Of a stretch of 64,000 nt of DNA, positions 1 through 64,000 are shown piece by piece. Where the stretch lies: positions 48,655 through 112,654 of the forward strand of contig NZ_SWJZ01000017.1 in assembly GCF_005144475.1 (NCBI RefSeq), in the 5' to 3' direction. The notes below the pieces were generated by a model that had not been told where the DNA came from, did not search any database, and worked only from the letters and a program-made list of their open reading frames with translations. This DNA is from Rhodobacter capsulatus (GTDB lineage Bacteria > Pseudomonadota > Alphaproteobacteria > Rhodobacterales > Rhodobacteraceae). Position 1 is the first letter of the stretch; the number at the start of each line of letters is the position of its first letter. The position numbers and the translations under genes are program-made.

Positions 1-748
1 CCTCGGCCAGATAATCGGCCACGCCCGACAGCCGCGTGTGCACGTCGCCGCCGCCAAGGTCTTCGGCGCTGACGACTTCGCCCGTGGCGGCCTTCACCAG
101 CGGCGGACCGGCCAGAAAGATCGTGCCCTGATCCTTCACGATGATCGTCACATCCGACATCGCGGGCACATAGGCGCCCCCCGCGGTGCAGGAGCCCATG
201 ACGACGGCGATCTGGGCAATGCCCTTGGCCGACATCCGCGCCTGATTGTAGAAGATGCGGCCGAAATGGTCGCGGTCGGGGAAGACCTCGTCCTGATTGG
301 GCAGGTTGGCGCCGCCCGAGTCCACAAGATAGACGCAGGGCAGCGCGCAATCTTCCGCAATCTCCTGCGCGCGCAGGTGTTTCTTCACCGTCATCGGGTA
401 ATAGGTGCCGCCCTTCACGGTGGCGTCGTTCGCCACCACCATGACCTCCTGGCCGCTCACCCGGCCGATGCCCGCGATCACCCCGGCGCAGGGCGCGGCA
501 CCGTGATACATCCCATGCGCGGCAGTGGCGCCGATCTCGAGGAAGGGCGAGCCGGGGTCGAGCAGCGCCGCCACCCGTTCCCGTGGCGCCATCTTGCCGC
601 GGGCGACATGGCGTTTCGTCGCCTCAAGCCCGCCCCCGGCGGCGGCATGGGCGGCGGCCTCGCGCACCGTTTCCAGCAGCGCCAGATGCGCGGCCCGATT
701 GGCGCGAAAGGTTTCGGAGCTGGGCAGGACGGCGGAAGAGAGCTTCAT
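1..748 (-). CDS. mccB: Methylcrotonoyl-CoA carboxylase carboxyltransferase (beta) subunit, N-terminal part
   Basis: About 249 N-terminal residues are present; the gene runs off the left edge. It carries the biotin-dependent carboxyltransferase signature: MARGK-like [16 protein letters not shown] near residues 44-60, a [20 protein letters not shown] stretch, then [15 protein letters not shown] and [20 protein letters not shown]. The family transfers carboxyl from carboxybiotin to 3-methylcrotonyl-CoA in leucine catabolism. The ATG overlaps the stop of the upstream acyl-CoA dehydrogenase as ATGA, so translation is probably coupled. The ivd-mccB order is that of the liu (leucine/isovalerate) operon, which favours methylcrotonyl-CoA over propionyl-CoA as substrate. 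The remainder of the gene and the biotin subunit should lie beyond the window. Confidence 0.93.
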
Positions 749-1905
749 TTCGCCCCCAGCAATTCGCGGCCGATCAGCATGCGGCGGATTTCCGAGGTGC
801 CCGCGCCGATCTCCATCAGCTTCGCATCGCGGAACAGGCGGCTCACGACCGAGTCATTCAGGAACCCCGCGCCCCCCAGCGCCTGAACCGCCTGATGCGC
901 CTGCACCATCGCCTGCTCGGAGGCATAAAGCACCGTCGCGGCGGCATCCTGGCGCGTGACCTCGCCGCGGTCGCAGGCTTTCGCCACCTCGTAGGTATAG
1001 GCGCGCGCGGTGTTCGCAGCGACATACATGTCGGCAATCTTCGCCTGCATCAGCTGGAAATTCCCGATCGGCTGGCCGAACTGCTCGCGCGTTTGCGCAT
1101 AGGGCACGACCTCGTCCAGACAGGCCATCAGGATCCCCGTGCCGATGCCAGAAAGCACCACGCGTTCGTAATCGAGCCCCGACATCAGCACCCGCACGCC
1201 TTTCCCCTCGGCGCCCAGCACGTTTTCCGCGGGCACCTCGCAATCGTCAAAGAACAGCTGCGCCGTGTTCGAGCCGCGCATGCCGAGCTTGTCGAAATGC
1301 GCCGAGGTCGAGAACCCCTTCATCCCCTTTTCGATGAGGAAGGCGGTGATCCCCTTCGAGCCCGCCGCCGGATCGGTTTTCGCATAGACCACCAGCGTAT
1401 CGGCATCGCAGCCATTGGTGATCCAGTATTTGTGGCCGTTCAGCACATAGACGTCGCCGCGCTTTTCCGCCCGCAGCTTCATGCCCACCACATCCGAGCC
1501 CGCGCCCGCTTCACTCATCGCCAGGGCGCCGATCTTCGCCCCCGAAACCAGATCGGGCAGGTATTTGCGTTTCTGCTCGGGCGAGCCGTTCAGCTTCAGC
1601 TGGTTGACGCAAAGGTTCGAATGCGCCCCGTAGGAGAGCGCGATCGAGGCCGAAACCCGGGCGATCTCCTCGGTCGCGACGACATGGGCCAGATATCCCA
1701 TGCCGGACCCGCCGAACTCCTCGGGCACGGTGATGCCCAGAAGACCCAGCGCCCCCATCTCTGCCCAAAGCTCGTTCGGGAACAGGTTGTCGCGATCGAC
1801 AGCCGCCGCCATCGGCGCCAGCCGGTCGCGCGCCCAGGCCTGCACCATGTCGCGCAGCGCACCGATGTCTTCCCCCAGATCGAACCGCATCGAGCCTGCG
1901 AACAT
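745..1905 (-). CDS. ivd: Isovaleryl-CoA dehydrogenase
   Basis: An acyl-CoA dehydrogenase of 386 residues that oxidises isovaleryl-CoA to 3-methylcrotonyl-CoA with FAD, passing electrons to ETF. The sequence [16 protein letters not shown] places the catalytic base at Glu247, the position used by isovaleryl-CoA dehydrogenases (most other ACADs have it near the C terminus). FAD-binding motifs [10 protein letters not shown] and WITNG and the C-terminal [15 protein letters not shown] are present. The ATG at 1905 was chosen over an in-frame ATG at 1938 because a strong GGGGAGGGG Shine-Dalgarno sits just before it and the longer start would overlap the candidate operator. It is followed directly by mccB with an ATGA overlap. 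Confidence 0.95.
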
Positions 1906-1923
1906 CTTCCCCTCCCCGGTTAT

Positions 1924-1937
1924 TGAACGCTTGTTCA
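1924..1937. promoter_or_regulatory. Candidate TetR-type operator in front of the leucine catabolic operon
   Basis: The bases TGAACGCTTGTTCA form an inverted repeat with 5-bp arms TGAAC/GTTCA and a 4-bp centre, 19 bases ahead of the ivd start. Branched-chain catabolic operons in proteobacteria are often controlled by TetR- or MerR-family repressors (LiuQ, LiuR). Assignment to one of them is inference from location and symmetry only. Confidence 0.4.
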
Positions 1938-2004
1938 TTTATTTCCGGACGGGATGATTCCGTCAAGCCGACGTGCCGCAACGTCACTTCGGCGGGGCTC
2001 TCTC

Positions 2005-2016
2005 CGAAAGGATAGG
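2005..2016 (+). promoter_or_regulatory. Shared 12-base word, copy 1 (CGAAAGGATAGG)
   Basis: The word lies 112 bases ahead of the start of the 82-residue protein gene. The same word occurs at 3250-3261 and 6634-6645 on the opposite strand. Copies 1 and 3 agree over 13 bases (CGAAAGGATAGGT). Confidence 0.5.
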
Positions 2017-2116
2017 TCGCACGCTTTCGCGCGCCGCCGCTGGCCTTCCGCGCAGGCGCCAAGGGCGGCGGGCGTTGGTAAATATCTTGTCAAGGATAAC
2101 GACAGAGAGCCGCGCC

Positions 2117-2365
2117 ATGAGCCCGATCGCCACTGCCAGTCAGCACGCCTGGATCTATGCCGTGCTGATCGAGATGAACGCTTATTGCCGCAACGAGGGG
2201 CTGTCGGAGGTGTCCGCCGCCCTTGCCCGGGCGATCGAGCGGATGGAGCCGGTGGTGTTTCCGCAGGCCGCCGCGCCGCAACGGCCGCGCCGGGTCTCGC
2301 CCTTTTCTTCGCGCGACGAGCGCGTGCAACCGGCGCAGGTGCTGCCCTTCCCCGGCCGCCGTTGA
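2117..2365 (+). CDS. Small protein of unknown function, 82 residues
   Basis: I do not recognise a family. Residues 1-50 look helical and hydrophobic-patterned (WIYAVLIEMNAYCRNEGL, then SAALARAIERM). Residues 50-82 are basic and proline-rich with two PF..R segments, ending in LPFPGRR. There is no signal peptide or membrane segment. It starts after a weak purine stretch and is followed by a clear terminator hairpin, so it is probably monocistronic. A 12-base word shared with two other promoter regions of this cluster lies 112 bases upstream, suggesting common control with the two-component genes to its right. Confidence 0.7.
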   Translation: MSPIATASQHAWIYAVLIEMNAYCRNEGLSEVSAALARAIERMEPVVFPQAAAPQRPRRVSPFSSRDERVQPAQVLPFPGRR

Positions 2366-2437
2366 CAGGACAAGCCGGTCCGCGCCTGACCCATCGGCGG
2401 ACCGGCGCGCCGCCGACCCACTCGATCCGGCGGCGAA

Positions 2438-2460
2438 AGGCGGTGCTTCGGCACCGCCTT
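2438..2460 (+). terminator. Rho-independent terminator after the 82-residue protein gene
   Basis: The stem AGGCGGTGC / GCACCGCCT closes a TTCG tetraloop and is followed by TTTG. It lies between convergent genes, so it may also act on the response-regulator transcript from the other side. Confidence 0.75.
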
Positions 2461-2486
2461 TGCATTTGAAAGCAGGGGCTTGCCCC

Positions 2487-3101
2487 TTAGAACCAGCCGT
2501 TTTCGCGCGCGATCATCGCCGCATGGGTGCGGTTGCGCGCGCCGATCTTGCGCGTCAGCGTCCGCACATGCAGCTTCACCGTGACCTCCTGCAGGTCCAT
2601 CTCGCGGGCGATTTCCTTGTTCGTGCGCCCGGCGCAGAGGCCGCGCAACACCTCGGTTTCGCGCGCCGTCAGCCCGCCCTGCACCGGCGGCTCCTCCTGC
2701 TTGAGAAAGTCGAAGGGCGCAAAGACCGAGCCCGAGGCCATCAGGGTCACCGCCCCGATGATCGAGCGCGCGGGCATCGCCTTCGGCACGAAGCCGATCG
2801 CCCCGGCCTCCAGCGCCTCGCGCGCGGCGGCGGGACGGGCGACGCCCGAGATGATCGCCACCGCCTGCGCCGGAAAGGCCCGCTTCATCTGCGCAAGGCC
2901 CTCGAGCCCGTCCATGCCCGGCATGTCGTAATCGAGCAGCACCAGATCGTAGCCGCCCCCCGACTGCACCGCGGCCCGCAGCGCCGCCAGCGCCGCGGGC
3001 AGGGTTCCGGCCACGGCAACCTCGTCGCAGCCACCCGCGCGCAACAGCGCCGCAATAGCATCGCGCACGAGATCATGGTCGTCGGCAATCAGCAATCTCA
3101 C
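2487..3101 (-). CDS. LuxR/NarL-family response regulator
   Basis: The product has a receiver domain (residues about 1-115) with the acidic pair in IADDHD, phospho-acceptor Asp57 in LLDYDMPGMDG and the conserved Lys107 in FVPKA. A C-terminal LuxR helix-turn-helix follows (LTARETEVLRGLCAGRTNKE, then LQEVTVKLHVRTLTRKIGA). It should be a DNA-binding regulator activated by phosphorylation. Start choice: a GTG at 3107 is possible, but the GTG at 3101 has a perfect GGAGG five bases away, so I use that. It is divergent from the SUOX-fold/hybrid-kinase pair, the obvious partner for the kinase's His-Asp-His relay. This pairing is inferred from neighbourhood. Confidence 0.92.
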   Translation of the reverse strand: MRLLIADDHDLVRDAIAALLRAGGCDEVAVAGTLPAALAALRAAVQSGGGYDLVLLDYDMPGMDGLEGLAQMKRAFPAQAVAIISGVARPAAAREALEAGAIGFVPKAMPARSIIGAVTLMASGSVFAPFDFLKQEEPPVQGGLTARETEVLRGLCAGRTNKEIAREMDLQEVTVKLHVRTLTRKIGARNRTHAAMIARENGWF

Positions 3102-3249
3102 CTTCACCTCCGAAAATCTCGGCCCGAGCCTCTCCCGCAGGGGTTGCGGAAAGGTAATCTTAAAGAAAGCGGGCTATTTCAAGACCGCGACGGGAAGTTT
3201 CTGACGTGCTCGCCCTAAGCGTTGCAGAAGTCCCCTATCGAAGGGTAAT

Positions 3250-3267
3250 CCTATCCTTTCGGATAGG
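3250..3267. promoter_or_regulatory. Shared word copy 2 inside a palindrome, divergent promoter region
   Basis: CCTATCC-TTTC-GGATAGG is a perfect 7-bp inverted repeat with a 4-base centre. Its left 12 bases are the reverse complement of the word found at 2005, and the same top-strand word recurs at 6634. It sits in the gap between the divergent response-regulator and SUOX-fold genes, 100 bases ahead of the latter. Confidence 0.55.
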
Positions 3268-3349
3268 GAAACATACTAAATTCCGCATGGCTTGACCGGA
3301 GGGCTATGCGACAATCCCGCGATCGTGCAGGATCCAACGGGGGAAAGAC

Positions 3350-3916
3350 ATGCCTATCTTCACCAAGACGGCCAAGGCCGTGCTGATCCTGAGCCGCTTC
3401 CTGCTTGTCGCCGCGGGGCTTGCCCTTCCGGCGCAGGCCGCGCTGGCCGAGTCGGCGGCCCCGGCCGCCGCAGTCGCGCTGCCCGCACCCACAGGGCCCG
3501 TGATGCTGACCGTCACCGGCCGGATCGCGGGAACCGACGGCAGCGGGATGGCCAGATTCGACGCGGCGATGCTGGCCGCGCTGCCGCGGCGGGAGTTCGC
3601 CACCTCGACGATCTGGACCGAGGGCGTGCAACGCTTTTCCGGGGTCGATCTGCGCAGCCTGATCGATCATCTGGGGGTCACGGGCGGCACGCTGAAGATC
3701 ACCGCGGTCAACGATTATTCGGTGCAGATCCCGGTCTCGGAGGTGGTCGCGGGCGGCGCCCTGCTGGCCGACCTGCGCGACGGCAAGCCGATGAAAGTGC
3801 GCGACAAGGGCCCGCTCTGGCTTGTGTATCCCTATGACTCTGCGCCAGAATTCAGAAACGAAGTCGTCTATTCCCGGTCCGTCTGGCAGGTCGACCGGAT
3901 CGAGGTTCTGCCCTAA
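3350..3916 (+). CDS. Secreted SUOX-fold (oxidoreductase molybdopterin-binding-like) protein without cysteines
   Basis: The 188-residue product has a signal peptide (hydrophobic core around LILSRFLLVAAGLAL, likely cut after AQAALA near residue 31). The mature domain shows the short SUOX-like pattern VTGRI...FSGVDLRSLIDHLG...ITAVNDYSVQIPVSEV...LWLVYPYD. In true sulfite-oxidase/YedY enzymes a cysteine ligates molybdenum. No cysteine is present anywhere in this protein, so a molybdenum enzyme is unlikely. A GGGGGAAAG ribosome site precedes the ATG. It ends only a few bases before a transmembrane hybrid kinase, and I infer that it serves as a periplasmic ligand-binding partner of that kinase. Such short SUOX-like proteins are usually annotated only as molybdopterin-dependent oxidoreductases. 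Confidence 0.85.
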   Translation: MPIFTKTAKAVLILSRFLLVAAGLALPAQAALAESAAPAAAVALPAPTGPVMLTVTGRIAGTDGSGMARFDAAMLAALPRREFATSTIWTEGVQRFSGVDLRSLIDHLGVTGGTLKITAVNDYSVQIPVSEVVAGGALLADLRDGKPMKVRDKGPLWLVYPYDSAPEFRNEVVYSRSVWQVDRIEVLP

Positions 3917-3922
3917 CCCGGG

Positions 3923-6616
3923 GTGCCTGCCCCCTTTCGCATCGGTTTCATGTCGGACAGTTTCCCCTCGTTTCTCGACTCGCGGCGACGCCTGCGCCCG
4001 TTCCTGTTCGCAGGGCTCGTCGTGGTGTTCCTTGGCGCGGTGGGGGCGCTTTACCGCTACGGCGTGATGGTGCAGTCGGAAATCGACAACCTCGCCATCG
4101 CCAATTCCGACAGCCTGCAATGGACGCTGGCGCAGCTTGAGGTGGAATATTTCCACATGGACGGGGCGCTGCTGCGCGCCCGCCCCGACGCGCCCGAGAC
4201 GATGGCGGAATTCGGCCGCAGCTTCGATGTCTTCTACAGCCGCGTGCACACGATCCTGGAGGGGCGCGGCTTTGCGGCGATCGTCACCCCCGAGGTCGCC
4301 GGGCCCGAGATCGGCCGCATCGACGCCTTCCTGCACGAGACCGCAGAGCTGGTCGATGCCGGCCCCGAAACGTTGGCCCCCGCCCTGCCCGCGCTGCGCG
4401 AGCGCGCCGGGGCGCTTGAAAGCGATGTCCGCACGATCTCGCTCGAAGGCGTGCGCGAATTCGCCAGCCGGGCGATGGCGCAGCGCGAACGGGTGTTTTC
4501 CTCGCTGATGCTGCTCGCCTCGCTGACCACGGCGCTTTTGGCGGCGATCACCGCGGGGCTGGTGATCACCTGGTCGCTCTGGCGTTTCGGGATGCGGCAG
4601 ACCGGCTCGCTCTCGGCGGCGAAGGCCCGGCTCGAAGCGGTGATCGGCACCTCCTTCGACGCGGTGATCGTCGTCGATCACGAGGGCAAGGTCCTGGAAT
4701 TCAACGGCGCCGCCGAACGGGTCTTCGGCTACAGCCGCGCCGAGGCGCTGGGGCGGCATCTCAACGACCTGATCGTGCCCGAGGCGATGAAATCGGCGAA
4801 AGTGGCGGGGTTCAAGCGCTACCGCACCGGCGGCGTGCCGCGGATCGCGGGGCATGGGCTGATCGGCCTGCAGGCGCAGCGCAAGGACGGCTCGGTCTTC
4901 CCGGCCGAAATTTCGGTGACCGCCACCCGGATCGGCCGCAAGGAAATCTTCGTCGGCTACATGCGCGACATCACCGACCGCGTCGCCGCCGAAAAGGAAC
5001 TGATCGACGCGCGCGATGCGGCGATGGCGGGCGAACAGGCGCAGGCCGAATTCGTCGCGGTGATGAGCCACGAGATGCGAACCCCGCTGAACGGGCTGCT
5101 CGGCACGCTTGAACTCTTGCGCGAAACCCCGCTCGATGCCAGCCAGACCGCGCTGCTCGCCTCGATGCAGAAGGCGGGCGAAATCCTTTTGGCGCATGTG
5201 AATGACACGCTGGATGTCGAACGGCTCGATGCGGGCAAGCTGTCGCTGACGCGCGAGCCCTTTGCGCCGATGTCGGTGCTCGACGAGATCGTGCAGATGC
5301 AGGCGGGGGCGGCGGCGGCGCGCGGCAACCGGCTGTCGACGCGCACCGCGGGACGCCTGCCCGAGGCGGTCGAGGGCGATGCGATGCGGATCCGGCAGGT
5401 GCTGCTCAACCTCGTCGGCAATGCGATCAAGTTCACCCGTGACGGCACGATCACCCTTGAAGCGGACTATCACCGCGATCAGGGGCTGCTGGAATACCGG
5501 GTCATTGACACCGGCATCGGCATTCCCGCGGCCGAGACCGAGCGGATCTTCGACGATTTCGTCACCCTCGACCCCGAACTGTCGCGCGAGGCGACGGGAT
5601 CGGGGCTGGGCCTGTCGATCGCGCGGCGGCTGATGCGGGCGATGCGCGGCCAGATCGGGGTGGAAAGCGAGCTCGGACAGGGGTCGGCCTTCTGGATCAG
5701 CCTGCCCGCGCCGGTGGTGCTGAGCCTGCCCGCCGCGACGCCGCCGATGCCGGTCGTGAAGGCGCCCGCGCGCCCCGCCCCCGGTGCGGCCCCCTGTGCC
5801 GCCGACGGCAGCCCCGCGCCGCGTCTGTCGACGTCGATCGAGGTGCTGGTGGTCGAGGACAATGACATCAACCGCGTCGTGCTGTGCGAGATGTTGCGCC
5901 GGGCCGGACACAGCATCGCGGAGGCTCGCGACGGCGTCGAGGCGGTCGAAAAGGCGGCGGAGCGCCGCTATGACGTGATCCTGATCGATCTGAACATGCC
6001 GCGGATGAACGGCGTCGATGCGACCGAGGCGATCCGGGCCGGGACCGGGCCGAACCACGAGACGCCGATCATCGCGGTCACGGCGAATGTCCTGCCCGAG
6101 GCGCGCAACCGGCTGGAGGCGGCGGGGGTGTGCCGGGTGATCTCGAAGCCGATCACCCGCAAGATGCTGGATCAGGTGCTGGCCGAGGAGCTGTGCCCGC
6201 GGTTGCGTCAGCGCCCGCTGTCGACCCCGCCCGAGCCCGCCGCGGAGGCCGGGCTGGCGCTGGTTCAGGCCGAGACTCTGGACGAGCTGGCGCAGTCGCT
6301 GGGCCCCGAGATGATGGCGCAGACGCTGCGGCGCTTCCTGACCGAGGGCACGGAGATGATCGCCGCGCTGACGCGGGCGGCGGCGCAGGATCGCCCCGCC
6401 GAAACCGCGGCGCTGGCGCATAAATTCGCCGGTTCGGCGGCGCTTCTGGGGGCGGAACGGCTGCATCATCGGCTCAAGGCGATCGAGGTGGCGCTGCGGA
6501 TCGCCGCGCCGGGAACCGCCCCCGATGCGGCGACGCTGGCCGCCCTTGACGCGCTTGGCGCGCTTTGGACCGAGACCCGGACCCGGCTTGAAACGGCCGC
6601 CGCGTCCCAGGGCTGA
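3923..6616 (+). CDS. Hybrid sensor histidine kinase (TM-sensor-TM-PAS-HisKA-HATPase-REC-HPt)
   Basis: The order of domains in the 897 residues is: TM1 about 25-47; a helical periplasmic segment about 50-190; TM2 about 194-219; PAS about 235-352; HisKA with phospho-acceptor His383 in MSHEMRTPLNG; HATPase with N-box LNLVGNAIKF (Asn500), DTGIGIP and GSGLGLSIA; a proline/alanine linker 600-640; receiver with Asp689 in LIDLNMPRMNG; and HPt with His833 in LAHKFAGSAALLGAERL. This is a complete internal phosphorelay that can pass phosphate to a separate regulator. The GTG at 3923 and the ATG at 3950 (residue 10) are both possible and neither has a good ribosome site. It follows the SUOX-fold gene closely and is probably co-transcribed with it. 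Confidence 0.93.
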   Translation: MPAPFRIGFMSDSFPSFLDSRRRLRPFLFAGLVVVFLGAVGALYRYGVMVQSEIDNLAIANSDSLQWTLAQLEVEYFHMDGALLRARPDAPETMAEFGRSFDVFYSRVHTILEGRGFAAIVTPEVAGPEIGRIDAFLHETAELVDAGPETLAPALPALRERAGALESDVRTISLEGVREFASRAMAQRERVFSSLMLLASLTTALLAAITAGLVITWSLWRFGMRQTGSLSAAKARLEAVIGTSFDAVIVVDHEGKVLEFNGAAERVFGYSRAEALGRHLNDLIVPEAMKSAKVAGFKRYRTGGVPRIAGHGLIGLQAQRKDGSVFPAEISVTATRIGRKEIFVGYMRDITDRVAAEKELIDARDAAMAGEQAQAEFVAVMSHEMRTPLNGLLGTLELLRETPLDASQTALLASMQKAGEILLAHVNDTLDVERLDAGKLSLTREPFAPMSVLDEIVQMQAGAAAARGNRLSTRTAGRLPEAVEGDAMRIRQVLLNLVGNAIKFTRDGTITLEADYHRDQGLLEYRVIDTGIGIPAAETERIFDDFVTLDPELSREATGSGLGLSIARRLMRAMRGQIGVESELGQGSAFWISLPAPVVLSLPAATPPMPVVKAPARPAPGAAPCAADGSPAPRLSTSIEVLVVEDNDINRVVLCEMLRRAGHSIAEARDGVEAVEKAAERRYDVILIDLNMPRMNGVDATEAIRAGTGPNHETPIIAVTANVLPEARNRLEAAGVCRVISKPITRKMLDQVLAEELCPRLRQRPLSTPPEPAAEAGLALVQAETLDELAQSLGPEMMAQTLRRFLTEGTEMIAALTRAAAQDRPAETAALAHKFAGSAALLGAERLHHRLKAIEVALRIAAPGTAPDAATLAALDALGALWTETRTRLETAAASQG

Positions 6617-6633
6617 GCGCATGGCGCCACGGA

Positions 6634-6645
6634 CCTATCCTTTCG
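6634..6645 (-). promoter_or_regulatory. Shared 12-base word, copy 3
   Basis: CCTATCCTTTCG lies 97 bases ahead of the pseudo-receiver gene and is the reverse complement of the word at 2005. The three copies lie 112, 100 and 97 bases before their genes. Confidence 0.5.
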
Positions 6646-6693
6646 CGTGCGCTGTCATCCCTCCGACACATTGCCCGGATTCCCTAACGGCAA

Positions 6694-6714
6694 TTAACCT
6701 TGCACGCAGGTTAA
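6694..6714. promoter_or_regulatory. TTAACC...GGTTAA inverted repeat (CtrA-like half sites)
   Basis: TTAACC and GGTTAA are separated by nine bases and lie 17 bases before the next start codon. TTAACC-type half sites are recognised by CtrA in alphaproteobacteria, but CtrA sites are normally direct TTAA-N7-TTAA pairs, so this is only a candidate. Confidence 0.3.
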
Positions 6715-6730
6715 GCACTGGGAGGGCCGC

Positions 6731-7480
6731 ATGGTCTGGACGCATTCATCCGCGCAACCCGTCGCGACGGCGGCGGTTATCGGGCCCTGGCTCGGCCGGA
6801 TCCTGATCCGGCTGCGCGCCGCGTTCAGCCCGGCACCGACCGCTTCGGGCTGGCCCGCCGTGGTGATCGCCGCCGCCGATCAGCCGCACGGGAGCGGCGG
6901 CGCGACGCCCGGCATCCGCCTTCAGCGTATCGGTCGCAGCGCCGCGCCGGCGCATGAGCTTGCCCCGCCCCGGCCCGAGTCGCCTTCGGCCCTCTCCCCG
7001 GGCGCCGCCCCGACGGGGTCCGCCACCGCGCCGGTCGCGGGCGCCGCCCGCTTTTACGGCCTCGACGCGGATTCGATCTCGGTCGTCTATGTCCTGTCGC
7101 ATCGCGGCGGCGCGGGGCTGACCTGCCTCGACTGGCTGGCCGATCACGGCCTGCCGTTCCGCCGCATCGGCGCGCTGCACCCGACCGCGCCGGTCTGGTC
7201 GGCACCGCAGGGCGCGTTGCTGCTCGTCGATCTCGACACGCTGGGCGGGATGTCGGAAATGGCCGAGCCGCTGATGCGGCTGCGGCTGGGCCGCCCCGAC
7301 ATCGCGGTGGTGCTGCTGAGCGAAGAGGTCGAGACGCATGATTTCGGCACCGAGCGGCTGGTGCTGGCCGATATCACGCTGCGCCTGCCCTGCGCTTTCG
7401 CCAGTTTCGAATTCGCGCTGGCCGAGGCGCCGATCAACAATGCCGCCTGGCAGGAGCGGCTTCTGGGTGATCAGCGCTGA
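6731..7480 (+). CDS. Unknown protein with a C-terminal pseudo-receiver-like domain
   Basis: The 249-residue product starts after GGGAGG. Residues 1-110 are alanine/proline/serine-rich and look disordered. Residues about 115-249 resemble a degenerate response-regulator fold: strand ISVVYVLSH, strand ALLLVDLD (the Asp pair where a phospho-acceptor could sit), strand IAVVLLSEE (in the place of the usual Thr/Ser strand), then LRLPCAFASFEFALAEA in place of the Lys strand. The Lys is missing, so canonical phosphotransfer is doubtful. It directly follows the hybrid kinase gene in the same direction with its own promoter region, and converges with the DegT gene with a 10-base overlap. A role in the same signalling pathway is inferred. 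Confidence 0.75.
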   Translation: MVWTHSSAQPVATAAVIGPWLGRILIRLRAAFSPAPTASGWPAVVIAAADQPHGSGGATPGIRLQRIGRSAAPAHELAPPRPESPSALSPGAAPTGSATAPVAGAARFYGLDADSISVVYVLSHRGGAGLTCLDWLADHGLPFRRIGALHPTAPVWSAPQGALLLVDLDTLGGMSEMAEPLMRLRLGRPDIAVVLLSEEVETHDFGTERLVLADITLRLPCAFASFEFALAEAPINNAAWQERLLGDQR

Positions 7481-8667
7481 AGACGGCGGACTTCGTCATC
7501 GACAATACGGGCAATCAGCGCCGCATCGGCCTCGCAGAAGGTCAGCGGCAGCCGCAGATCGAGCAGACCGGCCAGCACCGCATCGGTGCGCGGCAGCGCC
7601 TGCGCGGGGGCAAAGCGCCAGCTTTGATGGCGCGAGGTGAAGGCGACGGGCTCCTCGGCCCCGAACCATTTCAGCTCCACCCCCCGCGCAGCGCAAGCCT
7701 TCACGAGGGACAGGATGCGATCACCGGCCCAGCCGGGCAGAAGGAACTGGAAGGACGAGCCGACAAAGGCTTCGGCCTGGGGCCGGGCGATCAGCCGCAG
7801 CCCCGGCGTCGAGACAAGCCCCGCCTCCAGCGCCCGGTAAAGCGCGTTCCAGCGCCCGATGCGGTCGGGCAGCGTCGGGATCTGCGGGCGCAAGATCGCG
7901 GCGCGCAGGTTGTCCATCCGCCCCGAGACATTGGGCGTGTCGTATTTCAGCCCTTCGAAGACCTCGGGCGGGGGGGCTGCGGCATGCCGGGGATAAAGCA
8001 TGTAAGACCCTGACAAAAGGATCATTTTCGCCATCAGCACGGGATCATCAGAGACGATCAGACCGCCCTCGCCCGAATTCATGTGCTTGTAGGTCTGCGT
8101 CGAATAGCAGCCCACCGCCCCATGCCGCCCCGAGGCCACGCCGCGCCAGCTGGCCCCCATCGTATGGGCGCAATCCTCGATCACCAGCAGCCCGGCGGCC
8201 GTCGCAATCGCCATCAGCCGGTCCATGTCGCAGATATGGCCGCGCATATGCGACAGCAGCAACACCCGCGCGCCCGCGGTTTTGGCTTTCAGATCAAGGT
8301 CTTCAAGATCGATCACCAGATCTTCGGTGACCTCGACGAAGACCGGCTCGGCCCCCAGCGCGGCAATCGCCCCGGGCACCGGCGCCAGCGTGAAGGCATT
8401 CGTCAGCACCCGGTCCCCCGGCCCGACACCCGCGGCGCGCAAAGCGCAGCCCATCGCATAGCCGCCCGAGGCGACGGCGAGGCAATATTTCGCCCCGGTG
8501 AAGGCGGCGAATTCGACCTCGAGCGCCGCCGCCGCGCCGATCTCGCCCGGCGCGACATTGTAGCGATGCAGCCGCCCCGAGCGCAGCACGGCGACGGCGG
8601 CGGCGATGGCCGCCTCGTCGATCGGTTCCTGTTGGGTGAAATTGCCGGTGAAGACCGTGTCCGTCAT
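7471..8667 (-). CDS. DegT/DnrJ/EryC1/StrS-family PLP aminotransferase
   Basis: The 398-residue product has the family layout: substrate/cofactor segment GAKYCLAVASGGYAM, NAFTLAPVPGAI, the PLP-binding Asp in VIEDCAHTMGA, and the Schiff-base lysine at about residue 194 in STQTYKHMNSGEGGL. Members transaminate keto sugars or cyclitols for cell-surface glycans and antibiotics. The open frame extends far upstream, but the ATG at 8667 overlaps the stop of the MFS gene as ATGA and gives the usual family length. The substrate cannot be read from sequence. Neighbours are a TetA-like exporter and a phosphoglycolate-phosphatase-like HAD, not sugar-nucleotide genes. Confidence 0.88.
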   Translation of the reverse strand: MTDTVFTGNFTQQEPIDEAAIAAAVAVLRSGRLHRYNVAPGEIGAAAALEVEFAAFTGAKYCLAVASGGYAMGCALRAAGVGPGDRVLTNAFTLAPVPGAIAALGAEPVFVEVTEDLVIDLEDLDLKAKTAGARVLLLSHMRGHICDMDRLMAIATAAGLLVIEDCAHTMGASWRGVASGRHGAVGCYSTQTYKHMNSGEGGLIVSDDPVLMAKMILLSGSYMLYPRHAAAPPPEVFEGLKYDTPNVSGRMDNLRAAILRPQIPTLPDRIGRWNALYRALEAGLVSTPGLRLIARPQAEAFVGSSFQFLLPGWAGDRILSLVKACAARGVELKWFGAEEPVAFTSRHQSWRFAPAQALPRTDAVLAGLLDLRLPLTFCEADAALIARIVDDEVRRLQR

Positions 8668-9875
8668 GTCTCTTTCCTGCGCAGCAGCAGCACGAAGGGC
8701 ACCGCAAGCAGCGCCGCCGCGGCGAAATAGGCGGCATCGGGGCTTCGCACCGGCGCCGCATCCGAAAGGAAATAGCCGAAGACCTGGGCGAAGAACAGCG
8801 TTCCGGCCAGCATCATCAGGTTGGTGACGGCGCCCAGCCCGCCCTGCAGCGCGCCCTGTTCGCTTTCGGGCACCCGCGCCGACATCATCGCCGTCAGCGC
8901 CGGTTGCGCGAAGCCCTCGGGGCCGTGGAAGATCAACAGCACGACGACGCCGACGATCCCGGGCACAAGGCCATAGCCCGCCGCAGCCAGACCGGCGATG
9001 GCCAGACCCACAAGCGCCGCCCGCCGCTCGCCGATGCGCGCAACCACGGGGCCGGTGAAGAGCCCCTGAAACAGCGCCCAGACGATGCCGAAAGCGGCAA
9101 GCGAGACGCCGATCGTGACCTCGGACCAGCCGAATTTCGCGATCCCCCAATAGGACCAGACCGCCGGATAGACCGCCGAGGCGAAGAAATAGAGCGCATA
9201 GATCGCCACGAGCGGCAGCACCCCCTTGTGACGGCGAAAGACGGTCAGGATGCCGAACGGGTTCGCCTCGCGCCAGACCACGGCGCGGCGATTTTCGGGC
9301 GCAAGCGTTTCCGGCAAGGCCCTGAGCCCCCACAGCAAATTGAGCGCCGCCAGCGCGGCGGCGGCCCAGAACGGCACCCGCGGCCCAAAGGCGCCCAGAA
9401 GCCCGCCAAGCGCCGGGCCGAGCACGAAACCAAGCCCCAAAGCCGCGCCAAGCCAGCCAAAGGCCCGGGCGCGGTCTTCGGGCGCGGTGAAATCGGCGAC
9501 ATAGGCATTGGCGATGCCCTGCGTCGCGCCGCAGATCCCCGCCACGATCCGCGCGAGGAAAAGCCACAACAGCGAGGGCGCCAGCGCGCAAAGCACATAA
9601 TCGATGCACAGCCCGGCCAGCGACACCAGCAGCAGCGGCCGCCGTCCGAAACGATCGGAGAGCGCCCCCAGAAGCGGCGCCGTCAGAAACAGCGCCAGCG
9701 AATAGACCGCATAAAGCCAGCCCCCCACCTGCGCCGCATCCTGCAGCTGCAGCCCGCCCACCTCCTCGATCAGATGCGGCAGGACCGGCAGGATCAGCCC
9801 GAGCCCGGCCATGTCGAAGAAGACGACGATCAGGATAAAGATCGTCGCGCGGCGGGGGTTTGGCACGTCAGCCAT
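8664..9875 (-). CDS. MFS transporter, tetracycline-resistance (TetA-like) subfamily
   Basis: The 403-residue protein has about 12 hydrophobic segments. TM1 contains VVFFDMAGLGLILPVLPHLI, the pattern of 12-TM drug/H+ antiporters of the TetA group, and motif A appears as GALSDRFGRRPLLL after TM2. A short acidic/basic loop separates the two halves. It sits in the inner membrane and probably exports a small molecule; tetracycline itself is only a family label. The ATG at 9875 lies inside the end of the HAD gene (8-base overlap), and the stop overlaps the DegT start. The three genes are therefore one translationally coupled operon. Confidence 0.88.
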   Translation of the reverse strand: MADVPNPRRATIFILIVVFFDMAGLGLILPVLPHLIEEVGGLQLQDAAQVGGWLYAVYSLALFLTAPLLGALSDRFGRRPLLLVSLAGLCIDYVLCALAPSLLWLFLARIVAGICGATQGIANAYVADFTAPEDRARAFGWLGAALGLGFVLGPALGGLLGAFGPRVPFWAAAALAALNLLWGLRALPETLAPENRRAVVWREANPFGILTVFRRHKGVLPLVAIYALYFFASAVYPAVWSYWGIAKFGWSEVTIGVSLAAFGIVWALFQGLFTGPVVARIGERRAALVGLAIAGLAAAGYGLVPGIVGVVVLLIFHGPEGFAQPALTAMMSARVPESEQGALQGGLGAVTNLMMLAGTLFFAQVFGYFLSDAAPVRSPDAAYFAAAALLAVPFVLLLRRKET

Positions 9876-10542
9876 GACGCGGAAGGAATTGCGCCACGCG
9901 CAAGGCCAGATCGGCGAAACTGTCCAGCATCGCCTCGGGGGCAAGGCGTTCGATCGCCCGGCCCTCGGGACCGAAAGCCACAAGCAGACAGGGCACGCCC
10001 GCGGCGCGGGCGGTCTCGCGATCGGTCACGGTGTCGCCCACGAGCAAGGATCGCGCGACCGTGCCCCCCGCCCGCGTCACCGCGGCGTGATAGGGCGCGG
10101 GGTCGGGCTTGCGGGTGGGCAGCGTGTCGGCGCCGACCAGCGCATCGAAAAGCGACGCGACCCCCAAGGCATCCAGCAGCTGCACCGCCAGCGCCTCGGG
10201 CTTGTTGGTGCAGATCGCGGTGCGGTAACCGGCCGCCCTGAGCGTCGCCACCGCCCCGGCAGCCCCCGGATAAAGCCTTGAATGCACGCAGATATTCTCG
10301 CCGTAATGCAGAAGCAGGCGGAAGTAATCCTCGTTCACCAGCAGCGCGGGATCGGGGGTGCCGAGCCGCGCATACCCCAGCGCCAGCATCGCCCGCCCGC
10401 CCTGAAAGGCGGTCAGCGCATCCGCCACCGGGTCAAGCACCGCCTCGAGGCCGCGGGCGACAAAACAGGCATTCGCCGCCGCGATCAGATCGGCCGAGGT
10501 ATCGGCCAGCGTGCCGTCCAGATCGAAAACCACCGTTGCCAC
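9868..10542 (-). CDS. gph: Phosphoglycolate phosphatase-like HAD hydrolase
   Basis: The 224-residue product is a HAD-superfamily phosphatase with motif I DLDGT at residues 7-11 (nucleophile Asp7), motif II CTNKP, a lysine in KPDPAPY and motif III LLVGDTVTDRETARAAGVP. The cap insertion after motif I matches Gph/PGPase, which recycles 2-phosphoglycolate. The start is a GTG preceded by GGGGGCG; no ATG is available in frame nearby. It is divergent from glmU, and the start codon lies in a 21-bp tandem repeat. It heads an operon with the MFS and DegT genes, so it could alternatively be a phosphatase dedicated to that pathway. Confidence 0.88.
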   Translation of the reverse strand: MATVVFDLDGTLADTSADLIAAANACFVARGLEAVLDPVADALTAFQGGRAMLALGYARLGTPDPALLVNEDYFRLLLHYGENICVHSRLYPGAAGAVATLRAAGYRTAICTNKPEALAVQLLDALGVASLFDALVGADTLPTRKPDPAPYHAAVTRAGGTVARSLLVGDTVTDRETARAAGVPCLLVAFGPEGRAIERLAPEAMLDSFADLALRVAQFLPRHG

Positions 10543-10582
10543 TGTTGCGCCCCCGAAAGATACTGTTACGCCCGCGAAAGAT
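10541..10582 (+). repeat. Two adjacent 21-bp direct repeats at the gph/glmU divergent promoter
   Basis: ACTGTTGCGCCCCCGAAAGAT is followed at once by ACTGTTACGCCCGCGAAAGAT, with 19 of 21 bases equal. A 21-base period places both copies on the same face of the helix. The first copy covers the first bases of the gph start region. Confidence 0.85.
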
Positions 10583-10656
10583 TGCGTGATCCTCGCCCTC
10601 TTGCAGCGAGATATGGTATCGGTAAAACAGGCGAGAGCAGAAGAAAAGGCGTTCCC

Positions 10657-12003
10657 ATGGCCATTGCCCTGATTGTCCTTGCCGCCGGGCAAGGAACCCG
10701 GATGAATTCCGACTTGCCGAAGGTGCTGCACCGTCTGGGCAGCGCGCCGCTTCTGGCGCATGCGCTGGCGGCCGGGCGCAGGCTTGATCCCGAGCGGGTG
10801 GTGGTCGTGGTCGGTCACGGCGCCGATCTGGTCGAAAAGGCCGTGCGCAAGATCGAACCCGAGGCCGAGATCGCGCTGCAGGCCGAGCAGCTGGGCACCG
10901 GCCATGCGGTGGCGCAGGCGCTGGCGCAGATCCCCACCTTCGAGGGCAAGGTGGTCGTGCTTTACGGCGACACCCCCTTCATCGCGGCGGAAACGCTGGA
11001 ACGGCTGGTCGAAAGCCCCGCCGATGTCGTCGTTCTGGGGTTCGAGGCCGCCGATCCGGGCCGCTACGGGCGGCTGATCGCAACGGGCGACCGGCTGGAA
11101 CGGATCGTCGAATACAAGGATGCAAGCGCGGAAGAACGCGCGATAACCCTTTGCAATTCCGGGGTGATCTGCTGCGACGCGACGCTTTTGGCGGCCCTTG
11201 TGCGCGAGCTTTCCAATGACAATGCGGCGGGGGAATATTACCTGACCGACATCGTGGCCAATGCCCGCGCCAAGGGCCATATGGCCGAGGTCGTGCGCTG
11301 CGACGAGGCCGAGACGCTGGGCATCAACACCCGCGCCGAACTGGCCGCGGCCGAGGCTGCCTTTCAGGCCCGCGCCCGCGCCGAGGCGCTGGAAACCGGC
11401 GTGACGATGGTCGATCCCTCCACGGTCTATTTCGCGCTGAACACCTGCATCGGCCGCGATGTGGTGCTGGGCCCGAATGTGGTTTTCGGCCCCGATGTGA
11501 CGATCGAAAGCGGCGCCACGATCGAGGCCTTCTGCCATCTGGAAGATTGCCACATCTCGCGCGGGGCGACGGTCGGGCCGTTTGCGCGGCTGCGCGGCGG
11601 GGCGGAACTGGCCGAAGACGTGCATATCGGCAATTTCGTCGAGGTGAAGAATTCGATCCTCGGCGAGGGCGTCAAGGCCGGGCATCTGAGCTATCTGGGC
11701 GATGCCGATGTGGGCGAGTTCACCAATATCGGCGCGGGCACGGTGACCTGCAATTATGACGGCGTGTTCAAGCACCGCACGACGATTGGCGCGCATGTCT
11801 TCATCGGCTCGGATACGATGCTGGTGGCGCCGGTGACGGTGGGCGATGGCGCGCTGACGGGCTCGGGCTCGACGATCACCGAGGATGTTCCGCCGGGCGC
11901 CGTCGCGCTGGGACGGGCGAAGCAGGTGACGAAACCGGGGCTGGCGGTGAAACTGTTCGAGCGGCTGCGCGCGCAGAAGGCAGCGCAGAAGAAAGGCGCG
12001 TAA
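10657..12003 (+). CDS. glmU: Bifunctional GlmU: N-acetylglucosamine-1-phosphate uridyltransferase / glucosamine-1-phosphate acetyltransferase
   Basis: The 448-residue enzyme makes UDP-GlcNAc for peptidoglycan and lipid A. The N-terminal nucleotidyltransferase opens with LAAGQGTRMNSDLPKVLH, followed by EQLGTGHAV and VLYGDTPFI. The C-terminal half (from about residue 245) is a left-handed beta-helix of hexapeptide repeats with NFVEVKNSILGEGVK and YLGDADVGEFTNIGAGT. The ATG has an AAAAGGCG ribosome site. The stop codon TAA is directly followed by the ATG of glmS, so both are one operon supplying amino-sugar precursors. Length is close to the E. coli enzyme (456). Confidence 0.98.
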   Translation: MAIALIVLAAGQGTRMNSDLPKVLHRLGSAPLLAHALAAGRRLDPERVVVVVGHGADLVEKAVRKIEPEAEIALQAEQLGTGHAVAQALAQIPTFEGKVVVLYGDTPFIAAETLERLVESPADVVVLGFEAADPGRYGRLIATGDRLERIVEYKDASAEERAITLCNSGVICCDATLLAALVRELSNDNAAGEYYLTDIVANARAKGHMAEVVRCDEAETLGINTRAELAAAEAAFQARARAEALETGVTMVDPSTVYFALNTCIGRDVVLGPNVVFGPDVTIESGATIEAFCHLEDCHISRGATVGPFARLRGGAELAEDVHIGNFVEVKNSILGEGVKAGHLSYLGDADVGEFTNIGAGTVTCNYDGVFKHRTTIGAHVFIGSDTMLVAPVTVGDGALTGSGSTITEDVPPGAVALGRAKQVTKPGLAVKLFERLRAQKAAQKKGA

Positions 12004-13818
12004 ATGTGTGGGATCATTGGTGTTCTTGGCTTTCACGAAGTGGCGCCGCTGCTTGTGGAAAGCCTCAAGCGGCTGGAATACCGGGGCTATGACTCGGCGG
12101 GCATCGCGACGGTGAACGAAGGCCGGCTGGATCGGCGGCGCGCGGTCGGCAAGCTGGTCAACCTCTCCGATCTTCTGGTGCACGAGCCGCTCGCGGGCAA
12201 GGCGGGCATCGGGCACACCCGCTGGGCGACGCATGGGGCGGCGACCACGGTGAACGCGCATCCGCATCGTTCGGGGCCGGTGGCGGTGGTGCATAACGGC
12301 ATCATCGAGAATTTCCGCGAGCTGCGCGCCGAACTGGCCAAGGCCGGGATCGCGCCCGAAACGCAGACCGACACCGAGACCGTGGCGCTGCTGACGCGGC
12401 TCTTCATCGACCGCGGCCTGACGCCGCGCGCGGCGGCGGTGGCGACGCTGCAAAAGCTGGAAGGCGCCTTTGCGCTCTTGTGGCTGTTCGAGGGCGAGAA
12501 CGATCTGATGATCGCCGCCCGCAAGGGCTCGCCCTTGGCCATCGGCCATGGCGAGGGCGAGATGTTCGTCGGTTCCGACGCCATCGCGCTGTCGCCGATG
12601 ACCGACCGCATCACCTATCTGGCCGAGGGCGATTACGCCTTCGTCACCCGCGCGGGGGCCGAGATCTTCGACGCCGAGGGGCGGCGGGCGAACCGCGAGG
12701 AGACCCGGATCGACCTGTCCTCGACCCGCGTCGAAAAGGCGGGCTACAAGCATTTCATGGCCAAGGAAATCGCCGAACAGCCGGTGGTTCTGGGCGATGC
12801 GCTTCGCCATTACCTCCGGCCCGAGGGGGTCAACCTGCCTGCGGAGCTGGATTTTTCCAGCCTTGACCGGCTGACGCTGGTGGCCTGCGGCACGGCGTTC
12901 TACGCCTGTTCGGTGGCGAAATACTGGTTTGAACAGCTGGCCGGTCTGCCCTGCGAAATCGACGTCGCCTCCGAGTTCCGCTACCGCGAGCCGCCGATGC
13001 CCGCCAACAGCTATGCGATCTTCGTCAGCCAATCGGGCGAGACCGCCGACACCCTCGCCGCCTTGCGCTACTGCGCGGCAAAGGTTGCGAAAACCATCGC
13101 CGTGGTGAACGTGCCCACCTCCTCGATCGCGCGCGAGGCCGATCTGGCGCTGCCGATCCTTGCGGGGGTCGAAGTCGGCGTCGCCTCGACCAAGGCCTTC
13201 ACCTGTCAGCTTCTGGCGCTCGCCGTGATGGCGCTGAAGGCGGGGATCGACCGTGGCCATCTGAGCCCCGATCAGCTGCAGGGCCATCTCGATACGCTGC
13301 GCGCGCTGCCGGGGCTGATGAATGCGGCGCTCTCCACCTCGGAGGAGATCGCGAAACTGGCAGGCCAGCTCGCCGAGGCGCAGGACATCTTGTTCCTCGG
13401 GCGCGGCCCGATGTATCCGCTGGCGCTGGAAGGCGCGCTGAAACTCAAGGAAATCAGCTACATCCACGCCGAGGGCTATGCGAGCGGAGAACTCAAGCAC
13501 GGGCCGATCGCGCTGATCGACCGCACCGTTCCGGTGATCGTTCTGGCGCCGCATGACCGGCTGTTCGACAAGACCGTGTCGAACATGCAGGAGGTGATGG
13601 CGCGGCATGGCAAGGTGCTTTTGATCACCGACGGCAAGGGGATCGCGACCGCGGCCGAGGGCACCTGGGCCAGCCTGCGCCTGCCCGAAGTGGCCGAGCC
13701 CTTCGCGCCGATCCTTTACGCGCTGCCCGCGCAGCTGCTCGCCTATCACACCGCCATCGCCAAGGGGACCGACGTCGATCAGCCGCGCAACCTTGCGAAA
13801 TCCGTGACGGTGGAGTGA
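12004..13818 (+). CDS. glmS: Glutamine-fructose-6-phosphate aminotransferase (isomerizing)
   Basis: The 604-residue enzyme makes glucosamine-6-phosphate from fructose-6-phosphate and glutamine. It begins MCGIIGVLG, so Cys2 becomes the N-terminal nucleophile of the class-II amidotransferase domain (residues about 2-220, with GHTRWATHGA). Two SIS isomerase domains follow (VACGTAFYAC, SQSGETADTLAAL, VASTKAFTCQ), and the end is LAKSVTVE as in the family. It begins with no spacer after glmU and its stop overlaps the next ATG by one base. I saw no glmS ribozyme, which is not expected in this phylum. Confidence 0.98.
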   Translation: MCGIIGVLGFHEVAPLLVESLKRLEYRGYDSAGIATVNEGRLDRRRAVGKLVNLSDLLVHEPLAGKAGIGHTRWATHGAATTVNAHPHRSGPVAVVHNGIIENFRELRAELAKAGIAPETQTDTETVALLTRLFIDRGLTPRAAAVATLQKLEGAFALLWLFEGENDLMIAARKGSPLAIGHGEGEMFVGSDAIALSPMTDRITYLAEGDYAFVTRAGAEIFDAEGRRANREETRIDLSSTRVEKAGYKHFMAKEIAEQPVVLGDALRHYLRPEGVNLPAELDFSSLDRLTLVACGTAFYACSVAKYWFEQLAGLPCEIDVASEFRYREPPMPANSYAIFVSQSGETADTLAALRYCAAKVAKTIAVVNVPTSSIAREADLALPILAGVEVGVASTKAFTCQLLALAVMALKAGIDRGHLSPDQLQGHLDTLRALPGLMNAALSTSEEIAKLAGQLAEAQDILFLGRGPMYPLALEGALKLKEISYIHAEGYASGELKHGPIALIDRTVPVIVLAPHDRLFDKTVSNMQEVMARHGKVLLITDGKGIATAAEGTWASLRLPEVAEPFAPILYALPAQLLAYHTAIAKGTDVDQPRNLAKSVTVE

Positions 13819-14654
13819 TGGCCAGAAAACGCGGACCCCGGGTCATCGTCGCCGAAGACCGCCCCCTGACCGAGGCAGAGGCGGCCCTGGCCGCCGAAGC
13901 CGCGGCCTATGCCGCCTCGGATGCCGATTACACGCAATACGAGGAAGCGGCGGCGGCAGACGACCTTGGCCCGCCCCCCAGTCTGGCCGAGGCGATCGCC
14001 GCGCTCGACTCCTGTGGCGATGCGGAAAGGGCTGCGGGCGCCGCGGCGTATCACAAGGTGGCGCGGCGGTATCTGGGCGTGTCGGTGCCGCTGATCGAGG
14101 ATATGACGCGGCTCTGGCGGGCCCAGGCGACGCTTGACGAACGCATCGCCTTGGCCGACGGGCTCTGGCACAGCGACATCCACGAGGCGAAGATCGCGGC
14201 GGCGAAACTGCTGACACAGGCGCGCATCCGCCCCGATGACGCGGTCTGGCGCACCATCGTTTCCTGGGTGCCCGGCTTCGACGCCTGGGCCGCGGCCGAT
14301 CACGCCTGCAATGCGGGCGGGCGGCGGCTCGTCGGCGCCCCCGAACGGCTCGACGAGATCGAGACCTGGCTGGACGCCGAAAACATGTGGACCCGCCGCG
14401 CCGCGCTGGTGATCACCCTGCCCTTCACGAAATCGAACCACCCCGACGCCGCCGAACAGGCCGCCCGCGCCCGCGTGCTGGGCTGGTGCGTCCGCCTCGC
14501 CCCGGACCGCGACTGGTTCATTCAAAAGGCGATCGGCTGGTGGTTGCGCGAGCTGTCGAAACACGACGCCGAAGCCGTGCGCCAATGGCTTGCCGACCAC
14601 GGCGCCACGCTCAAGCCCTTTGCCCGCAAGGAAGCCTCGAAATACCTGAAATGA
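13818..14654 (+). CDS. AlkD-like DNA alkylation repair protein
   Basis: Residues 1-50 of the 278 are alanine/acid-rich and probably flexible. From about residue 60 on there are ALK/HEAT-like helices: AYHKVARRYLGVS, ERIALADGLWHSDIHEAKIA, VWRTIVSWVPGFDAWAAADH, NMWTRRAALVITLPFT, DWFIQKAIGWWLRELSKHD. The last segment is the hallmark of AlkD-family glycosylases, which remove N3/N7-alkylated purines without base flipping. The ATG at 13818 overlaps the glmS stop; a GTG three bases earlier is an alternative. Co-transcription with glmUS is likely from the overlap, but a functional link is not obvious. Confidence 0.85.
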   Translation: MARKRGPRVIVAEDRPLTEAEAALAAEAAAYAASDADYTQYEEAAAADDLGPPPSLAEAIAALDSCGDAERAAGAAAYHKVARRYLGVSVPLIEDMTRLWRAQATLDERIALADGLWHSDIHEAKIAAAKLLTQARIRPDDAVWRTIVSWVPGFDAWAAADHACNAGGRRLVGAPERLDEIETWLDAENMWTRRAALVITLPFTKSNHPDAAEQAARARVLGWCVRLAPDRDWFIQKAIGWWLRELSKHDAEAVRQWLADHGATLKPFARKEASKYLK

Positions 14655-14698
14655 CGGGTGTTTCTTCTTGGCCCAAATACGCCCTTTCGCCACCCGTC
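14653..14698. repeat. Intergenic half-dyad of the TTCTTCTTGGC...AAATACGC type
   Basis: The element contains TTTCTTCTTGGCCCAAATAC plus GC, framed by GACGGGTG and CACCCGTC, which can pair. The core matches one arm of the large dyad at 63875-63927. It separates the convergent AlkD-like and amidotransferase genes. Confidence 0.6.
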
Positions 14699-15464
14699 AC
14701 CGGCGCGCGGCGGCAAAGTCCCGCACCGCATCGCCAAAAGCCTCGAACAACGGCCGCGACACCGGATCGTTCTGCGCATTCCATTCCGGGTGCCATTGCA
14801 CTGCCAGGGTAAAGCCCGGCGCGCCATCCACGAAAATCGCCTCGGGGGTGCCATCCTCGGCCCGCCCCTCGATCACGATGCGCGGCCCGGGTTCGAAAAT
14901 TCCCTGCCCGTGCAGGGTGTTGGTCTCCACCTCCTCGGCGCCGAAAAGGCTGGCAAAGCGCCCGCCCGGGGTCAGCGCGACGCGGTGGCGCAGGGCGAAA
15001 AGCTCCTCCAACGTGCCCTCGGGCGGCATGCGGTGGTTCATCCGGCCCGGCAATTCGCGGATTTCGGGGTGCAACGTGCCGCCCATCGCCACGTTCACCT
15101 CCTGAAAGCCGCGGCAGATGCCGAAGAACGGCTGCCCAGCCGCCACGCAGGCCCGCACGAGCGGCAGCGTGATCGCATCGCGGGCGCGGTCGAAGGCCCC
15201 ATGTTTCTCGGTTTCCTCGTGACCATATTCCGAAGGATGGATGTTCGGCCGCCCGCCGGTCAGCAAAAAGCCGTCGCAGACCCGCATCAGCTCCTCGACC
15301 GAGACCATCGTCGGATCGGCGGGGATCAGCAGCGGCAGACAGCCCGCGACACTGGCCACGGCGCAGGAATTCATCTGCCCGCCCTCGTGGATCGGATAGC
15401 GGTCGTTGATCAGCCCGCGGTTGCCGATGATCCCCACGACCGGGCGATGTCCGCTCTTGTCCAT
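14697..15464 (-). CDS. Class-I glutamine amidotransferase-like (peptidase C26 / gamma-glutamyl-gamma-aminobutyrate hydrolase family)
   Basis: The 255-residue protein has the C26 fold: LLTGGRPNIHPSEYG oxyanion loop, nucleophile Cys in PFFGICRGFQEVNVAMGG, and the His/Glu pair in LAVQWHPEWN. Relatives such as PuuD hydrolyse gamma-glutamyl-GABA in putrescine breakdown. No puu genes are nearby, so the substrate is uncertain. The ATG at 15464 is preceded by AAAGGAG with good spacing. It stands alone between convergent and co-directional neighbours. Confidence 0.88.
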   Translation of the reverse strand: MDKSGHRPVVGIIGNRGLINDRYPIHEGGQMNSCAVASVAGCLPLLIPADPTMVSVEELMRVCDGFLLTGGRPNIHPSEYGHEETEKHGAFDRARDAITLPLVRACVAAGQPFFGICRGFQEVNVAMGGTLHPEIRELPGRMNHRMPPEGTLEELFALRHRVALTPGGRFASLFGAEEVETNTLHGQGIFEPGPRIVIEGRAEDGTPEAIFVDGAPGFTLAVQWHPEWNAQNDPVSRPLFEAFGDAVRDFAAARR

Positions 15465-15558
15465 GTCATGCTCCTTTCGCGAAAACGTAGCAAAGCCACG
15501 TCCTTGCGCAAAGGGGGAAGGCCCGCGCAGGATCTGTGCGGATCTGCAGGGTCAGGGC

Positions 15559-15987
15559 TCAGGCGGCGGCGGCCTCGGCGGCCAGCTTGCGGATGCGCTC
15601 GACCATCGCCGCCAGACCGTTCGAGCGCTGGCTGGACAGATGCTCGTTCAGACCCAGCCGCCCCATCTCGGCTTTCGCATCGACGGCCCCCACCTCGGCC
15701 ACGGTCAGACCGGCGTAAAGCGCATGCAGAAGCGCGATCAGCCCCTGCACGATCATCGCATCGGACGCGCCCTCGAAATCGAAGACCGCCCCCGGCCCGG
15801 TGCCCGAAATCCGCGGCATCAGCCAGACCTGGCTTGCGCAGCCCTCGACCTTGGTCGCGGGCACTTTCAGCGCGTCATCAAGCGCGGGCAGCGCCTTGCC
15901 CAGTTCGATCACATGGCGGTAGCGATCCTCCCAGTCGTCAAGGAAATCGAAGGTTTCGGCGATCTCTTCAAAGGCGGGGCTGGCCAT
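15559..15987 (-). CDS. sufE: SufE cysteine desulfurase activator
   Basis: The 142-residue product accepts persulfide from SufS and passes it to the SufBCD scaffold during Fe-S cluster assembly. The acceptor cysteine is Cys50 in KVEGCASQVWL. Other conserved pieces are DWEDRYRHVIELG near the N terminus and LGLNEHLSSQRSNGLAAMVERI near the C terminus. The ATG at 15987 has AGGAG at good spacing. The suf operon itself is not in the window, so this is a stand-alone sufE. Confidence 0.95.
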   Translation of the reverse strand: MASPAFEEIAETFDFLDDWEDRYRHVIELGKALPALDDALKVPATKVEGCASQVWLMPRISGTGPGAVFDFEGASDAMIVQGLIALLHALYAGLTVAEVGAVDAKAEMGRLGLNEHLSSQRSNGLAAMVERIRKLAAEAAAA

Positions 15988-16144
15988 GGGAAACTCCTGC
16001 GTTTTCCCCTGCGTAGCCTTCATGCGGCGGCGCGGCAAGAGGTGCGCGGCGGCGCGCGCAAGCGCCGGGCCAAACGCCGCTTTTCAAACCGGGCCGGATC
16101 GGCTACCCAAGGCAAAGATCGCCCCAGCCCCGTCGAGGTGCCCC

Positions 16145-16639
16145 ATGTTCCTGCGTGCCCGCCCTGCCCCCGTTGCCCTGTCGCTTGCGCTGGCGCTGGC
16201 GCTTTCGGGCTGCGGCATCGGCAAGTCGAAGCTGAACCCGTGGAACTGGTTCCAGCATGAAGAGGTGATGACGCTCGCGCCGAAGGACGGCTACCCGGAC
16301 GTCAAGAAAGACCCGCGCGAACTGATCGCCCAGGTCACCGCGCTCGAGGTGAAACAGACCCAGGGCGGCGCGATCGTCGCCGCCACCGGCCTGACGCCGA
16401 CCCAGGGCTGGTGGGGGGCGAAGCTTCTGGCGGAAAACGACGGCAAGCCGGTCGAGGGCGTGATGACCTATCGCTTCGTCGTCGCCTGGCCCGATCCGGG
16501 CAGCCCGGCGGCGACCCGCGTCAGCACCCCGCAATCGCGCGAGGTGACGGCGGCGGCCTTCATCAACAACGTCGTGCTGGCCGAGGTGACGAAGGTCGTG
16601 GTGATCGGCGCCGACACCCAGCGCTCGATCAGCCGCTGA
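16145..16639 (+). CDS. Putative lipoprotein of unknown function
   Basis: The 164-residue product begins with a hydrophobic signal and a lipobox LSGC with Cys23, so it should be lipid-anchored in the periplasm-facing membrane. The mature part has no domain I can name; it contains VTALEVKQTQGGAIVAATGL and a WPDP segment followed by VVVIGADTQRSISR. A GAGGTG ribosome site lies before the ATG. Its 3' end, including the stop codon, is duplicated in the next 30 bases and then followed by a terminator. Confidence 0.85.
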   Translation: MFLRARPAPVALSLALALALSGCGIGKSKLNPWNWFQHEEVMTLAPKDGYPDVKKDPRELIAQVTALEVKQTQGGAIVAATGLTPTQGWWGAKLLAENDGKPVEGVMTYRFVVAWPDPGSPAATRVSTPQSREVTAAAFINNVVLAEVTKVVVIGADTQRSISR

Positions 16640-16678
16640 CCGCGGCGGTCAATCGCGATCAGCCGCTGACCGCGGCGG
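16626..16678 (+). repeat. 30-bp tandem duplication spanning a stop codon
   Basis: The 23 bases beginning CGATCAGCCGCTGACCGCGG occur at 16626 and again at 16656, a 30-base period. The first copy carries the lipoprotein stop codon; the second copy lies in the 3' untranslated region. Confidence 0.9.
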
Positions 16679-16689
16679 GCCATCGCAAG

Positions 16690-16715
16690 GGGCGGTCCCG
16701 GGGGACCGCCCTTTT
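16690..16715 (+). terminator. Rho-independent terminator after the lipoprotein gene
   Basis: GGGCGGTCC pairs with GGACCGCCC around a short G-rich loop and is followed by TTTT. Confidence 0.85.
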
Positions 16716-16731
16716 CGGTCGGATCAGGCGC

Positions 16732-18612
16732 TCAATACTGCTCTTCGTAGTGATCGAGCGTGGCGGTGAAGCTGGCCGTGCCGCGGGTGGCACCGCCGAG
16801 CGACTGGAACAGCTCGGGCAGCGACGACGCGGGCATCAGCGCCTCGAACAGATCCCAGCCCTTGGCGGCCGGATCGGCCACGAAGCCCAGAACCTGCCCC
16901 TTGAGCCCCGACACCAGCGGCGAAAGCCCGCCCGCATAGGTCGAGGGCACCGAGATCACCACCTTGCTGACCGGCTGCAGAACGGCGGTGCCGATCTCGG
17001 CCAGCGCCTCGCGCAGCGCCATCTTGCCCGCGGTGCGGAAGGCATGGTCGGAACTGTCGACCGCATGATGCTTGCCGTCCGACAGGTTCACCGCCAGATC
17101 AACCACCGGATGCCCCTTCGGACCCGCCGCCAAGGCCTCGCGCGCGCCCGCCTCGACCGAGGGGATGTAGTTGCGCGGCACGGCCCCGCCCTTGACGGTT
17201 TCGGTGAAGCGGAAGCCCTCGCCGCGGGCGAGCGGGCTGACCTCGATCACCACATCGGCGAATTGCCCGGCGCCGCCCGATTGCTTGCGGTGGCGATATT
17301 GTTTCTGCGCCGTGCCGGTGATGGTTTCGCAAAGCGCCGCGACCAGCGGTGCCGTGGCCAGTTTCAGCCCGAAATCGGCCTCGAGCTTTTCCAGCACCCG
17401 GCGCAGATGCAGCGGGCCCTGCGTGCCCAGCACGGTCTTGCCGGTCGCGGGATCGGTGCCAAGGCTCAGCCCGGGGTCGATTTCCAGCAGCTTCGGCAAG
17501 GCGGCGGCCAGCCGGGTCTCGTCGCGCTCGTTTTCGGGTTCCAGAATCAGCCGGTGGTTCGCCGCATGCGGCGCCATCCAGTCGGGATTGGGCAGGATGC
17601 CTTCGCCGGTGTAAAGCGGGCCGGTCAGGCTCAGGTGATCGGTCTTCACCGTCAGCCCGATATCCCCCGGCTTCAGCGCCCCAAGCGGGGTCTTGCCATC
17701 GACATCGACGATCGAGCCCACGGCCGCGCCGCACAGCTTCGCCCCGGGCGCCACACCCTCGGACAGCGCGCGGATCAGCACCGTCTTGCCCAGATGCTTG
17801 ACGGTATCGGCCAAGGCGCCCACCGCCAGCGCGCCGATGCGTTCCTTCGTCTCGGCCACACCCGGCACTTCGTGGCGCAGGCTCTTCATCAGCCGCATAA
17901 TGCCGTTGCCATGCCCGGCCGAACCCAGCAGCGCGGGCAGAAGATCGTGATGTTGCAAGACCTTGGTCGAGACCTCATAGACCTCGTCGGTCATCGGGGC
18001 CTGATCCTCGATCAGCTCGGTCAAAAGCGCCTCGTCGAAATCGGCCAGATGTTCGAGCAGTTCCGCCCGGGCCTCGGCCTCGCGGTCGCGGATTTCGGCG
18101 GGCAGTTCCATCAGCGAGGAGCGCGCATGATCGTGATATTCCCAGGCGCGTTCGGAAATCAGATCGACCGCGCCGATCACCTGGCCGTCCTTGCGGATCG
18201 GGATCTGCCGCAGCACGATTCCATGCGGGCAAAAGGCCTGCAACGCCGCCACGATTTCACTGGTGCGATCCTGCGCGATGTCGATCTTGTTGATGAAGAT
18301 GAAGGTCGGCAGGGCCGCGGCCTCGACCAGCCGCAGATAGGGCGCGCAGAGCACCGCGGCCTCGGTCTCGGCGGGAATGCACAAAACGACGGCATCCGAG
18401 GCTGCAAGCATCGGGCCAAGCTGCGGCAGATGGTCGGCCCCCCCGGGCGCGTCCAGAAGCGCCCAGTCTTCCCCCATGAAAGCGAAGCGCGTCACGGCGG
18501 TCTCGCCGAAAAGCACATGTTTGCGCGGTTTGGCCCCTTCGAGCGTGGCCAACGCCTCGGCAAGCGTGGTCTTGCCGGCCTGCGATGGGCCTACGATGGA
18601 TACGACTTTCAT
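16732..18612 (-). CDS. Divergent EF-G-like translational GTPase
   Basis: The 626-residue protein keeps the EF-G architecture: G domain with P-loop GPSQAGKTTL, G4 FINKIDI, a domain II stretch, ANHRLILEPENERDE, then domain IV/V segments ending in YEEQY. The switch II motif is DAPGGADHL instead of DTPGHVDF, so the catalytic His of translational GTPases is replaced by Gly, and no RGITI-like switch I is visible. It is about 70 residues shorter than EF-G. It belongs to the EF-G-like group often annotated simply as elongation factor G; the housekeeping fusA must be elsewhere. The ATG at 18612 follows a perfect AGGAGGTG. It is divergent from metZ. Confidence 0.85.
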   Translation of the reverse strand: MKVVSIVGPSQAGKTTLAEALATLEGAKPRKHVLFGETAVTRFAFMGEDWALLDAPGGADHLPQLGPMLAASDAVVLCIPAETEAAVLCAPYLRLVEAAALPTFIFINKIDIAQDRTSEIVAALQAFCPHGIVLRQIPIRKDGQVIGAVDLISERAWEYHDHARSSLMELPAEIRDREAEARAELLEHLADFDEALLTELIEDQAPMTDEVYEVSTKVLQHHDLLPALLGSAGHGNGIMRLMKSLRHEVPGVAETKERIGALAVGALADTVKHLGKTVLIRALSEGVAPGAKLCGAAVGSIVDVDGKTPLGALKPGDIGLTVKTDHLSLTGPLYTGEGILPNPDWMAPHAANHRLILEPENERDETRLAAALPKLLEIDPGLSLGTDPATGKTVLGTQGPLHLRRVLEKLEADFGLKLATAPLVAALCETITGTAQKQYRHRKQSGGAGQFADVVIEVSPLARGEGFRFTETVKGGAVPRNYIPSVEAGAREALAAGPKGHPVVDLAVNLSDGKHHAVDSSDHAFRTAGKMALREALAEIGTAVLQPVSKVVISVPSTYAGGLSPLVSGLKGQVLGFVADPAAKGWDLFEALMPASSLPELFQSLGGATRGTASFTATLDHYEEQY

Positions 18613-18633
18613 TGGGCACCTCCTCGGGTCTGT

Positions 18634-18656
18634 TGCGCCCGTCATTTTGGGGCGCA
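18634..18656. promoter_or_regulatory. Inverted repeat in the EF-G-like/metZ divergent region
   Basis: TGCGCCC and GGGCGCA are separated by nine bases, close to the start of the EF-G-like gene. It is a possible operator for either gene, with no family match. Confidence 0.3.
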
Positions 18657-18752
18657 TGTGATTCTCTTAAAGGTTTGAACCGACCCCGGCCTTGACCCAT
18701 GCCAAACAGCGGCTTATCCGAAGAAATTCCGCAAGATCCCGGGGAGACGACG

Positions 18753-19952
18753 ATGAGCGAGTGGCGCACACGCACGAAACTGGTCCACGAGGGGATCCGG
18801 CGCAGCCAGTTCGGCGAGATGGCCGAGGCGCTGTTTCTGACACAGGGGTTCATCTACCCCTCGGCCGGGGCCGCCGAGGCGCGGTTCATCGAGGCCGGCG
18901 AGGATGAATTCATCTATGCCCGCTACGGCAACCCGACGACGCGGATGTTCGAAGACCGGATGGCCGCGATCGAGGGCACCGAGGATGCCTTTGCCTGCGC
19001 CTCGGGCATGGCGGCGATCAACGGCGCGCTGAGCTGCTGCCTCAAGGCGGGCGATCATGTCGTCGCGGCGCGGCAGATGTTCGGGTCCTGCCTGCATGTG
19101 CTGAAGGTGCTGGCCGGGTTCGGCGTCGAGGTGACGCTGATCGACGGCGCCGATCTTGAAAACTGGCGCGCGGCGGTCAAGGCCACGACAAAGATCTGCT
19201 TCTTCGAAAGCGTGTCCAATCCGGGGCTTGAGGTGATCGACATCGCGGGCGTCTCTGAGATCGCCCATGCGGTCGGTGCGATCGTGGTGGTCGACAACGC
19301 CTTCGCCTCGCCGATCTTTTCGCGCGCCGTGGACCTTGGCGCCGATGTCATCGTCTATTCGGCAACGAAACACATCGACGGCGGCGGGCGGGTGCTGGGC
19401 GGCGTCGTCTGCGGCACGCGCGACTTCATCCGGGGCCCGCTGGAAACTTACGTCAAGCACACCGGCGGCGCGATGAGCCCGTTTCATGCCTGGCTTTTGC
19501 TCAATGGCCTGCAGACGCTGGATCTGCGGGTGCGCGCGCAGGCGGCTTCGGCCAAGGCGGTCGCCGAGGCGATCGACGGCCATCCGCATGTGAACCGGGT
19601 GATCTATCCGGGGTTGGCCAGCCACCCGCAACATGCGCTGGCGATGGCGCAGATGGGCGCGGGCGGCACGATGCTGGGGATCGATTTCGAGGGTGGCAAG
19701 GACGTCGCCTTCCGCTTCCTTGACGCGCTCGATGTGGTGTCGATCTCGAACAACCTGGGCGATGCGAAATCGATCGCGACGCATCCGGCGACGACGACGC
19801 ACAAGAACCTGACCGATGAGGACCGGGCCCTGATCGGCATCACCCCCGGTCTGGTGCGGATTTCCTTCGGCATCGAGGATACGGCCGATCTGGTCGAGGA
19901 CATCCGCTCGGCGCTGGAAGTCGCTTTGGGCGAATGCGGCGAGGCGGGCTGA
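18753..19952 (+). CDS. metZ: O-succinylhomoserine sulfhydrylase
   Basis: The 399-residue PLP enzyme of the Cys/Met metabolism family makes homocysteine directly from O-succinylhomoserine and sulfide. The PLP lysine is Lys206 in YSATKHIDGGGRVLGG. Other family segments are YARYGNPTTRMFE, CASGMAAI and VDNAFASP, and the SIATHPATTTH loop fits sulfhydrylases/gamma-synthases. The ATG at 18753 has GGGGAGA upstream; an in-frame ATG at 18699 lacks this. MetY (acetyl-homoserine) is an alternative, but the length and sequence favour MetZ. I looked for a SAM riboswitch in the leader and saw none. Confidence 0.92.
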   Translation: MSEWRTRTKLVHEGIRRSQFGEMAEALFLTQGFIYPSAGAAEARFIEAGEDEFIYARYGNPTTRMFEDRMAAIEGTEDAFACASGMAAINGALSCCLKAGDHVVAARQMFGSCLHVLKVLAGFGVEVTLIDGADLENWRAAVKATTKICFFESVSNPGLEVIDIAGVSEIAHAVGAIVVVDNAFASPIFSRAVDLGADVIVYSATKHIDGGGRVLGGVVCGTRDFIRGPLETYVKHTGGAMSPFHAWLLLNGLQTLDLRVRAQAASAKAVAEAIDGHPHVNRVIYPGLASHPQHALAMAQMGAGGTMLGIDFEGGKDVAFRFLDALDVVSISNNLGDAKSIATHPATTTHKNLTDEDRALIGITPGLVRISFGIEDTADLVEDIRSALEVALGECGEAG

Positions 19953-19990
19953 ACGCGGATCAGGCGCAAGGCCTTGAAATAGCTATGGTC

Positions 19991-20029
19991 TTGAAAGCGG
20001 GGGGACGCGATGCGCCCCTCCGCTTTCAA
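19991..20029. terminator. Strong hairpin between metZ and folE2
   Basis: TTGAAAGCGG plus GGGG pairs with CCCC-T-CCGCTTTCAA around a ten-base loop. There is no T-run after it, so it may be a processing or stabilising 3' hairpin instead of a classical terminator. Confidence 0.6.
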
Positions 20030-20160
20030 CCCTGACGCGAATTGCATTGCAGTTTAGAAGATTTTCCCGGCGCTTTCGTCGTTTCTTGTGCAACTTCGGT
20101 TGGACTTTCCGCGTCTCACTCCCATATCGAATTTTGCGCGACAGGCGAAAGGGAGACGCC

Positions 20161-21267
20161 ATGAATATCCACGGACGCATCGACACGCCCGACACGGCAG
20201 AAGCCAAGGCCGCGCTTGAGCTGCTGCGGGCCTTTGTGGCACAGGCGCATCCCGCCGAGGTGGCGGCGCTTGACCCGGCGATTGCCCGTCTTTTCAACCC
20301 GGTGCCCGGCCCCTATCCGGAGCTGGCCCGCAGCTATGACGCCGAGTTCCGCCCCGATGACGCCTACAAGGCTGCGATGCCCGATCTGCAGAACGGGCCG
20401 TCCTCGCTGATCCGCGGCGCGAAGACCCGGATCGAACATGTGGGGATCTCGAACTTCCGCCTGCCGATCCGCTACAAGCTGCGCCCCGAAAACGGCAAGG
20501 ACGGTGGCGATGTGATGCTGGAAACCTCGGTCACCGGCACGGTCAGCCTTGAAGCCGAAAAGAAGGGCATCAACATGTCGCGCATCCTGCGCAGCTTCTA
20601 TGCCCATTCGGAAAGCGAATTTTCCTTCGAGGTGATGGCGGCGGCGCTGGATGACTACATCGACCATCTGGAAAGCTTCGACGCGCGGCTGATGATGCGG
20701 TTTTCGCTGCCGCTGCAGGTGGACAGCCTGCGGTCCGGTCTGCGCGGCTGGCAATATTACGACATCGCGCTGGAGCTGGTCGAACAGGCGGGGGTGCGGA
20801 CCAAGATCGTGCATCTCGACTACGTCTATTCCTCGACCTGCCCCTGCTCGCTGGAGCTGTCGGAAGATGCCCGGATCCGCCGCGGTCGGCTGGCGACGCC
20901 GCATTCGCAACGCTCGGTGGCGCGGATTTCGGTGGTGATCGAGCCGGGCAAGACGCTGTGGTTCGAAGACCTGATCGAGATCGCCCGGGCGAATGTGCCG
21001 ACGGAAACCCAGGTGATGGTGAAGCGCGAGGACGAACAGGCCTTTGCCGAACTGAACGCCGCCAATCCGATCTTTGTCGAAGATGCGGTGCGCTCTTTCG
21101 CGGCGGGCCTGATGGCCGAACCGCGGGTGGGCGATTTCCGCGTCATCGCCAGCCATCAGGAAAGCCTGCACAGCCACGATGCGGTGGCCGTGCTGACGGA
21201 AGGCCCCACTTTCGCCAGCGCGAGCCTTGATCCGAAATTGTTCGCATCGCTTGTGCATGCCGGGTAA
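20161..21267 (+). CDS. folE2: GTP cyclohydrolase I type FolE2
   Basis: The 368-residue protein is of the COG1469/FolE2 type, longer than and unrelated in motif to FolE. Family segments include GAKTRIEHVGISNFRLPIRY, LETSVTGTVSLEAEKKGINM, YVYSSTCPCSLELSEDARI and RVIASHQESLHSHDAVAVL. It produces 7,8-dihydroneopterin triphosphate for folate. The ATG at 20161 is preceded by AAAGGGAG; the open frame extends upstream without a better start. In many bacteria FolE2 replaces the zinc-dependent FolE under Zur control, but I saw no Zur-type palindrome here, so it may be the constitutive enzyme. Confidence 0.95.
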   Translation: MNIHGRIDTPDTAEAKAALELLRAFVAQAHPAEVAALDPAIARLFNPVPGPYPELARSYDAEFRPDDAYKAAMPDLQNGPSSLIRGAKTRIEHVGISNFRLPIRYKLRPENGKDGGDVMLETSVTGTVSLEAEKKGINMSRILRSFYAHSESEFSFEVMAAALDDYIDHLESFDARLMMRFSLPLQVDSLRSGLRGWQYYDIALELVEQAGVRTKIVHLDYVYSSTCPCSLELSEDARIRRGRLATPHSQRSVARISVVIEPGKTLWFEDLIEIARANVPTETQVMVKREDEQAFAELNAANPIFVEDAVRSFAAGLMAEPRVGDFRVIASHQESLHSHDAVAVLTEGPTFASASLDPKLFASLVHAG

Positions 21268-21273
21268 CGCGGT

Positions 21274-21293
21274 GCGGAAGGCGCCCCTTCCGC
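21274..21293 (+). terminator. Hairpin after folE2
   Basis: GCGGAAGG and CCTTCCGC close a CGCC loop right after the stop codon. There is no T-run, so termination strength is unclear. Confidence 0.55.
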
Positions 21294-21432
21294 CCGTGTG
21301 ACCCGCGCCCCCCGGGATATTCCGCATCGGCATCGGGTTTGCCGCGCGGGATCGCCCGGGGGGTTCGTATTTGCGGGAACAAAAACCGAACAGGCCTTGG
21401 CTTTGCCGGTACGCAAGCTATAGTGGCGCCCC

Positions 21433-23784
21433 ATGAGCAGTATCCTTGATGATGACGATTTCGGCGGGCTGAGCCTGTCGCAACGCGCCATGATGGCGGC
21501 GCGGGGGCCTGTCGGCACGCCCTGGCTGGATGGCTTGAACGACGCGCAGCGGCGGGCGGTCGAGGCGCTTGATGGCCCCGTTCTGATGCTTGCGGGCGCG
21601 GGCACCGGCAAGACCAAGGCGCTGACCTCGCGCATCGCGCATCTGATCCATTCCGGCCGCGCCCGGCCGAACGAGGTTCTGGCCGTCACCTTCACCAACA
21701 AGGCGGCGCGGGAAATGAAAGACCGCATCGGCCGTCTGATGGGCCAGACGCTGGAAGGGATGCCGTGGCTGGGCACCTTCCACTCGGTCTGCGTCAAGCA
21801 GCTGCGCCGTCACGCGGAACTTGTCGGGCTGCGCTCGAACTTCACGATTCTGGATACCGACGACCAGATCCGGCTGCTGAAACAGCTGATCATCGCCGCG
21901 AACATGGACGAAAAGCGCTGGCCCGCGCGGCAGTTGGCCGGGTTGATCGACAGCTGGAAGAACCGCGCCTGGACGCCCGACCATGTTCGCGGCGAGGAGA
22001 CGGCGCATTTCAACAACCGCGGTTCCGAGCTTTACGCCGCCTATCAGGACCGGTTGCGCACGCTGAACGCCGTCGATTTCGGCGATCTGCTGCTGCACAT
22101 GGTGACGATCTTTCAGCGTCACCCCGACGTGCTGCAGCAGTATCAGCGCTGGTTCAAATATATCCTTGTCGACGAATATCAGGACACCAACACGGCACAA
22201 TATCTGTGGCTGCGGCTCTTGGCTCAGGCGCATCGCAACATCTGCTGCGTCGGTGATGACGACCAGTCGATCTACGGCTGGCGCGGCGCCGAGGTGGGCA
22301 ATATCCTGCGGTTCGAAAAGGATTTTCCCGGCGCCGTGGTGGTGCGTCTGGAACAGAATTACCGCTCGACCGAACATATTCTGGCGGCGGCCTCCGGCCT
22401 GATCGCCGCCAACCGCGACCGGCTGGGAAAAGAGCTGTGGACCGCCGAAGCGGGCGGCGAAAAGGTCCGGCTGATCGGCCATTGGGACGGTGACGAAGAG
22501 GCACGCTGGATCGGCGAAGAGGTCGAGAGCCTGTCGCGCGGCACCCGTGGCCTTGATCCCATCCCGTTGAACGGACAGGCGATTCTGGTCCGCGCCAGCC
22601 ATCAGATGCGCGCCTTCGAGGACCGGTTCCTGACCATCGGCCTGCCCTATCGCGTCATCGGCGGGCCGCGGTTCTATGAACGGCAGGAAATCCGCGATGC
22701 GATGGCCTATTTCCGGCTCGCCGTGTCGCCCGACGACGATCTGGCGTTCGAGCGGGTGGTGAACCTGCCCAAGCGGGGCTTGGGCGACAAGGCGCAGGCG
22801 GTGATCCAGACCAGCGCGCGCGCGGCCGAGGCGGGTCTGGTGATGGGCGCGAAAGCCGCGCTGCAGCAGGGCGCGATCAGCGGCAAGGCGGCGGGGGCCT
22901 TGCGCGCGTTCCTGGACGGCATCGGGCGCTGGCATGCGGCGGTGTTGGAGAATGCCGATCATGTGCGGCTGGCCGAAACCATTCTGGAGGACAGCGGCTA
23001 TACCGACATGTGGCTGGCCGACAAGACGCCCGAGGCGCCGGGGCGGCTGGAGAACCTGAAGGAACTCGTCAAGGCACTGGAGGGGTTCGAGAACCTGCAG
23101 GGGTTCCTTGAACACGTCGCGCTGATCATGGACAACGACAAGGACCAGTCCGAGGACAAGGTCTCGATCATGACGCTGCATGCGGCGAAGGGGCTGGAAT
23201 TTCCCGCCGTCTTCCTGCCCGGCTGGGAAGATGGGCTGTTCCCGAGCCAGCGCGCGCTGGACGAGGGCGGGCTGCGCGCGCTCGAGGAAGAGCGGCGGCT
23301 GGCTTACGTGGGCATCACCCGGGCCGAGGCCTTGTGCACGATTTCCTTTGCGGGCAACCGCCGCGTCTACGGGCAATGGCAGTCGCAACTGCCCTCGCGC
23401 TTCATCGACGAATTGCCCGCCGCGCGGGTCGAGGTGCTGACCCCGCCCGGGCTTTACGGCGGCGGTTTCGGGGCGGCGACGCAGACCGGCTTTGGCAGTC
23501 TTGAGAGCCGCGCGACCAAGGCCGATGTCTACAATTCCCCGGGCTGGAAGCGGATGGAAACCCGCGCGACGGAACCGCCGCGGCCAAAGGCGCGCACGGT
23601 GACGACGGTGGACAGCGTCGCCTTTGGCGTGGGCGACCGGGTGTTCCATGTCAAGTTCGGCTATGGCGAGGTGATCGATCTGGAAGGCGATACCGCCTTG
23701 ATCGAATTCGAGAAAGCCGGATCGAAACACGTCAAGGCCGGGTTCCTGAAACCCGCTGTCGGGCTTGACGACGTGCCGTTCTGA
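21433..23784 (+). CDS. uvrD: UvrD/PcrA-type superfamily I DNA helicase
   Basis: The 783-residue enzyme is a 3'-5' helicase for nucleotide excision and mismatch repair. Walker A is AGAGTGKTKAL (residues 54-64), motif Ia TFTNKAAREMK, motif II VDEYQDTN, motif III GDDDQSIYGWRGA, motif IV LEQNYRST, motif V TLHAAKGLEFPAVFLPGWED and motif VI YVGITRAE. The C terminus holds the Tudor-like PcrA/UvrD domain (GDRVFHVKFGYGEVIDLEGD). The N-terminal 35 residues are an acidic extension. A weak ribosome site precedes the ATG. Eight bases after the stop a ~216-base repeat begins that is found again, inverted, after purN. Confidence 0.95.
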   Translation: MSSILDDDDFGGLSLSQRAMMAARGPVGTPWLDGLNDAQRRAVEALDGPVLMLAGAGTGKTKALTSRIAHLIHSGRARPNEVLAVTFTNKAAREMKDRIGRLMGQTLEGMPWLGTFHSVCVKQLRRHAELVGLRSNFTILDTDDQIRLLKQLIIAANMDEKRWPARQLAGLIDSWKNRAWTPDHVRGEETAHFNNRGSELYAAYQDRLRTLNAVDFGDLLLHMVTIFQRHPDVLQQYQRWFKYILVDEYQDTNTAQYLWLRLLAQAHRNICCVGDDDQSIYGWRGAEVGNILRFEKDFPGAVVVRLEQNYRSTEHILAAASGLIAANRDRLGKELWTAEAGGEKVRLIGHWDGDEEARWIGEEVESLSRGTRGLDPIPLNGQAILVRASHQMRAFEDRFLTIGLPYRVIGGPRFYERQEIRDAMAYFRLAVSPDDDLAFERVVNLPKRGLGDKAQAVIQTSARAAEAGLVMGAKAALQQGAISGKAAGALRAFLDGIGRWHAAVLENADHVRLAETILEDSGYTDMWLADKTPEAPGRLENLKELVKALEGFENLQGFLEHVALIMDNDKDQSEDKVSIMTLHAAKGLEFPAVFLPGWEDGLFPSQRALDEGGLRALEEERRLAYVGITRAEALCTISFAGNRRVYGQWQSQLPSRFIDELPAARVEVLTPPGLYGGGFGAATQTGFGSLESRATKADVYNSPGWKRMETRATEPPRPKARTVTTVDSVAFGVGDRVFHVKFGYGEVIDLEGDTALIEFEKAGSKHVKAGFLKPAVGLDDVPF

Positions 23785-23791
23785 GCCCCCT

Positions 23792-24007
23792 GCCTGATCT
23801 GGCCGAGGCCATCGCCGAGGTCACGCGACACATCAGCCCCGTATCCGGCCGCGGCCCAAAGGCCGTCGGCCAGCGCCCGCCCCGCCCTCGGCGGGCGCTT
23901 CTCGCCCGCCGGGTCAGGCGCCGGCCTCTGTCGTGCTTGGGGAAACGGTCGTGATGCAGCCGTTATGAAACGGGCGGGGAAAGGCGATGCCTTTCCTTCT
24001 CCGCCCG
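23792..24007 (+). repeat. ~216-bp repeat, copy 1 (after uvrD)
   Basis: It begins GCCTGATCTGGCCGAGGCCA and ends in a hairpin where CGGGCGGGGAAAGGC pairs with GCCTTTCC...CCGCCCG. By eye it aligns over its whole length with the reverse complement of 25312-25528; the first 36 bases differ at one position. It also holds a strong GC-rich dyad in its middle. No start codon and ribosome site make it a convincing gene. Confidence 0.85.
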
Positions 24008-24023
24008 AAAAACCGTGGCAGTT

Positions 24024-25178
24024 TCAGACCTGCACCACCCGCACCGCCCCGCCCGAGGCGGTCAGCGCGATCTCGCCCTTGGCCAGCCGCAGCGCGTCAT
24101 TGCCGAAGACATCGAGCCGCCAGCCGTTCAGCGCCGCCACGTCGCGTTTGCCCGCGGCGATCCGGTCCAGATCCGAGGCGGTGGCGATCAGCTTCGCCGC
24201 CACCCCGGCCTCCTCGGATTTCGCCTTCAAAAGCACCCGCAGCAGATCGGCCAAGGCCGTGTTCACCTGCAGCTGCGCATCTTCATCCGGCACACGCGGG
24301 AAATCCTCGGGCTTGGTGTCAAGCCCGGCCTTCACCGCCGCGATGATCCCATCGGCAATGTCGCCCCGCCGCGCCTCGCGCAAAAGCAGCCGCGACTTGC
24401 CCAGCTCATCCAGCGACACCGGCTTCGTCGAGGCCAGTTCCAGCAGCGCATCATCCTTGAACACGCGCGAGCGCGGGATGTTCTTGCCCTGCGCATAGAT
24501 CTCGCGGAAGCGAGCCAATTCGCGCACGACGGCCATGAACCGCCCCGAATTCGTCCGCGTCTTCACCCGTTCCCAGGCATCCTCGGGGCGGGTGATATAG
24601 GTTTCGGGGTTCAGAAGGATCGCCTCTTCCTCCTCGACCCATTGCTCGCGGCCCGATTTGCGCAGCTCTTTCGAGAGGAATTCGTAGATCACCCGCAGAT
24701 GCGTGACATCGGCCAGCGCATAGGCCTTTTGCGCATCGGTCAGCGGACGGCGCGACCAGTCGGTGAAACGCGAGGTCTTGTCGAGCGACTGCTTGGCGAT
24801 CTTTTTCACCAGCGTTTCATAGCCGACCTGCTCGCCAAAGCCGCAGACCATCGCCGCGACCTGCGTGTCAAAGAGCGGCAGCGGGAAGACCCCGGCTTCG
24901 GTGAAGAAAATCTCCAGATCCTGCCGGGCGGCGTGAAACACTTTGACCGTCGCCTGATGCCGGAAGAGGTCGTAAAGCGGTTCCAGCGACAGGCCTTCGA
25001 CCAGCGGATCAAGCAGAACCGCCTCGCCGTCCTTGCCGGGAAGCGCCATCTGCACAAGACAGAGCTTCGACCAATAGGTGCGTTCGCGCAGGAACTCGGT
25101 ATCGACCGTCACATAGGGGGCAGCCTTGGCGCGGGTGCAGAACTGCTCCAGTGCGTCGGTGGTGGTAATCGTCTGCAT
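24024..25178 (-). CDS. rnd: Ribonuclease D
   Basis: The 384-residue DEDD-family 3'-5' exoribonuclease trims tRNA and other stable RNA. Exo I is VTVDTEFLRE (Asp26, Glu28), exo II HAARQDLEIFF, and exo III the Tyr/Asp set in AYALADVTHLRVIYEFL. An HRDC domain follows from about residue 210 (LARFREIYAQGKNIPRSRVF), and the length is as in E. coli RNase D. The ATG has AAAGG upstream. It stands alone on the minus strand, enclosed by the two inverted copies of a ~216-base repeat. Confidence 0.95.
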   Translation of the reverse strand: MQTITTTDALEQFCTRAKAAPYVTVDTEFLRERTYWSKLCLVQMALPGKDGEAVLLDPLVEGLSLEPLYDLFRHQATVKVFHAARQDLEIFFTEAGVFPLPLFDTQVAAMVCGFGEQVGYETLVKKIAKQSLDKTSRFTDWSRRPLTDAQKAYALADVTHLRVIYEFLSKELRKSGREQWVEEEEAILLNPETYITRPEDAWERVKTRTNSGRFMAVVRELARFREIYAQGKNIPRSRVFKDDALLELASTKPVSLDELGKSRLLLREARRGDIADGIIAAVKAGLDTKPEDFPRVPDEDAQLQVNTALADLLRVLLKAKSEEAGVAAKLIATASDLDRIAAGKRDVAALNGWRLDVFGNDALRLAKGEIALTASGGAVRVVQV

Positions 25179-25311
25179 CGTGCCTTTCCCGGGGATCGCG
25201 GGGTCATCCCGCCCATATCTTCGGTTTAGGCATTTGTCCGCACAAAGGAAAGCGTGTCGTTGCAGGAATGCACAAAAGGTTGTGAGCCGGACCGCGGGCG
25301 ACAGGTCTGAT

Positions 25312-25528
25312 CGGGCGGATCAGGAAAGGCGCCGCCTTTCCCCGCCCGTCGCGGCCAAGCCGGTGACAAGACCGCATCCCCACGCGGAACAGAGGCCTGC
25401 GCCTGCCCCGGCGGCGCGAATGCGCCCGCCATGGGCGGGGCGGGCGCAGGCCGAGGGCCTTTGGGCCCCCGGCGGTCAGGGGGCCACTGTCGCGCGTGAC
25501 CTCGGCGATGGCCTCGGTCAGATCAGGC
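25312..25528 (-). repeat. ~216-bp repeat, copy 2 (after purN, opposite orientation)
   Basis: Read on the minus strand it starts nine bases after the purN stop with GCCTGATCTGACCGAGGCCA and ends in the same GGAAAGGCGGCGCCTTTCC hairpin flanked by CGGGCGG/CCGCCCG. Together with the rest of the rnd-purN gap (25179-25536) no gene is visible. Confidence 0.85.
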
Positions 25529-25536
25529 GGTTGCGA

Positions 25537-26127
25537 TCACAGATCCAGACGGCTGCGGTTGCCGGTCACGAAGCGACGCAGCACGGCGGGGTAAAGCTTG
25601 TGTTCCTGCACCAGAACCCGGGCGGCCAGCGTTTCGGCGGTGTCCCCCGCCACGACCGGCACCCGCGCCTGACCGAGGATCGGACCATCGTCCAGAACCG
25701 GCGTCACCTCATGCACGCTGCAGCCCGCCTCGGCATCGCCCGCCTCCAGCGCGCGCTGATGCGTGTGCAGGCCCGGATATTTCGGCAAAAGCGAGGGATG
25801 GATGTTCAGCATCCGCCCGGCAAAGCGCATCACGAAATCGGGCGTCAGCACGCGCATGAAGCCCGCAAGGCACAGAACATCGGGCTCGGCCGCCAGGATC
25901 GGCTTCAAAAGCTCCGCCTCAAACGCCGCGCGATCCTTGCCGAAGGGGCGGTGATCGATCACCGCCGTCGCCACGCCCAGACGCGCGGCGCGGTCGATCC
26001 CCGCCGCCGTCGGGTCGTTCGAGGCGACCAGAACCGGCGTCGCATAGCCAAGGCCCTGCATGTCCTCGACCAGACGGATCATGTTCGACCCGCTGCCGGA
26101 AATCAGGATCGCGACGCGGGTGGTCAC
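25537..26127 (-). CDS. purN: Phosphoribosylglycinamide formyltransferase
   Basis: The 196-residue enzyme formylates GAR with 10-formyl-THF in purine synthesis. It shows the phosphate loop [11 protein letters not shown], folate-site [10 protein letters not shown], catalytic Asn/His in [20 protein letters not shown] and Asp in [10 protein letters not shown]. The start is a GTG overlapping the purM stop as GTGA; no better start fits. The purM-purN coupling is the usual arrangement. Confidence 0.96.
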
Positions 26128-27170
26128 AGGAGCTTGCCCGTATAGGCGACGCCCTGCCCCTCGGTCACGGCGCCGATCACGGTGACGGTTTCGCCCGCGG
26201 CTTCCAGAAGCGCTTTCAACGCCGGGGCCTGCGCCGCATCGACGACGCAGATCATGCCGATGCCGCAGTTGAAGGTCTTGAGCAGCTCCGGCTCTGCCAT
26301 GTTCGCGGTCTCGGCCAGCCAGCGGAAGACCGGCGGCAGCGGCCAGGAGGACAGATCGATCGTCGCGCCCAGGCCTTCCGGCAACACGCGCGGCAGGTTT
26401 TCCGTCAGCCCGCCGCCGGTGATATGGGCCAGCGCATGCACGCCCCCCGCGCGGATCGCCGAAAGCGCCTGTTTCACGTAAAGCCGGGTCGGTGCCAGCA
26501 GCGCTTCACCCAAAGTGCCGTCCGAGAACGGCGAAGCGGCGTCCCAGCCAAGGCCCGAGAGTTCCACCACCTTGCGCACGAAGCTGTAGCCGTTCGAATG
26601 CACGCCGTTCGAGCCAAGGCCCAACAGCACATCGCCCGCCACGACCCCCGCGGGCAGATCCGAGCCGCGCTCCATCGCGCCGACGGCAAAGCCTGCCAGA
26701 TCGAAATCTTCCTTCGCATACATGCCCGGCATCTCGGCGGTTTCGCCGCCAATCAGCGCGCAGCCCGATTGCGCGCAGCCCTCGGCGATGCCCTCGATGA
26801 TCGTCGCGGCCTGCGCGACCTCAAGCTTGCCCGTCGCGAAATAATCGAGGAAGAACAAGGGCTCGGCGCCTTGACACACCAGATCGTTCACGCACATCGC
26901 CACAAGGTCGATGCCGATCGTGCCCACCACGCCGGTGTCGATGGCGATGCGCAGCTTCGTGCCGACGCCATCGGTCGCGGCCACAAGGATCGGGTCGTTG
27001 TAACCCGCGGCTTTCAGATCAAAAAGCGCGCCGAAGCCGCCCAGCCCGGACACGGTGCCGGGGCGGTTGGTGCGTTTCGCCGCCGGTTTGATCCGTTCGA
27101 CGAGCGCATTGCCCGCGTCGATATCCACGCCTGCATCGGCATAGGTCAGGCCAGTCTTGCGCTCGGTCAT
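26124..27170 (-). CDS. purM: Phosphoribosylformylglycinamidine cyclo-ligase (AIR synthetase)
   Basis: The 348-residue enzyme closes the imidazole ring in purine synthesis. Family segments are [51 protein letters not shown] and [20 protein letters not shown] precedes the ATG at 27170. It is followed by purN with overlapping codons. Confidence 0.97.
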
Positions 27171-27248
27171 CGCTGTCTCCGTCGGATTCGTCGTGCGAAG
27201 CCCTAGCGCAAAGGGGGCCGGTTGAAAAGCACCGCGTGGCGGGCGGGC

Positions 27249-27722
27249 TCACCCCACCCGCGAGAGCGCCGCGCGGCGCCGCTCCAACGCCGCGGGCGAC
27301 CAGACCTCGGCGCTTTTGTAATATTCGGCAAAGACCTTTGCCCCTTCGGGAAAAACCACCCAGGGCTGTTTCGTCGCGGTGAAGATATGCACATCGGGCG
27401 GACAGGCGGCGGGGCTGTCCAGCGTGCCGACCCGGACAAAGGCCAGCGCCCGCCCTGCCCCGGCATAATGGCTGAAAACCGCGACGCGGCAGGCGGGACA
27501 GCGCGCGATCTCCTGCCCCTTGCCCGAGGCCGAGGGGGTCATCACGTAATCGACCGCGCCCGTCACCTGCAGCCGGTCGGTCTCGATCAGCGTATTGAGC
27601 GCAAAGGCGGTGCCGGTCTCGCGCTGGCACCAGCTGCAATGGCAGGCATGGGTGATCATCGGCGCCGCGGTCATCCGGTAGCTCACCTGCCCGCAGGTGC
27701 AACGGCCCGTCCATTCGGTCAT
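27249..27722 (-). CDS. GFA (glutathione-dependent formaldehyde-activating/CENP-V fold) zinc protein
   Basis: The 157-residue protein has the GFA zinc ligands: C-x-C at residues 8-10 (GRCTCGQV), a C-x-C-x2-C set at 27-32 (CHCSWC), and CPAC further on, plus GIFTATKQ-like HIFTATKQPWVVFP. Family members are often named S-(hydroxymethyl)glutathione synthase, but most have unknown activity. The ATG at 27722 follows GAGGAGGAGC. It directly follows the sulfotransferase gene on the same strand with an 10-base gap. Confidence 0.87.
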   Translation of the reverse strand: MTEWTGRCTCGQVSYRMTAAPMITHACHCSWCQRETGTAFALNTLIETDRLQVTGAVDYVMTPSASGKGQEIARCPACRVAVFSHYAGAGRALAFVRVGTLDSPAACPPDVHIFTATKQPWVVFPEGAKVFAEYYKSAEVWSPAALERRRAALSRVG

Positions 27723-27732
27723 GCGCTCCTCC

Positions 27733-28311
27733 TCAATGCTGCGCCGCCTCCCACATCTCGTAGCAGCGCGCGAACCGGGTTTCATGCGCCACCCGCAGCG
27801 CCTCGGGCAGATCGAGCGCGCGGCGGGGCGAGACATTGACGACGGGCAGCTCGACAGGCCCGCCGAAGCGCTCGGCCAGAAAGGCCAGGATGCGGTCCTG
27901 CGCCTCGTAGCGAAACAGATGCCGCACCGGGCAGCGGCCGTCCTTCAGACAAAGAAAGCGCGACTGCGCGCCCTCGGCCTCGGGGGTGCCGGGGCTCAGC
28001 ATGCGCTCGATGAACTGGGCGAAAGTCAGATCCGCGGTCGAACGCGCGCTGCCCCTCAGCGCCGGGCGGCTGCGGTAGCGGTAATGCGAGCCGTGCCAGT
28101 CCAGCGGATGGCGGATCACCGCCATCATCTCGTAATCGGCCTTCAAGAGCGGCTGCAGCACCCGGGCATAGCTGGCCACGGTCAGGTGCTTCATCTGCGG
28201 CGGATCGCGCAGCACGATGGCGGCGCGGGCGTCAAGCGCCGCCTCGATCGCGGTGGTGCCGGTTTTCGGAACCGCGAAGAACACGAGGTTCTCGCGGGGG
28301 AACACCATCAT
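27733..28311 (-). CDS. Sulfotransferase-family protein
   Basis: The 192-residue protein has the P-loop-like 5'-phosphosulfate motif AVPKTGTTAIEAAL (residues 13-26) and the 3'-phosphate motif VIRHPLDWHGSHYRYRSR, as in PAPS-dependent sulfotransferases. It also contains C-x6-C in FLCLKDGRCPVRHLF. It is short for the family. The acceptor is unknown. It starts at a double ATG (28311) and is transcribed in the same direction as murD and the GFA gene, 72 bases after murD. Confidence 0.8.
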   Translation of the reverse strand: MMVFPRENLVFFAVPKTGTTAIEAALDARAAIVLRDPPQMKHLTVASYARVLQPLLKADYEMMAVIRHPLDWHGSHYRYRSRPALRGSARSTADLTFAQFIERMLSPGTPEAEGAQSRFLCLKDGRCPVRHLFRYEAQDRILAFLAERFGGPVELPVVNVSPRRALDLPEALRVAHETRFARCYEMWEAAQH

Positions 28312-28383
28312 GTCTGCTCTCTCGGCCTTCGTTGCGGATGGGGCGAGTATGGCCGCCCACGCGCCCCACCGCAAGCGCCGCTC

Positions 28384-29784
28384 TCAGTCGGGCAGCGCCT
28401 GCGCCAGCGCGGTGAAATGCTCGCCGCGCTTTTCGAAGTTCGGATACTGGTCAAAGCTCGCCGCCGCGGGGGCCAGCAACACGGTATCGCCCGGCTCGGC
28501 CTCGGCGGCGGCGCGGGCGACGGCGCGCTCCATCGTCTCGCAGATCTCATGGTCAAGCGGCGCCAGCTCCAGCGCGAAATCGCGGCCCGAATGGCCGATG
28601 AAATAGGTCTTCTTCACCGTGCCCAGAAGCGGTTTGAGCGATGCGACACCGCCCTCCTTGCCCATGCCGCCGACGATCCAGCGGATGTTGCGGAAAGCTT
28701 CAAGCGCCTTCGCCGCGCTGTCGACATTGGTGGCCTTGCTGTCGTTGACGTAACGCACGCCGCGCTTTTCCGCGATGGTCTGGCTGCGATGCGGCAGACC
28801 GCCGAAACTGTGAAAGGCCTCCTCGATCAGCTTCGGCGCAAGGCCGAGCGACCGGCAGGCGGCATAGGCGGCGCAGGCGTTCTGGTGGTTATGCGCCCCG
28901 GGCAGCGCCTTGACGCCGCGCAGGTCGATCGAGGCCACCTGCCGCCCCTTGCGCCATTCCGCCAGAAACCCCTTGCGCGCAAAGACCGACCAGCCGAAAT
29001 CGCCCAGCTTTTTCGCGGCGGAAACCCGGATCACCCGGTCATCTTCCCGCCCCATCGCCATCTGATTGGCCAGATAGACCCCCTCGGGCTCGTCGATGCC
29101 GATCACCGCGCGGTCGGGCGCGCCTTCGGCAAACAGCCGACGCTTGGCGGCAAAGTAACCGCCCATGCCGGAATGGCGGTCCATGTGATCGGGGGAAAGA
29201 TTGGTGAAAACGGCGATGTCGGGGGTCAGTGCGCGGGCCAGATCGGTCTGGTAGCTCGACAGTTCCAGCACCACCACCTCGCCATCGACGGGCGGATCAA
29301 GGTCAAGGACGCCGCGGCCGATGTTGCCCGCCATCTGGGTGGGCCGTCCCGCGTGCTGCAAGATGTGGTGGATCAGCGCCGTGGTGGTCGATTTGCCATT
29401 CGAGCCGGTGATGCAGACGCTGCGCGGGGTGACGTCGAACTCGTCCCAGCCCGCCGTCGCCCAGGAGCGGAAGAACAGCCCGATGTCATTGTCGACCGGC
29501 ACCCCCGCCGCCATCGCCGCGGCGATGACCGGATTGGGGCGCGGGTAAAGATGCGCAATCCCGGGCGAGGTGATCAGGCCCGCGATACCGTCAAAGGCAC
29601 CTTGCCGGGTCAGATCGGTGCAGGAATAGCCCGCGGCTTCGGCCTTGGCCCGGGCCTCGGGGCTGTCGTCCCAAAGCACGGGTTCGGCGCCCCCTGCCTT
29701 CAGCGCCGCCGCCGTGGCCAGACCCGAGCGCCCGAGCCCCAGCACCGCGACGCGCGCGCCCTCATATCCCTGAACCGGTATCAT
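28384..29784 (-). CDS. murD: UDP-N-acetylmuramoyl-L-alanine:D-glutamate ligase
   Basis: The 466-residue Mur ligase adds D-Glu in cytoplasmic peptidoglycan synthesis. The N-terminal UDP-binding domain has [16 protein letters not shown], the ATP P-loop is [18 protein letters not shown], and the C-terminal part has [12 protein letters not shown] with the conserved Lys/Asn. It is transcribed with mraY-murF-murE but separated from them by the small membrane protein gene and 440 bases of intergenic sequence with large dyads. Confidence 0.96.
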
Positions 29785-29822
29785 CCGCGACCTCCGTAAG
29801 CCGCGGGGGTTTCACACCCCCG

Positions 29823-29905
29823 CACCCCCGTGGGATATTTGAGCCAAGGTGAAAGGAAAAGCCCTTCTTCCCGTTTCACCTTGGCCGAAATATCCCGCGG
29901 GGGTG
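29823..29905. repeat. Large intergenic dyad (32-base arms) between murD and the membrane protein gene
   Basis: The left arm begins CACCCCCGTGGGATATTTGA (29823) and the right arm ends TATCCCGCGGGGGTG (29905). The arms pair over 32 bases with about three mismatches around a 19-base loop. The inner part (GCCAAGGTGAAA) resembles the arms of the dyad at 63875-63927. Confidence 0.9.
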
Positions 29906-30225
29906 AATTGGGCCGCGCCAGCGGACCAAGAGGGGGGCGCGCAGCCCCCCTTTCGGGCGACGCCACAGGCGGCGCAACCCGCTTTGTCAAAAGCGGGACC
30001 TGACGGACGGCGTGTGAGGAAAGGCGGCGGTCGGCCCGGTCTACCCGCATTCCCGGGCCGCCGCACATCCATGAGAGGGCCGGGCGCGCGTTCTGGGGCG
30101 CGACGGCGAAAGGGCGGGCACGGCGGCAAAGGATCCGATCCGGCGCCCGCAGGGCAGGATCGGTTGCACGGGCAGGGCCCGGCGGCCGCATCGGGGGCGC
30201 TTGCGCCCCCGCCGATGTCAGGGGC
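29906..30225. other. Intergenic stretch with several GC hairpins, no gene
   Basis: This stretch holds GGGGGGCGCGCAGCCCCCC-type, CCCGCTTT...AAAGCGGG and GGGGGCGC-TTGC-GCGCCCCC-like hairpins in succession. Open frames through it have no ribosome site and low-complexity products. I see no RNA gene I could name. Confidence 0.5.
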
Positions 30226-30579
30226 TCAGCGCTTCTTCAGCGCATAGCCCGCGATCGAGACGAAGCACAGCACCACGGCGCCCGCGAAGGCCACCGGCGC
30301 AAGGCCCGGCTGGGTCATCGCGAAGATCAGCGCCATGATGTTGAGCAGCGCCAGGAACACCCAGACCGAGGTGCGGGCGCGTTCGGCGGTCATCGGGCGC
30401 GTGTCGGCGCCGACGATCACGTCGAGGAACTTGCACAGCGCCAGGGTGCCGACGGTCAGCGCAAAGACCGGGCCCCAGCCCAGCGTCAGGTTGCTCATGC
30501 CGGTCAGGTCGGCAAAGAACACGGCAAACGGCAGCAGCAGCGCCGTGACTTTCAGCGGGTCCGTGAAGTTCTTGATCAT
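30226..30579 (-). CDS. Small four-helix membrane protein of unknown function
   Basis: Four hydrophobic segments at about 10-28, 33-53, 70-90 and 93-112 make most of this 117-residue protein; it ends with ALKKR. A charged loop VGADTRPMTAERARTS joins TM2 and TM3. I do not recognise a family. The ATG has AAGGAAGG upstream, and it lies 25 bases after mraY, so it belongs to the murE-murF-mraY transcript. Confidence 0.8.
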   Translation of the reverse strand: MIKNFTDPLKVTALLLPFAVFFADLTGMSNLTLGWGPVFALTVGTLALCKFLDVIVGADTRPMTAERARTSVWVFLALLNIMALIFAMTQPGLAPVAFAGAVVLCFVSIAGYALKKR

Positions 30580-30604
30580 GCGGGTCTTCCTTCCTTTTCA
30601 AGGG

Positions 30605-31687
30605 TCAGCGGATCTTCAGCGTGGCAAGGCCTATCAGCGCAAGGATCAGCGAAACGATCCAGAAGCGGATCACGATCTGCGGTTCGGCCCAGCCCTTCTT
30701 CTCGAAGTGGTGGTGGATGGGTGCCATCAGGAACACCCGTTTGCCGGTGGCCTTGAAGTAAGCCACCTGAATGATGACCGAGAGCGCCTCGACGACGAAA
30801 AGCCCGCCGACGACGCCGAGGACAAGCTCGTGCTTGGTGCACACGGCAATCGCGCCCAGCGCACCGCCAAGGGCAAGACTGCCGGTGTCGCCCATGAACA
30901 CCGCCGCGGGCGGCGCGTTGTACCACAGGAAGCCCAGCCCCCCGCCGATCAGCGCGGCGGTGAAGACGAACAGCTCCCCGGTGCCGGGCACGAAATTGAC
31001 GCCCAGATATTGCGTGAAGTCGGCGCGCCCCACCACATAGGCGATGCCGCCCAGCGTTCCGGCCGCGATCATCACCGGCATGATCGCCAGACCATCCAGC
31101 CCGTCGGTCAGGTTCACCGCATTGGCGGCGCCGACGATCACGAACATCGCGAAGGGCACGAAGAAGATGCCAAGGTTGATCAGCACGTCCTTGAAGACCG
31201 GCAGCGCCAGCATGTTCGTCAGTTCCGGCGGATGCATCAGCGCGGCAAAGACCGCCGCCAGCGCGGCCAGCGCCAGGCCCAGCGCCATGCGGGTGCGCCC
31301 CGAGACGCCCTTGACGTTCTGCTTCGTCACCTTGGCGTAATCATCGGCAAAGCCGATCGCGGCATAGCCATAGGTGACGCCGAGCACGATCCAGACATAG
31401 CCATTGTCGAGCCGCGCCCAAAGCAGCGTCGCGAACAGCAGCGCCGAGAGGATCAGCAAGCCCCCCATCGTCGGCGTGCCCGCCTTGGCGAAATGGGTGG
31501 CGGGGCCGTCGTTGCGGATCGGCTGGCCCTTGCCCTGCTTGCGGCGCAGCATGTCGATCAGGGGCCGCCCGAACAGGAAGCCGAAGATCAGCGCGGTGAA
31601 GAAGGCCCCCCCGGCGCGGAAGGTGATGTAGCGGAAGAGGTTGAAGAAATCGCCCCCGTCCGAAAGGTTCGCAAGCCAGTAAAGCAT
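30605..31687 (-). CDS. mraY: Phospho-N-acetylmuramoyl-pentapeptide-transferase
   Basis: The 360-residue integral membrane enzyme forms lipid I. Diagnostic segments are [13 protein letters not shown], the Mg-binding pair in [41 protein letters not shown] and the cytoplasmic loop [13 protein letters not shown]. About ten transmembrane helices are visible. The ATG overlaps the murF stop (TAATG), showing tight coupling in the murE-murF-mraY operon. Confidence 0.98.
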
Positions 31688-33138
31688 TACTCTTTTCCCT
31701 TGAAGGCCTCTGCCGCACCGGGCTGACCGAGTTTTCTGAGCGCGTCAACCACGAGCGAAACCTTCGAGCCTTTCGATCCTTTTACCAGCACCACATCGCC
31801 TGCATCGACCAGATGCGGCGCGCGGGCGGCCAGATCCCTGGCGGTCTCGACCCATTCGCCCCGCTTCTCCCGCGGCAGCGCTTCGTGAAGCGCCCGCATC
31901 CGCGGTCCGGCCAGATGCACGATGTCTATCGATACCATTGCGGGCAAATCGGCAATCGCGGCATGAAGCCGCGCCTCCCCCGCGCCCAGCTCCAGCATGT
32001 CGCCCAGAATGGCGACGCGCCGCCCGCGTTTGACCCGCCCCACCCCGTCGCGCGGAACCTGTCCGGCGAGCACCTCGAGACCCGCTTCCATCGAGGCGGG
32101 ATTGGCGTTGAAGGCATCGTCGAAAAGGTCGAAGCTTTGCGCTTCGTCAATCAGATCAAGCCAGATCCGCTCGCGCGTGCCGCGCCCGGCGGGGGGCGCC
32201 CAAAGCGCGATGTCGAGCGCCGCCACGGCCGGATCGGCGCCCACCGCGCGCGCCAGGGCCAGAACCCCCAAGGCGTTGTTCGCAAAGTGTTTTCCTGGCG
32301 TCATCACCTTGAAAAGCATCGGCCTTCCGGCGTGATCGGCCTGCACGATCGTGGCATCCCCCGCGATCTTCGCCGCGGTCAGATGGTAGTCCGATCCGGG
32401 CGCCGGACCAAAGGTCACCACCTGCCCGGCGCGCGCCTTTGCCGCAGCCAGAAGGATCGGCGTCGAGGCAAGCCCGGTGGGCACGACGGCGGTGCCGCCG
32501 GGCTCCAGCCCGTCGAAGATCGCGGCCTTCTCATGGGCGATGTCGTCGAGGGTTTCGAAGGCCTCCAGATGCGCCGCGGCGACCGTGGTGATCATCGCGG
32601 CATGGGGTCGCGCCATCTTGACCAGCGGCGAAATCTCCCCCGGGTGGTTCATGCCGATCTCGATCACCGCGAAATCGGCCTCGGCGGGCATCCGCGCCAG
32701 CGTGATCGGCACGCCCCAGTGGTTGTTGAAGCTGGCCTCGGCGGCATGCACGCGGCCCTGCGCGGACAGCACCGCGCGCAGCATCTCCTTGGTCGAGGTC
32801 TTGCCGACCGAGCCCGTCACCGCGATCACCTGCGCGCGGGTGCGCGCCCGCCCGGCGCGGCCCAGATCTTCCAGCGCCCTCAGCACATCGGGCACGAGCA
32901 GCAGCGGGTCTTCCTCGGAGCAGCCCTCGGGGATACGGCTGACCAGCGCGCAGGCGGCGCCCTTCTTCAGCGCGTCCGCCACGAAATCATGGCCGTCGCG
33001 CGCGTCTTTCAGCGCCACGAACATTTCGCCCGGGCGAATCGAGCGGGTGTCGATCGACAGCCCCGTCGCCATGAACGACCGCGTCGCACGGCCCCCGGTG
33101 GCGACGGCCGCGTCGATCGAGGTCCACAAAACAGCCAT
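31687..33138 (-). CDS. murF: UDP-N-acetylmuramoyl-tripeptide:D-alanyl-D-alanine ligase
   Basis: The 483-residue Mur ligase has N-terminal [17 protein letters not shown]-loop [24 protein letters not shown] and the C-terminal [13 protein letters not shown] and ILGDMLELG segments. The ATG at 33138 sits one base after the murE stop; the open frame upstream of it is only overlap with murE. It adds D-Ala-D-Ala to UDP-MurNAc-tripeptide. Confidence 0.97.
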
Positions 33139-33139
33139 G

Positions 33140-34624
33140 TCAGATCTTCCCATCCAAGGCGGCAACGGCGATCGAAGCCTGTTCGGCATCATCGAAGGGG
33201 AAGACATCGGTGCCGATGACCTGCCCGCGTTCATGCCCCTTGCCCATGATCAAGAGCGCATCGCCCGGGCCCAGCGCATCGACGCCGCGCAAGATCGCCT
33301 CGGCGCGGTCGCCGACTTCGGTGGCCTCGGGGCCCGCCCCCGCCATGACGGCGGCGCGGATCGAGGCCGGGTCCTCGGTGCGGGGGTTGTCGTCGGTGAC
33401 GATGACCTGATCGGCATGGGCCGCGGCGGCCGCCCCCATCAGGGGCCGTTTGGTGCGGTCCCGGTCGCCCCCCGCGCCGACGATGGCGACGATGCGGCCC
33501 AGCACATGCGGGCGCAGCGCCTTGAGCGCGGTTTCGACCGCATCGGGCGTATGGGCGAAATCGACGAAGACGGTGGCGCCATTCGTGCGCGTCGCGGCGA
33601 GCTGCATCCGGCCGCGCACGGCCTTCAGCTGCCCCAGCGCGTCAAAGACCGCTTTCGGCTCGGCGCCGCAGGCGATCACCAGCCCCGCCGCGGTCAGCAC
33701 GTTCATCGCCTGAAAGCCGCCAATGAGCGGCAGGCGCACCATCTGCGGCCCGCCCTGCCAGAGAAACCGCACATCCTGCCCGCCCGCGTCGAAGCGCTGC
33801 CCCTGCAGCTGGATCTCGCAGCCGTCGTCCTGCCCGACCCGGATCAGCTTTTGCCCGCGCGCCTGCGCCAGCGCCGCGAGCCCCGGCCCTTTCGGATCGT
33901 CGGTGTTGATCACCGCGGTCGCCTCCTCGGGCAGGACGCGGGTGAACAGACCGGCCTTGGCGTCGAAATACTCGTCAAAGCTGGCGTGGTAATCGAGGTG
34001 ATCCTGGGTGAAATTGGTGAAGGCGGCGGCTTTCAGCATCACGCCATCCAGACGCCGCTGCGCCAGCCCGTGCGAGCTTGCCTCCATCGCCGCATGGGTG
34101 ACGCCCGCCGCCGCCATCTCGGCCAGAAGCCGGTGCAGGGTGATCGGCTCGGGCGTGGTGTGGCTTGAGGGCGCGGCAAAGGCGCCCTCGACCCCGGTGG
34201 TGCCGATGTTCGCGGCCTCAAGGCCAAGCGCCTGCCAGATCATCCGGGTGAAGGTGGCGACCGAGGTCTTGCCGTTCGTGCCGGTCACCGCGACCATCGT
34301 CGCGGGCTGCGCGCCAAAGAACAGCGCCGCGGCACAGGCGAGCGCCAGCCGCGCATCCTCGACGACAAGCAGCGCGACGGCGCTGCCCGCCAGCGCCTGC
34401 CGGGCGGTGTCTTCGCCCGCGCGGTCGGTCAGCACCGCCGCCGCGCCGCGCTCCAGCGCCGCCGTCACGAAGGTTGCCCCATGCAGCTTGGTGCCGGGCA
34501 GCGCCGCGAACAGATGACCGGGTTTGACGAGGCGGCTGTCCACCGAAAGACCCGTCACCGCGACGTCGCTTCCCGGGCGGGCCGTCAGCCCCAATGCACT
34601 CAAAGGCTTCGCCGTGAGGGCCAT
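33140..34624 (-). CDS. murE: UDP-N-acetylmuramoyl-L-alanyl-D-glutamate:meso-diaminopimelate ligase
   Basis: The 494-residue enzyme has VTGLSVDSRLVKPGHLFAAL, P-loop VTGTNGKTSVATFTRMIW, MEASSHGLAQRRLDG, NFTQDHLDYH, and the Dap-specificity motif DNPRTEDP near the C terminus, so the substrate is meso-diaminopimelate. It is the first gene of the murE-murF-mraY transcript seen here. The usual upstream ftsI/ftsL are not adjacent; a PACE-type transporter gene lies upstream instead. Confidence 0.97.
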   Translation of the reverse strand: MALTAKPLSALGLTARPGSDVAVTGLSVDSRLVKPGHLFAALPGTKLHGATFVTAALERGAAAVLTDRAGEDTARQALAGSAVALLVVEDARLALACAAALFFGAQPATMVAVTGTNGKTSVATFTRMIWQALGLEAANIGTTGVEGAFAAPSSHTTPEPITLHRLLAEMAAAGVTHAAMEASSHGLAQRRLDGVMLKAAAFTNFTQDHLDYHASFDEYFDAKAGLFTRVLPEEATAVINTDDPKGPGLAALAQARGQKLIRVGQDDGCEIQLQGQRFDAGGQDVRFLWQGGPQMVRLPLIGGFQAMNVLTAAGLVIACGAEPKAVFDALGQLKAVRGRMQLAATRTNGATVFVDFAHTPDAVETALKALRPHVLGRIVAIVGAGGDRDRTKRPLMGAAAAAHADQVIVTDDNPRTEDPASIRAAVMAGAGPEATEVGDRAEAILRGVDALGPGDALLIMGKGHERGQVIGTDVFPFDDAEQASIAVAALDGKI

Positions 34625-34739
34625 ATCTTGTGTCCTTGTTCAGTTCCTGCGCCATTTAGAGGCGAAGGCAGGCAGGCGTCAACGCAAGCCTTGAAAACAA
34701 GGGCCGGGCAGCCCATCGGGGCAGTTCGGGCGGGTCAGG

Positions 34740-35171
34740 TCAGGTCCGGGCTGGCAGCGACGGGCGGGGGAAGATCCGGTCGAAGCCCCAGGTAAAGAAA
34801 AAGGTATAGATCAGGAAGCAGACAAGCAGCGCCGCCTCCATCGCCACGGCCTCGGCGAAGCCGACGCCGTAAAAGCCCATGTAAAGCGGCACGGTGAACA
34901 GAAACAGCCCGCCCTCGAAGCCCAGCGCATGCAGCGCGCGCAGCCAAAGGGTGCGGCGCAGCCGGAAGCGGTGTTCGGCCGCCTCGAAGCCGGTGTTGAA
35001 GACGAGGTTCCACAGCAGCGCGATCAGGGTGACCAGCACCGAGACAAGAAGCGAATCCGCAGCCGGACCGGCGCTGAGCCGGGTCAGCAGCAGCGTCGAG
35101 AGCGCGATGGCCCCCGCTTCGAACGCAAGAACATAAATCACGCGCCGCAGCGGCGGGGACAAGGTGACCAT
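34740..35171 (-). CDS. PACE-family multidrug/biocide efflux transporter
   Basis: The 143-residue product has four TM segments in two repeated halves (bacterial transmembrane pair domains). Typical motifs are RVIYVLAFEAGAI, LLWNLVFNTGFEAAEH, LRALHALGFEGGL and FFFTWGFDRIFP, matching the proteobacterial antimicrobial compound efflux family. Acidic residues inside TM segments are consistent with proton coupling. The ATG at 35171 was chosen as first residue of a normal-length PACE protein. It precedes murE with a 115-base gap. Confidence 0.88.
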   Translation of the reverse strand: MVTLSPPLRRVIYVLAFEAGAIALSTLLLTRLSAGPAADSLLVSVLVTLIALLWNLVFNTGFEAAEHRFRLRRTLWLRALHALGFEGGLFLFTVPLYMGFYGVGFAEAVAMEAALLVCFLIYTFFFTWGFDRIFPRPSLPART

Positions 35172-35315
35172 GGCAGGTTGACGCAAGTTGCGCCCCGATC
35201 TTGGATCGGACCGTCCCGACAGTTGCACAGACCCTTTGGCGCCACGGTTTCCGCGCCCGGCCCGCCCAGTATCGCCCCGCGGGCAGAAGGGTCAAGCGCA
35301 AAGCGCGGTTGCGGC

Positions 35316-36140
35316 TCAGCGGGCGAAGCGGCAGATCAGCCGGCCCGGCTCGCCCGGGGCCAGATCGGGGCCGCCGGGCGCGGGTTTCGGCGGCTGTTCG
35401 GCCAGATCGCGGGCCGCGCCAAGCCTTGCGCGGGGGACGGCAAAGACCAGCTCCTGCATCCGCAGCGCGCCATCGGGCCCGAAGCTGGTGCGCAGCCGGG
35501 CCAGCGGCAGGCCAAGATAGCTGCCGTCCAGCTGCAGCTCGATCTGCAGCTCGGCGCCGCGCTTTTGGGCGCTGAGCTGTTCGGGGGCCAGCCAGCCGCC
35601 CGGCGGCCAGGGCAGCGGCAGGCCGTCAGAGGCCAGCGGCCCCTCGGGCGCGGAGGCGGCCTGCGGGAACCGCGCGCGCAGGCTTTCGGTGAAGGCGCGG
35701 GCCTGCGGCGCGGGGGCGCAGCGGTCGATGCCCGCCAGAACCGCGTCGAGCACGGGCAAGGCCGGATCCGGCCCCGGATCGAAGCGGAAGATCTTGCCCG
35801 CCTCGGTGGTGACGACAAGCCAGCCCTGCACATCTTCGGCGATGAAGGTGACGGGGCTGCCAAGGAAATCGGAGGCGCAGCCGGGCCCGGTGCCGCGCAG
35901 CAGATCGGCACCGCCCCGGCCCGGGATCTGCAGCGAGATCAGCTCGCCGGTGCAGGCGGGGTCGGCCGGGATCGGGGCGCGGCGGATGGCGCAGGTGCCG
36001 CGATAATAGACGCCGCCGTCGCGCGTCAGCTCGCACCCGCCCGCATAGGGCAGATCCGAGGCGATCCCCGGCGCCGCCGCGGCCCAAAGCAGGCCCAGCG
36101 CGCAGCCGAGGGCGACAAGGAGGCGGGGCAGAGCTGTCAT
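35316..36140 (-). CDS. Secreted protein of unknown function
   Basis: The 274-residue product has a signal peptide (LLVALGCALGLLWAAAAPG, cut near IASDLP). The mature part has about five cysteines, e.g. GGCELT, RGTCAIR, DPACTGE and DRCAPAP, which may form disulfides. A stretch AEDVQGWLVVTTEAGKIFRFDP could be beta-propeller- or YcgL-like, but I do not recognise a family. The ATG at 36140 is chosen because an in-frame start at 36179 puts charged residues ahead of the signal. It is probably co-directional with the CIA30 gene but separated by 177 bases. Confidence 0.75.
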   Translation of the reverse strand: MTALPRLLVALGCALGLLWAAAAPGIASDLPYAGGCELTRDGGVYYRGTCAIRRAPIPADPACTGELISLQIPGRGGADLLRGTGPGCASDFLGSPVTFIAEDVQGWLVVTTEAGKIFRFDPGPDPALPVLDAVLAGIDRCAPAPQARAFTESLRARFPQAASAPEGPLASDGLPLPWPPGGWLAPEQLSAQKRGAELQIELQLDGSYLGLPLARLRTSFGPDGALRMQELVFAVPRARLGAARDLAEQPPKPAPGGPDLAPGEPGRLICRFAR

Positions 36141-36317
36141 CCGGATGCCTTTGCGAAAGCCGCGGTCTGCGCGCACCATGCGGCCAAGCGCTGAAGGAAA
36201 GGCTAATTCTCCCCGGCGCGGGTGATTTTGCCGCGCCGTTTCAGGGGGTGTTTCAGGGCGCGATCCGGGGGGCGAGGCCGCGGTCGCGGAACGCTTCGGG
36301 CCGCGCCGCCGGGCCGG

Positions 36318-36875
36318 TCAGTAAAAGCCGACCTCGCGGACCTCGATCTCGGCCTCATGCGCGCGCCCATAGGCGACGACCGCGACCGAGCGCAGGCTTT
36401 TCACCGAAGGCATGCCGGGCATCAGCCGCCCCGAGGCGTGAAAGGCGGTGAAGGGCAGCCGCACCTCGGCCCAGTCGGGGGTGACGTCGAAGGGCGCCTG
36501 ATAATATTGCCAGGGCATCAGCGTCGCGCCCGTGCGCAGATGCGCGAAATAGCGCTGGCCGTTGCCGCGCACGATCAGCCGCAGCCCGGTCGTGCCCGCG
36601 GGCGGCGGCGCGGCCAGATCCAGCCGCATCTGGATGAAGCCGCCATTGTTTGCGGTGCTGACATGGCCGGTCATCCGCGCATGCGGCGCCCCCTCGCCCG
36701 CGACCATCTCCAGCCGCCCGGTCGAGACGCCGCCCATCACGCCATCGGTGAAGAAACGCCAGCGGGTTTCGGGCTGCATGGTGAAATCCTCGATCACGGT
36801 GTCGGCGGCCAGCGCGGGCGGCACCGCCCCCAGCCCGAGCAGCAGCGTCAGGACAAGGAACAGTTGGGCGCGCAT
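36318..36875 (-). CDS. CIA30-family secreted protein
   Basis: The 185-residue product has a signal peptide ending PPALAA. The CIA30/NADH-ubiquinone oxidoreductase intermediate-associated domain follows: WRFFTDGVMGGVSTGRLEMV, GFIQMRLDLA, GLRLIVRGNGQRYFAHLRT and PFTAFHASGR. The eukaryotic namesake helps complex I assembly. Bacterial secreted forms have a galactose-binding-like fold and unknown roles. GGGAGGGG precedes the ATG at 36875. Confidence 0.85.
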   Translation of the reverse strand: MRAQLFLVLTLLLGLGAVPPALAADTVIEDFTMQPETRWRFFTDGVMGGVSTGRLEMVAGEGAPHARMTGHVSTANNGGFIQMRLDLAAPPPAGTTGLRLIVRGNGQRYFAHLRTGATLMPWQYYQAPFDVTPDWAEVRLPFTAFHASGRLMPGMPSVKSLRSVAVVAYGRAHEAEIEVREVGFY

Positions 36876-36956
36876 CGACCCCTCCCAAGGTTTCCGATAC
36901 ATGCAGGGGACCATGAAATCCGGCGTTTGGCCAGCGGTTTTCACGGCCCCCCGGGG

Positions 36957-38249
36957 TCAGAACCGCGCCAGCCGATAGGGCGCGGGATCGACGATCGGCG
37001 CGTGATCCGTGGCCAGATCGGCCGCCAGTTGCCCCGCCGCCGGGCCGGTACCGAAGCCATGGCCGGAAAAGCCGGTGGCCAGGATCAGCCCGGGCCGCGC
37101 GGCGACCGTGTCGATCACCGGATCGCTGTCGGGGGTGACGTCGATCATCCCCGCCCAGCTCGCGGCGATGCGGGCCTGATCGAAGACGGGCCAGGCCCTG
37201 CGCAGCGCCGCCATCGCCTCGGCATTCAGGCCGGGATTGACGTCGGGATCCATGATCCGGCAGCGCTCGAACGGCGTGATTTCATCGTCTTTCCAGCGCC
37301 TTGCAGACAGAAGTTCATGCAGGAAAGGGCGACCCAATCCCACCTGCGTCGCGCCTTTCTGCGCCCGCAGGACCGGCAGGTAGCGCAGCCCCAGCCGCAG
37401 ATGGTCGGGCGTCAGGGGCGCATCGAGCCGCCCGCGCTGGGTGATGGTGAAGCCGCCATCCTGACGCTTGCGGAAGGAAAAATCCGGCCCGCCGACGGCG
37501 GTCTCGCACGGCCCCTGCATCGGCGCTGTGCGCAGGACCGAGCAGATCAGCGGCAGTGTCGGCAGGAAAATCCCGAGGTTGCCCAGAAACCGCCGCGACC
37601 AGAGACCCGCCGCCAGGATCACCTTTTCGCACGCAATCTCGCCGCGTTCGGTAACGACGCCCGAAACCTGCCCGCCCCTGGTCGCAAGGCTGCGCACGGC
37701 GCAATTCTCGACGATCTGGCCGCCCTTGGCCAGCACCGCCCGGGCCAGCGCGGCACAGGCGAGCGAAGGCTCCGCCCGCCCGTCCGAAGGCGTGTGCACG
37801 CCGCCGAGCCAATCGCCCTGCCCTCCCGGCACCAGCCGGTCTATGTCCTTGGGCGCAAGCAGGCTGGCGCCAAGGTCGAGGGGGGCGACGGCCTTCAGCC
37901 AATCCTCGTAAATCCCCATCTGCTTTTCGGACCGGGTGACGAAGAGGATCCCCGCCGCGCGATAGCCGCAATCGGCGCCGATCCGCGCGGGCATCTCGGC
38001 CCAAAGCCGGTCGGCGGCCTGCGCCAGCGGCACATCGGCGGGCGCGCGCGAGGTCTTGCGCACCCAGCCCAGATTGCGGCCCGACTGTTCGGCGCCGATG
38101 CGGCCTTTTTCCAGCACCGTCACCGGGATGCCGCGCTCGATCAGCGTCAGCGCGGCCGAAAGGCCCACGATGCCCGCGCCGATCACGACCACGGTGGTTT
38201 GCGCCGGGATGTCGGCGGTGGAGGGCGGCAGAATGGCAAGCGGTTCCAT
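36957..38249 (-). CDS. FAD-dependent amino-acid/amine oxidoreductase (DAO family)
   Basis: The 430-residue flavoprotein has the FAD Rossmann motif VVVIGAGIVGLSAALTLIERG (residues about 20-40), LEKGRIGAEQSGRNLGWVR, and the C-terminal GTGPAAGQLAADL. Such enzymes oxidise secondary or D-amines to imines. It is last in an operon with an APC permease, an ornithine-cyclodeaminase-like protein and RidA, three bases after RidA. RidA would hydrolyse the imine formed here. The exact substrate is not readable; sarcosine-, D-amino-acid- or opine-type substrates are all possible. Confidence 0.9.
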   Translation of the reverse strand: MEPLAILPPSTADIPAQTTVVVIGAGIVGLSAALTLIERGIPVTVLEKGRIGAEQSGRNLGWVRKTSRAPADVPLAQAADRLWAEMPARIGADCGYRAAGILFVTRSEKQMGIYEDWLKAVAPLDLGASLLAPKDIDRLVPGGQGDWLGGVHTPSDGRAEPSLACAALARAVLAKGGQIVENCAVRSLATRGGQVSGVVTERGEIACEKVILAAGLWSRRFLGNLGIFLPTLPLICSVLRTAPMQGPCETAVGGPDFSFRKRQDGGFTITQRGRLDAPLTPDHLRLGLRYLPVLRAQKGATQVGLGRPFLHELLSARRWKDDEITPFERCRIMDPDVNPGLNAEAMAALRRAWPVFDQARIAASWAGMIDVTPDSDPVIDTVAARPGLILATGFSGHGFGTGPAAGQLAADLATDHAPIVDPAPYRLARF

Positions 38250-38252
38250 CCC

Positions 38253-38672
38253 TTACGCCCCCAGCCGGATCACTTCGGCGCCCTGCGCGGCGCCGCGAAA
38301 GGCGGTCACTTCGATCTCGACCTTGTAGACATTCGAGCCCAAGGGCGGGCAGGTGACGGTCAGTGCCGGATCGACGCCGCGGAAGATCTCGGCGAAGATC
38401 TCCATCACCGCGGGCGTGTCGGCGGGGTCCTGAATGAAGACGCGGGCCGAGATCACGTCGCCCAGCCCCGAGCCGACCGCGGCAAGCGCGCGGGCGATAT
38501 TGGCGAAGACCTGATGGGTCTGCGCGGCGACATCCTCGGGGATCAGCTTCGTGTCGGGGTTGCGCCCGGCGGTGTTCGAGACGAAAATCCACTCGCCCAC
38601 GGCGACAAGGCGGGAATAGCTGCTTTTGTCCTCCAGCACCGCGCCGGATTTCAGTTTCACGATCTTTGTCAT
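38253..38672 (-). CDS. RidA-family enamine/imine deaminase
   Basis: The 139-residue protein shows the YjgF/RidA pattern: VGEWIFVSNTAGRNPDTKLI, QTHQVFANIARALAAVGS, the key Arg in VISARVFIQD, and PPLGSNVYKVEIEVTAF. The family hydrolyses reactive imines. The Glu and Arg positions suggest an active deaminase, but subgroup is unsure. AGGAAAACC precedes the ATG. It lies between the OCD-like and FAD oxidoreductase genes in one operon. Confidence 0.92.
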   Translation of the reverse strand: MTKIVKLKSGAVLEDKSSYSRLVAVGEWIFVSNTAGRNPDTKLIPEDVAAQTHQVFANIARALAAVGSGLGDVISARVFIQDPADTPAVMEIFAEIFRGVDPALTVTCPPLGSNVYKVEIEVTAFRGAAQGAEVIRLGA

Positions 38673-38715
38673 TGGTTTTCCTGAAGGTTTGGGGGGGCCT
38701 TGCCCCCCCGAAAGG

Positions 38716-39855
38716 TCAGCGCAGGACGGGTTCATCCCAGAGGTTCAGCTTGACGCCGATGCCGCGGTCCAGCGCGTTGCGGTAAAGCACCGTGCCCCAG
38801 GCGACGTCCTCGACCGGCATGCCGCCCACCGACATGATGATGATTTCCTGATCATTCTTGCGCCCCGGCGCGTCGCCCGCGACGATGGCGCCAAGGTCTT
38901 CCAGATCGTCATGGGTCAGCTTGCCCTCGGCCAGCATGTCCATGAACTTGACGCCGATGACGGGGATGGTGTTGTGCGCGGGCTTCGGCACCTCTTCATA
39001 CCAGGCCTCGTAAAGCCCCGTGTTATCAAGCACCTTGCGCACGTCGGGGGCCTGCATCCCCTCGTCGATGTTGCACACGGCGGGCATCGCCAAGAAGGCG
39101 CCGGGCTTCACCCAGTCGCGCTTCACCATCGGATAGGTCGCAGGGTCACCCGTCTCGCCCGAGTTGCAATAGCTGACCAGATCCGAGCCGCGCACGACCT
39201 CTTCGATGCTGTCGACCACCGTGACCGAGGTGATCTGCGGATAGGTCTCGGCCACCCAGGCAAGGAAGGTCTGCAGGCTTTTTTCACCGCGGCCTTTCAC
39301 CTTCAGCGTGTCGATGCCCGGGCAGGCGACCATGAAGGCGGCCAAAGTCGTCTTTGCCATCACGCCGGGCCCCAGGATGCCGACGATCTTCGCATCCGGC
39401 CGGGCAAGATGGCGCGCGCCCACGCCCGGCACCGCGCCGGTGCGATAGGCCGAAAGCAGGTTCGCCGACATATGCGCCAAGGGCGCCCCGGTCTCGGTGT
39501 CGTTCAGCGTGAACATCAGGATGGAGCGCGGCAGGCCCTTTTGCCGGTTCGCGATGTTCGAGCCATACCATTTGACGCCGGTGGTGCAGAAGCGCCCCCC
39601 CAGATAGGCGGGCATCGCCATGAAACGGCGGTCCGCGGTGGGTTTCGGCATCGTCGGGAACGGGCTTTCGGGCGGGAACATCACCATCGCGCCGTGGCTG
39701 TCGTTGTTCGCCCCGGCCATGCGGTAATCGCCCGAATGCAGCAGGCCGAACATCTCCTCCATGCAGTCGACGCAAGCGGCCATGTCGGTGACGCCCGCCC
39801 TGATCATGTCGGGTTCGGACAGGTAGATGAAATCGATACGCGTTTCGGCGTTCAT
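38716..39855 (-). CDS. Ornithine cyclodeaminase/mu-crystallin-family protein
   Basis: The 379-residue protein has the OCD pattern: FMAMPAYLGGRFCTTGVKWYG with the substrate Lys, SANLLSAYRTGAVPGVGA, the NAD-binding GILGPGVMA, and YCNSGETGDPATYP. It is longer than ornithine cyclodeaminase (about 340) and is of the type sometimes annotated as tyramine oxidase subunit B. True activity is unknown; relatives act as imine reductases or dehydrogenases of amino acids. Start at 39855 is the first sensible ATG after the permease stop. The operon context suggests a role in amino-compound breakdown. Confidence 0.87.
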   Translation of the reverse strand: MNAETRIDFIYLSEPDMIRAGVTDMAACVDCMEEMFGLLHSGDYRMAGANNDSHGAMVMFPPESPFPTMPKPTADRRFMAMPAYLGGRFCTTGVKWYGSNIANRQKGLPRSILMFTLNDTETGAPLAHMSANLLSAYRTGAVPGVGARHLARPDAKIVGILGPGVMAKTTLAAFMVACPGIDTLKVKGRGEKSLQTFLAWVAETYPQITSVTVVDSIEEVVRGSDLVSYCNSGETGDPATYPMVKRDWVKPGAFLAMPAVCNIDEGMQAPDVRKVLDNTGLYEAWYEEVPKPAHNTIPVIGVKFMDMLAEGKLTHDDLEDLGAIVAGDAPGRKNDQEIIIMSVGGMPVEDVAWGTVLYRNALDRGIGVKLNLWDEPVLR

Positions 39856-39910
39856 GGGTTTTCTCACTTTTGGGAAGGTTGGCCCTGCCCGAAGACAGGG
39901 CAGGAAAGGC

Positions 39911-41341
39911 TCAGTCGAAGGCGCGGCCAAGGCGGGCGTAAAGCTCGGGCTGGCTGCGCTTGATCCGCAGCGCGAGAGCCGAGCCCGAAGCCGCGACGCA
40001 GACCACGATCACCGGGAAGGCCTGCACGATCGGGCTTTCGGACCCGGTCAGCATCGAGAGGTTCGACCAGACAAGGCCGAAGGCGGTCATCAAGCCCAGC
40101 GTCGCCAGCACCGGCGCGACAAGGGTGACAAGGGGCGAACGGCCGAAGCTGTCGCGGCGGAAGAAGGCGATGACGGCGACTGAGACCATGATCTGCACCG
40201 CGACGATCGACAGCACCGCGAGCGCCGACATCCAGGAGAAGACGACGCCGTAAGGGTCGGCGCCGATCAGCGCGAAAAGGCCAAGGATCGTCGCCACCAG
40301 CGCCGCCTGCACCAGCCCCGCCACATGCGGCGAGCCGTGATCGTCATGCACTTTCGTCACATGCGACGAGAGCAGCCCCTCATGCCCCAGCGCGTAGAAA
40401 TAGCGGTTGAGCGTGTTGTGGAAGGACAGAAGGCAGGCAAACAGGCTGGTGATGAGGAGGATATTGGCCAGTTTCACCACCCAGCCGCCCAAAAGCGCCT
40501 GCATCGGGGCGAAATAGAACCCTTCGAGCGAGGCGGCGGCCGCGGCCTGCGCCTTGTCGGGGCCGTAATATTGCACGATGGCCCAGGTGGAAAAGGCATA
40601 GAAGGCGGTGATCAGAATGACCGCGATATAGGTCGCCCGCGGGATGGTGCGGTCGGGGTTCGAGGCTTCCTCGCCGAAGATCGCGGTGGCCTCGAAGCCG
40701 ACGTAAGAGCCCAGAACGAAGACCATGGTGACGCCAAGCCCGGGGCCGAAGACCTCGGAGAGCCGGAAGCCCGAGACCGAGATGCCGGTCTCGCCGCCGC
40801 CATGGGCGAGGATCGCGATATCAAGGACAAGAAGGATCACCAACTCCGCGATCATGCACAGGCCAAGGATCACCCCCGAGACCGCGATGTGACGCCGCCC
40901 GAGAGCCACGACGATGACCAGCCCCGCAAAGGCCCAGACCCACCAGGGCAGATCGAGGCCGAGCGAGGCGGCAAAGCCCGAGACGAAGACGGCAAACAGC
41001 GCAAAGACCGAGATCTGGATGGCGAAATAAGCCAGAAGCGCCGTCAGCGCGCCGCCGATGCCCGCGGGGCTGCCCAGACCGCGGGTGATATAGGCGTAAA
41101 ACGCCCCGGCGCCGCTGATGTGCCGGGTCATCGCGGTGAAGCCGACGGAAAACAGCAGGTAAAGGATCCCCGCCAGGATGAAGGCGCCCGGCACCCCCGC
41201 GCCATTGCCGAAGGCGAAGGCGGGCGGCGTCGCGCCCACGACCGCAGTCATCGGCGCGGCGGCCGCGACGACAAAGAAGATGATATGCGCAAGCCCGATC
41301 GAATTGGCCTGCAGGCGGTTCGCGCCCGGTTGGTTTTCCAT
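39911..41341 (-). CDS. APC-superfamily amino acid/polyamine permease
   Basis: The 476-residue protein has about 12 TM segments. TM1 carries IIFFVVAAAAPMTAVVGATP, followed by GAGAFYAYITRGLG, the usual APC helix-breaking glycines, and FGEEASNPDRTIPRA after TM6. It imports amino acids or amines and probably feeds the three enzymes encoded downstream. The ATG at 41341 has AGGGATCGG upstream. It is divergent from the AraC-type gene. Confidence 0.92.
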   Translation of the reverse strand: MENQPGANRLQANSIGLAHIIFFVVAAAAPMTAVVGATPPAFAFGNGAGVPGAFILAGILYLLFSVGFTAMTRHISGAGAFYAYITRGLGSPAGIGGALTALLAYFAIQISVFALFAVFVSGFAASLGLDLPWWVWAFAGLVIVVALGRRHIAVSGVILGLCMIAELVILLVLDIAILAHGGGETGISVSGFRLSEVFGPGLGVTMVFVLGSYVGFEATAIFGEEASNPDRTIPRATYIAVILITAFYAFSTWAIVQYYGPDKAQAAAAASLEGFYFAPMQALLGGWVVKLANILLITSLFACLLSFHNTLNRYFYALGHEGLLSSHVTKVHDDHGSPHVAGLVQAALVATILGLFALIGADPYGVVFSWMSALAVLSIVAVQIMVSVAVIAFFRRDSFGRSPLVTLVAPVLATLGLMTAFGLVWSNLSMLTGSESPIVQAFPVIVVCVAASGSALALRIKRSQPELYARLGRAFD

Positions 41342-41413
41342 TTTACCGATCCCTGTTTCGGTTTCTTTGAATCCGGTCTGCAGGCGGCAGGACAAGAGCG
41401 GCCATTGCAAAAC

Positions 41414-41441
41414 GCGCCAAAAATCCGATAGTTTGCGCCAA
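41414..41441. promoter_or_regulatory. Direct repeats spaced 21 bp (AraC-type operator candidate)
   Basis: GCGCCAA occurs at 41414 and 41435, start-to-start distance 21 bases, in the gap between the divergent permease and AraC-type genes. Two half sites two turns apart on the same strand are typical for AraC-family activators. Confidence 0.5.
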
Positions 41442-41471
41442 TGCGCCCCCAAGGGGGGAAAATGAGGAAAA

Positions 41472-42497
41472 ATGTCCACGATCAGCACCCCGCTGCCCGG
41501 AATGCTGTCTGTCAGGGCCCTGATTTTTGGGCCAATTCTGGAATACTTTGCCGATGATCCGGGCAAGTTGAAAACTCTGCTTGCCCGCGAACAACTCTCG
41601 CCCGAGGTGCTGGCCGACCCTTACGAAGCGATTCCCTTGCAAAGTTATCTCTCGATTTTCGAGGCTGCGGCGGAATTGGCGGGGGATCCGCTCTTTGGCG
41701 CACGCTTGGGCTTTGGCATGCGGCCGGGCAATCTGGCACCGATCGGGCTGCGCGCGGTGCAGGCGGGCACGATCCGCGGCGCGCTGACCGCCTTTGCGCG
41801 CTGGTCGGGCGCGCTGCAAAGCGCCACGCAATCCAGCCTGACCACCGAGGACGACCAGCTTGTCTTCACCTACCGGCTGACGGCGCCGGTGCTGATCGCC
41901 TCGCGCCAGGATACGGAATTCAGTCTGGCGGCGGTCTGTCGGCTGATCCGCGGCGCCTTTGATCCGCGCTGGCGGCCGCTGGAAATCCGCTTCACCCATC
42001 CGCCGATCGCCGAGAAACCGCGGCTAGAGGCGCTGTTCCGCGCCCCGGTGCGGCATTCGCAGCCCGTCAATGCCATCGTCCTTTCCGCCGCCGGGGCCGA
42101 CCGGGTGCACCGCGCCGAAGACCCCGACATGATCGCGCTGATCGAGCGGCATCTGCAGGATCTGACCGCCGATGCGGGCCGCGCCGAAAGCCTTGTCACC
42201 CAGGTCGAGGCGCTGATCGACCTTTATCTCGGCGTGCGGCCGATCGATCTGCCGGGGATCGCGGCGGCGCTGCGGATGGCACCGCGCAGCCTGCAGCGGC
42301 GGCTGGCCGCCGAGGGGCAGAGCCTGAGCGGGCTTCTGCGCCAGCAGCGGCAACGCCGGGCCGAGGTGCTCTTGCGCGAACGCGGTCTTGGCGTCGAGGC
42401 GGTGGCCCAGGCGCTTGGCTACGCCGATGGCACGGTGTTCTGGCGGGCCTGGCGCAGCTGGACCGGCGAGGCCCCAAGCCGCCCCGCCCCGAAATGA
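41472..42497 (+). CDS. AraC-family transcriptional regulator (arabinose-binding-like N-terminal domain)
   Basis: The 341-residue regulator has an N-terminal ligand domain of the OruR/ArgR type (residues about 20-210, IPLQSYLSIFEAAAELAGDP and GLRAVQAGTIRGAL) and a C-terminal AraC HTH with LPGIAAALRMAPRSLQRRLAAEGQSL and VEAVAQALGYADGTVFWRAWRSWTGEAPSRP. GAGGAAAA precedes the ATG. Its position divergent from the permease operon makes it the likely activator of that operon. Confidence 0.93.
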   Translation: MSTISTPLPGMLSVRALIFGPILEYFADDPGKLKTLLAREQLSPEVLADPYEAIPLQSYLSIFEAAAELAGDPLFGARLGFGMRPGNLAPIGLRAVQAGTIRGALTAFARWSGALQSATQSSLTTEDDQLVFTYRLTAPVLIASRQDTEFSLAAVCRLIRGAFDPRWRPLEIRFTHPPIAEKPRLEALFRAPVRHSQPVNAIVLSAAGADRVHRAEDPDMIALIERHLQDLTADAGRAESLVTQVEALIDLYLGVRPIDLPGIAAALRMAPRSLQRRLAAEGQSLSGLLRQQRQRRAEVLLRERGLGVEAVAQALGYADGTVFWRAWRSWTGEAPSRPAPK

Positions 42498-42568
42498 CGC
42501 CGGGCCGGTTTTCGGTGGCCCTTGCCCCCGCCGCGGGCTAGTTTGGCGCAAATCGCAGGAGACCGCCC

Positions 42569-43012
42569 GTGTCGCACACCATCTTCATCCTGAACGGCCC
42601 GAACCTGAACCTTCTGGGCAAGCGCCAGCCGGAAATCTACGGCGCCGAGACGCTGGCCGATGTCGAGGCCCGCTGCCGGGCGTTGGCCGAAAGCCTTGGT
42701 GTCACGGTGGAGTTCTTCCAGTCGAACCATGAGGGCGTGATCATCGACACGATCCACCGCGCCCGCGACGAGGCCGCCGCCATCGTGATCAACCCGGGCG
42801 CCTTCACCCATACCTCGGTCGCGATCCTCGATGCGCTGAACGCCTATGACGGGCTGGTGTTCGAATGCCACATCTCGAACGTGCACAAGCGCGAGCCCTT
42901 TCGCCATCACAGCTACGTCTCGGGCCGCGCCGATGGCGTGATGGCGGGCTTCGGCACCGAGGGTTATGAGCTGTGCCTGCGCCGGGCCTGTTCGCTGCTC
43001 TCAAAGGCTTAG
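42569..43012 (+). CDS. aroQ: 3-dehydroquinate dehydratase, type II
   Basis: The 147-residue enzyme of the shikimate pathway has [19 protein letters not shown] with catalytic Tyr24 and Arg19, [16 protein letters not shown], and [17 protein letters not shown] with His101. The start is GTG with AGGAGA upstream. It lies 71 bases after the AraC gene and converges with the aminotransferase gene with a 4-base overlap. Upstream lies TTGGCGCAAA, the inverse of a word in the AraC operator region. Confidence 0.97.
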
Positions 43013-44241
43013 GCGGGGCGCAGCCGGGCGCAGGCGGCAGTGATCCGGCCCAAAGCCGCGCGCAGCTCGGCCTCCGAGGTCGCGTAGGAGATGCGGAAAT
43101 AGGGCGAGAGGCCAAAGGCCGCGCCGGGCACCATCGCCACCTCGGCGGTTTCCAGCAACCAGGCGCAGAAATCGCGGTCGGTGCTGATCGTGCCGCCCTC
43201 GGGCGTGGTCGCGCCAATGAGGCCCGCGCAATCGGCAAAGGTGTAGAACGCCCCGTCCGGCACGCGGCAGGTGATCCCCGGGATCGCGTTCAGCCCCGCC
43301 ACCACCAGATCGCGGCGGCGCTGGAAATCGGCGGCGCGGCTGGCCAGCAGATCCTGCGGCCCGCTCAGCGCGGCCAGCGCTGCGGCCTGCGAAATCGAGG
43401 AAGGACAAGAGGTTGACTGGCTCTGCACCACCGCCATCGCCTTGATCAGCGGTTCCGGCCCGCCCGCATAGCCGATCCGCCAGCCGGTCATCGCATAGGC
43501 TTTCGACACACCGTTCACCGTCAGGATGCGCCCCTTCAGCCGCGGCTCCAGCGCGGCGGGGGTGGTGAAACGAAAGCCCTCGTAACAGATGTGCTCATAC
43601 ATGTCGTCGACCAGCAGCCAGACCTGCGGATGGGCCAAAAGCACGTCCAGCAGCGGGCGGTAATCCGCCTCCGCATAGGCCGCCCCGGTCGGGTTCGAGG
43701 GCGAATTGAGCATGACCCAGCGCGTCTTCGGCGTGATCGCGGCGGCCAGCGCCTGCGGCTGCAGCCGGAACCCCTGCGCGCCATCGCAGGGCACGGCGAC
43801 CGGCACGCCGCCCGCGATGCGGACGATGTCGAAGTAAGACGTCCAGCACGGCGTCGGGATGATCACCTCGTCGCCCGGATCGAGCGTCGCCATCATCGCA
43901 TTGTAAAGCACCTGCTTGGCCCCGGTGGCCACGGTGATTTCCGCAACTTTGTAGTCCAAGCCATTCTCGCGCCTGAACTTTTCCACGATCGCCGCCTTCA
44001 GCGCCGGGGTGCCGTCCAGCGCGGTGTATTTCGTCTCGCCCCGCGCCATCGCGGCGGTGGCGGCATCCTTGACATGCCCGGGCGTGTCGAAATCGGGCTC
44101 GCCCGCGCCGAGGATGATCACCGGCCGCCCGGCTCGCTGCATCGCCGCGGCCCTGGCGCCGATCTGCAGGATTTCGGACACGCCCAGGGCGGCGATGCGT
44201 TCGGCGGGGCGGAAGGCGGCGGTCTGGTCTTGCAAGGTCAT
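43009..44241 (-). CDS. Class I/II PLP aminotransferase, possibly 2-aminoadipate or aspartate aminotransferase
   Basis: The 410-residue enzyme has [37 protein letters not shown] and the Schiff-base Lys247 in [20 protein letters not shown], placing it in the bacterial aspartate-aminotransferase Ib group. AGGATCGG precedes the ATG at 44241. It begins eight bases after the antiquitin-like dehydrogenase that would produce 2-aminoadipate. I therefore infer transamination of 2-aminoadipate to 2-oxoadipate, with general aspartate aminotransferase as the main alternative. Confidence 0.9.
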
Positions 44242-44248
44242 CCGATCC

Positions 44249-45760
44249 TCATGCGATGTCGAAAACCACGCCCTGCGCCAGGGGCAGCTCGCGGGAATAG
44301 TTGATGGTGTTGGTGGCGCGGCGCATGTAGCCCTTCCAGGCGTCCGAGCCGCTTTCGCGCCCGCCGCCGGTTTCCTTTTCACCGCCGAAGGCGCCGCCGA
44401 TCTCGGCGCCCGAGGTGCCGATGTTGACGTTCGCAATGCCGCAATCCGACCCCGCAGCCGAAAGGAACAGCTCCATTTCGCGCAGATCAAGGGTGAAGAT
44501 CGACGACGACAGCCCCGCCGCCACCGCATTATGGTCCTCGATCACCGCCTCGAGGCTGGAAAACCGCATCACATAAAGGATCGGCGCGAAGGTTTCCTCC
44601 AGCACCGGGCCGATCTGCGCCTGCATCTCGACCAAAGCCGGACGGACGTAATAGGCCGTGTCAGGGCCGCAAGCGACGCGGGTGCCGCCATGCACGATGC
44701 CCCCCGCGGCGCGGGCGGCATCCAGCGCCGCCTGCATCGCGTCAAAGCTGGCGCGGTCGATCAGCGGGCCGACAAGCGCCTGCGTTTCCAACGGGTTGCC
44801 GACCGAAACCGAGGCATAGGCGCGCATCAGCCGGGGCATCAGCGCGTCATGGATGCTGTCATGCACGAACAATCGGCGCAGCGTCGTGCAGCGCTGCCCC
44901 GCCGTGCCCATGGCGCCAAAGGCCACGGCGCGCAGGGTCATGTCCAGATCGGCCGAGGCGCAGACGATGCCCGCATTGTTGCCGCCCAGTTCCAGGATCG
45001 AGCGGCCGAACCGCGCCGCCACTTTCGGGCCGACGATCCGCCCCATCCGGGTCGAGCCGGTGGCGGAAATCAGCGCCACGTTCGGGCTTTCGACAAGGGC
45101 GTCGCCGACCTCCGGCCCGCCGATCAAGAGCTGCGCCAGACCCTCGGGCGCGGCGCCGAAGCGGGTGATCGCATGGGTCAGCACCGCCTGCGCCGCAAGC
45201 GCGGTCAGCGGCGTCTTTTCGGACGGCTTCCAAAGCACCGGATTGCCGCAGACCAGCGCCAGGGCGGTGTTCCAGGCCCAGACCGCGACGGGAAAGTTGA
45301 AGGCCGAAATCACGCCGACGACGCCCAGCGGGTGCCAGCTTTCCATCATCCGATGCCCCGGCCGCTCGGTCGCGATGGTCAGCCCGTAAAGCTGGCGCGA
45401 AAGACCGACGGCGAAGTCGCAGATGTCGATCATCTCCTGCACCTCGCCCAGCCCCTCGGACAGGGTCTTGCCCGCCTCGATCGCGACGAGACGGCCCAGA
45501 TCGGCCTTGGCGGCGCGCAATTCCTCGGCCCAGAGCCGGACGAGTTCACCGCGTTTCGGCGCGGGCACCAGCCGCCAGCTGCGAAAGGCGGTGGCGGCGC
45601 GGCCGATCGCGGCGGCGGTGGTCTTGGGCGTCTCGGGCGTCAGCGCACCGATCTGCGCGCCGGTCAGCGGCGAGAAACTGGCCATCGGCCCGCCCAGATG
45701 GGCAGAGGCGGGAACGCCAAGGCGGGAAAGCAGGGTCCGGGTCTCGTCGCGCAGCGTCAT
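44249..45760 (-). CDS. amaB: Antiquitin-type aldehyde dehydrogenase (L-piperidine-6-carboxylate / aminoadipate-semialdehyde dehydrogenase)
   Basis: The 503-residue enzyme is of the ALDH7 type: GVVGVISAFNFPVAVWAWN, GNPVLWKPSEKTPL, SATGSTRMG, Glu257 in SILELGGNNAGIV, and catalytic Cys291 in GTAGQRCTTLRRL. The C-terminal segment NIGTSGAEIGGAFGGEKETG is the aminoadipate-semialdehyde signature of antiquitins. It converts piperidine-6-carboxylate/aminoadipate semialdehyde to 2-aminoadipate in lysine or pipecolate breakdown. The presence of an amaA-like oxidase in the same operon supports this assignment. Confidence 0.9.
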   Translation of the reverse strand: MTLRDETRTLLSRLGVPASAHLGGPMASFSPLTGAQIGALTPETPKTTAAAIGRAATAFRSWRLVPAPKRGELVRLWAEELRAAKADLGRLVAIEAGKTLSEGLGEVQEMIDICDFAVGLSRQLYGLTIATERPGHRMMESWHPLGVVGVISAFNFPVAVWAWNTALALVCGNPVLWKPSEKTPLTALAAQAVLTHAITRFGAAPEGLAQLLIGGPEVGDALVESPNVALISATGSTRMGRIVGPKVAARFGRSILELGGNNAGIVCASADLDMTLRAVAFGAMGTAGQRCTTLRRLFVHDSIHDALMPRLMRAYASVSVGNPLETQALVGPLIDRASFDAMQAALDAARAAGGIVHGGTRVACGPDTAYYVRPALVEMQAQIGPVLEETFAPILYVMRFSSLEAVIEDHNAVAAGLSSSIFTLDLREMELFLSAAGSDCGIANVNIGTSGAEIGGAFGGEKETGGGRESGSDAWKGYMRRATNTINYSRELPLAQGVVFDIA

Positions 45761-45777
45761 CGGGCGTCCTTTTCGGG

Positions 45778-47208
45778 TCAGTCGAAGCTGTAAACAAGGC
45801 CGACGACCAGCGCCGCGGCGGCCATCAGTCCAAGGGTGAAGCGCAGGTTCAGCGCAAATGTGACGCGCTGCGGCGTGACGCCGAGTTCGCGCCCGGTGAT
45901 GATCGACATCGCCGAGATGGGCGAGGCGGCGATGGCCAGCGCCCAGGCGAAAAGCAGGGCAAGACCAAGCGCATAGGGGTGATCGGCGCCAACCGGCCCG
46001 GCGCCGAAAAGGCTGGCCGCCATGATCATCACGATGGTGTGCGGGATCATCACCGCGCCGACGGCCGGGATGACGACAAGGCAGGCCAGGATCACCGCAA
46101 GCGCGGGCAGCCGACCGCCCGCGATCAGCGCGTCGATCCCCGCCGCCTGTGCCGCCGCCGCGACGGCCGCGCCGATCACCGCCGCGGCCAGAAAGATCGT
46201 GCTTTCGGTCGCCATCCCCTCGGAGGCGGCGGAAAGCCGGGTCAGGGCGCCGTCCGGGCCCGCCCCGCGCAGCCCCGGCTCCAGCCGCGGCCAGAGCGCG
46301 GCGAGAAGCGGCAGCACCAGACAGGCGGCAATCAGGAAACTGACATCAAGCAGCCGATGCGCCGCGAGGGTCAGCGCGATCAGCCCGGCGATGGCGGCCA
46401 GCACCAGCGCCAGCGCCCGGCCGGCGCCTGCGGGGGCGGGGTCGTGCGGGCGCGGACCTTGCGGAACGGCGGTGGCGGCGGCGTCCAGCAGCGCGGCGGC
46501 CAGCGACAGGACGGCGACAATGCCAAAGGCGAGGCCGAAGAAGCGCACCGGATCGAGCGTCGGGATGGCACTTGTGACGATGGCAAAGCCAAGCCCGATC
46601 GGGGACCAGACCGTCATCAGCAGCGTGCCGCGCAGCGCCGCAAGCGTCATCGCGCCCGTGTCGATGCCGCGCTTGCCCGCCGCCTTGCGCGCCGCATCAT
46701 GGTTGCGCGCGATGTCGGACATCATCCCGATGGTGCCGATGTTGAACAGCACCGAAATCCCCTGCGCGCCAAGCGACACGGCAAAGACCCGGGCGCGGGC
46801 GGAATGGGCGAAAAGCCCCTCGGCCGCGCGGGCGATCAGCTGCGAGCGCCGCACCGGGGCGCGGATCAGCCCGAGCGCGGTCAGAAAGGCGGAAAAGGCG
46901 GTGCCCTGCATCAGCGCCGCCTGCATCGCGGGCAGGGCCTTGGGCAGAAAGACCGCAACGGTCAGCGTGGCCAGAAAGGCGCCCGCCAGAAACACCTGCG
47001 CGATGCGCGAGACGCGGGGCAGGCGCACCAGCGCCAGAACGATGGCGGTGATCGCCGAAAGCGCCAGGAGCCCCCCTGCCCCCGGCAGCCAGGCCCCGCC
47101 GATCCGGCCCGCGACAAGGCTGAAAAGCAGCACAAGCGCCAGCACGCCTGCGGCGGCCATCGTGGTTTGCGCGCCGAAGGGCAGGCGAAAACGGGGGGGG
47201 ATGGGCAT
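45778..47208 (-). CDS. Multi-pass membrane protein, putative transporter of the pipecolate/lysine operon
   Basis: The product is about 476 residues with 10-12 hydrophobic segments. The central soluble parts are short. Segments such as SVLFNIGTIGMMSDIARNHD, LLMTVWSPIGLGFAIVTSAI and two internal helix-break regions are reminiscent of ion-transporter/tricarboxylate-type permeases, but I cannot place it in a named family. The ATG at 47208 is preferred because TGAGGA lies six bases before it; an ATG at 47214 would leave no space. It is placed between the amaA-like and amaB-like genes, so import of pipecolate or lysine is the natural guess. Confidence 0.8.
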   Translation of the reverse strand: MPIPPRFRLPFGAQTTMAAAGVLALVLLFSLVAGRIGGAWLPGAGGLLALSAITAIVLALVRLPRVSRIAQVFLAGAFLATLTVAVFLPKALPAMQAALMQGTAFSAFLTALGLIRAPVRRSQLIARAAEGLFAHSARARVFAVSLGAQGISVLFNIGTIGMMSDIARNHDAARKAAGKRGIDTGAMTLAALRGTLLMTVWSPIGLGFAIVTSAIPTLDPVRFFGLAFGIVAVLSLAAALLDAAATAVPQGPRPHDPAPAGAGRALALVLAAIAGLIALTLAAHRLLDVSFLIAACLVLPLLAALWPRLEPGLRGAGPDGALTRLSAASEGMATESTIFLAAAVIGAAVAAAAQAAGIDALIAGGRLPALAVILACLVVIPAVGAVMIPHTIVMIMAASLFGAGPVGADHPYALGLALLFAWALAIAASPISAMSIITGRELGVTPQRVTFALNLRFTLGLMAAAALVVGLVYSFD

Positions 47209-47217
47209 CGTCATTCC

Positions 47218-48501
47218 TCAGATCCGGTCGGCCAGCAGATGCGCCGCCGCCGCGCCGATGCTGTATCCGGCCTCGTGAGCCAGGCGCAACGGCGCCGGGG
47301 TCACGGGGCGGACGGGCAAGGGCATCGCCTCGATCGCCCGCGCGCCCAGCACATGTTCGGCCAAAGCCTTGCCGAAGACAGTGCCGGGGGCGATGCCGCG
47401 GCCGTTGTACCCCGCGATCGCCAAAGCGTTTTTCCCCAGCAGATGCAGGCGCGGCAGGGCGTCGGCGGTCATCCCGATACGGCCGAACCAGTCGCTTTCA
47501 AAGCCGATGCCGCTCAGCTGCGGAAAGATCCGGTGCAGCGCCCGCAAGGCCCAGGCGCGGTGGATGGCCCGATCCGCCGCCCCCAGCCGCCCGACCGAGC
47601 CGAAGACCAGCCGCCCCGCCGCATCCATGCGAAAGGACGACAGCACCGCGCGGGTGTCCCAGCAGCCCTCGCCCCCGGGCAAGATCCCGGCACGGATCGC
47701 TTCGGGCAAGGGCGGCGTCGCCATGTTGAAATAGGGCAGCGCCACCTGTTCGCGGCGCAGCCCGGCAAACAGCGCGCCGGTATAGGCGTCGGTGGCGACG
47801 ATCAGCGCCGCCGCCTGCACCCGGCCCTCGGGCGTGGTGACGCACCAGCCCGCGCCCTGCGGCCTGGCGCTTGCCGCCGGGCTTTCGGTGCAGATCCGCG
47901 CTCCCGCCGCCAGCGCCGCCCGCGCCAGCCCGCGCACATAGGCCAGCGGCTGGATCGTGCCCGCGCGCCGGTCCAGCAGCGCCCCCGCATAGCGCCCGCC
48001 GCCCAGCCGCCGCGCCGTTTCGACCGCGTCCAGCACCTCGACCGGGGCGCCCCGCGCCGCCCATTGCCGGGCGCGTTCGGTGATCTCGGCCAGCCCTGCG
48101 GCGCCGACGGCGCAATGCAGCGTGCCATGCGCGACCGCCTCGCAATCGATCGCGTGACGGCGCACCAGCGCGAAAACCTCGGCCGGGGCCGCGCCCAGAA
48201 ACTCCAGCAGCCGCGGCCCCCAGACCGGACCCAGCGCCTGCGGCATCGCCTCGGGCATCACCCACATGCCCGCATTGACCAGCCCGACATTGCGCCCCGA
48301 GGCGCCAAAGCCGATCTGCGCGGCCTCCAGCACCAGAACGGACTTGCCCGCCTCGGCCAGATGCAGCGCGGCGGAAAGCCCGGTGAAGCCCGCGCCGATC
48401 ACCACCACATCGGCCTCGGCCGCGCCAGACAGCGGCGCGGTCTCCGGCGCTTGCGGCGCCGAGACTTCCCAAAGACCATGCGAGCGGGGATCGTTGCGCA
48501 T
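47218..48501 (-). CDS. amaA: FAD-dependent oxidoreductase, AmaA-like (L-pipecolate oxidase)
   Basis: The 427-residue flavoprotein has VVVIGAGFTGLSAALHLAEAG, LEAAQIGFGASGRNVGLVNAGMW and GYNGRGIAPGTVFGKALAE. Length (AmaA of Pseudomonas putida has about 428 residues) and the neighbouring antiquitin dehydrogenase and divergent LysR gene match the amaA-amaB arrangement known there. It would oxidise L-pipecolate to piperideine-6-carboxylate. Related gamma-glutamylputrescine oxidases are the main alternative. AGGAAGG precedes the ATG at 48501. Confidence 0.8.
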   Translation of the reverse strand: MRNDPRSHGLWEVSAPQAPETAPLSGAAEADVVVIGAGFTGLSAALHLAEAGKSVLVLEAAQIGFGASGRNVGLVNAGMWVMPEAMPQALGPVWGPRLLEFLGAAPAEVFALVRRHAIDCEAVAHGTLHCAVGAAGLAEITERARQWAARGAPVEVLDAVETARRLGGGRYAGALLDRRAGTIQPLAYVRGLARAALAAGARICTESPAASARPQGAGWCVTTPEGRVQAAALIVATDAYTGALFAGLRREQVALPYFNMATPPLPEAIRAGILPGGEGCWDTRAVLSSFRMDAAGRLVFGSVGRLGAADRAIHRAWALRALHRIFPQLSGIGFESDWFGRIGMTADALPRLHLLGKNALAIAGYNGRGIAPGTVFGKALAEHVLGARAIEAMPLPVRPVTPAPLRLAHEAGYSIGAAAAHLLADRI

Positions 48502-48578
48502 CAAACCTTCCTGCGGGGGCCGTCCCCGCCCCTTCCTGCCCGGTTTTGCGCGCCAAGGCCAATTCGCGATGCGTCTCA

Positions 48579-48601
48579 GGTCATTCCGTTTCGGAATGAC
48601 C
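48579..48601. promoter_or_regulatory. Perfect 10-bp palindrome in the LysR/amaA divergent region
   Basis: GGTCATTCCG and CGGAATGACC are separated by TTT. It lies 78 bases before each start, midway between the divergent genes, as expected for a LysR-type binding site, although classic T-N11-A spacing is not obvious. Confidence 0.6.
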
Positions 48602-48679
48602 CGGAGGGACGGGCAGACGCGAAAAAGGCTTGTCGCACCGGGCGGAACGCGCAAGGAAGGGGCGACACCGGAGGGAAAG

Positions 48680-49627
48680 ATGAAGACCCCGCGCCGTTTC
48701 CTGCCCTCGATCTCGCTGTTGCAGGCCTTCGAGACCGCCGCGCGCACGCAAAGCATCACCGCGGCGGCGGCAGAGCTGTCGCTGACGCAAAGCGCGGTGT
48801 CGCGGCAGATCCGGGCGCTGGAGACGCAGCTGGGCACCGAGCTGTTCCACCGCGAACGCCAGACGATCCGGCTGACGCAGGGCGGCGAAGCCTATGCGCG
48901 CGAGATCCGGGCGGCGCTGCAGAAGATCTCCACCGCCTCGCTGACGCTGCGCGCCAATCCGGGCGGCGGCACGCTGACGCTGGCGATCCTGCCCACCTTC
49001 GGCACGCGCTGGCTGGCGCCGCGGCTGCCCGATTTCCTTGCCGCCCATCCGGGGATCACGCTGAACCTTGTGACCCGGCTGACGCAGTTCGATTTCGCCG
49101 CCGAGGCCGTCGATGCCGCGATCCATTTCGGCGCGCCGGACTGGCCGGGGGCAGAATGCACCTGGCTGCGCGGCGAACATGTGGTGCCCGCCTGCGCCCC
49201 CGATCTGGCGGCGCGGCTGAAGTTCGCGACGCTTGAAGACCTGCGCGCGGCGCCGCTGCTGCATCTGACCTCGCGCCCGGATGCCTGGGAAAAGTTCTTC
49301 GATCGCGCGGGGATGGCGCCGCAGCGGCTGCACGGGATGCTGTTTGACCAGTTCGCCACCGTGGCGCAGGCGGCGATGGTGGGGCTGGGCGTCGCGCTTT
49401 TGCCCGAGTTCCTGATCGAGGACGAGATCGCCTCGGGGCGGCTTCTGGTGCCGCTGCAGGCGCGGATGCGCTCGGACGAGGCCTATTATCTGTGCGCCCC
49501 GCGCGGGCGGGGGCCGCATCGGCCGCTGCAGGCGTTCCGCGACTGGCTGTGCCGCGTGGCGGCGGCGGCAGAGGCGGCGGAAGCGGCCCGGCGGCAAGCC
49601 CGTCCCGCCCGCCCCGCGCCAGATTGA
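48680..49627 (+). CDS. LysR-family transcriptional regulator
   Basis: The 315-residue regulator has the N-terminal HTH SITAAAAELSLTQSAVSRQIRALETQLG and substrate-binding domain segments LAILPTFGTRWLAPRLPDF and VGLGVALLPEFLIEDEI. This resembles the GcvA subgroup. GGAGGG precedes the ATG at 48680. Divergent orientation to the amaA-like operon indicates it controls that operon, with pipecolate or aminoadipate as a possible co-inducer. The C-terminal 20 residues are an Ala/Arg-rich tail. Confidence 0.93.
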   Translation: MKTPRRFLPSISLLQAFETAARTQSITAAAAELSLTQSAVSRQIRALETQLGTELFHRERQTIRLTQGGEAYAREIRAALQKISTASLTLRANPGGGTLTLAILPTFGTRWLAPRLPDFLAAHPGITLNLVTRLTQFDFAAEAVDAAIHFGAPDWPGAECTWLRGEHVVPACAPDLAARLKFATLEDLRAAPLLHLTSRPDAWEKFFDRAGMAPQRLHGMLFDQFATVAQAAMVGLGVALLPEFLIEDEIASGRLLVPLQARMRSDEAYYLCAPRGRGPHRPLQAFRDWLCRVAAAAEAAEAARRQARPARPAPD

Positions 49628-49659
49628 CGCAGCGGCGCGGCAGGGTTAAGGCTGCGCGC

Positions 49660-50043
49660 ATGACGCCGTTTGTCTCGGGATCCTTGCGCGCGGCCGCCCT
49701 TTGGATGGCGGCTTTCGGGCTGTTTTGCGCGACGCTTCTGCCCGCCTCGGTGATGCCGCTGCGCGCGGCCGATGCGGCGATGCGGCTGGTGCTGTGCACC
49801 GGGAACGGCCCCGTCGTCCTGATGACCGCGGACAAGCCCCTCGCCCCCGGCGCGGGCGAAGGCCGCTGCAAATGGGCCTGCTGTCACGCGCTTGCCACCG
49901 GCTGCGACCGCGCCGCGGCGGCGCCGCGCCCGATCCCCGCGGGACGGCTGTCCCGCCTTGCCCCGCCGCCGCAGATCCTGCGCACGGCCCGCGTCACCGG
50001 CCTGCCCCCGGCGACCGGACCGCCTTCGACCAGGCTGAGCTGA
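49660..50043 (+). CDS. Small cysteine-rich protein, DUF2946-like
   Basis: The 127-residue product has one N-terminal hydrophobic segment (AAALWMAAFGLFCATLLPASV) and then cysteines in LVLCTGNG and CKWACCHALATGC, the pattern of DUF2946 proteins. The rest is proline/arginine-rich. The family often sits beside copper or iron uptake genes. It lies 30 bases ahead of the PepSY gene and is probably co-transcribed with it. Start choice is uncertain. Confidence 0.65.
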   Translation: MTPFVSGSLRAAALWMAAFGLFCATLLPASVMPLRAADAAMRLVLCTGNGPVVLMTADKPLAPGAGEGRCKWACCHALATGCDRAAAAPRPIPAGRLSRLAPPPQILRTARVTGLPPATGPPSTRLS

Positions 50044-50072
50044 TCAACCTCACCTCGCTCGAAGGACATGTC

Positions 50073-51491
50073 ATGAGCAAACTTTCCCCGGGGGCGCAGG
50101 CCTCCGAGACGCCGTCGCGCGTCAACGGCCCCTATTTCACCGCATGGCGCTGGCATTTCTACGCCGGTCTCTATGTCATCCCGTTCCTGATGATGCTCGC
50201 GATCAGCGGCGCGCTGATGGTCTGGTTCACCGCCATCGCGCCCGAATATGGCGAGCGCCTCGCCGTCACGCCCGCGGCCACGGCACAATCCGTCAGCGCG
50301 CAGGTGGCGGCGGCCGAGGCCGCCCATCCGGGCAGCCATGCCGACAAATACATCGCCCCGCATGACGCCAGGACCCCGGCCATCGTCCGGGTGCAGGATG
50401 CGGGCACGGCGCGGATGCTGGCGGTGGACCCCTACAGCGGCGCGGTGCTGGCCGACCGGACCGAGGCGGGCACCTGGAACGACTGGCTGACGCACCTGCA
50501 TGGCGAGCTCCTCTGGGGCGACAACGGCGGGCCGGGCGATGCGCTGATCGAGATCGCGGCAAGCCTTGGCATGGTGATGCTGGTGAGCGGGCTTTATCTG
50601 TCGTGGCCGCGCAACGGCACGCCCTGGCGGGCGGTGTTCCTGCCCGATCTGCGGGCGCGCGGCCGCAAGTTCTGGAAATCGCTGCATCTGACGACCGGGG
50701 TCTGGGTCTCGCTGCTGCTGGTCTTCTTCCTGCTGACGGGGCTTTCCTGGGCCGGGATCTGGGGCGGCAAGCTGGTGCAGCCCTGGTCCAGCTTTCCCGC
50801 CGCGAAATGGGAGGCGGTGCCGCTGTCGGACGAGACCCATGCCGCGATGAACCACACCGCGCGCGAGGAAGTGCCCTGGACGCTTGAACTGACGCCGATG
50901 CCGCGTTCGGGCTCGCAGGCGGGGGCGCAGCTTTTGCCGCATGGCACGCCCGTCACCTTCGAGACGGTGATGGCGGGGGCACGCGCGCTTGGCTTTGCGG
51001 CCCGGGTGCAGGTCAGCGCGCCCGCCGATGGCACCGGCGTCTGGACGCTCTCGCGCGATTCCATGAGCTATGACAGCCCGGACCCGACCGCCGACCGCAC
51101 CGTGCATGTCGACCAGTATACCGGCAAGATCCTCGCCGATGTGCGCTTTGCCGATTACCCGTTGATGGGCAAGGCGATGGCGGTGGGCATCGCGCTGCAC
51201 GAAGGCCAGATGGGGCTTTGGAACATCGTCCTGAACCTCGCCGTCTGCGGCGCCTTCGTGCTGAGCTGCGTCGCGGGCACGGTGTTGTGGTGGAAGCGCC
51301 GCCCGGTCGCGGCGGGCCGTCTGGCCGCCCCGCCCCGCGCCCCGGAGGGGCCGCTGTGGAAAGGCGGGCTGATCGTCGCCGCGATCGTCGCCCTGGCCTT
51401 CCCGCTGGCGGGGGCGGCGATCCTCGCGGTCTTGCTGCTCGATGCGCTGGTGCTGCGCCACCTGCCCGGCCTGAAACGCGTCCTGTCCTGA
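50073..51491 (+). CDS. PepSY-associated TM domain protein
   Basis: The 472-residue inner-membrane protein has TM1 around WHFYAGLYVIPFLMMLAISGALMVW, PepSY-like periplasmic parts, HLHGELLWGDNGGPGDALIE, TM2/TM3 and a C-terminal TM pair. The W(H)FYAGL and H...G patterns with His residues in TM segments are typical of the family found with siderophore or copper systems. AAGGACATG precedes the ATG. It is followed by a hairpin terminator. Confidence 0.85.
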   Translation: MSKLSPGAQASETPSRVNGPYFTAWRWHFYAGLYVIPFLMMLAISGALMVWFTAIAPEYGERLAVTPAATAQSVSAQVAAAEAAHPGSHADKYIAPHDARTPAIVRVQDAGTARMLAVDPYSGAVLADRTEAGTWNDWLTHLHGELLWGDNGGPGDALIEIAASLGMVMLVSGLYLSWPRNGTPWRAVFLPDLRARGRKFWKSLHLTTGVWVSLLLVFFLLTGLSWAGIWGGKLVQPWSSFPAAKWEAVPLSDETHAAMNHTAREEVPWTLELTPMPRSGSQAGAQLLPHGTPVTFETVMAGARALGFAARVQVSAPADGTGVWTLSRDSMSYDSPDPTADRTVHVDQYTGKILADVRFADYPLMGKAMAVGIALHEGQMGLWNIVLNLAVCGAFVLSCVAGTVLWWKRRPVAAGRLAAPPRAPEGPLWKGGLIVAAIVALAFPLAGAAILAVLLLDALVLRHLPGLKRVLS

Positions 51492-51497
51492 CAGGAT

Positions 51498-51527
51498 CTG
51501 CCGCCCCGGAGCCTTCCGGGGCGGCAG
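51498..51527 (+). terminator. Hairpin after the PepSY gene
   Basis: CTGCCGCCCCGGA pairs with TCCGGGGCGGCAG around a short loop; there is no strong T-run. Confidence 0.65.
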
Positions 51528-51608
51528 GATCGCAGCGCGTGCTTGTCATGTGCCCGGCGCCGTGCTTTCAAATTGGCAACGCCCCTCACGCCAGCGAAAG
51601 CCCGACCC

Positions 51609-53255
51609 ATGCCCCCCTTGCGCCTCAACATCCGTTACCTCCCCTTCGCGGCGGCGCTGCTCTTGACGCTGATCTTCGGGATCGTGCTGCTGATCGTGCC
51701 GCAGCTTTGGGTGCTGGCCGTCTTCGTGATCCTGGCGGGGCTGAGCCTGCTTGGGCTTTACGACCTGCGCCAGCGCCGCCACGCGATCTTGCGCAACTAT
51801 CCGGTGATCGGCCATCTGCGCTACATGATCGAAAGCGTCGGCCCCGAGTTCCGGCAGTATTTCTTTGAATCCGACCGGGACGAGGTGCCCTTCAGCCGGC
51901 AGACCCGCGTTCTTGTCTATCAGCGCGCCAAGGGGGTCGAGGACAAGCGCCCCTTCGGCACGGTCGAATCCGTCTATGCCTCGGGCTTCAACTGGCTGAC
52001 GCATTCGATCGTGCCGAAAACCATCAAGGACACCGATTTCCGCGTCCGCATCGGCGGGCCGGACTGCGCCCAGCCCTATGACGCCTCGGTCTACAACATC
52101 TCGGCGATGAGCTTCGGCGCGCTCTCGGCCAATGCGATCTCGGCGCTGAACCGGGGCGCGAAACTGGGCGGCTTTGCCCATGACACCGGCGAGGGCGGGA
52201 TCAGCCGCTACCACCGCGAGGGCGGCGGCGATCTGGTCTATCAGGTGGCGTCGGGCTATTTCGGCTGCCGCAACGACGACGGCAGCTTCTCGCCCGGGAA
52301 ATTCGCCGCCCAGGCCCGCGATCCGCAGATCAAGATGATCGAGATCAAGCTGAGCCAGGGCGCCAAGCCCGGCCATGGCGGCATGCTGCCCGCGTCCAAG
52401 ATCTCGCCCGAGATCGCCGAGGCGCGGGGGATCCCGATGGGGCGCGATTGCGTGTCGCCCGCGGCGCATTCGGCGTTTTCGACGCCCCTGGAATTCATGG
52501 CCTTCATCCGGCAGCTGCGCGAGTTGTCGGGGGGCAAGCCGGTGGGGTTCAAGCTCTGCATCGGGCATCGGCGCGAATTCATGTGTCTGGTCAAGGCGAT
52601 GCTGGAAACCGGCACGACGCCCGATTTCATCGTCGTCGATGGCAAGGAGGGCGGCACCGGGGCGGCGCCCCTGGAATTCGTCAACCGCGTCGGCATGCCG
52701 ATGCTCGAGGGGCTGCATTTCGTGCACAACCTGCTGCGCGGCGCCGGGCTGCGGGACCGCATCCGCATCGGCGCGGCGGGCAAGATCGTCTCGGCCTATG
52801 ACATCGCGCGGGCGATGGCGCTGGGCGCGGACTGGTGCAATTCGGCGCGCGGCTACATGTTCGCGATCGGCTGCATTCAGGCGCAATCCTGCCATACGAA
52901 CCGCTGCCCCGCGGGCATCGCGACGCAGGATCCGCGGCGGATGCGGGCGCTAGATGTCACCGACAAGACCCAGCGCGTCGCGCGGTTTCACCGCAACACG
53001 CTGAAGGCGCTGGGCGAGCTGGTGGGGGCGGCCGGGCTCTCGCATCCCTCCGAATTCCTGCCCTATCACTTCATGTTCCGCGAAAAGGACAATGCGTTTC
53101 AGGATGGCAACGAAGTCTTCGAGGATCTGCCCGAGGGCTTCTTGCTGACCGGCTCGACCCACCCCGATCTGCAGGCCTGGCTGGACCGCTGGAACCGCGC
53201 CTCGGCCGAGACGTTCGAGCCGCTCAGGATGCCGAAAAGCCGCTTCGCCTCGTGA
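51609..53255 (+). CDS. Membrane-anchored FMN-binding glutamate-synthase-family protein
   Basis: The product has two N-terminal TM segments (about residues 9-27 and 30-46) followed by a GltB central/FMN domain: MSFGALSANAISALNRGAKLGG, NTGEGGIS-like HDTGEGGISRYH, IKLSQGAKPGHGGMLP, VDGKEGGTGAAPLEF and GAAGKIVSAYDIARAMALGA. The cysteine set in CIQAQSCHTNRCPAGIATQDP matches the 3Fe-4S ligands of glutamate synthase. It has no glutamine amidotransferase domain, so it is not a complete glutamate synthase. Its substrate is unknown. Length 548, stand-alone. Confidence 0.9.
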   Translation: MPPLRLNIRYLPFAAALLLTLIFGIVLLIVPQLWVLAVFVILAGLSLLGLYDLRQRRHAILRNYPVIGHLRYMIESVGPEFRQYFFESDRDEVPFSRQTRVLVYQRAKGVEDKRPFGTVESVYASGFNWLTHSIVPKTIKDTDFRVRIGGPDCAQPYDASVYNISAMSFGALSANAISALNRGAKLGGFAHDTGEGGISRYHREGGGDLVYQVASGYFGCRNDDGSFSPGKFAAQARDPQIKMIEIKLSQGAKPGHGGMLPASKISPEIAEARGIPMGRDCVSPAAHSAFSTPLEFMAFIRQLRELSGGKPVGFKLCIGHRREFMCLVKAMLETGTTPDFIVVDGKEGGTGAAPLEFVNRVGMPMLEGLHFVHNLLRGAGLRDRIRIGAAGKIVSAYDIARAMALGADWCNSARGYMFAIGCIQAQSCHTNRCPAGIATQDPRRMRALDVTDKTQRVARFHRNTLKALGELVGAAGLSHPSEFLPYHFMFREKDNAFQDGNEVFEDLPEGFLLTGSTHPDLQAWLDRWNRASAETFEPLRMPKSRFAS

Positions 53256-53529
53256 GACGCCGGGACGGCGCGGGCCGGTCGGGGGGCGGTCAAGAATTTT
53301 GTCGACAGCGCGCGCGGGGATGGGGTAGTCAGCTCTGACACAGAGAGATTGGACCGTGGCAGGCCCCCGCATGCGATGGTCAGCCTCAGGGCATGGACCG
53401 GGGCCGATCCTGTGATTGTGCTTGGTGCAAGGCCCTCAGATCGAGCTGAAGGCAATCCGGGAATGCCGTGGCCCTTTGCCGGGTTTCAGATGGCGCCTCT
53501 GTGAATGAATGGGAAACAGGGACTGAACT
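53256..53529. other. Intergenic region before the pyruvyl transferase gene
   Basis: About 270 bases without a credible gene. Short palindromic pieces are present (AGCTCTGACACAGAGA), but no clear operator or RNA structure was recognised. A promoter for the downstream gene is expected here. Confidence 0.4.
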
Positions 53530-54624
53530 ATGAAAATTGCTGCAATCACCATTCGGCGAAAGCCTGTTCCCGGCTCTCCGATCCGGACCAATACCGGAAA
53601 TTACATGTTCACCGAGGCGACCTATCGCAATATCGCCGGGGACATCTCCTGGATCGGTTTCAATTTCGATCCGGACAAGATCAACGCGGAATACGATCAT
53701 GTCGTCATGCCCGCGGCAAACTGGATCGACCGCGGCGAGACCCTTGGCAGCCTTGTCAATCTGCTGAAAAGGATCGAGATTCCGATCACCTGCATCGGGC
53801 TTGGCGCGCAGGCCGCCTCGGCGGGGGCGGATCCGTCCAGCCTCAAGCTGTCGCAAGGCGCCATCGATCTGACGAAAATCCTGACGGAGCGCTGCAAGCA
53901 TATTTCGGTGCGCGGCGAATTCACCCGCAAGGTGCTGGCGCATCTGGGCTGCCACAATACCGTGGTGACGGGCTGCCCCTCGCTTTACATGGACCTGCCG
54001 AAAGACGTCGATACCCCCCCGAGCGAGGATCTGATCCTGCAGGGCACGCGGTATGTCATGTCGCCGCATTATCTGCGGACGCGGTCTTTGGACCGGAAGA
54101 TATTCTCGATCGCCGGCCGGGCGGAAATGGACATGATCTATCAGTCCGAACGGCTGGAAATCAGCCTTTTCGACGGCGCCATGGGCGAGGGCTGGGCCAG
54201 CGCCGTGGAGGAGGCCGGGTTGCACAAGCTTTACGGCAAAGCCACCGTGACGGAGCTGCAGGATTATCTGCGCGCCCATGGCAAGGTCTTCACCTCGATC
54301 GACGACTGGTCCGGGTTCCTGAAGTCGCGCGCCGGGGTGATCGGCACGCGGCTGCACGGCGCGATCCTCGCGCTCAATTCCGGGGTGCGGGCGACCTTGC
54401 TGCCGCATGACTCGCGCACCCACGAGCTGATCGACTTCGCGAAGATCCCGACCGGCAATCCGGATCTCCTGCTGAACGAGGATCAGGCCACGGTCCGATT
54501 GCCGGACGATATCGACGCGCAGGTCGGCGCCTTTGTCGAGCGGCGCGAGCAGAACCGGGTCGTCTATGCGCAGCTGCTGGAAGCCAATGGCCTGACCTAC
54601 CGGCGCAGCCTGCCGGATCGCTGA
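53530..54624 (+). CDS. Polysaccharide pyruvyl transferase family protein
   Basis: The 364-residue product has the PF04230-type layout: NTGNYMFTEATYRN near the N terminus, IGLGAQ, HISVRGEFTRKVLAHLG, VVTGCPSLYMDL, and the C-terminal VIGTRLHGAILALNSGVRA with the conserved R-H-G. Family members add ketal pyruvate from PEP to sugar residues of exopolysaccharides. No glycosyltransferase, export or nucleotide-sugar gene is nearby. The gene has its own promoter region and a terminator, so it is a stand-alone, possibly acquired, gene. Confidence 0.87.
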   Translation: MKIAAITIRRKPVPGSPIRTNTGNYMFTEATYRNIAGDISWIGFNFDPDKINAEYDHVVMPAANWIDRGETLGSLVNLLKRIEIPITCIGLGAQAASAGADPSSLKLSQGAIDLTKILTERCKHISVRGEFTRKVLAHLGCHNTVVTGCPSLYMDLPKDVDTPPSEDLILQGTRYVMSPHYLRTRSLDRKIFSIAGRAEMDMIYQSERLEISLFDGAMGEGWASAVEEAGLHKLYGKATVTELQDYLRAHGKVFTSIDDWSGFLKSRAGVIGTRLHGAILALNSGVRATLLPHDSRTHELIDFAKIPTGNPDLLLNEDQATVRLPDDIDAQVGAFVERREQNRVVYAQLLEANGLTYRRSLPDR

Positions 54625-54645
54625 TCCGGCAAAGGCGCCGCCTTT
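54612..54645 (+). terminator. Two successive hairpins over the pyruvyl transferase stop codon
   Basis: GCCGGATC-GCT-GATCCGGC forms an 8-bp stem containing the stop codon and is followed at once by AAAGGCGCCGCCTTT. The second resembles the core of the hairpin ending the ~216-base repeats. Confidence 0.6.
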
Positions 54646-54665
54646 CGCGGCACGCCCCGCCACGG

Positions 54666-54695
54666 AAAAGGCCCCCGTCCTTGCGGACAGGGGCC
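54666..54695 (-). terminator. Terminator of the nrdJ transcript
   Basis: On the minus strand GGCCCCTGTCC pairs with GGACGGGGGCC around GCAA and is followed by TTTT. It faces the pyruvyl transferase gene from the other side. Confidence 0.75.
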
Positions 54696-54791
54696 AGGTT
54701 CGTCGATCAGGCTCTTGATTTATGCCCGAGGTTTAGGTTTCGCCTGGGCCTTCTCGACGTCTGGGGCAAGCGCACCTGCCCCCGATCTCGG

Positions 54792-55037
54792 TCAGTGGAT
54801 CGCCTTCGCACCCGCCGCCATCAGCGTGACGGTGGTGGTGGCGCCGGCCATGCGGATGTCGGTCACGTCAAGCCCATGCGCGCTCAGATCGCCGCCCCAG
54901 ACTTCGATCGAGGCGCCCTCGAAGGTGGCGTCGATCAGGCGCTTGAGCGCCTTGCCCGCCAGCACGGCCTCGTAACCGCCGGGGATGCGGCGCAGGGGCA
55001 CGTCGGCGAAGCTTTCGGTGGCGATGATCAGATGCAT
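54792..55037 (-). CDS. Small protein downstream of nrdJ, unknown function
   Basis: The 81-residue product starts MHLIIATESFADVPLRRIP and ends VTLMAAGAKAIH. It is compact, mixed alpha/beta in appearance and has no signal or membrane segment. I know no family for it. It follows nrdJ by 74 bases on the same strand and ends before a terminator, so it should be co-transcribed with nrdJ. The ribosome site is weak; the ATG at 55037 is the first start not buried in the upstream gap. Confidence 0.65.
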   Translation of the reverse strand: MHLIIATESFADVPLRRIPGGYEAVLAGKALKRLIDATFEGASIEVWGGDLSAHGLDVTDIRMAGATTTVTLMAAGAKAIH

Positions 55038-55111
55038 GTCGGTCCGGTCGTTCTGAAGGAAGAGTTTCGGTCGGTCTGCGCCCCTTGCGGGGCGCAGTTC
55101 GGATCCCGGGA

Positions 55112-58100
55112 TCAGCTGCAGCCGCTCGTTGCGCCGCAGGTGTTGCACTTCATGCAGGTGCCGTTGCGCACCAGCGTGTAGTTGCCGCATTCGCCGCAGG
55201 CCTCGCCCTCGTAGCCCTGCATCTTCGCCTTGGCGCGGGCGTCCAGCGCCACCACCCCCGACGAAAGCGCGGTCGAGACCCCCGCCCCCACCGCCAGCGC
55301 GGTTTCGGGCACCAGCGTGTTCAGCGCCGCCATCGGATCAAGCTGCGTCCCCGCACCGCCGCGCAGCACCACCAGCTCCTGCGGCAGACGCTTGCGCAGA
55401 TAGCCGGTCGAGGAAATCTGCCGCAGCACTTCAAGCGATTTCGACGCCGCCGACTCGCTCACCGGCTCGACATTGCGCTTGCCCTCGTTCTGCCCGCCGC
55501 CGAGATCGTCGAACATCGTGCCCTGCGGCTTGATATGCGCCAGATCGGTGCGGTCGAGATAGCTCACCGCCAGTTCGCGGAAGACGTAATCGAGGATCGA
55601 AGTGGCGTTCTTGATGCTGTCATTGCCCTGCACCATGCCCGCGGGCTCGAATTTGGTGAAGGTGAAGGCATCGACGAATTCCTCCAGCGGCACGCCGTAT
55701 TGCAGACCGACCGAGACCGCGATGGCGAAATTGTTCATCATCGCGCGGAAGCCCGCGCCTTCCTTGTGCATGTCGATGAAGATCTCGCCCAAGCTGCCAT
55801 CGGCATATTCGCCGGTGCGCAGATAGACCTTGTGGCCACCGACGACGGCCTTTTGCGTGTAGCCCTTGCGGCGATCGGGCAGCTTCTCGCGGTGCGAGCG
55901 CACGATCTCCTTGACCACGATCTTCTCGACGATCTTCTCGGCCAGCACGGCGGCCTTTTCCTGTTGGCTGCCAGTGGCCAGGATTTCCTCGGCGTCCTCG
56001 TCATCCTCGACCAGGGCAGAAGCCAGCGGCTGGCTCAGTTTCGAGCCGTCGCGGTAGAGCGCATTCGCCTTGATGCCCAGCGACCAGGACAGTTCGTAAG
56101 CCGCCTTCACATCCTCGATCGTGGCGGTGTTCGCCATGTTGATCGTCTTCGAGATCGCGCCCGAGATGAAGGATTGCGCCGCCGCCATCATGCGGATGTG
56201 GCTGTCGACCGACAGATAGCGCTTGCCGCGCTTGCCGCAGGTGTTGGCGCAGTCGAAGACGACGTAATGCTCGGGGCGCAGGAAGGGGGCGCCCTCAAGC
56301 GTCATCGTGCCGCAAACATGGTCGTTCGCCGCGTCGATCTGCGCCTTGCTGAAGCCAAGGTGGCGCAACAGGTCAAAGGTCGGATCGGCCAGTTTCTCGG
56401 CCGGGATGCCCAGCGTTTTCGTGCAGAAATCCTCGCCCAGCGTCCATTGGTTGAAGACGAAACGGATGTCGAAGGCCGAGGGCAGCGCGGATTCGATCTT
56501 TTCGATCTCGCGCGGGCCGAAGCCATGGCCGATCAGCGCGGCGGGATTGATGCCGGGGCAATTGCCAAGGCTGCCATGCCCCACCGCATAGGCGATGATT
56601 TCCGCGATCTGCGCCGAGCCGTAGCCCAGCGTTTCCAAAGCCGCGGGCACCGAGCGGTTGATGATCTTGAAATAGCCGCCGCCCGCCAGTTTCTTGAACT
56701 TCACCAGCGCGAAATCGGGCTCGATCCCGGTGGTGTCGCAATCCATCACCAGACCGATGGTGCCCGTCGGCGCGATCACCGAAACCTGCGCGTTGCGGAA
56801 GCCGTGTTCCTCGCCCAGACGCAGCGCCTCGTCCCAGGCCATGCGGGCCAGACGCAGCAGCCGGTCATCGGGGCAATTGGCCAGATCGAGCGGCACCGGC
56901 GGCACCTCCAGCCCCTCGTAGCCCTTCGACTTGCCATGCGCCGCGGTGCGGTGGTTGCGGATCACCCGCAGCATGTGCGCGCGGTTCTTCGCATAGCCCG
57001 GGAAGGCGCCCAGCTCCGCCGCCATCTCGGCCGAGGTCGCATAGCTGATCCCGGTCATGATCGCGGTCAGCGCGCCGCAAAGTGCGCGGCCCTCGTCGCT
57101 GTCATAGCCCAGGCCCATGGTCATCAGAAGGCCGCCGATATTGGCATAGCCCAGCCCCAGCGTGCGGAAATCATAGCTGCGCTGCGCGATTTCCTTCGAC
57201 GGGAATTGCGCCATCAAGACCGAGATTTCCAGCGTCATCGTCCAGAGCCGGGTGGCATGGACATAGGCCTCGGCGTCGAATTCGCCGCCCGTGTAAAAGG
57301 TCAGCAGGTTGAGCGACGCAAGGTTGCAGGCGGTATCATCCAGGAACATGTATTCCGAGCACGGGTTCGAGCCCCGGATCGGCCCGTCCTCGGGGCAGGT
57401 GTGCCAGGCGTTCACCGTGTCATGGAACTGGATGCCCGGATCGGCACAGGCCCAGGCGGCATGGCCGACCTGATCCCACAGCTCGCGCGCCTTCACGGTT
57501 TTCGCCACCGAGCCATCGGTGCGGCGCAAAAGTTCCCAATTGGCGTCGTCCTTCACCGCCTTCAGGAAGGCATCGGTGACGCGCACCGAATTGTTCGAAT
57601 TCTGCCCCGAGACCGAGATATAGGCATCCGAATCCCAATCGGTGTCATAGGTCGGGAATTCGATGCTGGAAAACCCCTGCCGCGCATATTGCAGCACGCG
57701 GTTGATGTAGGTTTCCGGGATCATCGCCTTCTTGGCCGAGCGGATCGCGGCCTTCAGCGCGGGGTTCACGGCCGGATCGGTGCGGCCTTCGTCGTTCGCG
57801 GGCGCACTCGAACCGGTGGCGTTCGCCCGCTCACCGTCAAAAGCGCGGATCGCCTCGAAGATCTTGTTCAGCTCGCGCTCGTGCATTTTCGAACCGGCCA
57901 CCAGCGAGGCGACTTTCTGTTCTTCGATGACCTTCCAGTTGATGAATTCCTCGATATCGGGGTGATCCATGTCGCAGATCACCATCTTCGCGGCGCGGCG
58001 CGTCGTGCCGCCCGATTTGATCGCCCCCGCGGCGCGGTCGCCGATCTTCAGGAACCCCATCAGGCCCGAGGACTTGCCGCCGCCCGACAGCCGCTCGCCC

Positions 58101-58822
58101 TCGGCGCGCAGGCTGGAAAAGTTGGTGCCGGTGCCCGAGCCGTATTTGAACAGGCGCGCTTCGCGGACCCAGAGGTCCATGATGCCGCCCTCGCCCACCA
58201 GATCGTCGCGGACGGACTGGATGAAACAGGCATGCGGCTGCGGATGTTCATAGGCCGAGGCCGATTTCGTCAGCTGGCCAGTGGTGAAATCGACGTAGTA
58301 ATGCCCCTGCGACGGGCCGTCGATGCCATAGGCCCAGTGCAGGCCGGTGTTGAACCATTGCGGCGAATTCGGCGCGGCCATCTGCGCGGCCAGCATGTGG
58401 CGCAGCTCGTCGTAATAGGCGCGGGCGTCGTCTTCGGTGGTGAAATAGCCACCCTTCCAGCCCCAATAGGTCCAGGCGCCCGCCATCCGGTCGAACACCT
58501 GCTTGGCCGAGGTCTCGCCGACAAAGCGCTGATCTTCGGGCAGAGTTTCCAGCGCGGCAGTGTCGGGCACGGAGCGCCACAGGAATTCGGGCACGCCCTT
58601 TTCCTTGACGCGCTTGAGCGCGGCCGGAACGCCCGCCTTGCGGAAGTATTTTTGCGCGATCACGTCCGAGGCCACCTGGCTGAAGCCCTCGGGGACTTCG
58701 ACGGCCTCGTTGCGGAACACCACCTTGCCATCGGGATTGCGGATTTCCGAGGTGGTGGTGGTGAAGGTCATCGCCCCGTAGGCGCCGCCCTCGACCGTGG
58801 TGAACTTGCGCTCGATCTTCAT
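55112..58822 (-). CDS. nrdJ: Vitamin B12-dependent (class II) ribonucleoside-diphosphate reductase
   Basis: The 1236-residue enzyme makes deoxynucleotides with adenosylcobalamin. Segments typical of the long NrdJ type: [16 protein letters not shown], the radical/redox Cys in [65 protein letters not shown] and a C-terminal zinc/redox module ACGECGNYT...CMKCNTCGA. The ATG at 58822 has an AGGAC site; the open frame upstream has none. A putative NrdR box lies about 140 bases upstream. I saw no cobalamin riboswitch. Confidence 0.97.
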
Positions 58823-58960
58823 CTGCCGGTCCTGCCCTTCCCGTTTCTTGCGTCGACACGACAAGCGGAAGCAAAAACGGCCAACCCGGTGCCCAAGGCC
58901 CGAGGCTGGGTCGAACCCTGACGGGTGGACCATTCTGGTTGGCTGCCTTGCCGCCACGGA

Positions 58961-58976
58961 ACACTATATCTGGTAG
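58961..58976. promoter_or_regulatory. NrdR box upstream of nrdJ
   Basis: ACACTATATCTGGTAG agrees with the NrdR consensus (ACACwATATATwGTGT) at most positions. A weaker candidate GGACCATTCTGGTTGG lies 34 bases away (58927-58942); NrdR normally needs two boxes about three helical turns apart. Confidence 0.6.
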
Positions 58977-59597
58977 CGCCGCCGCCGACAGCCCACAACC
59001 TGCCGCGTCCCCTCGGCATCGTCAACGTAATTTTCATGAATTATCGGCGAGAATCCCGCTTGACGGCGGGGCAGAAAAGCCGCGCGCAGATTCTTCCACA
59101 TTGCCCCGGTTTCGGCCGCCTCCGCCGTGAGGGCCGAATTTCCGTTGCATTGGGCCGAATTACCCGGCGCAGCTGCGGCGGCAGAGCGACTTCTCCACAG
59201 CCCCCCATATCTTGTGGAGAACTTCGGCCAAAAACCGCCCGCCGCGCCGGCTTTGGGCCGGTTGGGAACAAAACCGGGCCCGGAGGGGCAAACGGACGGA
59301 ATTTGTTAAGGATTTCTTAAGGAATCTTAATGGGGGGATTCGCTACGGATAGTATCCGCAAGCTGCGCGGCCCGGCGCTTTCGGGGCGCTTGCGCCTACC
59401 AGATCTGGGGGGAAAATCGGCACCGGACGCAATCGGGACCGGTCCCGGCGGCTGTGCGACAGAAGCGGGGGGCCCGGGATCGGGCGCCGGACGGGGCCGG
59501 AAACTCTGTCTGCGCACTGCCCCATCGGGGCGCAAAGGGTGGCTAGTTTCCTTCCACCCGGAGGGCGCAGCTTTCCAGCCCCGCCGCCTGCCCGGGG
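58977..59597. other. Long regulatory gap between nrdJ and the DUF815 gene
   Basis: No gene is credible here. It contains an inverted pair TTCTCCACA (59191-59199) / TGTGGAGAA (59213-59221), both one mismatch from the DnaA box TTATCCACA. There is also a TTAA-N7-TTAA pair (59306-59320) with a third TTAA at 59327 in an A/T-rich stretch, and a small palindrome CGGATA-G-TATCCG (59346-59358). Confidence 0.55.
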
Positions 59598-60437
59598 TCA
59601 AAGCGCCAGCCCGTGCCGCCCGGCCAGATCGGTGAAAAACTGCCACGCCACTCGCCCCGAGCGCGAGCCCCGCGTGCGATACCACTCCACCGCCTCGGCG
59701 CGCAAGATTTCGGGATCGATCCGCAGCCCATGCGCCGCCACATAGCCCTCGATCATCGCGAAATAGGCGTCCTGATCGCAGGGATGGAACCCCAGCCAGA
59801 GCCCGAACCGATCCGAGAGCGAGACCTTTTCCTCGACCGCCTCCGACGGATTGATCGCGGTCGAGCGTTCGTTCTCGATCATGTCGCGCGGCATCAGATG
59901 GCGCCGGTTCGAAGTCGCGTAAAAGATCACATTCGCGGGCCGCCCCGCGATGCCGCCATCCAGCACCGCTTTCAGCGATTTGTAATGCTGATCGTCATGG
60001 CTGAAGCTCAGATCGTCGCAAAAGAGCACGAAGCGCTGCCCGGGCGCGGCGCGCAGCAGGCCCAGCAGCCGCCCGACCGAGGGCAGATCCTCGCGCGAGA
60101 GTTCCACCAGTTTCAGCGCCAGCCCCTGCCGCAGAACCTCGGCATGCACGGCCTTGACGAGCGAGGATTTCCCCATCCCGCGCGCGCCCCACAACAGCGC
60201 ATTGTTCGCCGCCGCGCCGCGGGCGAATTGCAGCGTATTGGCCAAAAGCGTGTCCCGCGCCCGGTCGATGTCGCGCAAAAGGCCCAGATCGATGCGCGAA
60301 ACCTCGGCCACCGGCTCCAGCCGGTCGGGCGCAGAGTGCCACAAAAACGCATCCGCCCCCGAAAACTCGGGGGCAGGCGCGGGCGCGGGGGCGAGGCGTT
60401 CCAGCGCCTCGGCAATCCGCGTCAGAGGATCGGTCAT
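59598..60437 (-). CDS. DUF815 AAA-type ATPase
   Basis: The 279-residue protein has Walker A in [15 protein letters not shown] (residues 83-97), Walker B in [10 protein letters not shown] (Asp141/142), an arginine-rich [14 protein letters not shown] sensor part and a C-terminal lid with [18 protein letters not shown]815 proteins are P-loop ATPases of unknown role, common next to tat genes in this group. The ATG at 60437 overlaps the tatC stop as ATGA, so it is coupled to tatABC. The open frame upstream of the ATG is only tatC overlap. Confidence 0.92.
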
Positions 60438-61279
60438 TCTGCGTCGTCCTCGTCGTCGATCCAGGTGCCCTCGGCGCGCATCTGCGCCTCGCGCTTCTTC
60501 TCCATCCGCCGGACCAGGAAAATCGAGCCCTCGTAAAGCGGATAGATCACCGCGAACATGATCACTTGCGACATCACGTCGGGCGGCGTCACGATCGCGG
60601 CCACGGTCAGCATGGCGACGACCGCATATTTGCGCACAGAGGCCAGCGCCTGGGCCGAGACCAGCCCCGCCTTGCCCAGAAGCGTCAGCGCCACCGGCAT
60701 CTGGAAGCAGATCCCGAAGGCCATGACGAATTTCGTCGTGAGCTTGAGATATTCCTCCATCGAGCCGGTGAAGCCGATCACCGCCATCTGGTTGGCCGGA
60801 TCGGTCGCATCGGCCCCCGCCACCACATCGCCCATCTGGAAGCCCAGAAAGAAGCTGAAGGCCATCGGCAGGATGACGTAATAGCAAAACGCCGCGCCCA
60901 GAAAGAACATCACCGGCGAGGCGATGAGGAACGGCAGGAAGGCCCGCTTTTCATTGCGGTAAAGCCCGGGCGCGACGAAGCGCCAAAGCTGGAAACCGAT
61001 CATCGGGAAGGCCAGCGCGAAACCGCCCAGCATCGCGATGTTGATCGCGACGAAGAAGCCCTCCTGCAGCTTGATCAGCGACAGCTGACAGGTCTGCCCG
61101 CGCGCCGAAAGCGCCTCGCAGATCGGATGCGTCAGGAAGGTGAAGACCGGATGCCAGATGATGTAGCACAGGATCACCGCCACCACATAGGCGGCGAGCG
61201 CATAAAGGATGCGCGTGCGCAGTTCCGCCAGATGCTCGATCAGCGGCGCTGCGGTCTCGTCGATATGATCGGCCGTCAT
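60434..61279 (-). CDS. tatC: Twin-arginine translocase subunit TatC
   Basis: The 281-residue protein has six TM segments with [13 protein letters not shown] at the N terminus, [21 protein letters not shown], and the C-terminal half with [19 protein letters not shown] and [19 protein letters not shown]. It forms the receptor core for twin-arginine signal peptides. Start overlaps the tatB stop (ATGA). The C-terminal tail is acidic. Confidence 0.98.
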
Positions 61280-61743
61280 GCAGATCCTCCCGGCCCTTCG
61301 GCGCGTTTCACCGCGGGTTTCGCCGCGGGGTTGGCCGCCCGCTCCGGGCCCACCTCCGGCTCCGGCGCCAGCTCTGCCGCGTCCAGATCGGCCGCCAGCT
61401 CCGGGTCAAGCGTCAGCGCCGCCGCAGCAGCCCCCGCCGCCACCGGCTTGGGCAGTTTCGGGTCCCATTTCTCGAACCGTTCGGTGGCGCGCTCAAGCGC
61501 GTCGATGCCCAGACCCTTCTTCGTGGTCATCGATTTCAGGTCGTTCAGACTGTCCGCCGCCTCCTTGACGCCGGTGTCCCGCGCCGCCTCTTCCATCGCG
61601 GCGGTGAATTCCCGGCCCAGACGCTTGGCCTTGGCCGTCAGCCGCCCCAGCGCCTGAAACATCCGTGGCAGGTCCTGCGGACCCACCACGATGAGGGCGA
61701 CGATGCCGATGAGCAGAAGCTCGCTCCAGCCGATGTCGAACAT
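61276..61743 (-). CDS. tatB: Twin-arginine translocase subunit TatB
   Basis: The 155-residue protein has one N-terminal TM ([20 protein letters not shown]), the conserved [13 protein letters not shown] hinge and amphipathic helix, then an alanine/proline-rich acidic tail of about 80 residues. AAAGGCGG precedes the ATG. It lies 24 bases after tatA and overlaps tatC. Confidence 0.96.
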
Positions 61744-61767
61744 GCGTTATCCGCCTTTGGTCAGGGA

Positions 61768-61974
61768 TCAGACCTTGTCCTTGTCGGGGGTCGTCTCGGT
61801 GGTCTTCGGCTCGGCGGCGGCCTCCTCGATTTCCTTGGTGCCTTCGCTCACGCCTTTCTTGAAGGCGGTGATGCCCTTGCCCACTTCGCCCATCAGCGAA
61901 GAGACCTTGCCGCGACCGAACAGCACCAGAACGACGACGGCGATCAAGAGCAGCTGCCAGGGACCCATTTGCAT
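61768..61974 (-). CDS. tatA: Twin-arginine translocase subunit TatA
   Basis: The 68-residue protein has a short TM (WQLLLIAVVVLVLFGRGKV), the FGRGK hinge, an amphipathic helix GEVGKGITAFKKGV and an acidic tail. The ATG at 61974 has GGAGA six bases away; an ATG at 61968 would remove two residues. It heads the tatA-tatB-tatC-DUF815 operon. Confidence 0.95.
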   Translation of the reverse strand: MQMGPWQLLLIAVVVLVLFGRGKVSSLMGEVGKGITAFKKGVSEGTKEIEEAAAEPKTTETTPDKDKV

Positions 61975-62073
61975 GTCATTTCTCCATATCACGGGGTTTG
62001 GGCGATCTTTCCCGCAGCCCGCCCGGCTGACAAGGTTCAATCCCGCCGCAGCGCCCGCGGACCCCCGCCATTA

Positions 62074-62117
62074 CTGACAGTTATTTGTCAGTTGAACTGA
62101 CGGTTATTTGTCAGTTG
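62074..62117. promoter_or_regulatory. Duplicated operator upstream of the short HTH regulator
   Basis: CTGACAGTTATTTGTCAGTTG (62074) and CTGACGGTTATTTGTCAGTTG (62097) have a 23-base period and differ at one base. Each holds the inverted pair TGAC...GTCA. They end 36 bases before the regulator start and lie in the gap divergent from tatA. Confidence 0.75.
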
Positions 62118-62153
62118 CCCCCGGATCTGCCAGAAAGGGACAAGGGGGGGCCG

Positions 62154-62513
62154 ATGACACGCAACGAAAGGTTCGAGCAAATCCTGATGCTCTTGCGTGA
62201 CGGCGAGCTGATCCGCGCGCGCGACGTGGCGGCGCGACTCGGGGTGTCGGAACGCACGATCTGGCGCGACATGGCCAAGCTTGTCGATTACGGCGTGCCG
62301 ATCGAGGGCGAACGCGGCGTGGGTTACATCCTGCGCCGGCCGGTGGCGCTGCCGCCCCTGGTGCTGACCAGTGACGAAATGGCGGCGTTGCGGCATCTGT
62401 TGCGGCTGGCGGGGGCGCATGCCGATACCCGCATCGCGGCGGGGGCGCGCTCGCTGGCGGCGAAGATCCGGGCCGTGATGCCCCCCGACCCCGAGGAAGA
62501 CGACCCGGTCTGA
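62154..62513 (+). CDS. Short YafY/DeoR-type HTH regulator without WYL domain
   Basis: The 119-residue product has an N-terminal HTH_11 domain (FEQILMLLRDGELIRARDVA, ARLGVSERTIWRDMAKLVDY, GVPIEGERGVGYIL) followed by a linker LTSDEMAALRHLLRLA. It stops where most relatives continue into a WYL ligand domain. It may be a genuine short form. AAGGGGGGG precedes the ATG at 62154. The two operator copies directly upstream suggest autoregulation, and perhaps control of tatA or marC. Confidence 0.85.
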   Translation: MTRNERFEQILMLLRDGELIRARDVAARLGVSERTIWRDMAKLVDYGVPIEGERGVGYILRRPVALPPLVLTSDEMAALRHLLRLAGAHADTRIAAGARSLAAKIRAVMPPDPEEDDPV

Positions 62514-62572
62514 CCCCCTGCCCCTGCCCGGCCCCACTGGCGCGCGCCTGCGCGACCGGCTAGGCTTTGGCC

Positions 62573-63220
62573 ATGAGCACGCCTGAATTCATCACCGCCT
62601 TCGCCACCCTGTTCGTCGTCGTCGATCCGATCGGCCTCGTGCCGCTTTTCCTTGCGCTGACGCAGGGGATGAGCGCGCAGATGCGCCGCACCGTGGGCAT
62701 CCGGGCGCTGGTCATTGCCGCGATCCTGCTGACCGCCTTCGGGCTTTTCGGCGATGCGCTGTTGCGCGGCATCGGCATTTCGATGCCTGCCTTCCGCATC
62801 GCGGGCGGGGTGCTTCTGTTCCTCACCGCGCTGGACATGCTGTTCGAGCGCCGCACCCAGCGCCGCGAGGGGCAATCGGCCGAGCCGCATGCCCCCGACC
62901 CTTCGGTCTTTCCGCTGGCCACGCCGCTGCTGGCGGGGCCCGGGGCGATGGCGACGATGATCCTTCTGGCGGGATCGGGCACCGAGTCCGACTTCGGGGC
63001 TGGGCTGCATCTGGCCGCGGTGATGGCGGTGATGGGGCTGGTGCTCGCCTGCGTCTTCGTGCTGTTTTTGCTCGCCACGCCGCTCGAGCGCGCGCTGGGG
63101 CGGACCGGGACGATGGTGGTGACGCGGCTTCTGGGGATGCTGCTCGCGGCGCTGGCGGTGCAGTTCATCCTCGACGGTCTGCGCGGGGCGGGGATCATCG
63201 CCCTGCCGCTCGGGGGCTGA
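62573..63220 (+). CDS. MarC-family membrane protein
   Basis: The 215-residue protein has six TM segments and the MarC/UPF0056 pattern: FATLFVVVDPIGLVPLFLALT, GIGISMPAFRIAGGVLLFLTALDML, PLATPLLAGPGAMATMILLA and RLLGMLLAALAVQFILDGL. The family has no proven function. The ATG at 62573 was chosen over a TTG six bases before. It lies 59 bases after the HTH gene in the same direction. Confidence 0.92.
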   Translation: MSTPEFITAFATLFVVVDPIGLVPLFLALTQGMSAQMRRTVGIRALVIAAILLTAFGLFGDALLRGIGISMPAFRIAGGVLLFLTALDMLFERRTQRREGQSAEPHAPDPSVFPLATPLLAGPGAMATMILLAGSGTESDFGAGLHLAAVMAVMGLVLACVFVLFLLATPLERALGRTGTMVVTRLLGMLLAALAVQFILDGLRGAGIIALPLGG

Positions 63221-63275
63221 CGTTCGGGGGATGACAGGACGGCCCGGCGCCCCTACATCGGGGGCAGGAGGCGCC

Positions 63276-63851
63276 ATGGACCCCGAGATTCCGCGTGTGA
63301 TCTATTATCTTCTGCTGCTTCTGGCGATCGGCGGCTATCTGGTCGCGGCGCTGCGCCGCCGCCCCGGGCAGGCGCTGCAACAGCTGATGATCTGGGCGCT
63401 GATCTTTCTCGGCGTCGCCGCCGTGGCGGGGATCTGGCCCGATGTCCGCGCCGCGATCCTGCCCGCCCAGACCGTGACCCAGTCGGGCCGGATCGAGCTG
63501 CCGCTGCGGGCGGACGGGCATTATTACTTGCAGGCAAGCGTGAACGGCGCCGCGATCGATTTCGTCATCGACACCGGCGCCTCGCAGGTCGTGCTGAGCC
63601 GCGCGGATGCGGAACGGGCGGGCATCGACACCGGCGCGCTGGCCTATATCGGCCGCGCCTTCACCGCGAATGGCGAGGTGGCGACGGCACCGGTGCGGCT
63701 TGACAGCCTCAGCGTCGGCCCCTTCACCGACCGCGACGTGGCGGCGGTGGTCAATCGCGGCGCGATGGAGGGCTCGCTTCTGGGCATGAGCTACCTGACC
63801 CGTTTCGGCAAGGTGCAGTTCGACGACCGCCGGATGATCCTTGAACGCTAG
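63276..63851 (+). CDS. Membrane-anchored retropepsin-like aspartic protease (TIGR02281 type)
   Basis: The 191-residue protein has two TM segments (residues about 8-25 and 37-53) and a single aspartic protease domain with the active site VIDTGASQVVLS (Asp99), and GMSYLTRFGKVQFDDRRMIL at the end. Such half-pepsins act as dimers. Role in the periplasm is unknown. GGCAGGAGG precedes the ATG. It is probably co-transcribed with marC. Confidence 0.9.
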   Translation: MDPEIPRVIYYLLLLLAIGGYLVAALRRRPGQALQQLMIWALIFLGVAAVAGIWPDVRAAILPAQTVTQSGRIELPLRADGHYYLQASVNGAAIDFVIDTGASQVVLSRADAERAGIDTGALAYIGRAFTANGEVATAPVRLDSLSVGPFTDRDVAAVVNRGAMEGSLLGMSYLTRFGKVQFDDRRMILER

Positions 63852-63874
63852 CCCCGGCCGCGCCGTCGCAAAGG

Positions 63875-63927
63875 GCGTATTTTGACCAAGAAGAAACGGC
63901 AGGGGGTTCTTCTTGGCAAAAATACGC
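63875..63927. repeat. Large intergenic dyad after the protease gene
   Basis: GCGTATTTTGACCAAGAAGAA pairs with TTCTTCTTGGCAAAAATACGC around an 11-base loop (21-base arms, about two mismatches). It probably acts as a transcript end structure. The sequence to 64000 is G/C-rich without a gene. Confidence 0.9.
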
Positions 63928-64000
63928 AAGGGGGCGCGGGGGACATCGTCCCCCGGCAGCGGGGGGTGCGGGGGGCGGCCCCCCCCCCCGTGCCGGGGCC

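Follow-up and report, generated by a model that had tools for sequence, protein, structure and literature searches.

An 18-bp inverted repeat, CCTATCC-N4-GGATAGG, stands in complete or partial form before three genes of a two-component cluster in the 64,000-nucleotide stretch of Rhodobacter capsulatus DNA analyzed here (the window). We consider it probable, on sequence comparisons, that the LuxR-type regulator encoded in the cluster (2487-3107) uses this dyad as its operator; this regulator is in turn predicted to be the output of a pterin-sensing phosphorelay of the PruR-DTB type.

The Cluster and Its Three Sites

First in coordinate order is P82 (2117-2365, plus strand), an 82-residue protein that is predicted to form a helical hairpin (residues 3-27 and 30-47) with a low-confidence tail and that has no match in Pfam or NCBIfam. 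On the minus strand follows the LuxR-type (NarL/FixJ) response regulator, the predicted dyad binder, with a receiver and a GerE DNA-binding domain (PF00072 and PF00196, both above their cutoffs). Divergent from it is a PruR homologue of the SUOX fold (3350-3916, plus), predicted from structure and profile matches to be a periplasmic pterin-binding protein. A DTB-type hybrid sensor kinase with PAS, HisKA, HATPase, receiver, and Hpt domains starts 33 bp downstream of pruR (3950-6616, plus; alternative GTG start at 3923). Next lies a pseudo-receiver gene (6731-7480, plus), whose product has a C-terminal receiver fold behind a low-confidence N-terminal half. The named relatives of P82 and of the pseudo-receiver are all from Rhodobacter. 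A second palindrome, TTAACCT-N7-AGGTTAA (6694-6714), is located 16 bp upstream of the pseudo-receiver ATG and is perfect in all seven genomes in which this gene was found.

An earlier note on this DNA had drawn attention to a 12-base word, CGAAAGGATAGG, at 2005 and, inverted, at 3250 and 6634. All three copies are exact (2005-2016, plus; 3250-3261 and 6634-6645, minus), a scan of the 64-kb window found no fourth, and the distances of 112, 100, and 97 bases given for them hold if measured between the leftmost base of the word and the start codons at 2117, 3350, and 6731. The note took the 12-mer as the unit; the true unit is the 18-bp dyad, of which the word comprises one arm plus the spacer. 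In relatives the arm letters are kept and the layout is constant while the spacer letters vary, and we therefore rejected the 12-mer as the functional unit. The perfect 7-bp palindrome noticed at 3250 is real: CCTATCC-TTTC-GGATAGG (3250-3267, 14/14 arm positions) lies between two divergent genes, that of the regulator and the pruR-like one, its center about 91 bp upstream of the ATG of the latter and about 151 bp upstream of the GTG of the former, and is the only complete dyad of the three. The site before P82, TCTCTCC-GAAA-GGATAGG (1999-2016, plus, 12/14), contains the word at 2005-2016 and is centered about 110 bp upstream of the ATG at 2117. Before the pseudo-receiver gene there is a half-site (6634-6651, minus, 10/14), containing the word at 6634-6645, with its CCTATCC arm intact and the other degenerate. 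When a matrix trained on 50 sites from loci not titled Rhodobacter was applied to all window positions, the 3250 site ranked first (28.0) and the 1999 site second (19.6). The 6634 site ranked fourth with 5.9, a score inside the background, whose maximum is 16.7; the third-ranked position, 39120 (8.3), was discounted because it falls inside long ORFs.

Conservation in Rhodobacter

The 4,224,534-base genome (4.22 Mb) holds four exact copies of the word and none of its reversed control. Three of the four are in the cluster, and the fourth (C123:41514) is within a coding sequence that we take to be mreD-like, flanked by what we presume to be mreC-like and PBP2-like genes. The chance that three of four randomly placed copies share one 4.64-kb span is about 1.4e-5, a figure calculated post hoc on sites already seen. 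With one extra copy, and that one coding, the word is not frequent outside the promoters of its own genome. Loose matches say little: at up to three mismatches the window contains 55 (shuffle mean 39.5, maximum 52), and at up to one mismatch the genome contains 31, versus 13 for the reversed control. Nor do dyads at up to three mismatches exceed their control in the genome (103 versus 107), and no wider regulon is visible there. At up to two mismatches nine places are found, two of them in the window; among the other seven, all of which were inspected, only C110:2862, before a praR-like gene, is promoter-like. C64:16669 (13/14), present also in three relatives (G121, G122, and G134), was rejected as a promoter site because it coincides with the 3' end of a coding region.

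The word is conserved in close relatives. R. capsulatus DSM 1710 (G121) retains all three copies. In G122 two are exact and the third place has an imperfect dyad, and in G134 each of the three is present with a single mismatch. Together with the window, these make four of four R. capsulatus-group genomes with a 14/14 dyad upstream of pruR. Loci L102-L104 have orthologous sites at the 1999-2016 place and retain CCTATCC or CTATCC at the 6634 place. Outside the cluster, G121 and G122 together have five further exact words, all within long open frames: two in mreD (95.8% and 95.5% to L004), one in L119, and two in the similar pair L120/L121. Across 18 genus genomes, dyads at up to one mismatch number 24, versus 4 for the reversed control.

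Spacing and Targets in the Family

Is the dyad a property of the family or of one species? In a sample of 80 named loci from relatives (1.38 Mb), perfect dyads occur 33 times with a spacer of 4 and never with any other spacer from 0 to 12. At 13/14 or better the spacer of 4 gives 88 and other spacers at most 3; at 12/14 or better the figures are 130 and at most 7. The arms-swapped control GGATAGG-N4-CCTATCC yields 1, 2, and 12 at these three levels (perfect first), and 60 permuted palindromic arms give a mean of 0.17 and a maximum of 2 at 13/14 or better. Dyads of at least 12/14 are present in 50 of 72 450-bp windows upstream of pruR and in 54 of 1440 random windows from the same loci. A scan of 120 family genomes detected 22 perfect dyads in 15 genomes, with none for the reversed control, and 17 of the 22 have a pruR-like gene no more than 5 kb away.

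Target counts are approximate, as the relatives' genes were called with a simple ORF caller that misses or mis-starts some: a site precedes pruR in 47 of 76 loci, the regulator in 37 of 68, a chain-length-like gene in 22 of 29, an export gene in 21 of 30, and a sugar transferase in 16 of 29. No site precedes the kinase (0/74) or a 431-residue protein gene (0/28), both of which come after other genes of their own units. Of the 130 sites, 35 are by unlabelled ORFs, alone or beside a named gene, and 7 are by none. The earlier note's suggestion that the word could be the binding site of the LuxR-type regulator is supported by these comparisons. It envisaged a local regulon; in relatives the predicted regulon is wider, reaching polysaccharide genes.

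A Predicted PruR-Type Sensory System

Two solved structures deposited under the name of pterin binding protein, 7rkb (E 8e-35) and 7kos (E 1e-32), match the PruR homologue, whose profile match to 7kos has an E of 3e-51. Its residues N121, Y123, and W179, invariant in all 13 aligned proteins, pair with positions 83, 85, and 141 of the 7kos chain. Given the constant offset of 19, we infer that they correspond to N102, Y104, and W160 of Agrobacterium tumefaciens PruR, residues whose pterin-site roles are described in the available text of PMC13259868. The protein is predicted to bind a pterin in the periplasm; by eye, its N-terminus is signal-peptide-like. The kinase has a WX7E motif at residue 58 (WTLAQLEVE), and W-x7-E is found within the first 130 residues of 68 of the 75 kinases examined, the window's included. 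In keeping with the TorS/BaeS-like character of DTB-type kinases, its best NCBIfam match is TorS, at 364 bits, under the TorS cutoff of 676.

This arrangement shares with the PruR-DTB systems described in the review PMC13259868 a SUOX-fold PruR homologue immediately 5' of a WX7E sensor kinase and TorS-like PAS/HisKA/HATPase/receiver kinase parts. It differs in that the text available from that paper names neither a response regulator nor a DNA site or regulon for them (the terms "response regulator", "operator", and "DNA-binding" do not occur in it), while the window has a LuxR-type regulator and a candidate operator. With the PruR-DcpA system of A. tumefaciens, as presented in the same review, it shares a PruR homologue and a WX7E membrane signaling protein; DcpA works on c-di-GMP, whereas the predicted output here is a phosphorelay to a DNA-binding regulator. 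Among the literature matches listed, none, by its title or the start of its abstract, concerns this operator or a DTB response regulator.

The window regulator shares its receiver plus GerE architecture with NarL/FixJ-type response regulators such as NarL and VraR; RcsB and GacA are further members, and inverted-repeat sites are usual for the class. CCTATCC-N4-GGATAGG matches no site known to us.

Which Protein May Bind the Dyad?

With presence of the regulator set at a 130-bit cutoff, a gene for this regulator is found in 49 of the 51 full-length loci that carry a dyad. Conversely, 18 of 67 regulator-bearing full-length loci are without a dyad of at least 12/14 before pruR, and two of the five full-length loci without the regulator have a dyad. 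All seven plasmid PruR-kinase systems that lack a close relative of the regulator also lack the dyad, with 8-9/14 before pruR; three of them have a distant LuxR-type regulator beside pruR (65, 134, and 41 bits, one above the cutoff). A Pacificitalea plasmid whose neighboring regulator does belong to the subfamily (238 bits, 61%) has 12/14 before pruR. The recognition-helix stretches of R. aestuarii (L106) and sp. TJ_12 (L105) are identical to that of the window regulator, yet their pruR upstream regions reach only 9/14 (L065) and 8/14 (L064), respectively. From gene order and this co-occurrence, we infer that the LuxR-type regulator may be phosphorylated by the window kinase and bind the dyad.

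Could another GerE-domain protein, for example an acyl-homoserine-lactone LuxR regulator, bind the dyad, with the cluster's regulator binding elsewhere? The left flank is A in 31 of 50 relatives' sites, and the element often reads ACCTAT-N8-ATAGGT, a form that shares the 6-8-6 layout of the lux box; praR-type sites in several genomes read ACCTGT-N8-ACAGGT. We nevertheless judge this explanation unlikely, in view of the 49 of 51 dyad-bearing full-length loci that encode the cluster-type regulator and of the four or five places at which some of them carry the dyad.

Somewhat less likely still is that the dyad is the operator of a PraR-like XRE repressor, of a biofilm regulator family (C110:2426-2785 in the own genome), that would repress its own gene and surface-polysaccharide genes. 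A dyad-like element of the same spacing lies 92-96 bp before the praR-like ATG in 15 of the 17 genus genomes examined (18 were found, L288 being too short), and by eye a praR-associated element is seen in at least 5 of another 12 family genomes, in which no PruR was detected. There is precedent in Rhizobium, where PraR, according to the text available from PMC4149787, acts as a repressor of attachment genes and binds the promoter of its own gene, and the PraR/CdxA XRE regulators share with the present case alphaproteobacterial surface-attachment control and the same-spacing dyad upstream of the praR-like gene. However, the PraR sites given in the available portions of PMC5527310 and PMC4149787, CAAC-N5-GTTG and TTGCAA, differ from the dyad, which contains neither, and a separate TTGCAA is located downstream of the praR dyad in L273-L276. 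The praR element also has a distinct sequence: one arm or both usually read CCTGTC, and its occurrence in 28 other family genomes is patchy. Moreover, 109 of 120 genomes have a praR-like gene, so that such genes are near-universal, whereas CCTATCC dyads cluster at regulator-bearing loci. Since related dyads precede praR-like genes, also where no PruR is detected, another protein may recognize the element.

That the three words are a functionless product of chance or shared ancestry is very improbable: the 6634 copy is one-armed and scores within the background, but the words persist in four genomes at three upstream regions that are not homologous to one another, and two of the three sites are top-ranked by a matrix from other loci. 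An inverted repeat upstream of genes might also act in RNA as a leader hairpin, the least credible alternative, as arm letters are conserved beyond pairing, the spacer varies in a constant layout, and the pseudo-receiver site keeps one arm only, which a hairpin would not tolerate.

A Proposed Output for PruR-DTB Signaling

In the scheme that we propose, PruR would bind a pterin in the periplasm and modulate the kinase, and phosphate would pass from the kinase histidine to the kinase receiver, the Hpt domain, and then the regulator. By binding the perfect dyad in the regulator-pruR intergenic region, the regulator would exert feedback; it would also occupy the imperfect dyad upstream of P82 and the half-site upstream of the pseudo-receiver gene, the latter perhaps with a second protein or cooperativity. 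The dyad centers, 88-110 bp upstream of start codons, lead us to guess at activation, with repression as the alternative. A capsule or exopolysaccharide locus would come under the control of this operator in many relatives, about 29 of the 80 loci studied. The sugar-transferase gene of that locus was sought and not found in the R. capsulatus group, where the operator precedes two genes with Rhodobacter-only named relatives; the output therefore appears to have been rewired in this group.

Pterins are a newly recognized class of bacterial signal. Kinase-type PruR systems are covered in PMC13259868 without, in its available text, a named regulator or target genes. Our overall reading, which we favor by a modest margin over its denial, is that the missing transcriptional output of PruR-DTB systems is a LuxR-type regulator acting through one Rhodobacteraceae-wide operator on its own genes and on a locus for surface polysaccharides, and that the R. 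capsulatus group lost this locus and was rewired to P82 and the pseudo-receiver, possibly to praR too. If so, scanning Rhodobacteraceae genomes for the 18-bp operator would yield a list of target promoters, predicted pterin sensing would be linked to exopolysaccharide genes in many Rhodobacteraceae, and R. capsulatus, already in wide laboratory use, would offer a three-promoter test bed for PruR-DTB output.

The repeated word is one arm plus spacer of an 18-bp dyad

The 12-base word CGAAAGGATAGG occurs exactly at 2005-2016 on the forward strand and at 3250-3261 and 6634-6645 on the reverse strand, as the earlier note reported, with no further exact copy in the 64-kb window. Across the whole genome (4,224,534 bases, 170 contigs) there are four exact copies and none of the reversed word; the fourth lies within an mreD-like gene. 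With random placement, three of the four copies would share a 4.64-kb span with a probability of about 1.4e-5. One-mismatch matches number 31 in this genome versus 13 for the reversed control, and looser matches to the word therefore carry little information. What, then, is the unit? At 3250 the word makes up one side of a perfect inverted repeat with 7-bp arms and a 4-bp spacer, CCTATCC-TTTC-GGATAGG. Measured against CCTATCC-N4-GGATAGG, the arms match at 14/14 positions there (3250-3267), at 12/14 in 1999-2016 and at 10/14 in 6634-6651. The word is therefore one arm plus spacer. The three sites of the earlier note are real and its guess that they bind the LuxR-type regulator (2487..3107, reverse strand) is well supported, but the unit must be corrected from the 12-mer to an 18-bp dyad, whose binding is predicted. 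This genome holds one perfect dyad, one with one mismatch (coding, contig C64) and seven with two, the 1999 site among them; at up to three mismatches there is no excess, with 103 places versus 107 for the reversed control.

Conservation of the dyad with the regulator

Among 18 genus genomes, 24 dyads with at most one mismatch were found versus 4 in the reversed control. The family yielded 22 perfect dyads in 15 of 120 genomes and none in the control; 17 of these perfect dyads have a SUOX-fold gene no more than 5 kb away. Loci L031-L075, 45 in all and drawn from the 18 genus genomes and the top scorers among the 120, each have a SUOX-fold homologue, and in 27 of them the 450 bp preceding the match hold a dyad scoring 12/14 or better. 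For a larger sample, 80 named loci, the best 80 of at least 586 confirmed, were fetched by SUOX-fold alignment and thus picked by protein, not by dyad. Perfect arms occur there at 33 places with a spacer of 4 and at none with spacers of 0-3 or 5-12; spacer 4 gives 88 places at 13/14 or better and 130 at 12/14 or better, against at most 3 and 7, respectively, for any other spacer. Swapped arms gave 1 perfect, 2 at 13/14 or better and 12 at 12/14 or better; over sixty permuted palindromic arms, the mean count at 13/14 or better was 0.17 and the largest 2. A site stands in 50 of 72 windows before the SUOX-fold gene versus 54 of 1440 random same-locus windows, which may overlap true sites.

Sites are present in 51 of the 72 loci that span 14 kb or more, and in 49 of the 51 the regulator is also encoded, counted by a match of more than 130 bits; 18 loci have the regulator without a site, and two of the five loci lacking the regulator have a site. 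In Afifella marina (L266), where 18.5 kb gave no match to the regulator, a 13/14 dyad precedes a PruR-like gene. A small plasmid control comprised eight annotated PruR-kinase systems out of 629 plasmid records with a match. Beside pruR, the Pacificitalea plasmid encodes a GerE-domain regulator of the window subfamily (238 bits, 61%), and its dyad is 12/14 with a matrix score of 24.4. The other seven systems score 8-9/14 before pruR; four have no window-type regulator nearby (best at most 46 bits) and three have only distantly related LuxR-type regulators (65, 134 and 41 bits). The dyad therefore tracks the window regulator subfamily, not PruR or LuxR-type regulators generally. The Pacificitalea cluster (L291, P. 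manganoxidans pDY25-D) lies a few genes from a CsgG/HfaB-family gene.

The window was scanned with a symmetric matrix made from 50 sites, all in loci whose titles do not name Rhodobacter. The matrix ranked 3250 first (28.0) and 1999 second (19.6), so that both were predicted without using the window; third came 39120 (8.3, inside long ORFs) and fourth 6634 (5.9). Best background scores in 14 other loci, some with the coding C64 near-dyad, were 16.7, 16.7, 16.2 and 11.3. The 6634 site is compatible with the matrix, but its score is within background.

Drift within the genus and a possible alternative binder

The order isovaleryl-CoA-dehydrogenase-like/P82/regulator/SUOX-fold/kinase/pseudo-receiver/DegT-like is kept in R. 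capsulatus DSM 1710, G122 (R. capsulatus group), R. viridis, Rhodobacter sp. TJ_12, R. aestuarii and R. maris. DSM 1710 has all three words exact. G122 has two, its P82 site being an imperfect dyad, CTATCC-GAAA-GGATGG; R. viridis has three with one mismatch each, which at the pruR site falls in the spacer and leaves both arms perfect. The sites before pruR have drifted in sp. TJ_12 (8/14), R. aestuarii (9/14) and R. maris (12/14; loci L064, L065 and L067) despite an identical recognition-helix stretch in their regulators, which is the main counter-result to the operator reading within the genus. Pseudo-receiver promoters in L105 (sp. TJ_12), L106 (R. aestuarii) and L109 have ACTATAC in place of the CCTATCC or TCTATCC of the R. 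capsulatus group, again with the stretch unchanged.

Could another protein bind the dyad? The XRE regulator PraR was considered because 15 of the 17 genus genomes that could be examined (18 found; locus L288 was too short) have a dyad-like element of the same spacing 92-96 bp before their praR-like gene. In this genome (L274) it reads CCTGTCT-TTTT-GGATAGG, 94 bp before the gene at C110:2426-2785. However, the reported PraR sites are CAAC-N5-GTTG and TTGCAA, and in L273-L276 TTGCAA stands apart, downstream of the dyad-like element. The element is patchy in 28 more genomes of the family, taken from 109 that have a praR-like gene: only some carry it, mostly with CCTGTC arms, and among 12 genomes without detected PruR it was made out by eye in at least 5. 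The regulator, or a sister LuxR-type protein, may also act on praR.

A second perfect palindrome, TTAACCT-N7-AGGTTAA (6694-6714), lies 16 bp before the pseudo-receiver ATG. It is present with variable spacer in all seven genus genomes that yielded the pseudo-receiver gene, and a search of the 18 with up to one mismatch found it at no other place. Its half-sites resemble the TTAA of CtrA; the spacing does not fit CtrA.

Genes behind the sites

By our own ORF caller, sites precede the SUOX-fold gene in 47 of 76 loci having it, the regulator gene in 37/68, a chain-length-determinant-like gene in 22/29, a Wza-like export gene in 21/30 and a WecG/sugar-transferase fusion in 16/29, and never the kinase gene (0/74) or the 431-aa gene downstream of the chain-length gene (0/28); of the 130 sites, 35 lie near unlabelled ORFs, with or without a named gene close by, and seven near no gene. 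Polysaccharide genes of one kind adjoin the system in 28-30 of the 80 loci. Seventeen of the 18 genus genomes, this one included, have no sugar transferase match at E 1e-60. Elsewhere in the genus, 13/14 dyads adjoin glycosyltransferase-like and epimerase-like genes (L149 and L150, in G124 and G125) and precede a phasin-like gene (L154, about 1501-1518, in G131), these names being given by eye.

P82 (2117..2365), a predicted helical hairpin, and the pseudo-receiver (6731..7480) returned 9 and 23 proteins, queries included, and all species-named ones are Rhodobacter. In its C-terminal half the pseudo-receiver shows a receiver fold, with 4dad as the top Foldseek hit (E 3.6e-4).

A probable pterin-responsive circuit

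Among solved pterin-binding proteins, the SUOX-fold protein (3350..3916) matches 7rkb at E 8e-35 and 7kos at E 1e-32. The review PMC13259868 lists 7KOS and 7KP2 as the PruR structures from A. tumefaciens and V. cholerae, respectively, sets apart a c-di-GMP layout, PruR-DcpA, from a sensor-kinase layout, PruR-DTB, and reports a WX7E motif; it contains none of the terms response regulator, operator and DNA-binding. In the SUOX-fold protein, N121, Y123 and W179 correspond to the pterin-site residues given there. The window kinase (3950..6616), whose best family is TorS, has the motif as WTLAQLEVE at residue 58. The component parts are of known kinds; literature searches of titles and abstract starts found no report of PruR-DTB combined with regulator, operator and regulon.

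How might the parts work together? Beyond the sequence features, we infer every step. Periplasmic PruR likely reports pterin to the hybrid kinase, from which phosphate would likely reach the LuxR-type regulator by way of the kinase receiver and Hpt domain, and a regulator dimer likely binds the dyad. The 3250 dyad would serve both divergent genes, as feedback, and the 1999 and 6634 sites would control P82 and the pseudo-receiver, respectively.
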